Below are positions 1-64,000 of a stretch of 64,000 nt of DNA, piece after piece. How positions within the stretch are numbered: the first letter of the stretch is position 1; each line of letters begins with the position of its first letter. This stretch comes from Hysterium pulicare CBS 123377 (lineage: Eukaryota > Ascomycota > Dothideomycetes > Hysteriales > Hysteriaceae). The DNA is taken from positions 62,001 to 126,000 of the forward strand of contig AJFK01000185.1 in NCBI GenBank assembly GCA_000467715.1, in the 5' to 3' direction. Position numbers and translations under genes: made by a program. Below the pieces are notes generated by a model. That model was not told where the DNA came from and did no database searches. It saw only the letters and a program-made list of their open reading frames with translations.

Positions 1-176
1 GAGGAGCAAGCGTAGCCGAGTCAACCCAAAAAGGAAATAGTCAGGATCCCCCCCTCTGATTGGCCAACGCGGAGCTCGACGCGAAACCACTTCAAGTACG
101 CGACTTCCAAAACCTCACATCTATCAATCCACCCCGAATTTCTCCCAAACACTCCTCCACTGCAATTCTCCCAAAA

Positions 177-1792
177 ATGGCCCCCGAAGATGGCAAACTC
201 CTCAAACTCGCCCCTTTGTAAGATCCACCTTTCCATGTAAAACAATTCTCAGACTAATGTAAACGGAATAGCAACGCACCCTCCCAACCCCAAACCCGCT
301 CCCTCTCAACCTACACCCCACTCCAAACCTTCGACCTCCCAAAGGGCGCCGAAAAGCACTACCAGCAGCAATACGCCGACATGTATTTCCTGCGCCTCGC
401 CCAGCTCAAACCAGCCGTCGAGCAACAAGCCTCGGAAGCGTGGTCGAACTTCCGACTCGGCAGCGAAACCGCTCGCCGCGTCGATCGCGTCCTCGACGTG
501 CGGCAGGGAGAGCTATGTTGGGTGGTTGGAACCGTGTATATGGAGATGAGCCTGAAGCCTAATATCTTGGACGATATCAGTAAAGAGCATTGGATGGCGG
601 CGCCGCCTTCGCGGCAGAAGTATTTTTCGCCTGGGGCGCCGGGGACTGAGGAGATGATGTTGGAGGATGAGAGTGGGCGGTTGCGAATCATGGGGGCGAG
701 TTTGGCGGCGCAGGCGTTTGTTACTGGGTGTGTGGTTGCGGCGTTGGGGACGGAGCAGGCGGATGGGAGTTTCGAGGTTATTGAGACTATGTTTGCGGAT
801 TTTCCGCGGCAGCCGGAGCGGTGGGAGAGGGATGAGGCGGAGCTTGCGGTGAAGGGGAAGAGGGTGAAGCAGAAGAGGGAGAGGGCAGGGAAGGTGGCGC
901 TTGTGAGTGGGTTGGAGATTAGTGGGGATGCGGAGACGGAGATGGCGTTGGTGCTCTTACAAGAATATCTTGAAGGCGAGGCGGCGGACGAAGAGAATCA
1001 GGAGGCTAGTGGGAGGATAACGAGGCTGATTATTGCGGGAGGGAGTCTCGCACATTCTTCTCCTATTCCGTCGAGAGAGGAGTTTGCGGCGGCGAAGAAG
1101 GGCCATAAGAAACATTATGGGTATGATTCTTCGATTTACGATGCTGCGCCTTCGGAACGTTTGGATGCTTTACTCTCGATGTTGCTGCCGACTATGCCGG
1201 TTACTTTGATGCCGGGAGCTTCAGATCCGGCAAGCGTGGCGATACCGCAGCAACCGCTCCATCCGGCTTTGTTCCCTACCGTTCGATCGTATGCGAAGAC
1301 TGCGGCGCAGACCAGCGAGCCATTAGCTCTGGATAGTGTGACAAACCCATGGGAAGGGGATATAGATGGATGGAGATTCTTAGGGACAGGAGGACAAACG
1401 GTTGCAGATCTGTTGAAGTATGTTGAGGAGGATAGTGTGATGGATGTCATGGAGGCTATGTTGAGGTGGAGGTGTATAGCTCCCACAGCACCAGACACAT
1501 TATGTAAGTCACAGTTTCCCTTTTCTCCTTGACTTGTTTAACGAGAATGATAGGGTGCTACCCCTTCCAAGACGACGATCCCCTCATCGTAAAAGATTGC
1601 CCTCACGTTTACTTTGCTGGCAACCAACCCTCATTCGACAAACGAGTAGTCGAAGGTCCACTCGGCCAGAAAGTCACCCTCATCTCCATACCCAAATTTC
1701 AAGAAACGAAGACCATTGTCATCTTAGATATGGAAACTTTGGAAGTAGAGCCCGCACAGTTCGATGTTGTTCAGCCAAGACAAAGATTGTGA
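177..1792 (+). CDS. DNA polymerase delta small subunit (POLD2/Pol31/Cdc1 family)
   Basis: Exons 177-217, 272-1503 and 1554-1792 give a 503-residue protein, close to the usual length of the family. It is the B-subunit of replicative DNA polymerase delta: a non-catalytic OB-fold plus inactive phosphoesterase scaffold that holds the catalytic subunit at the nuclear replication fork. Family marks are the early segment YFLRLAQLKP, the OB-fold stretch with DESGRLRI, RLIIAGGSL near residue 266, and the C-terminal CYPFQDDDPLIV followed by PHVYFAGNQP. The first intron (54 nt) sits 14 codons after the ATG and the second (50 nt) splits DTL/WCYPF; both restore frame exactly. The gene converges with the INO80 subunit gene downstream. 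Family identity is recognised by eye; the start is chosen because it is the only ATG that splices in frame. Confidence 0.93.
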
Positions 1793-2123
1793 AAGGGGAG
1801 GAAAGGTGTAATTGTGCGGTGTTTTCTTCTCATGATAACGATGGGAAAGGGGTATTGTAAGGGTTTGCACGCATCTTTGTGGTCTGTTTTCGTATAGATA
1901 CCCGCATTTGAGACTGGGATATAAACGTAGCAAATACTTGTTAACCGGGCTTTTCTAAAGCCTAACAATCGAGCCTTTCCGCAAAGCTCATGTCTCCAAA
2001 TCATTTACCCATGGACCTGAAGGTATGTTCTACAGTACAAAACACAATCGCTGGAAGGATCACCGCCGAAGTCACCGCCGTAACGATAACATTCCTAAAC
2101 GCCATATCCATGTACCAGTCCAT
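1793..2123. other. convergent intergenic region
   Basis: This 331-bp stretch separates the 3' ends of two convergent genes. It should hold both 3' untranslated regions. I see no further gene or repeat in it. Confidence 0.6.
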
Positions 2124-4517
2124 CTACACCATGATATCCCTCTGCTCTCTGACCCCCTCCATCTCCTCATCTTCGTCTTCGTCACTATCGTAACCCTCAG
2201 CAGCTGCGAGCAACTGCCTATCCACATCATCCATATCTTCCATATCTTGATCATCATCTCCCTCAGCACCATCGTAATCCCTATCGTCATCGCCATTATC
2301 CATCCACATGAGGTCACCCTGTGCAGCTACTGGTTTCTTCTTCTTCTTTAAAGGAGCAACGCCGCCTTCCCACCGATCCAGTCTTCTCAACACACGTCCC
2401 ATTATCTTCGCCCTCACATAAGCTTCCTCCCCGTTGTCGTTCGGTTCACCCGCAAAATCAAGAGGCATTAGACCAGCAAACATGGGCGGCGGCGACCTGG
2501 TTCGACCGCTAGGGCCCATATCGATCTGCCTATTCTTCATAGCTTGATACTCGGCTTCCTCGTCGGTATCATAGAGATCCGGCGTCCCCTTACAGCGAAC
2601 CCAAGCACGCATAATCGGACCGTCACTAATTCGTCGCTTTCTTGCGCGTTTGTATTCGGTGCGCAGCCTACGGTCGAGGATGACATCAACACGACGGCGT
2701 CGGTATGATTCTACAGCCAATTGGTGTTGGGTAAGCGGTCGAGTGCGCTTATGTGATGGGTCAGAACCATTTAGGGGGAGGTAGAAACCATGGGGGCCGT
2801 TGAAATTCGGTACTGCTGCAGCGCTGGTGATAGGAGAAGCACCGTCCTGGCTAGTGCCTTGTGGCTCGAATTTAGGCTTGAAGGCACTCTTTCCAGCTCC
2901 ATTACGATTGCGGGACCAGTTGCCCCGGCCAGGTCCTTTGCTCGGAGGCGGTGTGGAAGCCGGAGCATCATCGTTGAGCAGAGTGTTAATTCGCATGTTT
3001 GGAGTAGATTTCTTGACCGAGTCGTACATGCTGTTTGGGGGAGATGCTGAACGTGTTCGATCAGTGTCTGAAGGGTAGTCTGCCATGATTGATTTTGCTT
3101 GTAATGGAGCCTTGCCTCCTCTTCCTCTGGCTGAGCCTGATGATCAAATTAGCAATGATATCGGGAGCATCGAGAGTTTAGTGAAGGGGACTACTCACTT
3201 TGAGATGGAGACAAGCGGTCACGGCCCGGAGTTGAAGCGCCATCGTGTTCGAGTACGGAGAAGACGGGGTTCTGGTTGAAAGCCTTCTTGTTTGTCCTCT
3301 TTGGACCTGTGACAACCGGTGCCATGTCACTTGCGAGTATCGCAATCCTCTCCTTGCGTTTAATTTCTCCAAAGGTTTTCTCCTCATCTGTGTCTACATT
3401 CTCAAGTTCTTCCATCTCAGGAGGTAGGAAGTCGAACTTTGGACATTTGATTGGCATGCCACCTGTCGCATCTCCTTCGTTCCCAGGCTGACCAGGCCCG
3501 AAGGGGTTGCTAAGCGCAGCTTCGGTCGAGAAATCACTCTCCAAGTACCACCACATGAGCCAGAGAAATGCGGTTGCTCGACTTCTACTGCTCAAGTTGG
3601 GTCGCATAACCAAGTCAAAAAAGTCTCGTGGGGGAAAGAAGTGTAAATCAGAGATCTTTGGGGCGTATTGCGAAAGAACGAAGATGAGATTGACTGGATT
3701 CGTTCGCGGTACAGCATGTGCTTTGATGTCTTCGATTGTACTTGGTTGTTCTATGTCCTCCGTCGCCCCTTTCAGTATTGATTTAAGTCTTGGAGCATCT
3801 TGTAGTTGTTTGTAGGCATTTGGGTCTTGGTGGGCTTGGAGGGAGGGTATCGAATGGTAGGTTCGGAGCTGGGCGCGCATCTCAGGGAAGACTGGGCAAT
3901 CGTCAGAAACATCCTAAAGAAGGTTCATTTTCGACCATACAATTCAGTGTGGTATTCATCCTTCCAACGTTCACTAGCAGGCAGACCATGGCCATGTTGA
4001 TGGCTGCCGCCCTTTCTGTGAGAAGCTTGTCTTTCAAGATCTTACTGCACTTGCTGCTTTTTGCCATAGCATCGAGGTAGATGTCCGCAAAGGTATGCCC
4101 TCGCGATGAATCCGACACTTTTGTAAACACTCGCTGCTCGTCCTCGAAGACCATTCGTAGAAAGTCAAATTGGATATCCTTCCTCCATAAGGGGATGCCA
4201 TCGTCTTTCTTCAAGTGACGGATCTTGTTGCCAGAATATACAGACGACACGCTTCCATTGGCGTTTCGACGTGTTGTGGTAGTCGTCGCAGTATACATAG
4301 GCAGTTCGGCTGGTGCTTTTGACGACGTTGCTGACTTTGGAGCTCGTTCTTCCTGTGTCGCTTCACTATCGTCGGCGGTCCCTGCTGGGGTATGAATCTG
4401 TGGTTTGGCAGGCGCATTTTCATCCATGACTGGCTCAGTGACTAATATGTGTCGTAAGCTGTTCCGGGAGTCAGGCTCTTCGGGGCGTGATGTTGGTGCT
4501 GGAGTGCTCGGATCCAT
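2124..4517 (-). CDS. INO80 chromatin-remodelling complex subunit 1 (Ies1 family)
   Basis: Minus-strand exons 3941-4517, 3199-3891 and 2124-3136 encode 760 residues. The protein matches the filamentous-fungal Ino eighty subunit 1 family from memory: SRNSLRHILVTEPV near the N-terminus, a VSSVYSGNKIRHLKKDDGI block, RPAAINMAMVCLLVNVGR-like sequence, and NPVNLIFVLSQYAPKISDLHF. Ies1 is a fungal-specific accessory subunit of the nuclear INO80 nucleosome remodeller. The C-terminal third is low complexity, with a run of lysines and long Asp/Glu stretches (DNGDDDRDYDGAEGDDDQD). Introns are 49 nt (3892-3940) and 62 nt (3137-3198). The start MDPSTPAP is preferred over an in-frame upstream ATG at 4574 because the family begins at this motif; the longer N-terminus cannot be excluded. 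Confidence 0.88.
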
Positions 4518-5014
4518 GTTGAGCTCGGTCGCGTCTGGCGAAGCGGGTGCCAAATAAGGTTTCGAAAGTCGCAAGATGGGTCATGACATGAATATCATTA
4601 TCGTAGGGAAATCATCACGGAATGAAGTCTGGAACACAAAGTCTTCCTTGTAGACGGATGTGGCAAATCCATTCAATCTCGAGGGATTGCCCGTGGAATG
4701 CCCGATAGCTATTATCCATCACGAGGCATCGGATACATATATTTCCGTTCCAAGTCGATCGGCATTCGTGTAGATGCGTTTGATTGGCCAGTCTTCGCTT
4801 CACCACCTGCACAGCACTTTTGGATAACGAATGACACCCATCCCATACGAGCGCCACATGCATCGCACTTTGGATTCAGCAATAAGGCCAATTTTTCATC
4901 ACCGGTGAACTCGAAATGCCAACATTCAGCCATGGAATACTATTTTGCGAGAGATCCATTGGTCACAATGTCCGAGGGGGGGTGGTTCTATGAGAGACAT
5001 GTCGAAAGATTTAA
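4518..5014. other. divergent intergenic region, with the unresolved 5' end of the next gene
   Basis: This lies between the INO80 subunit gene (-) and the Clr5-domain gene (+). A plus-strand open frame (ATG at 4932) runs to about 5072, but I could not join it convincingly to the Clr5 frame, so the first exon of that gene probably lies here. A minus-strand frame (4712-4933) contains a CDACG motif, but nothing supports it as a gene. Confidence 0.4.
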
Positions 5015-6780
5015 TCTGGAAGAGCCTCCTTTCCGGAGCCTTGTGCCCGCAAATTTTCAGTCTGCTTGTTGATCGTGCAAGATTTTGAGCCTCAATCTAA
5101 TCCACAAGACTCTGCTTTCAGCAAGTTGCCTTCTCGGTATCAGCAGGTCTCGGAGACTGTTCCGAGACGACCTTTGAACGTGACCATAGCTTCCTTAACG
5201 CCAAGACGGCCTTACAATGGGGCACCGGAGGAGTTAGAGGTTCAATTCGATACCATCTCGACACTCTATATCGATGAAGATAAAACTGCGGAGGATGTAA
5301 TGAACGTCTTGGAGCACGACTACGATTTGCGTACAACGTGAGCCTATTTTCCTGTCTGGCGCTGACACGGCTTTGACTTTCCCTACCTTGCGCTGACAGG
5401 ACTTTGACTTTGTTCCTTGGTTACAAGTATGCTGTGTGATTGGCGGAGTGCTGGGACTATAATTGGCTTGCGCCCAATATCGACGGACTAGTCTCCTGCA
5501 TAGACTTTATTGGCTAACATCCATACAGACACAACGCGTTGAAGAAAAAGCTTCATGAATGGCAGCAATCAGGGAGGATGCCACCAAAGAAGTTCAAGAA
5601 AGAAGTAATGGACTTTATGGTGAAAAAGCGGGATATACATCTGCAAGCGGGAAAGAAGTTACGCTTCCATTATAGCAAAGGAGAAAATAAATGGCGAGTG
5701 CAAGATAAGAAGCTGGAACGGTACCAAAGAAAGAACGGGGAGCAGAGTTCTGCTCTTGGAGGTCAGTCTCGTAAGGCCTCGTTCTGGGTGGCTACTGACT
5801 CAACTTTGAATTGATAGCAACGCCAACAGGCATAAGCTATGAAACTGATTCTGACACCGAGGATGATCTACATCCGCTCAATGATGTATCTTCGCTCAAG
5901 GGAAACTTGGTCATTGATGCTAAAACACCAAGCGAGGCCACTTCCAAGGAGTATCTCGTTACGGCCTACCGTCAGGACTTTTGCGAGCCGATTGATCATA
6001 AGCAACCTCCAGATAGCGGTCCCCTAGATAACGATCTCGTCGTCGACGGAACACAATGGTGGAACGAAGAGCTAGAGAGTTTGGAAATGTTAGACTGGTT
6101 AGGTGGAGAAATCCCAAATCCCGTCGAAAGCTATCCTGAAGTCGATCCGAACTTTCTCCACATGGGTGATTTGGATATGCTGTCGAACTTCAGTACGGCA
6201 GGAGAAGTGGCGCACATTATCTTCCGTTTGGATCAGATCCTTGAGCGAACCAGTTTTGACCAGGCTGCCTGGCAAGAGGCGGAGCAGGTCCAGCCTGAAA
6301 TGCTGGCTTTAATCAGGGTGACGGCTAAGGAGCTAGTTTGCGAAGAGGACAAACCTTCTCGGAGACGTGAGCTAGAAAGATTGGTGGCGAATTTACAGCG
6401 AACGTGTAAAGATGCTGGTCAATGCAAGGCCAGCATACAGGCGCATTTACTGGAGATCAACCAAGAAATGAGGGACGAATACGGCGAGTGCTGGATATTT
6501 GGCAATGCGCTCGTCGGAAGGTGTGAAGACGACCCTGGCCCGCAAACTTACCACGAGTCCTCGAGCCTACCCGGCAGACGGGTAGGAAGAAGGCAGCAAG
6601 GGGTGCTTTTGACGTATTGCGTAAGGCTCCATGCACGCCATGCTGAGGTGACGATGCAGCTAACACACGCGATGCTAGTGTCACTGCCTCATGGGCCCAG
6701 TTGTACGCAGGATCCATGCAGGCTGCGTTTATTGCAACCACGAACTTTGCACCCACTGCCCCTCTGAAATGGGTCCATGA
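5015..6780 (+). CDS. Clr5-domain protein with cysteine-rich C-terminal tail (5' end unresolved)
   Basis: Exons I can support are about 5015-5337, 5529-5761, 5818-6620 and 6679-6780. The first exon is open from 5015 but has no ATG before the conserved domain, so a start exon is missing upstream. The segment FDTISTLYIDEDKTAEDVMN, followed by LRTTHNALKKKLHEW across the first intron, matches the Clr5 domain, a fungal helical domain named from S. pombe Clr5. The middle is acidic and Trp-rich (VDGTQWWNEELESLEMLDWL). An intron at 6621-6678 (GTAAGG donor, CTAAC branch site, TAG acceptor) replaces an apparent Arg-rich tail with CCHCLMGPVV, then CVYCNHELCTHC, a zinc-ligand pattern common at the end of fungal proteins of this kind. 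The intron at 5338-5528 is long (191 nt) and contains a short direct repeat. A nuclear role is inferred; the function is unknown. Confidence 0.65.
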
Positions 6781-7723
6781 GTTGGGCATCAGATATCGTT
6801 GGAGGCTACTCCTGATGGATGCTTGGAGTTGCCATGGCTTTCATGACATCAGGCGCCCTACCCTGCCGGCTTATGAGGCTGGGCACAGGACGAGAATCCT
6901 GGCAACTCAGCGCACCGTTCAGCGCTCGCCAACTATACTATATACCCGTCTGGGGCGAAGAGTTACAGCGTAAAGGTGTACGTGTATGGCGTAGCCATAT
7001 CCAGCGACCGTGTCCACACTACTGTGCAACCACCATGGATCTGTCCTCGTAGCTCCAGCGCTAGGATGAAATGGCAGGTGCAAACTTGCTGCAAAAGCAA
7101 TCCATGGGGGATCAGCACCGGTGATTCGTGAGTCGTGAGGGGGCTTAATTCAGCCCACCCCATTCATGTACAATTCGTCTGTTTAGGAAGACTAGGCGAG
7201 GGTCGGGTGTGTGGAAGTAGGGTGATTTGAAGGTGTGTTGGGTTGCGACTTCTGCGCGGTGTAAGAATGATGCAGCAACTAAATCATGGCCCCCCGGCGA
7301 TGCTGAGCGAATATTCTGGTCCAACTCCAACGTCATTCCGTGTTCCCGATTTTCCCGATTTTCCCGAAACTTGGCCCGGGACGCGGGTAGGCGACCAAAT
7401 TGGGCCGTGCTTGGATTCACATGTCGGGTGCATTGGGTGCAGTGTTTTGTGCCCGTAGCAGGTTTTGGCCCTTAGTCATTCCTTCCATGCCCAAACGGTG
7501 CAAGGAGCCATGGCCCCTTTCCCACAGATGGCGTCTCATTGGTTGGGGGTCGACCTTTCCTGAGTTCCGAGTTCCACCCGCTTCCATGAATGTATTCTCA
7601 TCTTTGCACCACCACGTCCTTCGTATATAACCTACACGTCGCTCATTTGGCTCGCTCCACTGAATCATATACACTCCCTCTTGCACTCAGATCTCGTTGC
7701 GTTGCGCCGCCTGGCTGCGCAAG
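6781..7723. other. intergenic region, promoter of the trehalose gene
   Basis: No gene is visible in this 943-bp stretch. A stress-response-element core CCCCT lies at 7514-7518, and a TATA-like box is annotated separately. The proximal part should be the promoter and leader of the Tps3-like gene. Confidence 0.5.
7624..7630 (+). promoter_or_regulatory. TATA box candidate
   Basis: TATATAA lies 94 bp upstream of the trehalose-subunit ATG, a plausible distance for a fungal TATA element. Stress-induced fungal genes often carry one; use here is inferred. Confidence 0.45.
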
Positions 7724-10535
7724 ATGACTACCTTTGCTGTGTCGCTGTAAGTTTGCATTCGCTAATTTGCTCTCTACGCAGCCTTCCAACAGACTGTTTA
7801 TCTGGCATTCGACAACACCTGACTCAATCAAATTTAGATTTCTTCCCTATACAGTCGATTTCCACGATTTGCCCGCCCCATCTCAAGGGCCGAGTCCGCT
7901 TCCCAGTCGGACAGCTTCTGCAACTGACCTCCAGCGATTGAAAGCTAGTCTTTTCGCCGGACCTACGCCCCCGGAAACACCATCCGCAGCTGCACACTAT
8001 GACTATTTCTTCTCCAAAGGACAGCCCAGCATAGAGAGTTATTTTCCCAGCCCTCACAATCCTCGGGCTTTGGTCAGAAGTGATTCGCAGGCCCCAGCTT
8101 GGGGTAAACATTTGTTCTTCAACCAGCCCCGCTCGCGAGCTGATCCTGCTCCTCCGGACACGATTCTTGAATACGCCAAAGCTCAAGAGCTTGCAAATAA
8201 GGGGAGGAAGCACACTTCACCAAAGCGAAACCATAGCGGTGGGCGGTCATGGGGTTCCAATTGGACCGTCGAACCTGCTATTCAAGGAAACGGAGGTCTT
8301 ACAAACGCTTTTAGAGCTGCTGTTGAAGCCGGTTCTATAGGCGGAGACGTCTTGTCCGTGGGTCTGGTCGGCTTTCCTACTGATACTCTGGACGAGAACG
8401 TCAAAGGCGATATACATGAGAAACTCGAGCAGGAGTACGATGCGCTGCCCGTGTTTGTCAGTGATAGTGATCTGGATGGACACTATTCTCATTACTGCAA
8501 GACAATCCTTTGGCCAGTCTTTCACTACCAGATTCCGGATCATCCTAAGAGCAAAGCGTACGCCGATCACTCGTGGGAATACTATGTCAATCTCAACCAA
8601 GCGTTTGCAAATAAGGTCATCAAAAACTACAAGCGTGGCGACAGTATCTGGATTAACGATTACCACCTTCTGCTCGTACCTGCTATGATCCGCAAAAAGC
8701 TTCCAGATGCCCGGATTGGCTTCTTCCTTCACACGGCGTTCCCATCATCCGAGGTCTTCCGCTGTTTGGCAATGCGTAAAGACCTCCTTGAAGGTATGCT
8801 TGGTGCCAATCTGGTGGCTTTTCAGATCCCAGAGTATGCTCATCACTTCCTTCAAACTTGCAGTCGTCTATTGAACGTCGAGGCCACTGCGGATGGCATA
8901 CAGCTGGAACACTCATTCGTCAATGTCACTACTTTTCCCATTGGTATCAACCCAACGGACTTGGCATCCGCACGCAAAGAGCCAGAGGTCATATCCTGGA
9001 TTAGGTCCATGGAAGAGCGTTATCGTGGTAAAATGCTCATTGTTGCTCGAGATAAACTTGATGATGTCGGCGGTGTGAGACAGAAGCTTCTCGCATTTGA
9101 ACTTTTCCTCAACAAATTTCCAGAATGGAAAGAAAAGGTTAGAGACTGAATTTTCATTTTGGATTGCAATACAGAGCTGACCATGCAGGTGGTTATGATT
9201 CAAGTCGCAACATCGACTACGGAGAACCCGGAACTTACAGCAACGATATCCGAAATTGTAACCCGAATTGACGCTGTTCATTCGACTCTAGCACATCAAC
9301 CTCTGGTTTTTCTCAAGCAAGATATCGCGTTCTCACAATACCTTGCCTTGCTCACTGTAGCCGATGTTTTGATGATCACAAGTCTTCGGGAAGGCATGAA
9401 CTTGAGTTGCCACGAATTCATTATCTGTCAAGATGGTGCGGCATCTACCAAGAAATATGGGCCCATCATTCTTAGTGAATTTACTGGAAGTGCTTCTGTG
9501 CTCGACCATGGCACCCTTGCCGTCAATCCCTGGGACTACCAGAAGTGCGCTAGAATGATCAAGAAAGCTTTGGAGATGACATACGACGAGAGAGAACGAA
9601 GATACAAGAATTTAGAACGTGTTGTCTACAAGCAGACTGGCGAGTTCTGGTGCCGTAGTCTCATTCAGCAACTGGCAAAGGTCCATGACGAACATTTCCA
9701 ACGAGACACGATGTCTATCCCTCGCCTCAACGTATCTCAACTAAGTGAAAAGTACAAGAAGGCTTCCAAGCGTTTATTTCTTCTCGATTATGAAGGTACT
9801 TTGACACCGTACGGTTCCGTCGATAACACCGTCTTGAACAATCCTCAACGCCTCATCGATACACTCAACGAACTGACCAACGACACTCGAAACATCGTCT
9901 ACATAATGTCTGGCCGAACAATGGAGGAACTCTCTCTCATGTTCACTCGTGTGCCAGGGATTAACTTAATAGCCGAAAATGGCTGCTTCCTTCTCGAATA
10001 CGGTCACAATACGTGGACCGCTTTCGCTGACAGTGAGAAAATGAAAAATTCGAAAGATGCTGTCAAAGCTATCCTGCAATACTACCACGAGCGTGTCGAA
10101 GGAAGCTGGATCGAAGAACGCAAATGTTCACTCATCTTCCACTACGAGAAAGCGGAGGACCCTGAGGCCGCGAACCGACAGGCAGGAGATTGTGCCAATC
10201 ACATCAATGAGGACTCTGAGAATCAGCGTGTTAGAGCTGTACCAGTCAAGAACGCTCTCATCATCGAGCCTATGGACTGGGACAAGAGCACCGCGGCCAA
10301 GTATATCTGGGATCATCTCGAAACCTCTGAAGACGGAAAACCAGACTTCCTCATGGTGGCTGGTAACGATCGAGACGATGAGGTTGCTTTCAAATGGGCA
10401 AAGGAACTGAATGGCTCCATTCCATCCATTACCACTGTCAGCGTGGGCAATCGAAATACAGTCGCTATGGCTACCTTAACGCAAGGAACGACCGGTCTTG
10501 TGTCAGTGCTAGGCCGTTTAGCAAGAGTCTCATGA
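7724..10535 (+). CDS. trehalose-6-phosphate synthase complex regulatory subunit (Tps3/Tsl1-like)
   Basis: Exons 7724-7746, 7838-9137 and 9189-10535 give 889 residues. Splicing the 91-nt first intron creates the N-terminus MTTFAVSLFLPYTVDF, very like the start of yeast Tps3 and Tsl1. The order is a low-complexity leader, a glycosyltransferase family 20 domain (ILWPVFHYQ, WINDYHLLLVPAMIRKKLP, IGFFLHTAFPSSEVFR, SLREGMNLSCHEFI), then a trehalose-phosphatase-type HAD domain. The HAD nucleophile motif, normally DxDGT, reads LLDYEGTLTP, and the last acidic motif reads GNDRDDE. Both changes point to loss of phosphatase activity, as in Tps3/Tsl1 regulatory subunits. The cytosolic complex makes trehalose from UDP-glucose and glucose-6-phosphate. 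An active Tps2-type phosphatase is the alternative, but the motif changes and N-terminus argue against it. Confidence 0.88.
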
Positions 10536-11335
10536 TCGCAGGAATCCTCATCATCCATGACTCTCGATCTCCTACTTCGACATTTTCACCACCTGCGTAA
10601 TCCCGCAAGATCATCATCCAAAAAGCAAGTGTTACTTTCCCCTGCTTTTCATCCCTTAGACTGTTTTATACCACTTTTGTCTTCCCTATACTTGTTTGTA
10701 CACACTACTACCTTTACCCCTTTCTTCCCTTTCAATACGTGTATTACCTCTGGCATTTCCTCGAATGGCACGACGGCATGGCATCATAAGCATAGCGATA
10801 TCTCATGAGCGAGACAGAGGGGACCCAGAAGTTTTGGCTTTGGGGACCTTTTCACATCATGAAGCACGGTGGTTGGCGTAGTGGATGGACTATGGTTTCT
10901 GTATATCCTAGAACTCCCTGGTCTCTTGTAGTTTAGAATGACATTCTCACGATGACATCATGCATTAGGTCTTACAACGTGCTGTGATTGTTTCATGTAT
11001 CACTGCTCGATCAGATAGAAGGTGATCATAGTCAGAAGAGTCGTTGGGACTATGTATTTATTGTGAACTAATCAAGAGAAGAGACATGAGTATAGCCGAC
11101 TATGATGTCTCAGGTATTCTATACTTCGGACTCCGTACTCCTTACCCCGGTGGTCATATCGTTAAATGGGCCATGTTATCATGAAAGAAAATGAAAAGTA
11201 AAGAAAAAAGCATACCAACTATCACCCGACCCCACATCGCCCAAATATGCATACCACAGGATGCGGACACTCATCTCGGAGGTAAAACCAACACCATAGC
11301 ACACCCAAAGACACCCAGCAAAGCCCTCTGCCCCC
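10536..11335. other. convergent intergenic region
   Basis: This is 800 bp between convergent genes. The first half is pyrimidine-rich and probably the 3' untranslated region of the trehalose gene. I see no gene or repeat. Confidence 0.5.
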
Positions 11336-12658
11336 CTAAGCCAAACCAGCCGCAGGAGCAGGCGGAGGCGGAGGCGCAACAGCCCTAGCATCCTCCTCAC
11401 AAAGCTCAGCATAATAATTCGGGATCGGCGGCTGCAGCAGCTGTTCCGCCCCCTTCTTCCCTATCTTCTTCTTCGCCAAACTAGCGGTAACCAACTCCGC
11501 CGTATTCCAAGCAAAATACTTCCTGCAATGGTTACAATACATATGATCGCAACCCCCATCCTTCTCAATCGCCATCTGGCATCTAGGACAGCGTTTCGCG
11601 CCACGCTGCTGCATCAGCTTCAGCGTCTTCTTTTCTTCGGCGCTGATGAGCTCGGCGTGGTGCGCGGCGCGGTATTCCTGGCACGAGAGGTCGGCGTGCC
11701 AGGGGACGTTACAGAGAGCGCACATGCGGGTTTGGCAGGCGGCGCAGACGACGTTGGGGAAGCCTGGGGTGCTGAATTGTTCAAGCAGGCCGACGGCCTC
11801 GCAGTCTGGGTTCACGCACTTGAGGGTTTGCGCCTCGAGCATGAAGACGTCGAACATTTGCGCGTCGTACTTCTCGAGCGAGGGGGTGGGCAAATAGCGA
11901 GTGATGAAATTGACTTCCCATTTGGTGGTGCAGCCGGGCTCGAGGCAGCCGGCTTGGACTTGCTCTGCGCCGACGTTTTCGAGGGTTGCGGCCATGGAGG
12001 CGCTGATGCAGGATTTGCAGACTGGATCGTTCCTTCGTCTGGGATTGCGGGAGAGATGCTGGACACATTCGAAGGGGATCTCGTGATTTGCGATAAAGCG
12101 TCTTTTCGACGGAACCCATTTGATGAATTCACTTGCATCCTTCTCTTCGACGCAGATGCGGCAGACCAGTGGCTTGGGAGGTGGTCGTGGTACGGCCAAC
12201 TTGGAGCGTTTTCGTCGGGTCCATGGATCGGCTCCCTTACGCTTACGTTTATGCTTGATGAGAGTTTTGGAAGAGTCGGCTTCTACTACTGTATCGTTTG
12301 CTCCGGCACCATCGCCAGCACTAACATCTTGCAACTCGGTTTCAAGGTCAGCCTCGCCTCTCAAGTCCGGCGTCGGAGTTAAAGTAATAGGTTCATCTAG
12401 TAGCTGGAAGGTATTAATGCCTGAGAAAGGGTAACTTCCTAGGGCAGGTGCTCATACCTGAGTATCCTGCTCAGGTTCAAGCAAACCAAGTGACTCCCAA
12501 TCTTCAGCCCGAGTGAACGTGCTCTGAAGACACTCCTTACATGTCGCATGAGAGCGTCCACCAGAGGCCTTCAAAGGATAGCGGCTTGAAAACTTGGTAG
12601 AGCGACAGAGAGCACACTTGTGTCGGGACTCATGACCGGGCTTCTTGATGGCAGCCAT
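11336..12658 (-). CDS. RBR-type (RING-IBR-RING2) zinc protein, probable E3 ubiquitin ligase
   Basis: Exons 12458-12658 and 11336-12403 give 422 residues; the 54-nt intron joins EPEQDTQ to LLDEPIT. An N-terminal zinc-binding module (CALCRSTKF ... CKECL) precedes a basic linker. The catalytic region follows in order: RING1-like (VCRICVEEK ... DPVCKSC), IBR (CVNPDC ... VVCAACQTRMCALCNVPWH) and RING2 (CPRCQMAIEKDGGCDHMYC). The cysteine in GGCDHM aligns with the catalytic Cys of RBR ligases such as parkin, which form a thioester with ubiquitin. RING2 then reads NHCRKYFAWNTA where the family has a final FCWxC pair, so the last two zinc ligands are missing. The C-terminus is Pro/Ala-rich. The gene converges with the trehalose gene. 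Ligase activity is inferred from the fold; the substrate is unknown. Confidence 0.8.
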
Positions 12659-13855
12659 GGTCAGTAGAATGTAAAGAAGGCGACGGAAAGGTAAGTGAGG
12701 TAGACAACTAGGCAAGTATAAGTAGCGCGTGATAGGAGCTTTCACTGAGACAGTTGTGAGTCAACAATATGGGGTAGAGGCGGAGCCTGACGGTTGTTGC
12801 CTAGCCACAGCCGGCTGGTTGACTGCCGTAGTAAAATCGTCTATATCTGAAAGCGAGGAGCATTGCTTAAAAGCCTGCGGAGAATCATGTTTGAGTGAGT
12901 TACCTATCTGTTCTCCGGTCATTGCCTCAAGGCTGCAGCCAAGTACTAGGCTGAAATGGGTCATCCGAATGCAGGCTGCCGCATCGTTGAGGGGGGCCGA
13001 GAGTGTGCCAATTGGTCCGTGGAACCTTATAGATCATGTTACACCAGGCTGAAGCTCCTTCAATACTCTAGAGTTGTGAATATCATCATCAAAAAGTGAT
13101 CTTCGTAAGATGGAGGAGCATAAGAGTGGTGGTCGATGCCTGGTCCCTGCACGGAATGGAAAATGTGAAAGTCCGACATGAAGATCTTAGCTTCTCTCCT
13201 TTCTGAGGACATTTCTCTCCATGGACAAATTTCCCGATTTTCTAAACTGGGCTTCATAAACTTGCAATCGAATCTGGCCACGCCAATCGCTATCTCATTC
13301 CATTATTATTCATCTCTAATGATACTTCCACGCCGATCTTATACTGACTTATGTAGCCTCACGTAAAATATAACACAGCATATCCGTCATGTAACTCATC
13401 CGAACTTGTCTATCATATCTGTTGTATTGAGTTGATGGCAGGTTCGAGTTGGCGTGGATGTGCAGTGGCTTCTTTAAAGGATTTTATAGAATTGATATCT
13501 GGATACAGGAAAGTTGGTATTTTGTTTTGCTTCACTGGTTTGCGAATGCGGCTTTTACACGTTATCATTTCGAGAGGTTGTACTTGCTTTGTGATGTTCT
13601 CTTTGCATTGAGAGCTTTGCCTAAGAGCCATTGTGATAGTGTACAGTGGACGGAGTTTATACCACATGTCAGGTAAGTCTGAATTCAGAATATTTTGAAG
13701 TGTGGAAAGTGAATAGCAAAGCTCAAGCTGGTAGGTGTAGTAGCCGTCTTATTGAGTGTTCTACTCATATTTGTAGTTGAATCCCGGAGTCCATCACATT
13801 CAATTGAAAGCTCCTACCACCTTTTAGGTCTGCTTCCTCCTTTCATTGTCAAGGT
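12659..13855. other. intergenic region
   Basis: About 1.2 kb between the promoter side of the RBR gene and the 3' end of the dienelactone hydrolase gene. Short open frames occur on both strands, but none has coding character or recognisable sequence. Confidence 0.5.
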
Positions 13856-14850
13856 TTACGAGAGGTACTTCTTGAACCACTCAATGCCTTGCTTCTCCGC
13901 ATCATCCATAGCCTTCTTGTCCTTCTCACTCGACCAATCTCCTCTCAGCGCGAATCCATGCACCTGGTCCTCATAGACTTTGACCTCGTTTGGAACATCC
14001 TTCTTCCCCATAATTCCCTTAATCTGTCCTATCTCCTTCTCTCCCAGCAAGGAATCCTTATCACCCAAGGCGAGACTAAGAGGCTTGGCGACAGGGTCAA
14101 AGTCTCCGGGAACGGCTACGAGAGACGGATGGCAAGCATACACAGCATCAACCTGTTGGCCCGGCTCCGTGGCATGAGCAGAGAGGATCGCATATCTTCC
14201 ACCCCAGCAGAATCCAATGGTACCAACTTTGTCGGTACCTGGAATCTTCCTCACTTCCCGGATGAATCCATCAATGATTGGCTTCGATACTCCTTCACGG
14301 TGCTTGACAAGCCAGGGCCCTAACGTGGCTCCGACCTTTGCGGTAGCAACAGTCTTCTGGACAACAGACATGGATTCGCGAGTCGGGAGAGGCGGCTCGA
14401 CATCTTGCAGGAACTCGATGGGTAGAGAGTCACCTTGGTGGACGTCGGGGATGTAGGCATAGAAGCCTGCCTTCGCGTATTCATCTGCTAGGAGACGGAC
14501 ATTTGGGAAGGTCCAGCCGAAGACTAAGGAGGGTTATTTATGAGTCTAAGAGTTCTAGATCACATGAAACCTCGCTGGCAGGGAAATATGTGGATGGAAA
14601 TTTACTGCTTAATACGTACTGTCCACAATAAATATAATCGACTTAGCTGTAGAACCACTCTCAGGCTCAGCAACATAGGTGTCGAGACCGGCTGTAGGGA
14701 CAAAATGTAAGTGTCAGTGGAGTCAATGTAACAAGGGTATGCAGGAAGGGATGAGGGAAACGCACCAATTGTACGAACGGAACCCGTTGGGTGACCTTCT
14801 TTCACTTTGCCTGAGAGACAGCATGAGCTCACTCCTACGCCCGTAGACAT
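13856..14850 (-). CDS. dienelactone hydrolase family protein
   Basis: Exons 14766-14850, 14620-14691 and 13856-14523 encode 274 residues, with junctions reading RTIGAGLDTYVAEP and IIFIVDIFGWTFPN. It is an alpha/beta hydrolase of the dienelactone hydrolase family, whose founding members open dienelactones in aromatic-ring catabolism. The catalytic triad can be read directly: nucleophile Cys158 in GFCWGGRYA, Asp in LGDKDSL, and His in DQVHGFALRGDW. The N-terminus SSCCLSG is typical of the fungal branch (CCLSG). The protein lacks a signal peptide, so it is probably cytosolic. The physiological substrate in fungi is mostly unknown. Introns are 74 and 96 nt. No aromatic-degradation partners are adjacent. 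Confidence 0.92.
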
Positions 14851-15411
14851 TTTCTCGATTGTTTATACGAGTTGTTGTAGTGTAGAATGGGAAGACGTAT
14901 GAGAGGATTAACGAAGGGCAAGGAGACTGAAAGTCTAGATACGAAGGTACGCAATTCAACCGGGTGGGGAACCAGTGAAGGTGAGGCTTGAAGGGAGGGG
15001 CACTGACGTGAATGCGGCTATCACCTCTACATGCAGCTTAGATCGACCAGTCGGAGAATATTAAAATGCATTCTTGCTCCGCGGCACTATTTTGTTGCGT
15101 AAACATGAGGTTATGGAGCAAAATCGACATCTGGAGATGTATGATGTCATAAATCACCGTGAAAGGGCCTGAGACTTGCTAATCATGATTACTAACTTGT
15201 GAACTGGTAACCAATGAGATGGGTTTCGCAGTCATCCCCCAGCGAAATCTGTACTGAAAGACGGGAATTTATAGTGGTGTACCTGAGTACTAACGATCGG
15301 TTGCAGACAAGAATCTATTACTCAGTGACAGAAATTGCGTGGTATCTATACTCCCTATTCAGAAACGCCGCCGCCATGCAGTAATATATACACAAAGCGA
15401 TACAAGAACAA
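14851..15411. other. intergenic region
   Basis: This 561-bp stretch holds the promoter of the dienelactone hydrolase gene and the 3' side of the membrane-protein gene. I see nothing else in it. Confidence 0.5.
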
Positions 15412-16684
15412 TCAAGCCTTCCACCTGGCTTCCGACCATCCGTTGGATTCGTCTTTCAAGCTCTTCTGAACCCATTTCGTAGTAATAATAGCCCAAACAC
15501 CACCCCAAAGGAATGGGATCGTCCATCCACACTAGCAGAATCAGCATCTGGCAACTCAAATTTCTGAGATCGATAGTTTACTTACCACGTATGCAGCATC
15601 TTTTTCAATAGTGAAAATAATCACAGTGGTAACAGCTGACATGATAAGTGCTCCAATGGCCCAGAAAAGGGTCAAACGATGAAGCATCTGTCTGAACATT
15701 CGACTAGCTTGGTACCGAAGGTTCAATCTCTGCCTGAATTCTGTTCCTCCTGATCCATCTACTGCGCAAACGTCTTCAATGTATGCATATATACCTGGGC
15801 GAAGTGGTGCACCCATTGGTAGGGACGAGATTCTGCAAGGCGCTCGCACGCCAGCAATGCGAAGTATGTCAAGTATAATGAGTTGAACACCAATCGCGAA
15901 TGTCATCGTCGGCGCAGGCATGGCGAGAAGCCGGATTGGAGGATTCTTTGGGATAGTTCCGCTGCTTGATATCAGTACTAGTCATTCAAGGCGAGTCGAA
16001 AGACATACACGATAAGTTCTACCATAACGAAGAACCATCCGACAGAAAGGTTCCAATGGAACCAATCTAAATAGAAGCGCCGAGCGCCAATAACTCGACA
16101 GCTGGAATTTCTTCTCCATAATCGACGGAAGCGGATAAAATATTCAACAATGGATACGGTCCCAAGGCAACCAGTGCTGATACTGAAGACTGCATACTTG
16201 TCAATTGACATGTCCATTTGACATACGGGACCAACATACCAGCATTCGGCGACAGTCCCGTCCCATACCAAAGACCAAAATATAGAGCGATGGGCATAGC
16301 CACACAATCCAATATAATAAGAGACCAAAATATCCAAATAGCCTTCTTTCGCGGTCTTAACGAGTAATTGAGATCAGGGGGATGGGTAAAATCGGCATCT
16401 TGAAATACAATTTGTGTGTTTGCGTATATCGCGGACGGATTCGCGGACGGAGCCCTGATAGAAGGGGCTGCACTTCCACCGCCCGTCCCTGTCTGGCTGG
16501 CGTTTTCTGCGAGAGGTAGGGCGGTGGTTGAATTGTTACCGTCGTGCTGGCCAGGTACCTGGAGAAGGGCCGTTGGTTGCGATGGCATTGGAGGTGTCAT
16601 GGGCCGCAACGGCTCTGTTGACGGAGTTGGCGTGGTCATCATTGCAAACTCATGTGAGAAAGAATGTGAAAAGAAGCTAATCAA
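15412..16684 (-). CDS. multi-pass membrane protein of unknown function
   Basis: Exons 16240-16684, 16009-16189, 15586-15961 and 15412-15531 encode 373 residues (359 if the start is the ATG at 16642). A Pro/Thr-rich cytosolic-looking N-terminus is followed by about six hydrophobic helices: WIFWSLIILDCVAMPIAL, CLGTVSIVEYFI, NLSVGWFFVMVELIV, MTFAIGVQLIILDILRIA, LFWAIGALIMSAVTTVII and IPFLWGGVWAIITT. The loop between the fourth and fifth helices carries SSLPMGAPLRPGIYAYIEDV, which looks conserved. All four exons join in frame through 47-54-nt introns. I recall similar unnamed proteins in ascomycetes but assign no function. The ATG pair at 16639-16642 is an equally likely start. Confidence 0.75.
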
Positions 16685-17060
16685 AAGGCAGGTGAAATGC
16701 GGTTAGAAAAGTATGGAGACCGTGAGCTTCGAATACAGACTTAAACCGGATGGTGACGGATGTACCGAGAGTTGTGAAGGAACGAGTGGAAGATAAACCA
16801 GGACATGCAGGGTGCGTTACGGAGACTTGAGATGCACAGTAAGCACGAGTAGTGACGTCGCTGAAACTTGGCCCTGCAGCTGCTGCCAAAGCCGTCGCTT
16901 GGCTGACAGCATGCTAAGACATTGCCATGCCCGCCCCATGAGCGCTTCCTACCTTTTACCCTGAACTGCATACCCGCTATTTCTATCCTGTTCGTCAGCT
17001 CGGACGCCGTTATCCGATCAACCTTCGTCTACCACCTGGAATATGTGACAGGAGCACAGT
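16685..17060. other. divergent promoter region
   Basis: 376 bp between the divergent membrane-protein and lipase genes, presumably holding both promoters. I recognised no specific element. Confidence 0.5.
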
Positions 17061-18239
17061 ATGGCCACCTACTTCAGGCCCTTGGCAGTATTTCTCTCGC
17101 TGGCGGCCATCGCTTCAGGCCTGCCTTCGCAAACACCTTTGATCCAGTCTGCAACCGGCAACGACACCTCCATATCCGTTAAGCTCTTTGCTGAGCTCGA
17201 AGAGTTAGCGCGAGTAGTCGACATAGCATATTGCGTGGGAACAGCTGGCCTGGGCATCCAGAAACCTTTCCAGTGCGTAAGCAGATGCGCAGAGTTTGAG
17301 AACTTCGAGCTGGTTACGGCATGGAACACAGGACCTTTGCTATCCGACTCTTGCGGCTACATAGCGCTGTCGCACCCTCCCTCACCTCCACGAATCATCT
17401 TAGCCTTCCGTGGAACATACTCCATCGCGAACACCATCGCGGATTTGTCCACCGTGCCTCAAGAATATGTCCCTTACCCAGGCGACGATGATGACGATAC
17501 GCATGACTCCGATTTTGTAGACCCCAAGATTGTCCCCCTCAAGCCCTCAGAGGATACCCCGCCACCAGCCAAACCACCAAAATGCGACAACTGCAGCGTT
17601 CACACGGGGTTCTATACCTCGTGGCTCCATACTCGCAAGGCCATCCTACCTGATCTGACCGAGGCTATTGAGAAGTATCCGGATTACACACTTACCCTTG
17701 TCGGTCATTCACTCGGGGGTGCTGTTGCTACGTTGGCAGGACTGGACTTCAAAGCACGAGGATGGGACCCTAAGGTGACTACCTTTGGTGAACCGCGCGT
17801 TGGCAACGCAGCCCTTATGATTTACATCAATGATCGATTCGGCGTTGCCTCAACCAACAGTTCAGAGCGCAAATTCCACCGTGTCACCCACGCCGATGAC
17901 CCTGTCCCGCTCCTGCCCCTCGATGAATGGGGCTACAAAATGCACAGTGAAGAAATCTTCATCAAGAAACCAGATCTCCCGCCTGCCGTAATCGATATCC
18001 ATCATTGTGTAGGAGACGAAGATCCGAAATGCATCGTGGGTGTTGATGCAGACCGCCCAGCTTGGGCCATTCCGTCAAGATTTAAGCTCTGGCAGCTCTT
18101 CTTCGCGCATAGGGATTACTTCTGGAGACTGGGATTGTGTGTTCCGGGTGGCGATCCAAAAGACTGGTATCGCAAATATCCGCAATATGAAGATGGGGGC
18201 GGCGAGGGTGGCGATGAAGGGGAGATCAATGAGTTATGA
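17061..18239 (+). CDS. secreted class 3 lipase (triacylglycerol lipase family)
   Basis: An intronless 392-residue ORF. The N-terminus (MATYFRPLAVFLSLAAIASG) is a clear signal peptide, so the enzyme is probably secreted. The lipase class 3 fold is shown by RIILAFRGTYS, the nucleophile elbow LVGHSLGGAVATLAG with Ser217, FGEPRVGNAAL, and HRVTHADDPVPLLP with the catalytic Asp (about 279-280). The catalytic His is probably in the C-terminal FFAHRDYFWR or the earlier IDIHHC. Several Cys residues (CGYIAL, CDNCS, CVGDEDPKC) fit disulfides in a secreted protein. An acidic/proline insert (PGDDDDDTHDSDF to TPPPAKPPK) lies between the oxyanion-hole strand and the nucleophile. It hydrolyses ester bonds of acylglycerols; true specificity cannot be read. 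Confidence 0.93.
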   Translation: MATYFRPLAVFLSLAAIASGLPSQTPLIQSATGNDTSISVKLFAELEELARVVDIAYCVGTAGLGIQKPFQCVSRCAEFENFELVTAWNTGPLLSDSCGYIALSHPPSPPRIILAFRGTYSIANTIADLSTVPQEYVPYPGDDDDDTHDSDFVDPKIVPLKPSEDTPPPAKPPKCDNCSVHTGFYTSWLHTRKAILPDLTEAIEKYPDYTLTLVGHSLGGAVATLAGLDFKARGWDPKVTTFGEPRVGNAALMIYINDRFGVASTNSSERKFHRVTHADDPVPLLPLDEWGYKMHSEEIFIKKPDLPPAVIDIHHCVGDEDPKCIVGVDADRPAWAIPSRFKLWQLFFAHRDYFWRLGLCVPGGDPKDWYRKYPQYEDGGGEGGDEGEINEL

Positions 18240-18546
18240 AAGATTGGGGTTTTATCACTATTGAGTTTTTGAAAAAGGCGTACAGCGCATCTTTGAAATT
18301 TGGCATCATAGGGTGAAAGCGTTTGAGCATTTTTTGGTCGTTTTCGTTTGCTACTTGGGCGTGGCGATATAGGCAAAAGAACACTATAATGAGCTATCAT
18401 TAATCCACGTCTTCACTTAAACTTTTCCGCGCTCATTCCACTATCTTCCATTCTTGTTAAGCCCGCAAAAAATTCCAATATCTCCAGAATTCTCCAACCT
18501 TCCGAGACCCACCAAGATTCCTTTTTTACCATCACATGCCAACAAA

Positions 18547-18861
18547 ATGTGCTCATCATCTCCCATCCGCTCGAAGCAGATGCGTGGATCAAAACGTCCT
18601 CACTCTCGCTCCGAAAGCCCCACTCTAGGCAGCCATACCCGCCAAAGCGACCCTGAGACCCTGAGCAAATTGACAGGCGAAGTGTCCACAAGGGTCGGTC
18701 CGAACGTGGAACCAGTACCAGGGAACGGGAACCATACTCGACATAAACGTGCTCAACGACGCTCCTGGTGGAAGAGAGTGAGGAAATGGTGCATTTTCAT
18801 CCTGAATGTGCCGCCGAACCCGGAGAAGCATCCGGAACTCTATCAATCGCCCAGATATTGA
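18547..18861 (+). CDS. small basic hypothetical protein
   Basis: A 104-codon ORF from ATG to TGA. The protein is Ser/Arg-rich at its N-terminus, with a basic-hydrophobic C-terminal stretch (RRSWWKRVRKWCIFILN). I recognise no family. Its last codons and stop lie inside the first unit of the 162-bp tandem repeat that follows. It could be a chance ORF or the remnant of a longer gene. Confidence 0.3.
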   Translation: MCSSSPIRSKQMRGSKRPHSRSESPTLGSHTRQSDPETLSKLTGEVSTRVGPNVEPVPGNGNHTRHKRAQRRSWWKRVRKWCIFILNVPPNPEKHPELYQSPRY

Positions 18862-19548
18862 GATTTCGGATTGGACTTCTGAGAGATGGTATTGGGGTTG
18901 TATGTGGGACTGAAGAAGTTGCTAGAAATTCGAAATTTAACTCTATCAGTACCTTTGGTACTCTTAAGAGTCAGACTTTGTACCAAACTCGCACAATAAC
19001 CAATTCTATCCATTGCCTAGATGTTGAGATTTTGGGACTTCTAAGAGATGGTGTTGGGGTTGTATGTGGGACTGAAGAAGTTGCTAGAAATTCGAAATTT
19101 AACTCTGTCAGTACCTTTGGTACTCATAAGAGTCAGACTTCGTGCCAAACACCCACGATAGCCAATTCTATTAATCGCGTAGACATTGAAATTGCGGCGT
19201 GGATTCAGAGTTAGACCTGAAATCAAACTGCCACAGTAAACAATTCTAGCAAACGCCCAGATGTTAAGATATCAGATTGGACTCTAAGTGTAGGTGTTGG
19301 AGTTTGTGTGTGCGGTTGAAGAAGTTGCTAGAGATTCGAATCCCACCTCTCTGTACGTTTGTCTTTGGTACTGTTAAGAGTCACACTTGGAACCAAACTC
19401 TTCGAGTACTCACCTCCCTCAGTACCACTGGTACTCTTCAGAGTCAGACTCGGGACCAAACTTCAACTCAATGTTGATCAGGCGCTCAAAGATGTTCTCC
19501 TGAAGGACCTTGGTTCGAGTCTGACTCTGAATGGCACCAAAGACAAGA
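18848..19548 (+). repeat. 162-bp tandem repeat with nested palindromes
   Basis: Two well-preserved units start near 18848 and 19010. Period 162 is measured from matching anchors at 18879 and 19041. A truncated unit starts near 19177 and a diverged one near 19252. Each good unit contains the 12-bp perfect palindrome ACTCTTAAGAGT, or a close variant, framed by TTTGGTAC and GTACCAAA in inverted orientation. At the right end (about 19508-19547) the same motif recurs inverted, and it can pair with 19430-19461 through a 16-bp perfect core. The open frames crossing it have no coding character. Confidence 0.75.
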
Positions 19549-19679
19549 CTTAGCTCGATGCTGCCATGCTGGATCAACTTTCGTAACATAAAACAGAAGC
19601 CCCCTCGCTCGTAATTCGAAATTTCTCATCTCACACTACCATACAATTTCTCAATATCAGACTTTGCTCCAAAAGCTTT

Positions 19680-19811
19680 TGTCATCATCATCATCCTCAT
19701 CATCATCATCATCATCATCCACCACCACCACCACCACCACCACCATCATCATCATCATCGTCGACGACCATCATCACCACCACCATCATCATCATCATCA
19801 TCATCATCATC
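19680..19811 (+). repeat. trinucleotide microsatellite (TCA/CAC)
   Basis: About 130 bp of TCA and CAC triplets in blocks, interrupted by a short GTCGACGAC segment. It ends directly at the ATG of the next small ORF and so would form its 5' leader. Homopolymeric Ser, Thr and His tracts read through it are artefacts of the repeat. Confidence 0.9.
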
Positions 19812-20108
19812 ATGTCTTTCCAAGGTCTCAGTCAGTCTCGGTGGGCCAAGTCTCCAAGCAGTATTCCTGCTGCCCCGAATCCAGACCAAAAAGCCGCCAA
19901 TGACCCCGTCGAGGTCCCCGGCACGATGGCCAGTATCGACCCCGATCCAAAGTCTCCTCCATCGGGCACTCCAACCCCTGTCGACACGTCCCCCCAGAAG
20001 GGACTCCGGCAATCCCGGTGGGCTACGGCCCCAGCGACACCACCACCAGTCGCCCCTCCCGCGCAACCAAATGGTCTTTCTAAGTCGCGATGGGCCGGGT
20101 CCTCCTAA
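19812..20108 (+). CDS. small protein with three GLxxSRWA repeats
   Basis: A 98-residue ORF starting at the first ATG after the microsatellite. The octapeptide pattern occurs three times, evenly spread: GLSQSRWA near the N-terminus, GLRQSRWA around residue 62, and GLSKSRWA at the end, joined by Pro/Ala/Asp-rich disordered linkers. The three copies differ at the DNA level while the Gly-Leu and Ser-Arg-Trp-Ala positions are kept, which argues for selection on protein. No family is assigned; the repeats look like short linear binding motifs. Confidence 0.55.
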   Translation: MSFQGLSQSRWAKSPSSIPAAPNPDQKAANDPVEVPGTMASIDPDPKSPPSGTPTPVDTSPQKGLRQSRWATAPATPPPVAPPAQPNGLSKSRWAGSS

Positions 20109-20119
20109 TGGAGGTTGAA

Positions 20120-20265
20120 TGATGATTTTTGGATGTTTTTGGGTGTTTTGTTTTTTGGAGTTTTGGAGTTTTGGAGTTTTGGAGTTTTTGGGTGTTTTTG
20201 TGGGTTTTTTTCGGAGTTTTTTTCGGAGTTTTTTTTTTGGAGTTTTCTGGAGTTTCTGGGGTTTC
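20120..20265 (+). repeat. G/T-rich low-complexity tract
   Basis: A run of TTTTGGAG-type units and variants, strongly G/T on the plus strand, directly downstream of the small GLxxSRWA gene. The open frames read through it on either strand are low-complexity artefacts. Confidence 0.8.
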
Positions 20266-20612
20266 TGGTGGGCTCAGCAGTAATGAAAAACATATTTCTG
20301 CTGACATAGATTTTGTTGGTGACGTCCTCGTGATCTGTGCTTGTGCGTATCTGGAATATTCGCCAATTGTCTTTTCCCACCTAACACGTAATAGGCTTGA
20401 GCTGAGCGATATCCTATAAATCTAGTTCGCCACCTGTAGAGGATCCGGCTGGTTGCTGTGGACTAATTAGCGCAAGGTATTACCTATCCGTTTAGATAGA
20501 AGGCTACTTAGTCTCTCTGTCTTATACTATAGCTGTCTTCAGGATTAGGTATAGGCTGCCTGGAACAACGTTGTCCGTTCCCATACGGTTCCAGCAAGTC
20601 TAGGTCGTTTCC

Positions 20613-20870
20613 CTCGCTCCGCACAATAGATTTGAGCTGCGTGAAGCTCCTCAAATCCAGTTCCCACCCTTTGGAGAGTATCCGCCTTCTCCTTTTCCAG
20701 CTTCCTTCTTTTGACGTCCTCTACTAACAACCATCTTTTCCTTCGCTCCGCACACCACATTTGAGCTGCGTGAAGCTCATCAAATCCAGTTCGCACCCTT
20801 CGGAGTATATCCACCTTCTTCCTTTCCAGCTTCCTCCTCTTAGCGTCCTCTAGCAATAACTATCTTCTCT
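20613..20870 (-). repeat. 129-bp tandem duplication encoding a 43-residue repeat
   Basis: Two units of 129 bp (anchors CGCTCCGCAC at 20615 and 20744) lie head to tail. On the minus strand the frame 20545-20856 stays open through both and encodes two copies of a charged helical 43-mer, including KRRKLERKKVDILRRV / KRRKLEKEKADTLQRV and TGFDELHAAQMWCAER / TGFEELHAAQIYCAER. The frame has no ATG before the first repeat, so it is probably a fragment or an exon of an unrecognised gene. Confidence 0.55.
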
Positions 20871-22209
20871 ACTCAACTATTCCATACAGGATTCTACTTC
20901 TCACTCTTGCAAAGAATTGGTCAGCAGCACAACTATGGTCCGGGCAGTCTATGCCTGATTTGGGGGTGGGTTTTAGACGGCGTGTGCGCGTTGGAAAAAT
21001 GAGGGATGTTCGATTTAGCACTCCTCTTTAGATAAACTTCAAGAATAGCTTGACCTCCTCACAGCGGTTTCAGCTTTTGTCGCCTGACTTGGACGAATTC
21101 CGGCGGCCCCGAGAATTTGTTCTCAAGATCTTATCGATGGGCAAATGGGAGGCCTGGCGGTCGGAAAACTGAGCTCGGGTTCGGAACTTTCATCCTAATG
21201 CTTACAAGTCGACATGCTTCTGGAAGGCGGGATAACTTGGTGCTGTTAGATCGGACAAAGTATCTCATCAGTAAGATGGAGGCCGATGAAAGGGCCAAAA
21301 GGACGGTGAATAAAATGGTCACGAGACGTAGGATCTGAGACATTAAATAGTTCCTAGTCCGCGAAAGGCATCTGCTTGTGAATAGGAACGACCAAGACCC
21401 CGAATTTCGTTAGCTGATGAAGCAGCTGATAAGAAGGCGGTCTGGTCAACCAGTGCGTTGCTGATGCCCACGGATGTGACTGAAGGGTAGTTAGCGGTCA
21501 TGTGAATATCGGTAAGATTATCTCCTGATACAAAGGTATACTAGATGAAAATCAGGAATAAGCCTCCAAACATAATACAAGGTCAGCGGTGATTTTTCTG
21601 TGCCGCAACACCTATGACCGTCCACTCCATGTAGATATCGTGGTAGCCTCAAACGCGCGGTGAAGATTACTCTGGCAAGGTCAGACGACTGAGTCGCCAG
21701 AACAGCCAGCTGCCTTGTGTGGTTCAAAGAGCTGGAAAGGACTTTCTTGCTGTTGTTTTGTCGAAGGAAAAGAGTGAAGGGCGTTGTGGCAGGGCAGTTT
21801 TTCCCGCTCCACAAGCGAGAGGCCCGTGACGTGATGGTCGAGCTTGCAGCCGCGCGTGGAAGGGTTTGCGTGAACTCTCTCTTCACCGACCAATTGATCC
21901 ATTATTCATCGCGAAGGGCGGTGATTTCGCATGCGGTTCATGAGGCACAATGCTGGCGGCGTCTTCACCTCAGGCAGGCGGGTGCTATTGTTCGACCCGC
22001 CTTTGTCCCTGCAGGTGAAGACGGACGCTGCCTGCCGCCTGCCACTGCTAAGGAGCTCCCGCCCTTTCTCCCACACCGTACCTGGCACGCCGCCGCCGAA
22101 ATTCATATACCCCACTATCACCCCCCCGCTTCGACCCAAATCTCTACGACTGTCGAGCTCTCCTCTCCGAAACACAACGCCTGTCCGACACTGTTCATAC
22201 CAAAGAACC
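20871..22209. other. intergenic region upstream of the aminopeptidase
   Basis: About 1.3 kb with scattered short frames on both strands, none recognised. The last 280 bp stay open in the same frame as the aminopeptidase start, from an ATG at 21931. Confidence 0.45.
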
Positions 22210-24974
22210 ATGTGCAAACACCACTTCGGGGCAGATGCTACGGGCGGTTCCATTGACGTTTCCAAGGGTAGAGAGGTGCTGCCCAAGAATGTCAAGCCCG
22301 TACACTATGACTTGACCCTTGAGCCAAACTTCAACGACTTTACATACGAGGGGACTGTGGTCATCGAGTGAGCAATTGCTTGTTGGAGCTCTGCTATGAA
22401 CTATGCTAACTCGCCCTCCAGTCTCGACGTTGTAGAGGACACTACCTCCATCTCGCTGAACACCATAGACCTGAAGATCCATTCGACAAAGATCTCTTCT
22501 GGCGACAAGCTCATCACGTCCTCCCCCGGGCTCCACTACAATGAAGATACCCAGACCACCAAAGTCACCTTTTCCGAGTCCATTCCTGCAGGAAGCAAGG
22601 CCACGCTCACACAGACCTTCACCGGTGCTCTGAATGATAACATGGCCGGATTCTACCGCTCGTCTTTCAAGGGAGAGGATGGTTCAGACCAGTACCTGGC
22701 TACCACGCAGATGGAGCCCACAGACGCGAGACGCGCATTTCCATGCTTCGACGAACCTGCTCTGAAGTCCGAATTTACAATCACTCTCGTTGCCGACAAG
22801 AAAATGACCTGCTTGAGTAACATGGATGCAGCTTCAGAGAAGGAGGTGGATTCTAAAATGAGCGGCGGCAAGAAGAAGGCAGTCACCTTCAACAAAACAC
22901 CCCTGATGTCTACATATCTATTGGCATTCATTGTCGGAGAGCTTAAGGTGATTGAGACGAATAGTTTCCGTGTCCCGATTAGGGTCTTTGCTACTCCTGA
23001 CCGAGACATCGAACATGGTAGATTCTCCTTGGAATTGGCTGCTAGGACTTTGGACTTCTACGAGAAGAAATTCGATAGCAAATTCCCGCTGCCGAAAATG
23101 GACATGGTTGCTATTCCTGATTTCAGTGCCGGGGCTATGGAGAACTGGGGTCTGATTACTTACCGCGTGGTTGATCTGCTTTTCGATGAGAAGACAAGTG
23201 GTGCGTCGACCAAGCAGCGCGTAGCCGAAGTCGTGCAACACGAACTTGCTCATCAGTGGTTCGGCAATTTAGTCACCATGGACTTTTGGGACGGTCTTTG
23301 GCTAAACGAAGGTTTCGCAACCTGGATGTCGTGGTATTCGTGCAACGCCTTCTACCCAGAATGGAAGGTCTGGGAAGGATATGTTACCGACAACCTGCAA
23401 AGCGCCCTTTCTCTCGATTCTCTGCGAAGCAGTCATCCCATCGAGGTTCCCGTGAAGCGCGCCGATGAGATCAACCAGATTTTTGACGCTATCTCCTACT
23501 CCAAGGGTTCTTGTGTGCTGCGTATGATCTCCAAATATATTGGCGAGGAGACTTTCATGGAAGGTATCCGAAGATACCTTAAGAAACACGCATACGGAAA
23601 CACTCAGACCGGAGACCTATGGGCTGCATTGAGCGACGCAAGTGGCAAAGATGTGGAAAAAGTCATGGACATCTGGACGAAGAACGTGGGCTTCCCTGTT
23701 GTCACCGTCACCGAGGATGCAAAGGCTGGCTCGATTCACGTGAAGCAAAACCGTTTCCTACGTACTGCTGATGTAAAACCGGAGGAAGACAAGACTTTGT
23801 ACCCAGTGTTCCTTGGTCTCCGAACAAACGAAGGTATCAACGAGGAATTGACTCTTTTCTCCCGCGAGGCAGACTTCAAAGTGAAGGATGACTTTTTCAA
23901 GTTAAACGCCGACCATTCAGGGATCTACCGAACGTCTTACTCTCCCGAGCGGATGCAGAAGCTTGGCGAGGCTGCAAAGAAAGGCCTTCTGAGTGTGGAG
24001 GACCGAGCCGGCATGATCGCCGATGCAGGAGCTTTGGCCGCATCTGGGTACCAGAAGACCTCTGGCCTTCTCTCCCTGTTGGAGAGCTTCAAGAGCGAGC
24101 CTGAATTTGTTGTCTGGAGTGAGATTACCAGCAGAATCAGTACTCTCCGAGCAGCCTGGACCTTCGAGGATGACAAGGTCAAGGAAGCTCTAAAGAAATT
24201 CCAGTTGGATCTCACCAAAGATAAGGCTCATGAACTTGGTTGGGACTTCAAGGACAGTGATGGCCACATTGAACAGCAATTCAAAGGATTGATGTTCGGC
24301 AGTGCTGGTGTTGCAAAGGATGACAAGATCGTCAAGTCAGCCTTTGACATGTTCGAGAAGTTCCTCGCTGGTGATAAATCAGCCATCCATCCCAATATTC
24401 GGTCTAGCGTCTATGCCATCGTGCTAAGCAATGGTGGCGAGAAAGAGGTAAGTCTTTGTAATTACTGCATACAACACCCATCTAATTTCTTTCACCACAG
24501 TATAACGGCGTCCTGAACGAATACCGCACCGCTAAAACCAGCGACGAACGCAACCAAGCCCTCCGCTCCATCGGCCGTGCCAAAGACCCCCAACTCATCA
24601 AACGCACTCTTTCCCTCCCCCTCAGTGACGAAGTCAAAGGCCAAGATATCTACCTACCCATCGCCAGTCTACGCACCCACGCCGAAGGCGTCACAGCCCT
24701 CTGGGGCTGGATGAAAGACAATTGGTCCGAACTCGAAAAGAAGCTTCCCCCAGGCCTCACCATGCTGGGTTCCGTCGTTTCCATCTGCACATCTAGCTTC
24801 ACGCATGAGGACCAGATGAAGGATATTCAGACTTTCTTTGAGAAGCGAAGTACGAAGGGATTCGACCAGGCGCTTGCGCAGAGCTGTGATGCTATTAGAG
24901 CGAAGGCGGCCTGGATTCAACGTGACTCGGATGACGTGAAGGCTTGGTTGAAGGATAGAGGATATCTGCAGTAG
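22210..24974 (+). CDS. M1 family metallo-aminopeptidase (Ape2/Aap1-like)
   Basis: Exons 22210-22367, 22422-24447 and 24501-24974 encode 885 residues, the normal length for fungal M1 aminopeptidases. The enzyme removes N-terminal residues from peptides using one zinc ion. The exopeptidase motif GAMENWGLITYR and the zinc site HELAHQWFGNL (His326, Glu327, His330) with the third ligand in WLNEGFATW (Glu349) are intact. The N-terminal beta domain (YLATTQMEPTDARRAFPCFDEP) and the C-terminal helical domain are complete. Junctions TVVID/LDVVED and GGEKE/YNGVL are clean. A start at 21931, in frame, would add 93 residues rich in Arg and Ser that resemble a mitochondrial presequence. The family in yeast includes forms with distinct locations, so either start may be used. 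Confidence 0.93.
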
Positions 24975-25468
24975 GTGCAGCTGAGTTGGTTGTGAGTGAC
25001 TCTTGATCATTTGGGAGGGAGTAAGGAGGAGTGATACCCCACTTCCGGTTCTCCATTTGCATGAAGAGTATGCATAGCATGAGTGGCTTCTTTGCGATTG
25101 CCTTTGGTAGTCGAGGGCGTTGCTTAGAGTGAATTGTTGTATATATAGAAATGCATACTTGACACCCTGTCCTAAGAGTGTAAGTCAACTCCTCCGCTCC
25201 AACCCCTATCGCTCTCCAGAAAATAGCGAGAAGCCCATTTACTTTCTATAGACCAATGCACTACTAGACACAAACAACCACAAGCACAATATTCTTACAC
25301 TTAAAGGCTAAATTCAAAATCCTTCCCCCAAAATTCACTATACTTCCCAAAGCAAAACCTAACTGCCCAAACGGATAGCTATTTCGGACTTGATGGGGAA
25401 TCAAGTCCAAATAGCCATCCTCAATTGATACCAATACTCTTATTACTCATACCCTTTCCCATACCTCC
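24975..25468. other. convergent intergenic region
   Basis: 494 bp between convergent genes. I see no gene or repeat beyond probable 3' untranslated sequence. Confidence 0.5.
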
Positions 25469-26539
25469 TCACTGCCGCAGGGTGGTGTACACTGTATCAA
25501 CATTCCCATCATCAACCGTCGTCACTCTCAAAGTCAGACAGCCATTCGCATCAAACCGCCACTCGACCTCATCGCCTAGCGCCCTTTCAATATCCATATT
25601 CGTATACCTGCCCAAGAACGCATATTCTCCCAAGCGCATGAATCTCGCTAAGACCTCCATATTCGCGTGCCCCACTGATTCAAACGTGTCTATGATGGTC
25701 CTGCGAGTAGCATGACGATCATAGCGTCTGAAAACGTCATGGACGACATTGAAGACGCGACCGTTTCGGGGGACGGGGAAGTACTGGTCGGGCTGCAAGG
25801 CGCGATTGAGGAGGTCAAGTGGGTAGGGGCGGAAACGGCGGAGGACATGAAGAGGAAGCTGTGAAGGTTGCTGTAAGGGTTGCTGTTCCGGTTCTTCTTG
25901 CAACTCATTTCGCACGCTCTCCACATCGGACTCCAGATCCTGCCTCAACCCGCCTTTCAACTCCGCCATCAATCTCTCTTTCAGCTCTTCGATGAAACTT
26001 TCCTTATGTGCCGCCTTGAACTCGTCCTCGACGTCGCCTTTCAGGCTCGCTTTAACTTCTTCCGCGAGGTCTTGTTGCAATCCCTCCATTGTGGCCTGCC
26101 AATACGTATCTTCGAAGCCCTCTTTTACGTCCGGTTTCAACTCAGTAGTTAATTCGGTTTTCAGCTTCTTGACCAAGCCTTTATGCACGTCTTCTTCATA
26201 GTCCCTAGTAAATTCTCCCTTGACATGCTCCTTCAACTCCCCATGTATTTCCGATTTCAATTCGTCGCCAAGCTGCGTCAAGACGTTATCTTGATGGTAT
26301 CTCTTGAAATACTCTTTCAGATAATCTTTCAAGTCCGCTCGCAATTCATCTTTCATTTCCTCCTTCAATTCTTCCATCAATGCTTTCTTGAACCCAGCTT
26401 TCCATCCTTGACGCAACTCCTTGCGCCACTCTTCTCTCACCTGCTATTTCAATTCCCCCCTAACCTCTTGAGCGAGATCCAACTCCTCTTGTCGACGTCT
26501 CTTGCGACTAGGCCCAGGCTTTGGGGACGCAGCAGGCAT
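25469..26539 (-). CDS. amphipathic-helix repeat protein, interrupted by one in-frame stop
   Basis: The minus-strand frame opens with ATG at 26537-26539 (MPAASPKPGPSRKRRRQEEL), meets TAG at 26444-26446 as codon 32, then stays open for 325 codons to the stop at 25469. The long part has no ATG at its beginning; the first internal Met is in LMEELKEEMKDELRADLKDY. About 180 residues are amphipathic helix repeats of the type ELKxEL/DLKxEF, like apolipoprotein or LEA-type helices, followed by a Gln/Pro linker and a compact C-terminal domain (NGRVFNVVHDVFRRYDRHA, TNMDIERALGDEVEWRFDA). I recognise no family. The stop could be a real inactivation, a readthrough site, a sequence error, or spliced out by an unusually short intron; otherwise translation starts internally. 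The N-terminal basic cluster could be a nuclear signal. Confidence 0.55.
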
Positions 26540-27077
26540 GGCCAGTGGAATGTGGTGTCACGCTGGAATGGGAGGGACGGGATAGAGGGGCAAAGGCGCG
26601 AAAATCAAAAATCAAGAAGTTTTCGAAATAATGGAATAGGAATCGGGAAGAAGGCCCAGAAGGTGCGAGCTCTCTCTGTTTTAAATTGGGAGTTGCCGCG
26701 ACGGGATGGTTGTTATCGACGCCCGCGAAGGTACTACTCCCAGATAGGAAAACTATTTACACGCGGAATCGCGGTCTCACGTGCTTTCATTTCAGCATCA
26801 CGATCAAGTTTGAAAAGGGAATTAGCGGGGTTCTTGCTATATCTATAACGCGTTGGAGTTGGATTATGTAAGTTTAAGTCTATAAAAACATGTCAGAGAA
26901 ATCGATGGATGAGGATGGAACGTGTTACGAGACATGGACGATCCGACTGCAAACGCGTCTGGAGGACGTTGTTCAGCAAGCATATTGTAGGGGCGTTAAT
27001 TTATTATGTTGCCATCCTATCGACAGTATATCCAAACCCCTTGTGTCGTGGCCGTGAAGCACTCTTTACTTGTGGCA
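26540..27077. other. intergenic region
   Basis: 538 bp between the promoter side of the helix-repeat gene and the 3' end of ATG5. I see no gene or repeat. Confidence 0.5.
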
Positions 27078-28167
27078 TCATGCCATCATGACAATAACGA
27101 TATGCAGCCACCCATCCGTATAAGCGGCAGCTCGAATGAGCTCTTCAACAATGGCGCTCAAAGGCAAGACAGCTCCATGCAAAACAGCTTGCGCGAGTAA
27201 CTCCGCCCTTCGACTCGGGAATAAAGTTGGGATGATGTGATTGAGCGCCGTGCCTATAGTCTGAGGCTGACCTAAAATTAATCATAAGTAAAATCCAAAG
27301 CATACCGATAGGGCTTGAAATCTTACGAGATGACAATGAAGCGGGTACCAGAGCCTGAACAACCCGGAAGGTCCCTGGCGTAGCATCATCGGATCCAGAT
27401 TTGGGTGGAGCATGAGGTAGATAAAGCTTGATTGGCATATGCCGGAGGTTGGTGCCTTGCGGGTTCAGCAGCTTTTGGTTTACGGTGTTGAAGCTGGGGA
27501 GGTTGTGGTGTTTGACGGCGGCCCAGAGGGAGGTGGAATCGTCTTTGCTGAGGGACATTACGGTTTTGGCGGTGCCGTTGCGGAGGAAGTCGGCCTTTTA
27601 GAGGTAAGTAGAAAGACTCAAATACTGATTCTTAGTGGGTTTGAGAGTGAATATTTAGATATAGAAAGGTTTGCTCTTTACCTCTTTTACGCTGTTGATG
27701 AATGCATCATGCAAGACCTTCCCCTCAGAATCAAGTTTCGACAATTGGTCAATAGGCCATTCAGTAAAATGAACAGTCAACTTCCAAGGCAACGAATTTT
27801 CCGTCTCCGAATTCTCATGATCATGTTTCGAAGGCCCCCCTCTCCCATTCGCTCTAGCCGGTTCGCTGCCCGAATACAAATCATACAGCAGCCCCAAAGG
27901 GTAATGCCATTTCAAAGGCACACCTTCATAGTCCAACCATCCCTCCGAAGCCGCCACATCCGGATCAATCAAGTAACTCGAGAAGAAAACATGAATCCGA
28001 GGTAGTAGAAATGGTAGATAGCAGAGTCGGGGAGCATTTATTAGGTATGGATCCGAGATATCAAAAGTTCTACATTCCGAATTCGCGAGCCGGATCTCCA
28101 GTGGAATGGAACCATTCCATATTTTTTGTTGTAGCAGAGCCAGGTCGCGGGGTCTGCTCATCGCCAC
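27078..28167 (-). CDS. ATG5: autophagy protein Atg5
   Basis: Exons 27682-28167, 27327-27594 and 27078-27271 give 315 residues. Atg5 is covalently joined to Atg12 and, with Atg16, promotes Atg8 lipidation on the phagophore. Family marks are LQQKIWNGSIPLEIRLANSE, YLINAPRLCYLPFLLPRI, PLGLLYDLY, WKLTVHFTEWP, AFINSVKEADFLRNGTAK, LRHMPIKLYLP, and the C-terminal QTIGTALNHIIPTLFP to DGWLHIVIVM. Lys161, in SVKEAD, aligns with the Atg12 acceptor lysine; an 87-nt intron follows one codon later. The acidic insertion SKHDHENSETEN after YDLYSG is a typical variable fungal loop. A second ATG two codons downstream is an equally good start. Confidence 0.95.
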
Positions 28168-28456
28168 GGCGTACTTGTGAAGTCGAGAATCGGTAAGTAG
28201 ATTATTTGCCAGAGAAGCATCGTGAGGTTCTCAAGGCAGTAGTTGTGGATGGCGTGACAGGCTGCAGTTATATGCGAGGCTGGAGGGGTTGATACTCCCC
28301 ACGTGTGAAGTTGATACAGGTGGAATGCTGTACTACCTTAGTCAGGGATACAGCCTTGCATAGCAACGCCTTGTTGTTGAACCTCCATGTGCAAATCAAC
28401 TGCAATGGCATTCACCAAAATCCTCTTACGTTTCTTGTTCACCCCTGGTTTCCTCT

Positions 28457-29218
28457 ATGCCGCTCTCCCGTAAACGTTCCGCGATATTCCTGGACGGAGA
28501 CGATGCCGCCGAATCGGATTCCCAAGCTGCTTCGTTATTCGTACAGGATGAACCTGTGAAGCGGACGCAAACAGTCAACGAGCTCGATGCTCTTGACATT
28601 ATCCCGGAGAGAGAGGCCTGGCCAGTTGATGTCGCTAGTATTCTCGCCTCACCTACCGTACGAGGGTCGCCAGGTGGTGAACCTTTAGCCCTTGATAACA
28701 CGCGGAATTTTATGCAGGATAGATCTATATTCGTATTCTGTGTACAAGGCGACTACCAATTGCATTATGAGCTGCTATGGTAAGTCTCCGAACAAACCAA
28801 CTTTCAAATAGACGGACTGGTTAGCTAAAAATAATCTAGTTCAATGCTCCCCGAGCTATACAGGCTCACACCCTCCCTCCAAGCCTTCATTCTCTGCCGG
28901 GATCCGAGTACTCACACACCGTCTTCTTCGACACCTCTATCTCTTCCCATGATACAGGCGGTAGGAACAAACTACAACCATTTTGTAAGGCTGGGTTTGC
29001 TCCACCCGATAGGCGGTGGGCATTGTCCGTTAGATGCAATAGCCGTACTAGATGCAAGAGGAAGACGGAGGCTCGTGCTTCCATTTGGATGGGGCGCTGG
29101 ACGCCATGCTGCCAATGTAGGAGGTGGCAAGTTAGTTCAAAATCGAATGATGACGCTGCTAAGGCAATGCGTTGAGAGTCTACAAACAGAGTCACGCGAG
29201 GTAGTAATAGGGTTATGA
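28457..29218 (+). CDS. hypothetical protein, conserved-looking two-exon gene
   Basis: Exons 28457-28779 and 28840-29218 encode 233 residues; the 60-nt intron with GTAAGT donor and TAG acceptor joins HYELLC to SMLPELYRL. The N-terminal half is acidic and probably disordered (FLDGDDAAESDSQAASLF). The C-terminal half looks folded, with HCPLDAIAVLDARGRRRLVL, PFGWGAGRHAANVG and NRMMTLLRQCVESLQ. I do not recognise the family. It is divergent from ATG5, 289 bp away. The clean splice and full-length open frame make it a likely real gene. Confidence 0.6.
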
Positions 29219-29454
29219 ATCACAAGAACTCCAAATGCCCAACGCAGTTTTCGATACAACATCAAGAAAGTTCGTCACAAGAGCGAAGACACACCGGAGA
29301 CACGTATGGAATTGAAAGCCTTTGGATAATCATTGATTTGTTATATCGTTCCAGAAGCTGACCGCAGTCACTGGACACCCTCGCTATGTCATGCATTGAA
29401 GAATTTAAGCCACCGCCAGGCTCAACACCTCATCATCATCGTTCCGCCTCTCCT

Positions 29455-29984
29455 CTAAAAATCAGTGTTGGTTGGCTTGTCCTTGATGGGAATGTCACTG
29501 CCGGTAGTGCTCTTGTACTGCTTGCGAATGTAGTCGGAGATCTGCTCATCCTTGAACTGCTCGGCTGCACTCTCGTTGGACTGTACATGATTAGTGGCTT
29601 GAGCGTCGAATGGCGGGAAAAGGTTAAAACAGTTGATGAGGTGGATTGCATACCTGGTCTCCAGCACCCAAGAACTTCTCTTGGACGAAGTCGACACCTG
29701 GGCTTTGTTAGTAACGGTCTAGTGGGATGGATGTTGAAGAGTTGGTAGCATTGATGGCACTAGTAGCCATATACCAGATAGAGGGAAATCAAATGGCACT
29801 TACCCTTATCAAGGTAGTCCTCGTTCTTCTCGCTCTCCTTGCCACCGCCAGCAGCGGAGTTGAGCTTTTCACCGATACCGCCGAGCAAGCCTCCACCTTC
29901 TTGCTTTTGCTGGTTGGAGGTAGTTGGGTTCTCGGTCTTCTCGGTCTTCTGCTCGCCGCCGGTGAACTTGTTAACGAAGTCCAT
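29455..29984 (-). CDS. small hydrophilic fungal protein, probably stress-related
   Basis: Exons 29804-29984, 29654-29697 and 29455-29580 give 116 residues. Splicing joins EDYLDKG to VDFVQEKFLGAGDQ, then SNESAAEQFKDEQISDYIRK. The protein starts MDFVNKFTGG, continues with Gly-rich GGGLLGGIGEKLNSAAGGG, and has a charged helical C-terminus. I recall short unnamed ascomycete proteins of exactly this plan, often listed among stress-responsive genes, but know no biochemical role. The middle exon is only 44 nt. A TATA box lies about 120 bp upstream, consistent with inducible expression. Confidence 0.8.
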
Positions 29985-30707
29985 GATGATTGATTCGGTT
30001 GTGCTTGGTTTGGTTGAGTTTGGTGTGGAGAAGGAATTGAGGTAGTCGAAGTAGGCTGTAGGTAGGGCGTTGATTGTGTGTGGTAGGTCGTGTGTGAGTG
30101 GTTTATATAAGGTATAGCAAAGTAGGTCAACCAAGAAAGTACCTAGGTAGGTCCTCGTAAGAGGCGCTAAGAGGTGGGTGAACAGCTCCAGAGCATTGCG
30201 TCAGAGGGTCTCAGCTTCCTAATTCCATACCGGCGACAGCAAACAAGAATGGTCAGTTGCTTTGCTAGCTTTCTGGGCACTCTTGGCAGCTGCGGCATGA
30301 AGTGAAAGACTTCCAAGTTCTTTGAGGCTGGGGAAAGTCTAGGTCATTTCCACGCGCCAATGCCATGTGGACCTGGATGTTGACAGGCAGTTCTAGCTCG
30401 GGGCTGTGAATTGAAGGGGCTTGAATGGCATGTATGAGGCAATTGAAGGCCGTTTCCCTGCTTCCCAATGCGTCGGTCGACTATCTCAGATCTGCTTGCT
30501 TTCCCGGGTCGCTAATCCTTGTCCCGCCCCCACTTTGCACGTGCTTTTGAGTTTTCTCGGGCAGCGAACATGTATGGAGCGATCCACGCCGTGCAATGAA
30601 TAGCTAACAGACTTTTCCAATTGCTTTTCTCCCTCATTTCTTCTCTCTGAACCCTCGGTTTTGATGTTCTAAAATCCCTTTCGTTTATCTGGAGGCAGTT
30701 ATCCACC
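29985..30707. other. divergent intergenic region
   Basis: 723 bp between the small hydrophilic protein gene (-) and the CobW-like GTPase gene (+). Apart from the TATA candidate at 30103 I see no gene or strong repeat. Confidence 0.5.
30103..30110 (-). promoter_or_regulatory. TATA box candidate of the small hydrophilic protein
   Basis: TTATATAA lies about 119 bp upstream of the ATG on the minus strand. The sequence is palindromic, but position and orientation fit this gene best. Confidence 0.45.
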
Positions 30708-32083
30708 ATGGCGCCCATTCCGATCACGGTTATTACGGGGTTCTTGGGCTCGGGAAAGACCAGTATGTATATCTACGTGCAGTTCACCTATAAAAGGAAA
30801 ACAGATCACTACTTGAACTATTTCTGTACAAGGATGCGATCGGTACACTAATGGCGCTTTCTCGGGTGCTCCCACCTATCCTTGAGATCTTGAGTCCAAA
30901 CCACAGAGTAGTCGAGAGCCATCACGCAGAGACTTAATATTGTCTACCTATACTATGACCTATTAAAGAATTCTCTTACTAATAATGTTCCCTTCTAGCC
31001 CTAATCCTAAACCTCCTCCCGCAACTTCCACCAAACTACAAACTCGCCCTCCTCAAGAACGAATTCGGCGACCTAGCCATCGACTCGCAACTCGCTTCCT
31101 CCCAGTCCATATCCGGCGTCCAAGAACTTCTCAATGGCTGCATATGCTGCAACCTGGTCGGCCAACTTTCCGACGCCCTAGAAACTCTACGCAAAGACGT
31201 GACACCGGACCGAATTGTAATCGAGACTTCTGGATCCGCGTTCCCGGCAACATTAGCAATGGAGGTAAACAGAATAGCTCGCGAAACAGGGAGGTACGTT
31301 CTAGATGGTGTGATGTCGGTGATTGATGTCGAGAATTGGAAGGGATATGAGGATACGAGTTATACTGCGAAGATGCAGGCGCGGTATACGGATTTGATCG
31401 TGCTCAACAAATGGGAGCTTGTAAGTGAGAGGAAGGTTGAAGATTGCGAGGATATGATCTTCGCTTTGGAGGTTGATCCGCCGACACCGAGGACAAAGAG
31501 CGATAAGGGGTGGGTGGATAAGGATATTGTGTTCGGGTTGGACGCGAAGCTGGCAAAAGAGATCGGCCACGAGCCTAAAGATGATCATCACCATGATCAC
31601 GGGCATCAAAAAGAGGTGGAGGTCTTATCAATAACCTTGTCTTCACCAACTGGCAAAACCGGAGTTGATATTAATAAGCTGCAGAAGCTCTTGGGAGAAG
31701 CCACCAAGGACGAAGTGTATCGGATCAAGGGGATACTCTATGCGTCTTCCCTACCCAAATCTTCTGCAGAAGTCAAACCAGCCGACCTAGATGCCAATCT
31801 CGGCGTGAACAGACCGTCGCGGTACATCCTTAACTGGGCTTTTGGACGTTGGACCTTTACAAAAACATCCCCTGAGACCACGCGGTCCACACCACTGGAT
31901 TCTGAGACTGCGACCCCTTTGACCTCGGGACAGTTGACACCAGCGGATGAGCCTACTCTGAGAATGACTGTCATTACAGCGAGGTATGAATCGAATCGCT
32001 GGCAGAAGCGGATAGAGGCTGGAGAATTCGTTGCACTTGAAAATGGGGCGGAAGGATCACTGGCGGTGCAACGAATCTCATGA
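30708..32083 (+). CDS. CobW/COG0523 family GTPase, putative metal chaperone
   Basis: Exons 30708-30762 and 30999-32083 encode 379 residues. The 236-nt intron interrupts the P-loop, joining GFLGSGKT to TLILNLLPQL. The metal-binding GCICCNL (CxCC) motif, the Switch/Walker B-like IVIETSGSAFP, and the NKxD-like base motif LNKWEL identify the COG0523 G3E GTPases, which in eukaryotes include the zinc chaperone ZNG1. A His-rich loop (DDHHHDHGH) lies between the GTPase and C-terminal CobW domains, a usual place for metal-binding His in this family. The C-terminal domain (RIKGILY ... LRMTVITAR) is present with a Thr/Pro-rich insert. The metal and client are inferred only. Confidence 0.9.
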
Positions 32084-32323
32084 TAGGGAGTGATAACTCT
32101 CGACACCAAGAGGCCCAATGGAAGGTTGAAGGTCATTCCACAACACGATGAATCAGGCCATTTCTTCCTCTGCCGTTCCCGCTAGTCTTGAGGGATTTAA
32201 AGGGGCTTACTACCCGTACGCAGTTTTCGACGCAGCTTCCCGCGACGGGTCAACGGCAATTCAACTAGAGATGTAGAGGATAGATGGATTCAGTAAAATA
32301 GGATAGGAGACGTAATTCACCGT

Positions 32324-33690
32324 TCAATCTGGTCGTGGTTCAAAATGAGGCAGTCTGGCTGGTATGAAGGTCGAAGGTGGTTCGCTTTCCCGTCCCTCAT
32401 CATTCATAGACGAGGGTCGGCTAGGCGTCTGCGCTGCGCTTGAAAGATCCGATTCATCGACAGTGAAAGAGCCGCTTTCAGGAGCAGTCTGAGGATCGTC
32501 AAAACCGGGGAAGGGAATGGGTGATGACGAGCGGGGCGAAACTGGCGCCTCAGGCTTGCTTTCAATTGGAGGCGACTAATTTGGTATCAGCATGTGGCAC
32601 TCAGGAAAGTTAGCTGAGGATAACTTACCATGGTTTGCTCAGTTAGTCCACGCTGGGCGGCTAATTGTTGCGCATGTTGCCGTTTTCGTTCCACCTCCGC
32701 TTCTTCTTGTAGTCGTATTCTTTCTTCCTCTTCCTTCAAATCGGATAGTGATGGAATCTCTTCCATGTCTGATTCTGTACGCTTCCCTTTAGTGCTACGC
32801 GAGGACATCGTCCTGATAGACATGCGGGAACCGGCGCGTCTCTTGCTTCCTGGGCGGGTCTTTCCACTGCTGTTGTCATCTGGTCCTAAACTTGTCGCGC
32901 GACGCTCCAGTGCCATAGCAAATTCGTCATCAAGAGGCACTGCATCATCCTCATCTTCACTCGGAAATAGATCACCTCTAGAGCTTAAGGAATCAGTTGT
33001 GTGTCCGGAAGCGGAAGTATGACTTCTAGTCCGCCTGTGGCCCTTTCTTTCGAAGCTGCGTGAATCTCCTTCGTCGCTGTCCTCAATTAATGGCTGTTCC
33101 TCTGACTGATTCCTACGTGACGCGCCAGGATGCTCGGTCAAATCTGCCGCAGAAGGCTTATATCGCAGGACTTTTCCGCCAATTTTGAAGGGGAGTTTCC
33201 CCAGAAAGCCAAAATAGGAGCTGCTTGGTATTATAGTTGGATCGGGACCGCCATCGTGAGGTTGTACAGCACTTTTTCGTCGACCACTTGCGAACCGGTT
33301 GTCACGATCTCGTCTTGTGCCATAGCTCATCGCTCGTTGACGACCAGGCTGATTGTTGCCCGAGCCGGTCAGTAGCCTGTCCAGCTCGTCGTTGCCCCAT
33401 CCTAGAAGCCCATCATTGTCATCATCTTCCCAATCATCGTAGAAATCAAAACTCGATTCTGCCCTTCCCCGCGATCGTCCTCCGCGATTGCGTCGATGGC
33501 GCTCGTCTCTTGATGGAAAGCATGGCGCGGTGCAAGTTTGGACGCAGTGCCCGATGGAGGAGAAACAAGGATTTATGTAGTTCTGCGTGAATGTGAAGAG
33601 ACCAGCTTGCGCATTTTCGTTTGCAGTTTCGATGTTGTCGGCAAGGTGTTGGATCGTTCTATTCCAGCGAGGATCAGAGCGGCGGTACAT
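32324..33690 (-). CDS. disordered hypothetical protein
   Basis: Exons 32629-33690 and 32324-32575 encode 437 residues; a 53-nt intron joins LTEQTM to SPPIESKPEAP. The N-terminus looks ordered (MYRRSDPRWNRTIQHLADNI) with clustered cysteines (CFSSIGHCVQTCTAPC), followed by FYDDWEDDDNDGLLGWGNDE, a short hydrophobic segment (YFGFLGKLPFKIGGKVLRY), Ser/Arg-rich tracts, and a charged coiled coil (LKEEEERIRLQEEAEVERKR). I do not recognise a family. The Cys cluster could be palmitoylated for membrane attachment, but this is only a guess. Confidence 0.7.
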
Positions 33691-34025
33691 GGTTGGCGAG
33701 TTGTATTGATAAACGTTGCTATCGGGGAGATCGCAATAGATTGATTTCGCAGCGGGCAGTCGCTGCTATTCTATAGTGCATCGAGTAGGCAGAGTCGTAG
33801 GTAGTCGTTATTCGTGAAATAGTCCAAGGTGTGAATGTCGAGGCTGAGACACAGCGTTCTGCGAGGTTGACGTCTTCAAGGTCGCTTAGACAAATGTTGT
33901 TAGGCTGGCCCCGCCATCGAATTTAGCACATCTGGCCTGCTCTTCATGCTCCGATAACCCCGACTCAACAGAACTATGATTATTTCAGAGTCATAAATTT
34001 CATTATTTCCAACTTAACTCAATAA
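33691..34025. other. intergenic region upstream of the tRNA
   Basis: 335 bp holding the promoter of the disordered-protein gene. I see nothing else in it. Confidence 0.5.
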
Positions 34026-34153
34026 GGCTCATTGGTCTAGTGGTATGATTGTGAGTTTTCTACGTCGGCCTCGTTAATTTCTGATGCTGACTATTTAGCT
34101 CGCTTTGGGACGCAAAATGCGAGAGGCCCCGCGTTCGAATCGCGGATGAGCCC
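34026..34153 (+). tRNA. tRNA-Pro (anticodon UGG) with two insertions
   Basis: The 7-bp acceptor stem GGCTCAT/ATGAGCC, discriminator C, D-arm (GTC/GAT, as in yeast tRNA-Pro UGG), anticodon stem CTCGC/GCGAG and T-arm CCGCG-TTCGAAT-CGCGG are all paired. Removing 34051-34098 (48 nt) and 34110-34117 (8 nt) leaves a 72-nt cloverleaf whose 5' half matches my memory of yeast tRNA-Pro(UGG). The 8-nt insert sits at the canonical intron site after position 37. The 48-nt insert lies between positions 26 and 27; it begins GTGAGT, contains GCTGAC 9 nt before its end, and ends TTTAG, like a spliceosomal intron. The T-stem 52-62 pair is C-G rather than the usual G-C, altering the B-box edge but keeping pairing. 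It decodes CCA proline codons if processed; a decaying copy is the alternative. Confidence 0.8.
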
Positions 34154-34167
34154 GAATCCATTACTCA

Positions 34168-34174
34168 TTTTTTT
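34168..34174 (+). terminator. RNA polymerase III terminator
   Basis: A run of seven T residues 15 nt downstream of the tRNA 3' end fits a Pol III termination signal. It supports the locus as a transcribed tRNA gene. Confidence 0.7.
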
Positions 34175-34509
34175 GAGTTCCAGTATAGAATGCGTTGATC
34201 GCTTTAACATAATTTCATTCTGATTAGGGAATTTACTTTTTTTTTTTTTAAAAAATAATTTATATCTACCGATTGTTAATTACGGCCAGCAGCGAGAGGT
34301 TAATTTTTGCCTACGAGACATCGCATCACATTTTACCAAGGGTAGCGCCGCGATTTACGTACCCAGGAGCCTAGACTCTGAGATCGAAAGCGTCTATCAA
34401 AGCCTAAAGAGGGTTTGCGCATACCAGGAAACTTCAAAATAGGAACCTTTTATTTTCTCCGCTCTGCAAATGTCTCTCTCACATATCCACTCTTTTTCTC
34501 GTTTGCAGA
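34175..34509. other. intergenic region
   Basis: Starts with an AT-rich stretch holding a 12-13-nt T run and an A run, then the leader of the methyltransferase gene. No gene seen. Confidence 0.5.
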
Positions 34510-35888
34510 ATGCGATACATTCGCTTTCTCAAGCCTCCACGCATTGTTGACAACGCCTGCACATTCCTTGTAACTATCACATCTGATCTTGGGGACGACT
34601 TCCTCCCTGACGACGTCATACTATCAGCTACCCTCCGCTCCGATGACCCCGCAGGCGACATCTATCTTCGTCGGACCCTAAAATGGACCTCCGGAATGCG
34701 CACACTTTCAGGGTCCTTTGAACTCGCGCACAATGATGTCGAGTATCCCGCCCGTGTTCATGTAGGCGTCCGAGCAAGTCCAACGTCCGATTTTTTCGAG
34801 AAACATCACGGAGATACGGATCCTCCTAACATTATCTCCGCCTGGAGCGCCATTATCGATCCCAGCAATGGAGTTGCTGAAGCCGAGAAGAAGGTTGAAA
34901 GACGCTTTATGCCACTGAGTAATCGGACAATATGTATATGGGAAGAAACGGGCGAAAGCATAGCGCGCCATTTATGGTATATTTTTATCACTTTCAACGT
35001 TTTCGGTAGAGCTTCAAGGTTGAGCTGTAAGCTAAATCGTCATATAGGGACGCTGGACTCGCTCTATCCGCATACCTCGACCGTATGGTTGCTCTTCAAG
35101 CCGAGGCTCTCCCACTCCTGGAAGAAGTGTACGTAAGGTCCGGGTACAAATACCATGTCCCCGTCTTTTTACTTTTACCCTGTATGGTCCTCCCCGGATG
35201 CTACTTTAGTGGTATTTCGGGATGGGAATATTATACGCAGAAGTACCAAGCGGGCACTGGCAGTACTTAAACCCCCCCATTTAGAGCTGATACTAATTGT
35301 GCTCCCGTCTTAAGTCTCAGCTCTGCCACATATAAACGTCTTCGAGTCTTAGAGCTTGGAAGCGGATGCGGTATTGTTGGCATCGCCCTAGCGCAAATTG
35401 TGCCCGACACCGAGGTCATACTGACCGACCAGGCTGAAACGGAAGCAATAGCAGCCTTAAATATTAAAAGTGCGAATCCGGCCATGGGCTCCGACATCTT
35501 CTTTCAGACTCTGGATTGGGAGGAATCTTTACCACAGGGCATCCAAGGGAAACTTTTCGACCTCATTCTAGTGGCCGATTGCACGTATAATCCAGACAGT
35601 AGCCCTGATCTAGTGCGCACGCTTTCTAGATTAGTGAATAGGTCACCGAAAGCCATCGTGGTGGTAGCCACCAAGGTGCGGCATCCGAGCGAGGCTGTCT
35701 TCTTCGAATTAATGTCCGGGGCCGATTTCTTGGTTGGAAGTCAGACTATTTTGTCTCTGCCTGGGGACGGTGAGACAGAGCGAGAAAAGGTGGAAGTATA
35801 CGTCTTTCACCATAAGGCTAGACCTAAGGTCATTCATGATGAATCAGGTACTCCGGGCGCACCTTTTGTTTCTTTTTGGCAATCTTAG
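34510..35888 (+). CDS. METTL21-like (Methyltransf_16) protein methyltransferase
   Basis: Exons 34510-34976, 35048-35128 and 35315-35888 encode 373 residues. The SAM-binding motif I is VLELGSGCGIVGIALAQ, preceded by ARHLWDAGLALSAYLDR, matching the W/DAG-x-ALS entry motif of family 16 methyltransferases. The post-II motif FDLILVADCTYNPDSSPDL corresponds to the D/S-x-x-Y motif of these protein-lysine methyltransferases. The N-terminal 150 residues form a separate domain. Members modify elongation factors, chaperones or Cdc48; the substrate here is not readable. The second intron is long (186 nt), with a TACTAAT branch site. Cytosolic location is inferred from the lack of targeting signals. Confidence 0.85.
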
Positions 35889-36605
35889 CCGGTCATGATA
35901 TGGAAGGGCGCATTTTAGATACCTTATCTTAATCTACTGCTGCCGTTTCTGCAGCATAGCGTACACGTCCGATCAATCTGCGCACAGAACATCAACTACT
36001 CGCTTTGTATTGAATCCTCAATGTGGAAAGAATACTACCCTTTTATCTTCCCATTCTAAAGCAAGACCTCTCCCTAAGGCAAGCGTGGTATAATGGCCCT
36101 GTACAGAACCAGCCTCGTAGATTCTCAAAGCTCATGAAGTCTATTCTAGACGAACTAATGTAAAGTCGAGCAAGCACATCATTATGAATCACTAATCTCC
36201 TGAAGTGCTTTACAGTGATAATAATTACACAGAGGATGTTAGAGCATATATCTGTTATTGAGATTATTAAGATGCTGCATAGCGTCTCAGCGCACAATTT
36301 GGGAGCACGGTGTGGATAGGGGACCATGCGGCACCTATGCAGCCAAGAATGAATTTAGTAGTCGCAACGTCAGCCCCAACACTTTTCGCAATTGGATCCA
36401 CCATCGCCTCAAAAGCATGTGAAGACTCTAGCCTACCTCGCTCGTATTGAGTTTACGCGCAAGCATAGCCTACAACCTGACATGTGGCTTTTAAAGTTTC
36501 AAACACTACATTCTTTCACTTACTCAACACTTTCACTCTCCCAAAATACAACCATTCGACAAGCTCCCGCCAACCTATGGAGCGAATTGATCCATTTTCA
36601 CCAGC
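35889..36605. other. intergenic region
   Basis: 717 bp between the methyltransferase and dolichol kinase genes, both on the plus strand. I see no gene or repeat. Confidence 0.5.
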
Positions 36606-39453
36606 ATGTCTGAAGACGTGAAATACCTCGAACCTTCGGATACGGCATCAGAGCAAATCCCGCCTTCCGAAATTGAGGCTCTTGAACTTTGGCGCCGCTC
36701 GCCGCATCCTTACCACCGAAGACAGGCAGACCTTGGACGGGCACAACTGTCCAGCGAACCCTCAAGCAGTGATTGTATCCAAAGTGCCCTAGGACCTGGG
36801 AAAGACCGTATAATATTAGATGGAGATGGGAGAGATCGCAGGAAATTATCAGGTACACCAAGTGATAGCGGGACCGAAGCCGACGACGAAGGGTATGGAT
36901 TCGTACGCGCTCTCCCGGCTCCCCCGATCAAACCACGGAAGGGTCTCCGAGATGTCAGAGGAAGTGGATATGGTGGAAATAGTCCGCTTCTCACGCCTTC
37001 ACAGGTTGACGAAGAAGGCCGAAGACTTTCGGCAGGATATTTCAAGCCGGGAAAGGAGGATTTAGATAGCCCTTCTCTGACTGTCGAGGATGAGAGGGCA
37101 GTAAGACAAAAATACCTTATGAGAAGGCGTGCTGAGCTAGCAAGGAGAACTACAGAAGTGGCCTTGCTAGGAGGCATAGGACTACTGGTGATATATGGTT
37201 GTGTTTGTTGGCAGACGATCATGCAGTGGCATAGAGGTCAGAGCAAAACAATTTTTTACGAATTTAGAAAACCTCACTGATTGGCTATTAGTAGAGGTTG
37301 TCACACACCTATTGATCGTTCCCATCCTGCTGTGCATATATCCCCTGAGGCTATTGCGCTACTCGAGAAAGCGAGGTTCATATCCAAGCCAACGGTTTCG
37401 GCAACGAATTCGACTACCGGCAGCATTCGATCCTGCTACTATCCTATACCCAATATATTTACCAATTCTAATATCATTGTCCTTACTTCCAACGTTCCCG
37501 AAACTTATACTACCCAACATAATACTCAGTCTCTCAGCTTTACCAACGCGAATTATTCCCTGGAGCAATATGAAGATTGGCTATTCCACGATGCATTGGT
37601 TCATCTCCGCATTGCCGTTGATTGCTTCTCAAAACACTGAATGGCCCTCGAAGCTATTTCCCCCAAAACCGTATTCTCTCAAGCTTCCACCCCCCAGTGG
37701 CCTGGATCCTGAGATCCTTGTTTCTTTGTTCGCGCTTCACCAGGCTCTTCTTCCACCGCTTCATTACCTGACTACCACCAGCTTGCTCACTGCGGAGCTT
37801 CATCTTTTGTCTATTGGTCTCATCAACGGTCTATTATTTGCCGATTCACCGCAAATGACAATCCTCACAATACTCATTTGGGTTGGTGGACTGGGATTGT
37901 TTGTTCTTTGTGGCCACATCCTCAAATGGGGCGTAGCACTGGCACGAATCCCACGCTGGAGGTTTCGGCGCGCTGGTCAAATCATCAAAGCTCGACAATC
38001 CTTCCTGGGACTCCTGCGCCAGGGTCTCAAGTCAAGGAGCAGCAAGGACACCTCCGATAGTGATGCTGACGAAGACGACCCAAGGATCCAAAAGCATCGT
38101 CAGAGAAACGGAGGCCTAAAGTTGAACATCCTAGACTCTGCAAGGAACGGCTTTCGATTTCAAACCCCATCCGAACCAAGATCTGCCGTCGAACAGTCGC
38201 AAACAGGCCATTTTCTGGAGCACGACAGTGACCCGGCGCCAAAACTATCGCCTAGGCAGAGGAGATACACTCTTCCAAACCTTACTGAACCGAAATCAAT
38301 TTCGCGTCATGCCTCAGTGGGTCGACATAAACACTCGAGATCATCCGTCGCGCAATCTTTCCTTTCAATGACGCCTACTCAAGCCGCAATACGGAAATGG
38401 CTATATGCCGGCTATGTTTATCTAATTATTATTGGTCTAATACTTGGGCCAATTCGACATATGATCCGAAAGTATGCGCTCCATGGTATCGAACCTTTTG
38501 GCTGGGCTATCGGATACCTCTTTGGCAATATACAACCACTCCGATTCTGGATTGTAAATTGGGACCTGGAGGAGTGGATTGCATTGCCACCGATGTACGA
38601 CCCGAACGATACCACACTACAATCGAGAAGCCTTGGTATTGCAGAATATTGGCGAGAATATACCGTTGGTGCTGCCAATACCCGACTACTTCTTTGTCTT
38701 TATTGCCTCGGTGTCATCGCTGTTGGATTGGCAGTTGTATTTCGACTAAGCTCAGTCGTGGAGGTGGATACTCGAAGAAAAGTTTTCCACGGCATGATGG
38801 TCGCGATGCTTCTTCCCACCATCTACATCGACCCAGCATTTGTTTCCCTAGCGTTAGCATTAGTATTGTCAATATTTCTGCTGCTAGATCTACTACGGGC
38901 TTCACAACTGCCACCTTTGTCCCGGCCTTTAGCAAACTTCCTAACCCCCTACGTTGACGGACGAGACCTCCGAGGGCCGGTCGTCATCTCGCACATTTTC
39001 CTTCTTATAGGCTGTGCTATCCCCTTATGGCTTTCTCTAGCCGGCACTTCAAGAACAGGAGAGAGGCCGTGGGAAGGTTGGGAGGTTGCATCCCGCGACG
39101 TAAGCATGGTGGCTGGAGTCGTATGTGTCGGCATGGGCGACGCAGCTGCCTCACTTATCGGGCGACGATTTGGCAGACGCAAATGGCCTTGGGCTGGAGG
39201 CAAGAGCCTAGAAGGGAGTCTTGCATTTGCTATCGCGGTTACAATTGGCTTAGTCTTCGGCAAGGTCTGGCTGCGACTGGGTCAGTGGGAGGAAGATACC
39301 GCAACCGCCCGCGACGGTTGGGCCCTGATGATTATCAAAGCTGCGGTTTCAGCATGTGGCGCGAGCCTGAACGAGGCGGTGCTGACCGGTGGCAACGATA
39401 ACGTGATTGTACCGGTGTGCTTATGGCTCCTCGTGAGAGGCGTCAGGCTGTAG
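36606..39453 (+). CDS. SEC59: dolichol kinase (Sec59 family)
   Basis: Exons 36606-37236 and 37292-39453 encode 930 residues; the 55-nt intron joins IMQWHR to VEVVTHLLIV inside a membrane region. Sec59 phosphorylates dolichol with CTP in the ER membrane, supplying the lipid carrier for N-glycosylation, O-mannosylation and GPI anchors. The catalytic C-terminal part has the family motifs VDTRRKVFHGMMVAML, GMGDAAASLIGRRFGRRKWP and EAVLTGGNDNVIVPV, among many transmembrane helices. The long N-terminus is soluble and Ser/Pro-rich, and a charged Ser/Arg loop (SRSSKDTSDSDADEDDP and following) separates two groups of helices. The length exceeds yeast Sec59 but is usual for filamentous fungi. Confidence 0.93.
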
Positions 39454-41472
39454 AGGGTCCTAGGCGTTTTTGTCTTGCATTTCAAATGAGGGCGGAGGCG
39501 TTGTTGGACTTGTTAGCATTAGAACTGGATCTGGGATGGGAGCGCATCGCTTGGACATTTGTATAATTATATAGGTATGTCTCTCTACAGTAGAGCACGT
39601 GAGTGAGGCTGGGTGCTTCTGTTAGGCACGAGAATAAAGCAGGTGCGCGCGGTACAAGACTGGCTTAACGCGGCAAGCTGAGCATTTCGAATGTTCGTAT
39701 CGTACTCACTTGGGGTGACGGAGAGTACGTATTGGGCGATCGATGCTATGACCTCTCGAAGTGCTGTTGGCCTGGCTAGTTGAATCCATTGGGATTTCCC
39801 GGAGAGAGTCGGGCTTTGCGAAGGATTATGAACGCAGCATGCATCATCCAGCCTTGCTTTGCAGTAGCCAAACGTTAACAGCTGTTTCACAATAGATAGG
39901 AAAAGATAAGGATTCAGCGTAATATGTATCTATAGTCCAGATCCGGTTCCGGCCCAATCAGAGAAAGGAAGACGAGGGACTACTGGATTAGGTAGCGCCA
40001 GTAGAAGCCTTCCACCCTTTCCCTCAGGGCAAGGCTGCTAAGGCGGACGCAGGTGAAGCTGAGCCGTAGTCTCTTCACCTAATTGAGAGGATTGATTTGA
40101 TTGATTTGATTGACCGGCAAAGCCTTTATGCCTATCAAGCCGACCTGCCAGCGTTACGCCACGATCAAGCGCGCCTGCCCGCGGAGTTGATTTGACGATG
40201 TGATGCCGGAGCTGCACGTACCCATCTCACCTCGACTGCAGGCTGGGATCTGAGCACCTGGTCGGGAAATAGGGCAGCTGTACCCCGAGCACGTCTAAAT
40301 CCAGCAACCCGTGATGGAGGGGAGCGTCGTCCAATTAATAGCTGATGAACCCAGTCCTGATAGTGGCCATCAGCTGCAGAAAGGGTCTCTCTTGTCAACC
40401 CCTCTTGAGATGATGACAGGCACGGCTACTTAGTCCTCATGTCGCAGCTGTTGAGTTGCGAGAGCGTGGGACAAGCGCCAATGGGTTCGCATGCTGCGGT
40501 GGTTGATTCATCCTGAACTGCCTGACCCAAGTTGAACTTCGTCATTCGAGAGAGTGCTCCAGTCAGATGACGCCTTTGGTAAAGACAATTACGTCCTGGC
40601 CCAATGCTGAGGGGTCCGAGCATGCGCCGACTTCGCAGGCCACGAGATGGCTGTAGAACCACAGCATTGCCCGTGGTAAGAAGGGCGCAGAGGGACCCTT
40701 ATACTGCTGCGCTGCCCGTCCGCCATTATAATGTAGCACACCCTCAGTCGATCTCCTGCATGCAAATCGTCGCTCCCCGCTGCCGACGGTCGCTGCGCTT
40801 TACCGTTTAGTGGTGTCCATGCCCCCGATCTCCGATAAGGAATAGCCTGGTTTCCTATCAAAGAGCCCGGGGTCTCGCGCAAGAGCTTCTACCTATGACT
40901 GTCGACCTGGGCCTGGCTCACCACTTCGACCCTTCGACCAGTGCCTGTTCACTCAACCTCCTCCCAGAACTCTCCACCACCCTCCTCTCTTCACTTCCTT
41001 TCCCCATATTCTGTTTATCTTTTCCTTGCGTTGCGCTTCTTTCCTTTCTTTGTCCACCCCGAACCCTGCTTTGACTCCATAGGTCGCCCTCATCACTCAA
41101 CTTCTACCATTCGTTGACCCAGTTCCACCCCAGCACCCCAACTTTAACCTTCAGCCTACCACGCTATCCACCTTACATTGCCCATCTCTTTGGATCTCAT
41201 CAACCTCCTTGATCCGTCATCCTCCGAACTTTACGTATCAACGCCTGCCAAGGACAACTTTACCTCACCTCAGCCATCGAGGTTCCAACATCCCAGCGCA
41301 TACTCCTCCCAACCTCCAACATCTCCTCGATACCCTTCAGCGCCGTAGCTCATGTGTAACCGCCTTACCGCCACATTATATCCCCATCTCCGCTGGTAAT
41401 TGAGTAGCTTCGGGCTTTTGGGCACACATTAGGGTTGATAGGAGACGGCTGGCCACCCCAGCACCCGCCAGT
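39454..41472. other. long intergenic region and ATG1 leader
   Basis: 2.0 kb without a supported gene. A short direct repeat (ATTGATTTG units) lies at 40091-40113. From about 40920 to 41400 the plus strand is strongly pyrimidine-rich, as expected for a fungal promoter and 5' leader, here of ATG1. Short frames on both strands show no recognisable protein. Confidence 0.5.
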
Positions 41473-44400
41473 ATGGCGACCCAGGCGTCACCTTTCAAGA
41501 GGAGATCATCAAACTCTACACAGTCATCTTCCACCATGCCGGAGCCTCTCATCGGGCCGTTCAAGAAGCTAAATCACATTGGGAAGGGTAGCTTCGCAGA
41601 GGTCTATCGTGGAATACACATTGTACGTCAAAACCATTAGTCCTGCTTACTCCTAAGTCTCGAGTTCCGCGCCGTTGTCAATCTTTTGTAGATATGTAGC
41701 CTAGTGCATGCTAACACCAGCTCCTTTTTTAGGAGAAGAAACAAAGCGTTGCTATCAAGTCCGTCAACATGAGCAAGCTTAACAAGAAGCTCAAGGATAA
41801 CCTGCTATCCGAAATATCGATATTGCGGAGTCTGCATCATCCACACATTGTGTCCCTGATGGACTGCCAGGAAGCGCCCTCGAAAATGCACATAATCATG
41901 GAGTTCTGCGAGCTTGGAGATCTGTCAGCGTTTATCAAAAAGCGAGCGGATGCAGCCAATCACCCTGAGACTCAGCGCATGATGGAGAAATACCCAAATC
42001 CAGAGGTTGGCGGGTTGAACGAGGTTATCGTGAGGCACTTTGCGAAGCAAATCGCAAGCGCTCTGGAGTTTCTTCGGTCGAAAAACTATATACATCGAGA
42101 CTTGAAACCGCAAAATCTCCTGCTGAACCCATCCTCGCTCTATTACGTCAAAAATGGAATCATGGAAAACATGCCCTTGGCTGCCGACGCGAACTCCTTG
42201 ATTCCTGCTGCTGGTATCGAGTCCTTGCCTATGCTCAAAATTGCCGACTTCGGATTTGCGAGAGTGTTGCCTACGACATCTTTGGCAGAAACCCTTTGTG
42301 GATCACCGCTTTATATGGCACCAGAAATCCTTCGCTATGAGAAATATGACGCTAAGGCAGATCTCTGGTCGGTGGGCACGGTTCTGTACGAAATGATGGT
42401 CTCGAAGCCTCCGTTCAGAGCAAATAATCACGTGGAGCTACTTCGCAGAATCGAAGAACGGAACGACCATATCAAATTCCCGGAGAACCTTGTGATTAGC
42501 CGAGACATGAAAACACTAATCCGAGCTTTGCTGAAGAGAAAACCGACAGAGAGAATGTCATATGACAGCTTCTTTACAAACACTGTTATCCGCGATGAAA
42601 TTCCTGGATTGATAGGCGAAGATCGTGCACCTGCCGCAGAACTTACACCCACTCCGTCATCTAAGAAAATCCAGAAAATGCCTGCGGAATTGGACAGACG
42701 CGCTCAGGAAAGCCCATATTCTCAATCACCTCGGGATAGGAGCGGCTTTGGTACAACTCCACCCTCTCGACCCAGCTCGAGGCCGACATCAGGTCAATAC
42801 TATTCCAGTACACCGCCACGGCCAACATCCGCTCGAAGGCTTAGCAATACCCCGTTGTCCACAATCGAACAACAAATGGCAACTCGAGAGAGGAGACCTA
42901 CGCTAACAAGCGCAGCCACAGCGCCTCCTCGTCCCGTTCTACTACAGGATCGAAATCCGGTCCCTGCGACCATTGCCATGGATCGACGCAATAGTCGGGG
43001 ATCGCCTTCCCCTACCTCTTCTGTTCTCAAAGAACACCTCGATCGTGAGCGTATCCCTCAGCGAGCTGATGAGCGTTCCTTAAGGGAGGCTAGAGAGCGG
43101 GCGGCGCAAGACATTGCGTTCGAACGCGACTATGTGCTTGTAGAGAAACGACGTGTGGAGATTGATGCTTTAGCAGATGAACTTGCTGCTAGCCCACAAA
43201 CAGCACGGGATCGACCGCTAACACGAGATGGTGCAATGGTCCGTCGAGCCACAACTCAAGGGTCTCCAACATCAACGACAGGTGCAACGGTACCTTCCAA
43301 AGCAATTCAAATTGCCTCCAAGCAAGCTCCTGTTCATCAACGGACTGGTTCGTATGAACGGCGCTATCGACCCAGTTTCGAGAGTGCCACGTCTGCTCTA
43401 TCGAAAGCAATGAACATGGTAAACATTCGAGGTCTAGGCTTGTCGCCTCCGACGATTAAGGGCTTGTCTCCACCGCAAGGCTACTCGGCATTTCCTGTTT
43501 ATCCCACAGCTCAAAGCAGTCTCTTACTCGTGGGAGATGGTGGCAAGTCGGCAAGTAAAGATGAAGATTTGAAGACTATCACCGCCGTAGAGGCTCTTGC
43601 GCATCGTAGCAACGTAGTATATGGTTTTGCCGAAGTGAAGTACAAGCAGCTCATACCTGTCACACCTAGCGACCAAGGTCTTGGAATCGGACCCACCGGG
43701 ATGATGAGGAAACCAAGCGCTGATGCTGACACCGATGAAGACGACGACGAACTGACGATCGATGCAACCCTGCTTATTTCGGAAGAGGCTCTTGTCCTCT
43801 ATGTCAAATCCTTGGCCATTCTCAATCGTGCAATGGATCTTGCTGGCTCTTGGTGGCATCGTCGGAATAGAACACTCTCCTCTGCCGAACCACGTTCTCA
43901 GCCGTCACATGGACCCGCGACTGAGCGAAATGCGGAACGAATGAATCGCGTTGTACAGTTCATTCGGAATCATTTCAACGAATGCTGCGACAAGGCTGAG
44001 TACGTGGCCCGCAAACTTCAGGACGCACAGAAGCAACTTCCTCTAGATCATCCCAACCACCCCAATAATCAGGTTTCTGCATCAGGATCTGCAACGACAA
44101 TTGGTTCCGCTGAAAACATTCGTTTGACCACTGGGGTCACCGCCGAAAAGTTGATGTTTGATAGAGCTCTCGAAATGAATCGAACAGCAGCTGTAAATGA
44201 GCTTGTAGGCGAAGATCTTCCTGGTTGTGAACTCAACTACTGGACTGCTGCTCGCATGCTTGAGGCTATACTTGAAGCAGACGAAGAGATACCATCTAGA
44301 GGCAAAAGCGGCAGCGAAGAGCTGATCAATGGCCTCGAGGAGGAGGATCGCCAATCTGTACTAAAATGTAAGCGCCAATACTGTCCATAAACAAATTCTG

Positions 44401-44565
44401 GGTTACTAACAGGTCATAGTGCTTGAAAGCACGAAAGCACGACTCAGAACACTCAAGAAAAAGATCGAACAACAGAAAGCGGCCAAACGAACATCCGTTA
44501 GTGGCGCACCAACTCCTCATCCTGCTAGTAGAGGCTCGCCATCATCTGCCGGCGTTGCGAGATAG
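41473..44565 (+). CDS. ATG1: autophagy serine/threonine kinase Atg1
   Basis: Exons 41473-41622, 41733-44367 and 44420-44565 encode 976 residues. Atg1 (ULK1 homologue) starts autophagosome formation at the pre-autophagosomal structure with Atg13 and Atg17. The kinase domain begins at [23 protein letters not shown]-binding Lys59 is in VAIKSVN, catalytic Asp173 in HRDLKPQN, and the DFG motif reads ADFGFAR (Asp222), followed by [11 protein letters not shown] long Ser/Pro-rich linker contains [11 protein letters not shown], matching the Atg8-interacting motif position (Tyr517 to Val520). The C-terminal half forms the helical MIT domains that bind Atg13 ([33 protein letters not shown]). The 110-nt first intron follows the glycine loop. 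The 5' leader is long and pyrimidine-rich. Confidence 0.96.
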
Positions 44566-45660
44566 TCATCGCTGCTGCATTTCCTAGCAGCATACGCTTT
44601 TCTTCTTTTACTTGCACTCCAGACTTTTGGATCACTGGCAAGACATCATTCCGTGGATCGGGTAATCCACGTTGCCTTTGAGAAAGTCATGAACAACACA
44701 ATATATACCGCATTTCATTGCGCATATCATAGTGAAGCATCATTTCACGCTTCTTTCATCTCTTTTGCATTCGGCGGAGTTCAAGAGGCGTTCCTCCGGA
44801 TCGGCCTAACTCCTCTCTCTACTCTTTGTCGTTCTTTTTTGTGCGATTTGTACAAGCGTTTCTGGATTTGCATACAACATGCTTTCGGGTTTCACGTCTC
44901 GATCAATCTTCTGGTAAGGCGCCACTGCGAATTTGGCGTTTTATTCTGGGTTCCCGAAGATACCAGATTGCGAATGATACCAGATGTCAAGCAGGTCATG
45001 GGGGCGTCCGAACTTTTGGCAAAGGTTGCCTTTCTTGTTTTGTGCGGCGTATGGCATTATGTTGATCTACATCGCTTTCTTATGTTTCTTTCCATCCCAA
45101 TTTCGGGGTATGTTTATATCAAGGACCTCGATTGGATTGGAGTTCATGGGTTCAGGGGCACAGCGGCTGCATTATCTCTGTTTTGGATTGGTATCAATCC
45201 GTGTACGGCACACACCGTGGTAGTCATTAAAGAGGCTTAGACTGGACCTCATCAAGGATGAGTAGGGTGGATAGGGGCTTGCGCACCTACTGTACTCTCG
45301 AAATTGAATAAAACGAAGTATTACTATGTTGGCAATCGCTTGATCACACTAGTGCCTTTCTGATGACTCTGGGATGCTAGGTAATCTACTATAACATTCT
45401 CCGCCAAATGCCCAATATATGTGATGCTTGAAAGCAGGAAGGTTCTAGCGATATGGCGACCGCTGCAACAGCTGATTGGACAGGAGGATAAACAGTGGCG
45501 CAAATCGGTCGCAATTCGAGAACCCAACCACGACTTTGCCATCCCATACGCGGTGCGATTCAGGCTGGTCGGACCTGATGGACGTCAAAAACATAAACTC
45601 GCACGCCCTCGTTATGTGAGACAATCGAATACTGTTCACTAGCGCTTACATATCTCCACG
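44566..45660. other. intergenic region
   Basis: 1.1 kb between ATG1 and the MFS gene. A plus-strand frame of 184 codons from ATG 44689 is open, but its hydrophobic, Cys/His/Phe-rich translation resembles no protein I know. It is more likely the T-rich ATG1 3' region than a gene. Confidence 0.45.
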
Positions 45661-47664
45661 ATGGGTCTCGGCATCCTGAACGATACGAAGCTTGAGCATG
45701 TTCCAGGTAAGGACCTGAGCTTCGAAAATGATGAGAATTCCTAACTTTCTATCGCAGGGACTGCAACTGTTCTGGACGAAGGCGCCAGATTGCAAGAGGA
45801 ATATGCGGCAACTCATTCCAGCGATCTGAAGTACGATTCGACTGGGCAATTCATTCTCGTGCCTCAACCTTCAAACGATCCCAATGATCCACTTGTATGT
45901 CTAGATCTCAGGGTTGTTCATTACTTGTACTGACATGAACGATGCTAGAACTGGCCATTATGGAGACGCGACCTGATCCTCCTAACACTGTCCCTCCTCT
46001 CCGTTATTGCCTCCACTCTTAGCCCGCTGCTCGCCGCAGATACACTATCCCTCTCCTTATATTTCGGTCGCGAATTTACTGAAGTCGCGCTGTTAACCGG
46101 ATATCACCTTTTAGGAGTCGGCATAGCAGGCTTCTTGTTCGTTCCATCTGCCAGGGTATGGGGAAAGCGACATTGCTACCTCATTGGGACGGTCGTCTTA
46201 ATTTTCAGCAGCGCGTGGGGCGGCGCGAGCAACCATAATTATAAGAGCTTACTAGCTGCGAGGTTATTCCAGGGTATAGGACTTGCCCCTTTCGAAGCTT
46301 TGGTCAATGCCAGCGTTGGCGACATGTATCATGTCCACCAGCGCGGAAAACGAATGGCCCTGTCCAATTTAGCGCTATTTGGAGGAGCATTCTTTACGCC
46401 GGTCCTGGTGGGCAGGATTGCGAGAGATATGAATTGGCAGTGGACGTTCTATTTTGTGGCGATCTTTTCGGGAGTGCTGCTCCCTGTAGTGTTTTTCTTC
46501 GTGCCAGAGACAGCGTTTCGGCGAGATGCGGAGTTTAATACGGATACGGCGACAAGACATGTCAGACACCAGAAGACAGAGACTGGACTTGAATTGAGCG
46601 AGAATGGACGGCATAGCCAGGGTACGGAAGTCGACACTGTTAGAGGGGATTTAGAGAAGCCCGAGGGGATGACAGACATTCAGGGGATGAGAGCTGCTGA
46701 TCACAGCATTACTCCAGCAAAAGTCAGTTGGACGAAGAGTCTCATGCCATTCAATGGTAGGAAGGAGGATGAGAGATATCTTCGCCTTCTGTTTAGGCCT
46801 TTCCCTCTGTTCTTCCATCCGGGCATACTATGGGTAAGCATCAATCGCACTTCTTGATAGGCCTTACGAAGCTCCTAACAAATCTTAGGCATGTCTCATT
46901 CAAGGCACTCTCATCGGCTGGACCGTCATGATCGGTATCGTCCTGGCAGCCATTATGTTGGGTCCACCTCTTTTCTTTGGTGAAGTTGAAACTGGATACA
47001 TGTACACTGGTGCCTTCATCGGCGCTCTTCTAGGCTTCTTCCTCGCTGGTCTGATATCAGACTGGTCTGCAAAAGCCTTCACTCGCCTCAATCACGGTAT
47101 CTATGAACCCGAATTCCGCATGGTTCTTGTCATCCCTCAGCTCATTTTCGGATGCGCTGGACTTTATGGATTCGGCATCACGAGCAACAATACCTGGAAG
47201 TATGGCTGGTTTTGGCCAGACTTCTTCTTTGCGCTTGAGGTTATGGGGATGGTGTTGGGGGCTGTGGCTAGTGCTTTGTATATCGTTGATGCGCACCGTA
47301 AGTTTTACTGTCCTAGCTTGCCTGATGAAACTTCTAATGGTTGTTCAGGCGAGATTTCCGTCGAAGCATTTACCTGCCTTCTCGTATTCAAAAACATATT
47401 CAGTTTCGGCCTGACATTTAGCAGCTATGACTGGCTTGTTGCAGCTGGTGTCAAGCCTGTTTTTATGGCCATTGCGAGCGTGCAGGTTGTTATTTGCTTG
47501 CTTACTGTGCCGATGTGTAAGTTTCAATTACGAATGAGTTTATTCGCTACAAGCTAATGTTGGTTATAGATATATTTGGAAAGAAAAATCGCTCTTTTGT
47601 TGCTCGCCATAATGTTTTCTTTAGGGCATCCGATAAGGTCGCTGATTGGCTAACGTTTTGGTAA
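45661..47664 (+). CDS. major facilitator superfamily transporter
   Basis: Six exons (45661-45706, 45758-45894, 45949-46833, 46889-47297, 47349-47516, 47570-47664) encode 579 residues. The splice NDPL/NWPLWRRD recreates the DPxNWxxWRR motif that precedes helix 1 in many fungal MFS proteins of the DHA1 group. About twelve helices are visible, with a long charged loop between helices 6 and 7 (RRDAEFNTDTATRH to KKSLMPFNGR-like sequence). The conserved A-like loop LSNLALFGGAFFTPVLVG and ARLFQGIGLAPFEAL fit this family. It is a plasma- or internal-membrane secondary transporter; the substrate is unknown. Introns are 51-55 nt. Confidence 0.88.
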
Positions 47665-48154
47665 TTCATTCACTAGAGATCCCCGATTGTCGCCATCGGT
47701 GGAGATCGATGGAGTTGGATTGATTGTGAAGATAGCTGAATAATATACATGGATATAATCTTAATCGCTTTCGTATTCATTGCTCCGAATTCGACCGCAG
47801 TTAATTATCTGAGATGTCAGAGACCGATAATGAAACGCACTTATCCCTTTTCACAGTCTTGAGGATCCTGTCTATCGAAGTATTCCATTTAGGGAGCTCG
47901 ACTAGAGATAGCGCAAATATGATCCTAAAAGAAAATATATGACATGTCCAGTTTTGTGGTGGTGAGGTTTCTGGCCAATCACCAATCTGGAGAATTGCTG
48001 ACTGGGCCAAGCGAGGATTAGCGCATTCGGTCGAATCTTGCGAGGCAGACGACTCTCCTCTTCGCCGACGTCCTTTCACTCCACCAACGCACCACCACAC
48101 ACCCAATTGACCCTCTCCCCTCCTCCTCCGGCTTTGAGCCAGCTTCTCGACACA
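47665..48154. other. intergenic region, promoter of cytochrome c1
   Basis: 490 bp holding the CYT1 promoter, including two CCAAT boxes annotated separately. A minus-strand frame across the CYT1 start is not supported. Confidence 0.55.
47975..47986 (+). promoter_or_regulatory. tandem CCAAT boxes upstream of cytochrome c1
   Basis: CCAAT occurs at 47975-47979 and again at 47982-47986, about 170-180 bp upstream of the CYT1 ATG. CCAAT is the site of the HAP/CBC complex, an established activator of respiratory genes in fungi. Use here is inferred. Confidence 0.55.
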
Positions 48155-49503
48155 ATGTTGGCGAGATCGTGCCTTCGCTCGGCGCGCTCGGTCGGCCCTG
48201 TCGCCCGCAATGTCGCCAACAAAACAGCTTCGGTACGCCTCGATCATCCACCCATCCCAGCAACACCCGCAGCTGCACCAGCATCATCCCGAACTTGTGC
48301 TCTTATCAATTGAACTTTGTACTGACTCATTGGATGAATAGCGCTCCGCCTCGACATCGAGCTCCTCAGCCGAGGAAGCTGCTTCGTCCTGGAAGACGAC
48401 AGCTCTCGGCTCTGGTGCAACCGTTTTCGCGATCGGATCCGTTGCCTGGTACTATCATCTCTACGGACGCAATGTCGATGCCATGACCCCGGCGGAAGAA
48501 GGGTGAGTGATCCAAATACTGGGAAGCATTGGAATATGTGGTAGAGCGGATGTTGGAAGAGTGTGGGTTTATACAGGACAAGCTCTAACGACTTCGGGAT
48601 TTTTTACAGGCTTCACCCACCCAAATTCCCATGGGAACACACTAAATGGCATAAGACTTTCGATCACCAGACGTAAGTATACCCATCAATGGCACGAGGA
48701 ACAACGCCGTTCTAAATATTCCTCAGTCTCCGCCGAGGCTTCCAGGTCTACCGCGAAGTCTGCGCATCATGCCACTCCCTTCAACGTATCCCCTACCGTA
48801 AACTCGTCGGAACTATCATGACAGTAGACGAGGCCAAGGCGTTAGCCGAAGAGAATGAGTACGACACCGAGCCCAACGACGAGGGCGAGATCGAAAAGAG
48901 GCCCGGAAAGCTATCCGACTACCTCCCATCGCCCTACAAGAATGACGAAGCGGCCCGTGCAGCCAACAATGGTGCTCTGCCCCCAGATCTGAGCTTGATG
49001 GTCAAGGCGAGACACGGTGGCTGCGACTACATCTTCAGCCTGTTGACCGGATACCCCGAGGAGCCACCTGCGGGTGCGGTTGTGGCCGAAGGTCTGAACT
49101 TCAACCCATATTTCCCCGGAACCGGCATTGCCATGGCTCGTGTGTTATATGACGACTTAGTCGAATACGACGATGAAACACCGGCTTCAGCTTCGCAGAT
49201 GGCGAAGGATGTGGTAGAATTCCTGAACTGGTCTGCGGAACCCGAAATGGACGACAGGAAGAAGATGGGCTGGAAAGTTATGGCTATTAGCAGTGTGTTG
49301 CTTGCGCTCAGCGTCTGGGTAAAGAGGTAAGTAAACCACTGAGCAGATCCTATTCTTAAAAAACGGCACTGACAGTTCAATCAAGGTATAAATGGGCTCC
49401 AATCAAGACCCGAAAACTCGTCTACACCCCACCAGTGGGCGCAGCAAAGAACCCCTCAACTCCCAAACCACCTGTCAGATTCGACAATCCAGGCAAGCAG
49501 TAA
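48155..49503 (+). CDS. CYT1: cytochrome c1, heme protein of respiratory complex III
   Basis: Five exons (48155-48232, 48342-48502, 48610-48672, 48727-49326, 49386-49503) encode 339 residues. Cytochrome c1 passes electrons from the Rieske protein to cytochrome c in the bc1 complex of the inner mitochondrial membrane. It has an Arg/Ser-rich bipartite presequence with a hydrophobic sorting segment ([20 protein letters not shown]), mature start near [19 protein letters not shown], heme site CASCH (Cys113, Cys116, His117), [21 protein letters not shown], the axial-ligand region [15 protein letters not shown], and a C-terminal anchor ([16 protein letters not shown]) followed by a basic tail on its own exon. 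All junctions are in frame. Confidence 0.96.
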
Positions 49504-50494
49504 AGCATGAGCGAAACGGAAATGTGGAGCTTGGGAAGGTTGGAGGAGAGCATAGAGGGAGGCAGCATAGGGGAGCAGAGGCAGGAATGTCGTGTCTTAT
49601 ATTTGTACAGACTACCAGAAAAAAAGAAAGATCCCATTTTCCAACTGTTTCTCTCTTTGTCCTGTCCATGGAATAGACACCGTTGGGTTGCGCGTAGACG
49701 AGTATATTTCTGTACTACCAAATGCAAGTTCCTTTGAGTTAACTTGACCAGCTTCGTCCTGAGATAAGGGATGTGTGATGTTCTGAGTTATCTCATATAG
49801 GTTGAAGTGCACTCGCCTAACGTCCCTCAACTTCTTTATGGTAGGTTTGCACAGTCCATTTCGGCTCGAGGAGTCACATTTTATAACTCATACTCCTCTA
49901 CACAAAGGGCTTAATAGTATTTTTCTACTTATCTAAAATTTATTATTTAGATTTTTTAATTTATTCAAATAATAAAAAGTAAAATTGAGGTATAAGGCTT
50001 TGAGGGAACTAAGCTTAAAACCCTTGAAGTCTTATACCTTGGTCTACAGAGCGCGATCAAGCTCTGGGATCCAAGCTGAATTCCTATCCAGGTTATGCAA
50101 GGAAGATATTATTAGAACGAGTGGAATGCTAGTACTGTTCCGCTTCGAGTAATGGGTGTTTAAGGTTGGTGATGCTGGTGGGATATTTGAATTAGGATCT
50201 CCGTGACTAGATGCGGTTTTTAAGGGGAGGAGGTTGTGTGTTGTATTTACTTTCTATTGTTTAGTGATTGGATTGACGAAAAGTTAATGTGAAGCTTTGA
50301 ATAATGTATGAAACTATAAGTATAGCAGTTGAACTTTAGGGGATGTTCTATATGTCAATTTGTCCATGATACCTAGCTTAATGGAGCTTATCTTCTTGTA
50401 GCTGATATGCGGTATGTAGGTAAAGAGGAAATTAGATATTCTAAAACTGACTATACATAAATTTCTAGATTCAAAGCATCAAAGTCTCCAACTT
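49504..50494. other. AT-rich intergenic region
   Basis: About 1 kb between convergent genes. The part around 49910-49990 is very AT-rich, and a hairpin follows at 49988. No gene is visible; it may include a decayed, RIP-mutated element, but no element can be identified. Confidence 0.45.
49988..50039. repeat. inverted repeat, 19-bp arms
   Basis: Arms 49988-50006 and 50021-50039 pair with three mismatches. The 14-nt loop contains the palindrome AAGCTT. All three mismatches can be explained by C:G to T:A transitions. It lies next to an AT-rich tract between convergent genes. Confidence 0.65.
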
Positions 50495-52297
50495 CTACAA
50501 CTTCGCTTTTGCCCCCTTTTCTTCCTCTTCCATAGCCCTAACCTTCAACACCCGCCTCAAAATCTTCCCACTCACGCTCTTCGGGATCTCATCCACGAAC
50601 CTAACACCCCCTCTCAATTTCTTATGACTAGCCACCTTCGCATTCATCCAGTCTGCGATCTCCTTTCCTTCTTTCTCCCCTTTACCTAATCCATCTTTCG
50701 GAACAACGTAAGCCCTCGGCACCTCAGTCGCCTGTTCTTTATCGTATATCCCAATAACCGCAATATCATTAACGCTAGGATGAGAGATCAGGATGCCTTC
50801 GAGTTCGGCCGGCGGGACTTGAAATCCCTTATACTTGATCAACTCCTTAACGCGATCTGTGATGAAGAAATTCCCGTTTTCATCTTGATGTCCTACATCG
50901 CCCGTCTTGAAATATCCATCATGCGTCAGGGCATTGTTCGTGCCTTCGGGATTATTCAAATAGCCCTTGAAGATATTCGGGCCTTTGATCCATAATTCGC
51001 CTGTTTGACCCGCGGGCACTTCATTCTCCTCCGCATCCATATACTTCGCCGTTTGGTTAGGCAGAAGTCTGCCCACGGATCCAATCGTCGTATCCCAGTC
51101 CTCCCAGAGCTGGGTATGTGTCGATGGACTCGTCTCCGACAACCCGTACCCTTGTTTTACGGGAATTTTGATGCGGGCATAGAGGGCATTGACGAGTTCG
51201 TGGGTTAGAGGCGCCGCGCCTGAGCTCATCATTCGCACGGATGAAAGGTCGTAGTTTGCGACGCAGGGGTGCTTAGAGAGCAGGAGGACGACGGGGGGCA
51301 CGAGGTAGACGAAGGTGATTTTGTGGGATTGGATGAGTTGGCAGAAGGATTCGATTTCGAATTTGGACATTACGACTAGGGTGAGGCCGCAAGAGAGGGC
51401 TTGGTGGATTAGAACTGTGAGGCCTGATTCATTTATCAGTAACGGTTATAGTACTGTAATATGTGATTTGAGGAAAGAGAGGAGCCAAACCGTAGATGTG
51501 GAAGAAGGGTAAGAATGATATTATCTTATCCCCCTCACCCTTAGGCCCATTGTCCCATCTTAAGTTCCCGGCTTCTCCAGCCCTCAACATAAGGACATTG
51601 GCAACGATGTTCCTATGTGTGAGCATCACGCCCTTCGGATGTCCCGTCGTGCCAGACGAATACACCAGAAACGCCAGGTCCTCCTCTGGATTGATCTTCG
51701 CGCGGCGATACCGCGCTGTACCAGAGGTATTTCGTATACTAGTGAAATGCTTAATAGTCCCACTCGTATCCCTCTGATCTCCCATGATAATAACCCTATC
51801 CTCAGGCAACCCCACCAGGTTCGCAGCCTTCTTCGCCGTCTCAATAAACGGTAGTTGCGTCACTATCGCCTTCGCGCCTGCATCTTTAAGCTGGAAGGCG
51901 AGCTCATTCACCGTATAGCCTGGATTTGCAGGACTCAGAATCCCGCCAGCCCAGTGACAACCCCATGTTATTGCGGGTGTGTCAATGCAATTTGGGGTGT
52001 AGAGTGCCAGTACATCGCCTTTTTGCCAGTCCCAGAGCGCTTTGAGACCTTTCCCGAAGTCGATGGCCGTGGCTTTGACTTGGGCATAGGTGTAGGAGCG
52101 CTTGGTGCTGGCATCTTGGTAAATGACTATTAAAATGTTAGTTGGCACGAGCAACAAAAATAGAGGGTGTGAGATGTGGTTTAGGACGAACCCTTGTCTT
52201 CTGGGAATTGCCGATCTTGATCTGTTCTTTCGAATAGAAAGGCCCATAGATCTATTTCGGGCACGTCAATTGACGGGAAAGTAGATGCAGTAGGCAT
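50495..52297 (-). CDS. 4-coumarate:CoA ligase-like acyl-CoA synthetase, peroxisomal (PTS1)
   Basis: Exons 52192-52297, 51491-52126 and 50495-51423 encode 556 residues. The adenylate-forming family is shown by the P-loop YSSGTTGHPKGVMLTH, KQGYGLSETSPSTH, the hinge/A8 region GYFKTGDVGHQDENGNFFI, DRVKELIKYKGFQV, and the C-terminal catalytic Lys in PKSVSGKILRR. These enzymes activate an aromatic or fatty carboxylic acid with ATP and join it to CoA. The protein ends KGAKAKL; AKL is a type 1 peroxisomal targeting signal. Introns are 65 and 67 nt; the first has a less common GTTCGT donor. It is divergent from a thioesterase-like gene that also ends in a PTS1. The substrate is not readable. Confidence 0.92.
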
Positions 52298-52730
52298 GAT
52301 GGCGAGTTAACAAAGAGATGTCTTGGTCTATAGGGTATATATATCCAACAAAAGAAGTGAAAGAAAGGAAAGATGCGATAAGCAAAAGAGATTTTGGGTC
52401 ACATCAGCGCGACTGGCGAAGTCCGATTCCTCGGAGCTCCAGAACCAGATTAGTCCCTTCACTACGTGACTTTTGTCGTGCCGTCACTCACAGACGGCAT
52501 GCCGTGTATTTAAGCCGTTTGAACGCGGGGGAAGGAATCGTGGAGATACGCCGAGGTATTGTCTCTTGGCAGGGACAGGTGAAAGTCCGAGCTTCAACCG
52601 TGCCGAGGTCTGTTCTGACGTAGTACGAGACATTCACTATGCGCCCTAGGCAGATGGAGCCGCATGGTAAGCATGCAACGACCACTGTACCATCTCAAAG
52701 CAGTAATTGGTCTTTCGTTGAATTAGAAAC
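52298..52730. promoter_or_regulatory. shared divergent promoter with three CCTCGG motifs
   Basis: This 433-bp region separates the start codons of the two PTS1 enzymes. CCTCGG occurs at 52429-52434, and its complement CCGAGG at 52551-52556 and 52603-52608. CCTCGG is the established core site of the fungal fatty-acid regulators FarA/FarB (Ctf1 family). A TATATATA element lies near 52335. Co-regulation is inferred. Confidence 0.6.
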
Positions 52731-53702
52731 ATGACCTCCTGGGCAGAAGCAACAGCAGTCAAGATCATAGATTCGCACACATACGAATGTTATCTCCGCG
52801 ATGATTGGAGTATAGGCCAAGGCAAGCTTCTCATGCATACTTCCTGAAGAAGCCCCCCTCTAAACTCAATGTATTGACTATCTGAAATAGTTCCAAATGG
52901 CGGCTACGTAACAGGCTGTCTCCTCCAAGTTGTCTCAACCCACTTCAGCACAACCCTCCGCAAACAAAACCAACCACATACCATAGCCCTCCATGCCGAA
53001 TTCCTCCGTCGGACAGGCATCGGACAGGCAACATGCAAAGTCCAAGATGTAAAGCTAGGCCGCCAAACCTCCATCGTCCATGTCACGATGTCCCAAGAAG
53101 GACGAGAAGAAGTAGTAGCATATATAACGAATTCAAATCTCCATACCGAGGATGGCGTATCATTCGACACAGAATACACATTGCATCCCCCACCTCCACC
53201 CGTAGATCTCGTTAGATTAGAAGAAGATAAAGACGACAATTGGGTCTTTGTAAAAGAGATGCCCTTTGCGAAATTTCGCAAAGCCTCTCAAAAAGTAAAA
53301 TGGCACCTCCCACGTCAGGGGCAAATAAACCGGAGTCTAGCAGACGAATGGCTACGTTTCGCGGACGGGTCCAGATTCATAAACTCGAGTCTTGGTTTCG
53401 TGTGCGATATGTTTCCGCAGATTGTTGAGGGGTATAGGGATACGAGCCAAGGGCCTTTTTGGTATCCAACGCTACTTTTGAATTTAGATGTGAAGAAGGC
53501 GCTGCCGGAGGAGGGTGTGGAGTGGCTTTACGTTCGAGTACGCTCGAAGCAGATTAAGAACGGGAGGTTGGATTTAGAGGTTATTATTATGGATGCTGAG
53601 GGGGATATTGTGGCGCTCAGTCATCATGTCAGTATGGTGTTGGATGCCAGCAGGAACCTGGCGAAGAGGAGGGAGAAAGAAGATGGTGGGAGTAAGCTAT
53701 AG
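52731..53702 (+). CDS. thioesterase-like (hot-dog/TesB-type) protein, peroxisomal (PTS1)
   Basis: Exons 52731-52821 and 52891-53702 encode 300 residues. The intron is of the GC-AG class (AAG|GCAAGC donor) and joins WSIGQ to VPNGGYVTG. The motif PNGGYVTGCLLQ with HAEFLRRTGIGQATCKV and the late LDVKKALPEEGVEWLYVRVR plus VALSHHVSMVLD match the fungal thioesterase-like double hot-dog family (acyl-CoA thioesterase II type). Such enzymes cleave acyl-CoA to free acid and CoA. The protein ends EDGGSKL; SKL is the classic type 1 peroxisomal signal. A ligase and a thioesterase in one organelle suggest control of a CoA-thioester pool. Substrate unknown. Confidence 0.87.
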
Positions 53703-54182
53703 ACTAGACAACCATACCCGTAAGAGTAGAAATGTAAATATCATGTGGATTAATATTCTATCTGTAACACCCACCATATTAGTACCAATTTGTGGCCAAA
53801 CACTAGGCCACTTTTCCGACCCATCAAACATTTCATGTACTACTGTTTGTGACAATTTCAAGGGAGCTCAGTCCTTTAGGAAAGTTTCTCCGAGCCCAAA
53901 CGAACTATGCGGGCCGTTACCAGCGAAGATTGTAGAGACGGACGTAGACCTGGAAGAGCAGAGACTCAACGCGCCCACTGCGCATTCTGTAGAACTCTGC
54001 ATGAGATCGAGCATCATACTCGTCGGCATTGGTTCTTAATAATATTTTACAGAAAAAAGTGTAGGTGATGCCACCCCCCATCTTGGTCTTCAAGCCAGAA
54101 GGCCGTTATTTACAAATCCCTTTCTGGGTGTCCAAGACACCGAACTCCAAACAGTGTCCATAATCTACAAATGTACGGTGTA
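53703..54182. other. convergent intergenic region
   Basis: 480 bp between convergent genes. I see no gene or repeat. Confidence 0.5.
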
Positions 54183-56529
54183 TCATGCTATATTACCAGC
54201 CAGCCCAAGAAAAAGTGCTTGGGCAGCGAGTTGGAGGGTCCAAATGCCGACCTTCTTGATCCGTCGTTTGCGCGCTGTGGTATCGTCCGTGACATCTCGA
54301 GCAAAAGCATCGTACATCTTAAGACAAATTAGTAACGTCGAGAAAACTAAGTTTAGTGTAGAGAAACGTACCTCGCGAGACAAGTCGTCCATTAGCCCAC
54401 TATCATAAATAGTCCAACTTCCATCGAATTCACTCGCTCGCTTGACGACTCTGCAATTGAGTGGAATAAAGGTTCTCTTGGAATTGATGTAGGCGACAAT
54501 GGGTCGAACGAGAGCATTGTTGACGTAGGATATGTCTTTCGTGAAGATAGGGACTGCAGCCCGAACGTCATTGAGATGTACGCGCATGTCCATAATGATG
54601 AACCTTTTGTCATCTTTCTTTAGAATAGCCTGATCAAAGGATTGTTGCGTCGCATCTTCCCTCTCTAATTCATGCGTATTATCATGAGCATGCCAGTGGC
54701 TGGATGTAACTGTGGCTTCAACGCGGTCGTACATGTCTGACATGACTTTGGCAATGCTCTCATCGTTGTCGTTTGGTATCATGATGTCTGCAACAATATC
54801 GACATTCCCTTCGTGTATCCAAGAAAATGGACCTTCATAACCCCTATTCAAATGATCGATGTTCAACGCATCAATCCTAATCCGGCTGTGTTTTTTCCAA
54901 GTGGCCCCATCCTCTGCATCGCGTCCGTCAATTAGTTGCGATCCCGTATAATTGTGGGTTTGACGAGGATGAATGGTGAATAGAGAATTGTCAAAAGACC
55001 CTGACATCATATTCGCGGACATGAAGTCATAGAACAGCCATTGCTTCCGTAGTTGCGGCAGATCGCAAGAGTAAATGCTCACTGAGAAAGGACGAAATTT
55101 GTTGGGTTGATAAATGGTGACCAGTAAGTCCTCCATCTTGAAAGAGTCCAATTCAAAGTCTCCTGGATGGTGCTCATGCTTGTACGTCCTTGGATCAACA
55201 TATTCCGCCGGGTGATGCACTGAGGTTCGATCCACAACGCCACGGATCCCCTTTATTTCGACGTCTTTCAGTAATCCCTTACCATTGAACCATTTGGTGA
55301 ACGATAGGGTTACATTCACTGTATCGATAGAGATATCAAATTGAGTATAATTCGTGTCCTCCTCTTCTACAGTCCCGTCTGCAATGTCCCGTTCTTTCTG
55401 CGCAATGCCCGCGGCAGCCGCTGCTGCAGACATTTGAGATCCTTTGCTGACTTTCGATTGTCCTTGGCCAGGCCTTCGAGAAACAAATACTGTCTTGAAT
55501 GATATGACTCCATCTTTCCATTTCGGCACGACTGCGGATTCGAAAACCACTTTAATGCCGGAGGACTTAGTCAGATAGTTTCCAATCCATTGAGCAAGGG
55601 TTTCTATGAGTTCTAATTAGTTGATCTCCTGGTCAAATATGAGGGAGTAAAAGCCTACCTTGCGCAAAGACGGTGTTGATTAACAGAATAGCCAAGGAGA
55701 AAAACGTTGTAGTTCCAACAATGATCCAGATTACGTGGGCGGCGAGAATCCATGAGAATAGTGCGGTAATTTCATCGGCATTGAATGGACGAGTGCTCTT
55801 GATAGTGAGCCATTTGAAATGTACTTTCAGACGAGACCAAAATCCAGTTGCCGCAGAGAGAAGTTCTGCTTTGGTTGGGCGATGGAAATGCGGAAGAGAT
55901 TGAGGTAGGCGCTCCAAGAATGGCTTGCCAGTCGTAGTCGATTCAGAGGAAGGTGTAGACGTAGGTTCCTCGGGCGATTCAGAGGACTTCGGATTAGGTG
56001 ATAACTGGGCTTGAGGAGCGGAGGATGGGTTGGATTTAAGAGGGGGTGCATTTGTGGCTGAACTCTTGTCTCTCCTATCACCTACACTTCTTCGCCTTGG
56101 CCCGAAGTATTTATAACGAGTATTTATCCATGCTAAAGAAGCACATGCTCTCACCGTTCCGGGTGCGCGAGACGGGTATGTTGACAGTGTATTTAGGACA
56201 AATGCGGAGTTTATCCCACAATTCTTGGAAAGGGCGGGCGGAGTCCAAGAGGTTGATATGTGAGAATATGATCGCGGCCTCGAGAAGGTCGTCGGAGCAA
56301 GGAATGTTAGTGCTAATGGCCGAGGTCGAGAGAGTTTGAATATAGGGTGCGGAGGTGTGAAAGGAAGAGATTGGTCGACGGCAGAACGTCGCAATATCGC
56401 GCCGACCGTGATGCCTACATTGCGACTCATTATCTTTTTGGCATAAACATGGTGGCCGTCTGCGTGGTGTCGAGTTCGCAGACAGGCATAGAGGACTGGT
56501 CTTGATTTAGTGACGCAGTACAGTTTCAA
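54183..56529 (-). CDS. mitochondrial distribution and morphology protein Mdm31/Mdm32
   Basis: Exons 55659-56529, 54372-55603 and 54183-54317 encode 745 residues (712 if the ATG at 56430 is used). Mdm31 and Mdm32 are inner mitochondrial membrane proteins needed for normal mitochondrial shape and mtDNA inheritance. The N-terminal part is Arg/Ser-rich, consistent with a presequence. A first helix (WIIVGTTTFFSLAILLINTVFA) is followed by LAQWIGNYLTKSSGIKVVFE, VISFKTVFVSRRP, VTLSFTKWFNGKGLLKDVEI, GIRGVVDRTSV and IHEGNVDIVADIMIP, all characteristic. The last exon supplies the C-terminal helix. The choice between Mdm31 and Mdm32 is not possible by eye. Confidence 0.9.
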
Positions 56530-56901
56530 AAGTTATATATCTTGGCATATTTGTAGTCCGTGCGCTAACTCCGATCATTGCCTCACCACCTAAACAACTA
56601 TGCGAACCTATTCCTCTTACTAATTCACTATTCTCGCTTCTATCTTCTTTACTTTCTCTAGCTTTTGATTGTACTTCTTTCGTTGTATTTATTAATTCTT
56701 CTTTTCTATTTCTGTAAAACTAACTTGATATAGATCTACTATATTTTAATAAGTATTTATTTTACTGTTTTCTCTACTTAGAATATTTTTTAATAATAAT
56801 CAGTTAAGTAATGAAAATACGAGCACCCTACCTCAATTCGCTACAATAGTATTCGTGATCCAGAGCGTGGAGTTTGATCGAGGCCACTTTCAAGCGCGAT
56901 G
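56530..56901. other. AT-rich intergenic region
   Basis: 372 bp with a strongly AT-rich centre (about 56680-56820). No gene or intact element is visible. Confidence 0.5.
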
Positions 56902-59415
56902 TCACTGAAATGTCAATGAATCGAAATCTTCCACCACCATTGGTGTCGTTTGGAACTGGCTGTCCCATAGTTCCTGTCCAACAATTAATACGTGCCCGGG
57001 TCCTTGAAATACTTTTGACGGATCAGAGCTTACCCAGTCGAAATTCATTTCTGTATCTGCCGTCCCCGTGAGAAAGTCTGCTGCAGATGATCCCACAAAA
57101 TCCTGGGCACTAAAATCGAGCTTATTGGAAGCCCCAAAGTATGCTTGATCGCTGTGTATAGGCAGTTGGGGGGCGGGTGTTGTATCTGGGGGAATAAAGG
57201 ATCAGCATCAAAAGGGTGGAGATACAAACCAGAAGTGGCATACCAGAGACACTTCTTGGATTAGAGACCAGAGTGGTTGGCACAGCTTCTACCGAATCAG
57301 CGGACTCGATATCCTTCAACATGACCCTCAAAGCCTCTGCTGCTTTTACTGCGAGAGCTGATGTTGTGCTCGACTTGCACCAAATGCCATAGCTGCTTTT
57401 CAGTGCCTGCAGCCTTTTATGTCTTGGCCACATCGCTTCAATCTCGCCTTCATAATCAGAAGGCAAGCCCTCCTCCACTCTCATGCCCCAGGCAAGATCT
57501 AGACAGAGAATCATTGCTGCAAGGACGTAGTCTTGATTGATGAGAGCGGCCGTTCTCCACTGTTCACCATACAGTTGTCCGCCAGGTTGAGTAGCCTCAT
57601 GGAAAGTACATTGAACATCCAGAAGCTTCATTGCAGCATCGACAGAGGCAGTTCTTGAGTACCGGAATTGAGGATTAGACTTGCCCAGGACGAGATACTT
57701 TCGATGCAGCACACAGCGGCTCTTCTGAAAACAAACTTCAAGAGCGAATCTTCGGAGAATGAGATCCGCATCATCGGTGATAGAGAGACTTAAAGATCGC
57801 ATTGTCAAGTACAGAGGGAGTGTAGCATGCGTTTCCATTAGTTTAAAATCGAGGCACATCAACTTATCGTAGGATGGAGGTGTGATGGAGTTAATTTGGT
57901 CCACAATCAGTCCAAGTTGTCGAAGTAATCGGACCATAAAAATTGCATATGCCACGGGCGTAACATCTGTGCTTGGCCGTGGGTGTGGGAGCTCAGTCAT
58001 GCCTTCGTCAAAATCTGTGTCCAGTAAATTCTTAGGCTCAGCAGTATCGGTCTCTTCCTCCCGAATCATTCGAGGAAGTCCAACTTGAGCAGAAGTCATA
58101 AGATCGAGTTGAAAGATCAGAGACCATACTCTCCTCCGCATTTCGCCGTCGAATGGCGATATGCTGGGATAGCGGCTTGCATCACGATGGTATCCAAGTC
58201 GCATGGCGACTCTAACGATAATCCCAAGGACCACGTAAGCCCCAAATTCCGAGACTCTGGCTTGAAACTTTTCAAGAGCGTAGTAGAAGCACAGAGTATC
58301 TACGGTATATCGTCTTGGACGGAGGTAATTTACCTCCACGAGGCATTGTGCAGTCCGGTCGCGAAACAGACGACTCATCTCCCACATAGAGGTAAAGGGT
58401 TCAGGCATGGCGTGCAATTCTTCCCCAGACACTGCATAGAAGTAAGAACCTAGGCCGAGAATAGAGAAGAGGAGCCCAATCCACATCAGCGGCGTTTCGG
58501 TAGGTTCTTTAAACATTTGGTTGTACTACCGGTTAACTATTAGTCAATTCAATTTCATGGTTCACGTATGTGACCTACTTACCTCTTTCATAAATGTCGG
58601 CACATGTACGACCACTGTGGCTATTTCAGTACGTCTAAAGTCTGTTAGATGAACAGTGAACTTACTCGGCGCCATGTCCATGGTTCTGAACCAGCGCGAG
58701 ATCAGCATGTCACAGACAGACCTTATGGGGATTGAGGACATAATTTCGGACTTTGACGCATGGTTTGTACCAAATAAGATCTGGGGTTTGAAATCAATTA
58801 TTTCGGACGTGTCTGGAGCCTCTAAGTCAATTTTCAACTCTGTGATGTCTTCGAGAATTGCCTCCCAATGTTCGTTTCCCACAAAATTCACTTGGTCCTT
58901 GGTGAGTTTCCCCAAAGAGGCTTTCGGAATATTCGGGTCTATCCGGTTATAAGGTGATGGCGCTACAGATTGAGCGAAGCCACCATTTTTGGCGAGACTG
59001 GTGGCAGAGGGTGATTTCTCTGTTGTAGGTCCATCTTGGTCTAGGATGGTCTGGCTGTTTAACAAAGTTATGACCATATCTTCCAAATGTCGGACTCTAT
59101 CTTGAACGTTTGTTGTCCCTCGTAGCCTAGCAGAACGAGGACGAGAGGAATCTTGCTTGATGTAATCACATGATTCAGGCTGTCCGCGCTTGGTGCAGTT
59201 GAGACAAGGCTTCACGCGATCACATTTCAATCTGTAGATACGTAAGCATAAGCTAAGCGTGTTTTGGGAACCAAACGTCACTTCTTCTGTCTGCAGATTG
59301 TGCAGGACAACTGCGGCTTGTCCCTGCGTCGACTCGGCTTGATTGGGGGCTGCTGAGAGTGAAATTCACCTTCACTAGGATTTGGGGCTGAGTTCGGTTC
59401 AAATATTGCAAACAT
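56902..59415 (-). CDS. Zn2Cys6 fungal-specific transcription factor
   Basis: Exons 59282-59415, 59232-side 58666-59231, 58583-58620, 57244-58525 and 56902-57185 encode 767 residues. Splicing exon 1 to exon 2 rebuilds the binuclear cluster SCTICRQKKLKCDRVKPC followed by LNCTKRGQPESC, the DNA-binding domain of the Gal4-type family. The fungal-specific middle domain follows (WIGLLFSILGLGSYFY, VVLGIIVRVAMRLGYHRD, MRRRVWSLIFQLDLMTSAQVG). The third exon is only 38 nt. The 45-nt intron before it has no stop and is a multiple of three, so its retention would add 15 residues; spliced, the text reads MDMAPTTVVVHVPTF, the usual family spelling. It is divergent from an MFS exporter across 678 bp, so it may regulate that gene. 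Confidence 0.88.
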
Positions 59416-60093
59416 TTTTGAGAGACAAAGAATGAAAAGTTGCGTTCTGGAGCCGTGTACATGTGTAGGTACGATGTTGCGTCGTATGTTATTGTTAGTA
59501 TTAGTCAGCCTATAGTTTGGAAGGGCCCTCGTCTCTCCTGTTCACGCCATCCATCAATACATCCCAGATGGCTCTATTTTAATCTGGCATCAAGTCTATG
59601 CACCCATTCAATATTCGATATATCATTTCATGTAGCCTATAGAGACCTATGTAAGGTAGGTATCTACAATGTACTGTACATCTTCCGGTCCGCCCCAGCA
59701 ACGCGTTGGCTTGCAGGCACGTTGGCAATACCGGCCAGGACTTGAGTAAAGGCCTACTATTCTACGATTTCGTGCATGGCTCTTTGCGTCCTGTCTCCTC
59801 GGGTCATTTCTTACTTCATTACTCGTTTTCGTCACGCCCATCTTCGGATCTTGATGTTGTGTCCGAATTTTAGATATGTCCGACCATCCGAGTCTAACTT
59901 CTTTCATACATCAAGTGTCATTTCAGTATGGCATTCGTAACCGCATATCAGTTATAAGCAACATAAATGTCCCCGATGAGCCTTTCAGGCGAAATATATC
60001 TGAATTTCTTGCTTCTTATCAGTTTACTTCATAACGTACTTTACGTCTTCTCGTTTTCACCTGGGAGCACTCGCATCTTGCCAGCTCACCAAC
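59416..60093. promoter_or_regulatory. shared divergent promoter of the Zn2Cys6 factor and MFS exporter
   Basis: 678 bp between the two start codons. It contains CCGGTCCG near 59685 and a 10-bp perfect palindrome CAACGCGTTG at 59699-59708, possible sites for a dimeric Zn2Cys6 protein. Binding is inferred only. No gene seen. Confidence 0.4.
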
Positions 60094-62203
60094 ATGTTGT
60101 TCAAAAAGAAGGGGAAACAGCCACAGAAGGACGAGATCGTGCCGCCTGCGCCGGGTACGCAGTCCACCAACTTCGTCTACCCTTCGGGTTTCAAGCTCGC
60201 GCTGCTGATGATCTCCATCTTCATTGGCATGTTCCTAGTGGCCTTGGTACGTTCAACGTAGCAGACTCCTCCAGGAGCATGTCTACGTACGTGCAAGCTG
60301 ATCAGCCTCGTTTGCAGGATAAACTTATCATCTCAACCGCCATACCTCAGATCACCAACCAGTTCCACTCGGCGAACAATATTGGCTGGTATGGGACGGC
60401 CTACCTGCTCACCAACTGCGCCTTCTTGTTGGTATTTGGAAAATTATACACCTTCTTAAACGTCAAAGCCACCTTTCTGACAGCCGTGGTACTCTTCGAG
60501 GTGGGCTCGGCCATCTGCGGCGCGGCACCGAACTCAATCGCTTTAATCATTGGCAGAGCCATTGCCGGCCTAGGAGCCGGAGGCGTTCAGTCTGGCATCG
60601 TACGATGTCCCTTCTCTTCACTAGAGACCATTTTTCGACCACCCTTCTTCCCCCTCTGCGTTGCGTTATCTTTCTCATCAAACTTACTCACACCATGGTG
60701 TATTAGATCGTCATTATTGTCTACGCTGTTCCGTTGCACAAACGGCCCAAATACCAAGGTTTCTTTGGTGCCGTGTTTGGGATCGCATCCGTGCTCGGCC
60801 CGCTAGTCGGCGGCGCCTTTACCACAAACGTTACCTGGCGGTGGTGTTTTTACAGTGAGTAATGACAAGAGGAAATCCAAAATTGCTCCGCGCGTAGTAA
60901 TTGATTCCTAGTAAATCTTCCCTTGGGAGGCGCGGTCATGGTATTCGTCTTCTTCTTGCTCCGAGTCCCCGACCGTCCCAACACCACAGATACTCTAAAA
61001 GACAAGCTACAGCAACTCAATATTGAGGGCCTACTTCCTCTCCTTCCCGGAGTAATCTGCCTCTGCCTAGCTCTACAATGGGGCGGTTTTACGTATAGTG
61101 TAAGTTTCGGGCCTGGATATCCTTCCACGGTGCCTTTTCTGCTGCCTCGGACCAGCAGAGCTGACCGCATTTAGTGGAGCGACGGGCGTATCATTGCGTT
61201 ACTTGTGCTCGCTTTCGTACTCTTGATCGCCTTCATCTTGATCCAGGTCTGGAAGCCGGACCAAGCCACGGTGCCGCCGCGCATCTTCATCCAGCGTAGC
61301 ATCGCCAGTGGATTCTGGGTGAGCTGTTGTGTTGGCGCGCACCAGGCGCTGTTCCGTAAGTCTGCCCTATTTTAGATGAAAACAGAATCGCGTGCTAATG
61401 CCAGAACACCAGTTTATTACCTTCCCATCTGGTTCCAGGCCATTGACGGCAATTCAGCCGTCGAGAGCGGCATTCACCTCCTGCCCATGGTGCTTTCTCT
61501 CGTTGTTGCGTCCATTCTCACCGGCCTGCTAACGGCCCGCATCGGCTATTACATGCCATTCTTGATCTTCGGCATCTGCATTACAGCGGTCGGCGCTGGT
61601 CTGCTCACCTCCTTTAGCATCAACACGTTGGTGGGCCAATGGATAGGTTACCAGATCGTGTACGGGTACGGCCTCGGCTCTTCCTCACAGGCACCCAACA
61701 TGGCTGCGCAGACGGTGCTACCACGCAACGAAGTGTCTATTGGCGCTTCGCTCATGCTTTTCGGTCAGACGCTCTTTGGCGCCATCTTCGTCTCGGTTGG
61801 CCAGAACGTCCTCGACAACCAACTGGCCAAACGCCTCGCCGGCATCCCGGGCATCAGTCCCCGGCTGATCCAGAGCACGGGCGCCACCGAGCTCCTCAAG
61901 CTCATCCCTGCCGAGGACTACGCCGCGGTCCTGGGAGCATATAACGACTCGCTACGCGTGTGCTTTCAGGTTGGCCTCATTATGACCTGCCTCTCCATCC
62001 TGGGCGCTCTCGGCATGGAGTGGCGCAGCGTTAAGAAAAATCTCCCGCCCAAGAACCCTGACGGCGAGCGGGTTGCTGAGGATAGCGAGCGCCAGGGTGA
62101 TTTGAGGGAGAAAAACGCGTCAGAGGCCGACGGGGAGAAGGACAGGAACGCAGCTGCGGCGGGATTGACGGTGGGCACCGAGGCCACACGCGCGGCTTCT
62201 TAG
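60094..62203 (+). CDS. MFS drug:H+ antiporter-type exporter (DHA2, 14 helices)
   Basis: Six exons (60094-60246, 60318-60599, 60707-60854, 60912-61099, 61175-61355, 61413-62203) encode 580 residues. The DHA2 signature [20 protein letters not shown] with [12 protein letters not shown], motif C-like [27 protein letters not shown] and [20 protein letters not shown] are characteristic of 14-helix fungal exporters of toxins and drugs. The last acceptor was placed at 61412 because it alone restores YYLPIWFQ. The C-terminal tail is charged. After the TAG stop the same frame stays open for 27 more charged codons. The substrate is unknown; the adjacent divergent Zn2Cys6 gene suggests a regulated detoxification or export unit. 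Confidence 0.9.
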
Positions 62204-63108
62204 ATCGAGCAGAAGACCGAGGAGAGGACTGAGAATGAGACTGAGAATGAGACTGAGAAAGGAAACGCCAAGGAGATGGCTGCTTGAGCAGTGTCTTACT
62301 GGAACTGGGGAAGGAAAACAATTCTCTCACTTGAAGAATCAACATCGTTTGATTATAATGATACTTCATGGGCCCGGAAGGCAGGTCCCTCCCTGCTCGG
62401 GCTGTTTCTATACGGCATAAATACCCCACTCAAAAAATTCCTTATTGAACACTTAGCATACTATTTCCTTCATTAAGATTAAAATGAAATATTTCTCTGA
62501 TTAAGACTAAAAAGAAATATCTCCCTTTTTAACGTTTCTTGGCGAGCTCTGTCTCCAAGCATGAACCTGCAAGACTGCCCACTGGTAGAGCTTGACGAAG
62601 GCGCTATCAAGATTCTCAACCTCATTCGATTGCCCTGTATTAGAGAGGATGTAAGCATCTACCAAGACTGTATAGCGATGGGAACGAATCATCCATGAAG
62701 CTTCGTGTACGGGAAGTTTCGGTCTTCGAAGACGGCCGCAGTCGAGGCAGCGGAAGGACATCTTTACTCAGGCTGGCAATGGACTTGAGAAAGGGAGAAT
62801 CGAGGAAGAGTGGCATCGATTTCTCGCCGATACAGAAGCTAGATTGTAGAATAGCAAGTGGAGGGCAGCCCGAAATGAGACGGGGCATCAAAATGCGATG
62901 TTAGGTTACTTAAAGGGGTTTCTCTAGGACTAGGCAGAATGTAGGCTAGTAGAGGTGGCCCCGGCTTAGCGCAGCCTTGATCCTCGCTTTATCGATTAGA
63001 ATTAAGTCAAAGACAAAATTCACCATTTGCACTTCTACCACAAACCGCCACAGCCAACCGGCAAAACTCTATCTACCGCACATATCTGTCGAACCGAAAG
63101 CCTTCAAT
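62204..63108. other. intergenic region
   Basis: Begins with the 27-codon in-frame extension after the MFS stop. A 28-bp imperfect direct repeat (TTAAGAxTAAAAxGAAATAT) lies at 62473-62528. Short overlapping frames at 62507-62904 show no family resemblance. Confidence 0.5.
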
Positions 63109-64000
63109 ATGCCAGCTCCGACAGCGCTCTTGCGCAACCCAGAGGCCCTAGCCGAAGACCAAAAAATGGCCGAATCAATCCCACTTCCAGCAGACGAAGA
63201 TTCAACTGGATTAATAGACATGGACGTCCTTCCAACAGACACTCCCGCCGCAATCCAAACCGAACCTACAGCTACTAATGACGACGTTGTCATGACTGAC
63301 GAGAGTGGACGACCGCGCTTCGCCCCCGCAAAAGAGATCCCAGTCGCATTTCGAAGAGAACAGAGGAAAGTCCCCATACCACCACATCGGATTTCGCCTT
63401 TGAAGAATTCTTGGTCCAAAATTTATCCGCCTTTAGTGGATCATCTGAAATTGCAGGTTCGAATGAATCAGAAGAGCAGAGCTGTTGAGCTACGGACGAG
63501 TAAACATACCACAGACACTGGGGCTTTGCAGAAGGGCGAAGGTCAGTCCTCCTAGAGGTGCATGAATTGATGTGAAAGTGGTTTTAACTTGTGACCTGTA
63601 GATTTTGTTAAAGCCTTTACCCTTGGTTTCGACGTTGACGATGCTATTGCGCTCCTTAGATTGGTAAGTCCTCTTTTCTGCCTACTACAAGCAGCATACT
63701 AATGCCTTTCAGGACGGTCAGTACTTCCGATTAACCTTTTTTACTCTCACTCACTCCTTCAGATCTATACATCGAGACTTTTGAAGTCAAGGACGTTAAG
63801 AGCCTTTCAGGAGACCGTAAGCCTACCTCTCCTAATGTCGTCACACACCTCATTAACATTTCTCCCACAGATCTATCCCGCGCAATCGGCCGCATAGCAG
63901 GCAAAGACGGTCGCACCAAGTTCGCCATCGAAAATAGCTCCCGAACCCGCGTCGTGCTCGCAGACCAAAAGATCCACATACTCGGCGGCTTCAAGAACAT
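63109..64000 (+). CDS. PNO1: pre-rRNA processing protein Pno1/Dim2 (partial, 5' part)
   Basis: Exons 63109-63541, 63602-63663, 63713-63716, 63763-63816 and 63871 onward; the gene runs off the window. Pno1/Dim2 is a KH-domain RNA-binding protein of 40S pre-ribosomes that guides Nob1 cleavage of 20S pre-rRNA. Family sequence is [37 protein letters not shown], and [20 protein letters not shown] (KH core) followed by [17 protein letters not shown]. The N-terminal 140 residues are acidic and variable ([16 protein letters not shown]). Reading the conserved LRLDDLYIE requires a 4-nt exon (GACG) between introns of 49 and 46 nt; direct joining of the flanking exons breaks the frame. Confidence 0.93.

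Follow-up and report, generated by a model that had tools for sequence, protein, structure and literature searches.

A candidate spliceosomal-type intron beside an ordinary tRNA intron in a tRNA-Pro(UGG) gene of Hysterium pulicare

Results

A complete tRNA-Pro(UGG) gene with two interruptions

The DNA analyzed in this study (hereafter the window) is a 64-kb stretch of the Hysterium pulicare CBS 123377 genome, corresponding to positions 62,001 to 126,000 of contig AJFK01000185.1. Pfam applied to 30 of the 56 ORFs in the window returned Fungal_trans and MDM31_MDM32, and matches to PDB entries among the ORFs include cytochrome c1 and trehalose synthase. Nucleotides 34026 through 34153 of the plus strand constitute a complete tRNA-Pro(UGG) gene that is interrupted twice (Table 1). 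To one side of it, an ORF on the minus strand ends at 33765; to the other, an ORF on the plus strand opens at 34408. The ends of the gene read GGCTCAT...ATGAGCC C, and the D-arm, anticodon arm and T-arm of a tRNA-Pro(UGG) are all present. A six-frame scan of positions 33961-34300 revealed no long open frame. A 14-nucleotide inverted repeat with 93% complementarity (34387-34400 and 34895-34908) also lies near the tRNA gene, probably by chance.

Once both inserts are removed, the cloverleaf with its UGG anticodon is complete, as evident by the 72-nucleotide tRNA-Pro(tgg) reported by ARAGORN and by a check of stem pairing in which 20 of the 20 pairs listed are standard. An initial reading of this DNA made from its letters alone (the sequence-only reading) had proposed just such a fully paired 72-nucleotide tRNA, together with a run of seven T nucleotides downstream, and both are borne out by these results. 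Presumed internal A and B boxes, assigned by their consensus, accompany this T-run, a likely RNA polymerase III (Pol III) terminator located 14 nucleotides past the end of the tRNA. An AT-rich element upstream is a possible TATA-like sequence.

Table 1. Features of the interrupted tRNA-Pro(UGG) gene and its surroundings (window coordinates)
Feature	Position	Strand	Description
AT-rich CATAAATTT	33992..34000	+	~26-34 nt upstream; possible TATA-like element
5′ exon	34026..34050	+	tRNA positions 1-26: acceptor 5′ strand, D-arm, presumed A box TGGTCTAGTGG at 34033
48-nt insert, very likely a spliceosomal-type intron, at 26/27	34051..34098	+	identified by splice-signal score; borders unique by the tRNA
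Putative 5′ splice site GTGAGT	34051-34056	+	within 48-nt insert
Putative branch motif TGCTGAC	34085-34091	+	within 48-nt insert
Putative 3′ splice site TTTAG	34094-34098	+	within 48-nt insert
Middle exon	34099..34109	+	tRNA positions 27-37: anticodon-stem strand CTCGC, loop TTTGGG, anticodon TGG
8-nt canonical-position intron ACGCAAAA	34110..34117	+	at 37/38; ARAGORN i(37,8) and helix scan
3′ exon	34118..34153	+	tRNA positions 38-73: anticodon-stem strand GCGAG, variable loop, T-arm, acceptor 3′ strand, discriminator C
Presumed B box GTTCGAATC	34133	+	within T-arm of 3′ exon
T7	34168..34174	+	likely Pol III terminator, 14 nt past tRNA end

This locus falls within a blind spot of standard searches, in that it is missed by both Rfam and the default mode of ARAGORN and is assigned the wrong amino acid when ARAGORN is run in intron mode. 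Specifically, default ARAGORN finds no tRNA in the entire window, Rfam at gathering scores reports no tRNA in the window, and Rfam yields nothing between 33500 and 34700 even at E<=1. The intron mode of ARAGORN returns a single gene for the whole window with exactly the boundaries given above, labeled as tRNA-Lys(ttt) with a 36-nucleotide intron and burdened with an overlong variable loop. When nucleotides 34051-34098 are deleted beforehand, the same program calls tRNA-Pro(tgg) with an eight-nucleotide intron, annotated as i(37,8).

Borders of the inserts are set by the tRNA

To locate the borders of the two inserts, every removal of two segments totaling 56 nucleotides was tried, using as a reference an uninterrupted tRNA-Pro(UGG). 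This reference resides on nucleotides 1-8000 of JARDZP010000080.1, which is filed as a Haloplasmataceae bacterium metagenome-assembled genome. The same segment encodes UFD1, a DnaJ-RRM protein and adenylosuccinate synthetase in addition to the eukaryotic tRNA, and it is probably yeast contamination of a bacterial bin. It was recovered in one scan of prokaryote genome contigs that permitted 0-30 nucleotides at the 26/27 junction, a setting under which a 48-nucleotide insert is undetectable.

A single pair of deletions, 34051-34098 plus 34110-34117, restores the 41-nucleotide run spanning positions 8-48 of the reference. The borders are therefore established by the tRNA rather than by splice motifs, and the tRNA-set borders of the 48-nucleotide insert nevertheless coincide with its GTGAGT start and its TTTAG end. 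The unique pair places the longer insert between tRNA positions 26 and 27, which agrees with the earlier suggestion that it lies exactly between the D-arm and the anticodon stem, and places the eight-nucleotide insert between positions 37 and 38. With both inserts removed, the window tRNA matches the reference at 41 of 41 letters in positions 8-48 and at 61 of 72 overall. Four stem pairs (two in the acceptor stem and two in the T-stem) are changed on both sides and one is changed on one side only, so the compensated T-stem pair remarked upon previously is matched by two such pairs in this comparison.

These results also bear on the label given by ARAGORN to the uncut sequence. A tRNA-Lys(UUU) gene with a 36-nucleotide intron would require the overlong variable loop and would leave the T-, D- and anticodon-arm core of a tRNA-Pro unexplained, yet positions 8-48 are identical to those of the reference tRNA-Pro(UGG) when the inserts are taken out. 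We therefore regard this reading as ruled out in practice by the unique-deletion result.

Viral contigs were searched as well. Three scans with tRNA patterns gave no loci, an absence that says little given that the collections hold few fungi. A pattern built on an 18-nucleotide core gave two loci (L002 and L003), each with an uninterrupted tRNA-Pro(UGG). These IMG/VR contigs carry one common stretch with the same tRNA and were counted as a single case, probably one giant virus sequence recovered twice. On the minus strand of the giant-virus-like contig L003, ARAGORN also calls a tRNA-Phe(gaa) with a 56-nucleotide insert at nucleotides 272-401, which may be a miscall or a further tRNA gene that carries a large insert.

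The 48-nucleotide insert resembles the introns of neighboring genes

From 47 candidate rows (many being variants of one intron), 18 predicted introns of neighboring genes, one per place, were hand-picked by open-frame continuity. They were used to build matrices for the two splice sites (5′ and 3′) and the branch site. With these matrices the 48-nucleotide insert scores 20.2 bits (6.9 + 8.8 + 4.5), an absolute value that is flattered by the motif filter, since the search for candidate introns demanded GTNNG, YAG and CTRAY. In leave-one-out scoring the gene introns range from 11.3 to 23.3 bits, and 14 of the 18 fall below the insert. The same matrices were applied to null sequences. Among 127,904 48-mers from both strands of the window, the only one to reach 20.2 bits is the insert itself, and none of 300,000 first-order random 48-mers does so. 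When lengths of 44-60 nucleotides are allowed, 19 of 2,174,232 stretches score at least 20.2 bits: the insert, nine at training loci and nine elsewhere.

Other characteristics of the insert are likewise those of a U2-type intron in this neighborhood, as its GT-AG ends and all three splicing signals match those of the neighboring introns. The GTGAGT start, the GCTGAC near the end and the TTTAG finish singled out by the sequence-only reading are thus beyond chance expectation. The branch motif sits eight nucleotides before the end of the insert. That reading had also likened the length of the insert to neighboring introns of 47-55 nucleotides; 48 nucleotides is indeed within the local range, although the 18 introns actually span 47-71 nucleotides. 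The exon base preceding the insert is T, which is found at this place in 4 of the 18 gene introns, with G found in 10. Judged as a matter of sequence, the insert is very likely a spliceosomal-type intron.

Group I and group II introns possess a catalytic core of a few hundred nucleotides. A self-splicing intron of either kind was ruled out for the 48-nucleotide insert, which is too short and which lies in a region (33500-34700) devoid of Rfam matches at E<=1. The best match to the insert elsewhere in the window is 14 nucleotides long (E 0.92).

The two inserts differ in their relation to the tRNA endonuclease

The eight-nucleotide insert occupies the normal 37/38 site, as had been proposed, and both the ARAGORN annotation and its unique border are in agreement on this point. 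Together with the anticodon loop it forms a 4-bp helix (TTTG:CAAA) that adjoins the anticodon stem. A scan for the bulge-helix-bulge arrangement, for which no shuffle control was run, gave 11 bp with the 48-nucleotide insert removed (a 7-bp outer helix and a 4-bp central helix) and 9 bp (5 + 4) with this insert present. By the rule for anticodon-intron pairing, the intron base involved is at -3. In the best register here, T32 pairs with the intron base at -2, and an A is also found at -3.

The 48-nucleotide insert is positioned at 26/27 and so does not occupy the canonical site of tRNA introns. Its best bulge-helix-bulge sum is 7 bp for the true register and 8 bp for the one next to it. Of 2,000 inserts with shuffled letters, all scored in the first register, 448 and 327, respectively, reached these values. 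Thus, no bulge-helix-bulge above the shuffled level was found at the borders of the 48-nucleotide insert in either of these two registers.

The predicted precursor fold buries the splicing signals

In the predicted fold of the precursor, GUGAGUU from the 5′ splice site region pairs with AGCUCGC, which includes the anticodon-stem strand CUCGC. The 5′ splice site and the branch motif are predicted to be unpaired with probabilities of only 0.21 and 0.14, and the genuine anticodon stem forms with a probability of ~0.15. Four truncated transcripts are predicted to behave similarly, with the 5′ splice site unpaired at 0.09-0.13 and the branch motif buried too.

The stability of these folds was compared with that of shuffled sequences. 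The insert alone has a z score of -1.82 (16 of 300 shuffles are as low), whereas the insert together with CTCGC reaches -3.91 (0 of 300), and the whole precursor gives -1.99 (7 of 300). For the 18 gene introns, 17 values lie between -0.52 and 1.26. The exception, at -3.12, is the candidate intron at 60247-60317 on the plus strand of the window, whose fold is unusually strong. When the same 18 introns were placed in silico at the 26/27 junction, z scores ranged from -2.93 to 1.8, and none folds as well as the natural insert. Consequently, the outer helix is insufficiently explained as a 5′ splice-site consensus that happens to meet CUCGC. The predicted competition between GUGAG of the 5′ splice site and GCGAG for the shared CUCGC strand could be either a hindrance to maturation or a gate.

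Discussion

A model with two splicing machines

We consider it likely, on balance, that this locus is a functional tRNA-Pro(UGG) gene with a spliceosomal intron, whose transcript would be processed by the spliceosome and then by the tRNA endonuclease; both splicing and function we infer from the features described above. According to this model, a nuclear tRNA-Pro(UGG) gene gained a 48-nucleotide U2-type intron at 26/27, beside its ordinary eight-nucleotide intron at 37/38. Pol III would transcribe the gene by way of the internal A and B boxes and stop at the T7 run, producing the 128-nucleotide body with a leader and a trailer. Within the nucleus, the spliceosome would take out the 48 nucleotides, probably while the transcript folds or earlier. 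This step would restore the spacing between the D-arm and the anticodon arm that serves as the ruler of the tRNA endonuclease, an enzyme said to take its measure from the body of the tRNA (PMC4033280), and would free CUCGC to pair with GCGAG. The endonuclease and tRNA ligase would then excise the eight-nucleotide intron and join the exons. Maturation would thus depend on two unrelated splicing machines acting in order, and we infer that the 48 nucleotides leave before the eight.

The sequence-only reading had already raised the need for both machines, along with the alternative of a copy inactivated by intron gain, and its proposal is partly supported here. In favor of this proposal are the intact tRNA body with its compensated stem pairs, the ordinary eight-nucleotide intron, the presumed promoter boxes and the T7 run, the near-optimal splice signals, the unique borders set by the tRNA and the lack of a bulge-helix-bulge for the 48-nucleotide insert. 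Against it is the predicted precursor fold, which hides the 5′ splice site and the branch motif and so disfavors easy splicing. A run of four T nucleotides within the insert (34056-34059), which the sequence-only reading had passed over, could also cause some early termination, and the T preceding the insert, a minority choice among the gene introns, counts against the proposal as well. We entertain, at somewhat less than even confidence, the further possibility that the gene is a working one in which removal of the intron serves as a gate, such that proper formation of the anticodon arm, and with it of the second splicing site, has to await the action of the spliceosome.

Alternative explanations

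The main alternative, which is serious even though we judge it unlikely, is that this gene is a recently invaded and silenced copy. A spliceosomal intron or an introner-like element would have landed in one tRNA-Pro(UGG) gene among several, bringing the splice signals with it, and the Pol III transcript would go unspliced; the tRNA body would be intact only through the youth of the event. The splice sites hidden in the predicted fold are in keeping with this alternative, as is the treatment of comparable cases in one review, where inserts in the D-arm or T-arm of eukaryotic tRNA genes are as a rule supposed to mark pseudogenes and mostly affect one of many synonymous genes (PMC4090602). However, no part of the gene shows decay: the 20 listed pairs are standard, and the eight-nucleotide intron, the presumed A and B boxes, the likely terminator and near-optimal signals for splicing are retained. 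In addition, no flanking direct repeat longer than 3 nucleotides is present around the 48-nucleotide insert at the offsets tried, and the window holds no second copy of the insert.

Splice signals like those of Pol II genes also invite an improbable alternative in which the intron is spliced solely from Pol II transcripts that cross the tRNA gene and has little bearing on tRNA production. For example, the plus-strand 5′ leader of the ORF opening at 34408 could span the locus. An intron in such a leader need not respect the tRNA, whereas the borders observed here match, to the base, the sole cut that restores it. Even less probable, in our assessment, is the removal of both inserts by the tRNA splicing endonuclease, as occurs in archaea and red algae with oddly placed introns. 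Excision in this way is described for archaeal introns that lie at 25/26 or elsewhere in the D-arm, similar introns are described for Cyanidioschyzon merolae (PMC4090602), and the introns of the Guillardia theta nucleomorph, whose removal is reported to be confirmed by RT-PCR (PMC4090602), are said mostly to lack a defined bulge-helix-bulge (PMC3978253). Nevertheless, the 48-nucleotide insert has no bulge-helix-bulge above the level of shuffles, the yeast enzyme is described as cutting solely at 37/38 (PMC4033280), and the mRNA-type splice signals would have to be present by chance, for which the odds are below 1 in 100,000.

Implications and comparison with known systems

Splicing of tRNAs is treated as a process separate from mRNA splicing. 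If the two-machine model is true, a tRNA precursor is accessible to the spliceosome, one tRNA depends for its supply on mRNA splicing, and intron gain has been caught in a class of genes thought to be closed to such gain. If the gate reading is also true, such genes would escape standard tRNA-finding programs or receive a wrong label from them, and other fungi could have some that have gone unnoticed. No report of a spliceosomal intron in a tRNA gene was found in the open-licence literature searched. Within the literature searched, the kind of intron is known and its host, a tRNA gene, is new.

Precedents exist for introns of this kind in structured RNAs. An account from 2017 names U6 and U3 as the sole small structured RNAs in which frequent interruption by an intron is known (PMC5832005). 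The U6 snRNA genes of fungi (S. pombe and others) resemble the present gene, since there too a small structured Pol III transcript is interrupted by an mRNA-type intron. Unlike U6, which is itself a part of the spliceosome, the host here is a tRNA that also bears an endonuclease-type intron. Fungal U3 snoRNA genes offer a similar likeness, as they are structured non-coding RNA genes whose introns have GT-AG ends and RCTRAY-type branch sites in most of the Pezizomycotina that the same account covers (PMC5832005). These introns are described there as being excised by the pre-mRNA machinery, with experimental demonstrations in S. cerevisiae and N. crassa (PMC5832005). The case of tRNA-Pro concerns another RNA and another pathway, and removal of its intron is a prediction from sequence. 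Ascomycete 18S rRNA genes are likewise described as carrying spliceosomal introns (PMC11889510) and so provide a further example of mRNA-type introns outside of Pol II genes, although those introns reside in rRNA, a Pol I transcript.

Among tRNA genes, the nearest parallels are of a different nature. Eukaryotic tRNA genes are described as having no more than one intron (PMC8450103), a limit against which rare algal exceptions stand, and genes with extra introns are described for archaea, C. merolae and nucleomorphs (PMC4090602). Like the tRNA-Pro gene, genes of C. merolae and of cryptophyte nucleomorphs are reported to have an extra intron in or beside the D-arm in addition to one at 37/38 (PMC4090602; PMC9602550), and introns in the D-arm and T-arm of C. 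merolae tRNAs supposedly leave before the anticodon intron (PMC9602550), an order that parallels the one proposed here. The eight-nucleotide insert is a canonical eukaryotic tRNA intron at 37/38 and the 48-nucleotide insert is not. Unlike the introns of C. merolae, which are described as having the bulge-helix-bulge that suits them for the endonuclease, the 48-nucleotide insert is without this motif and instead carries a full set of spliceosomal signals.
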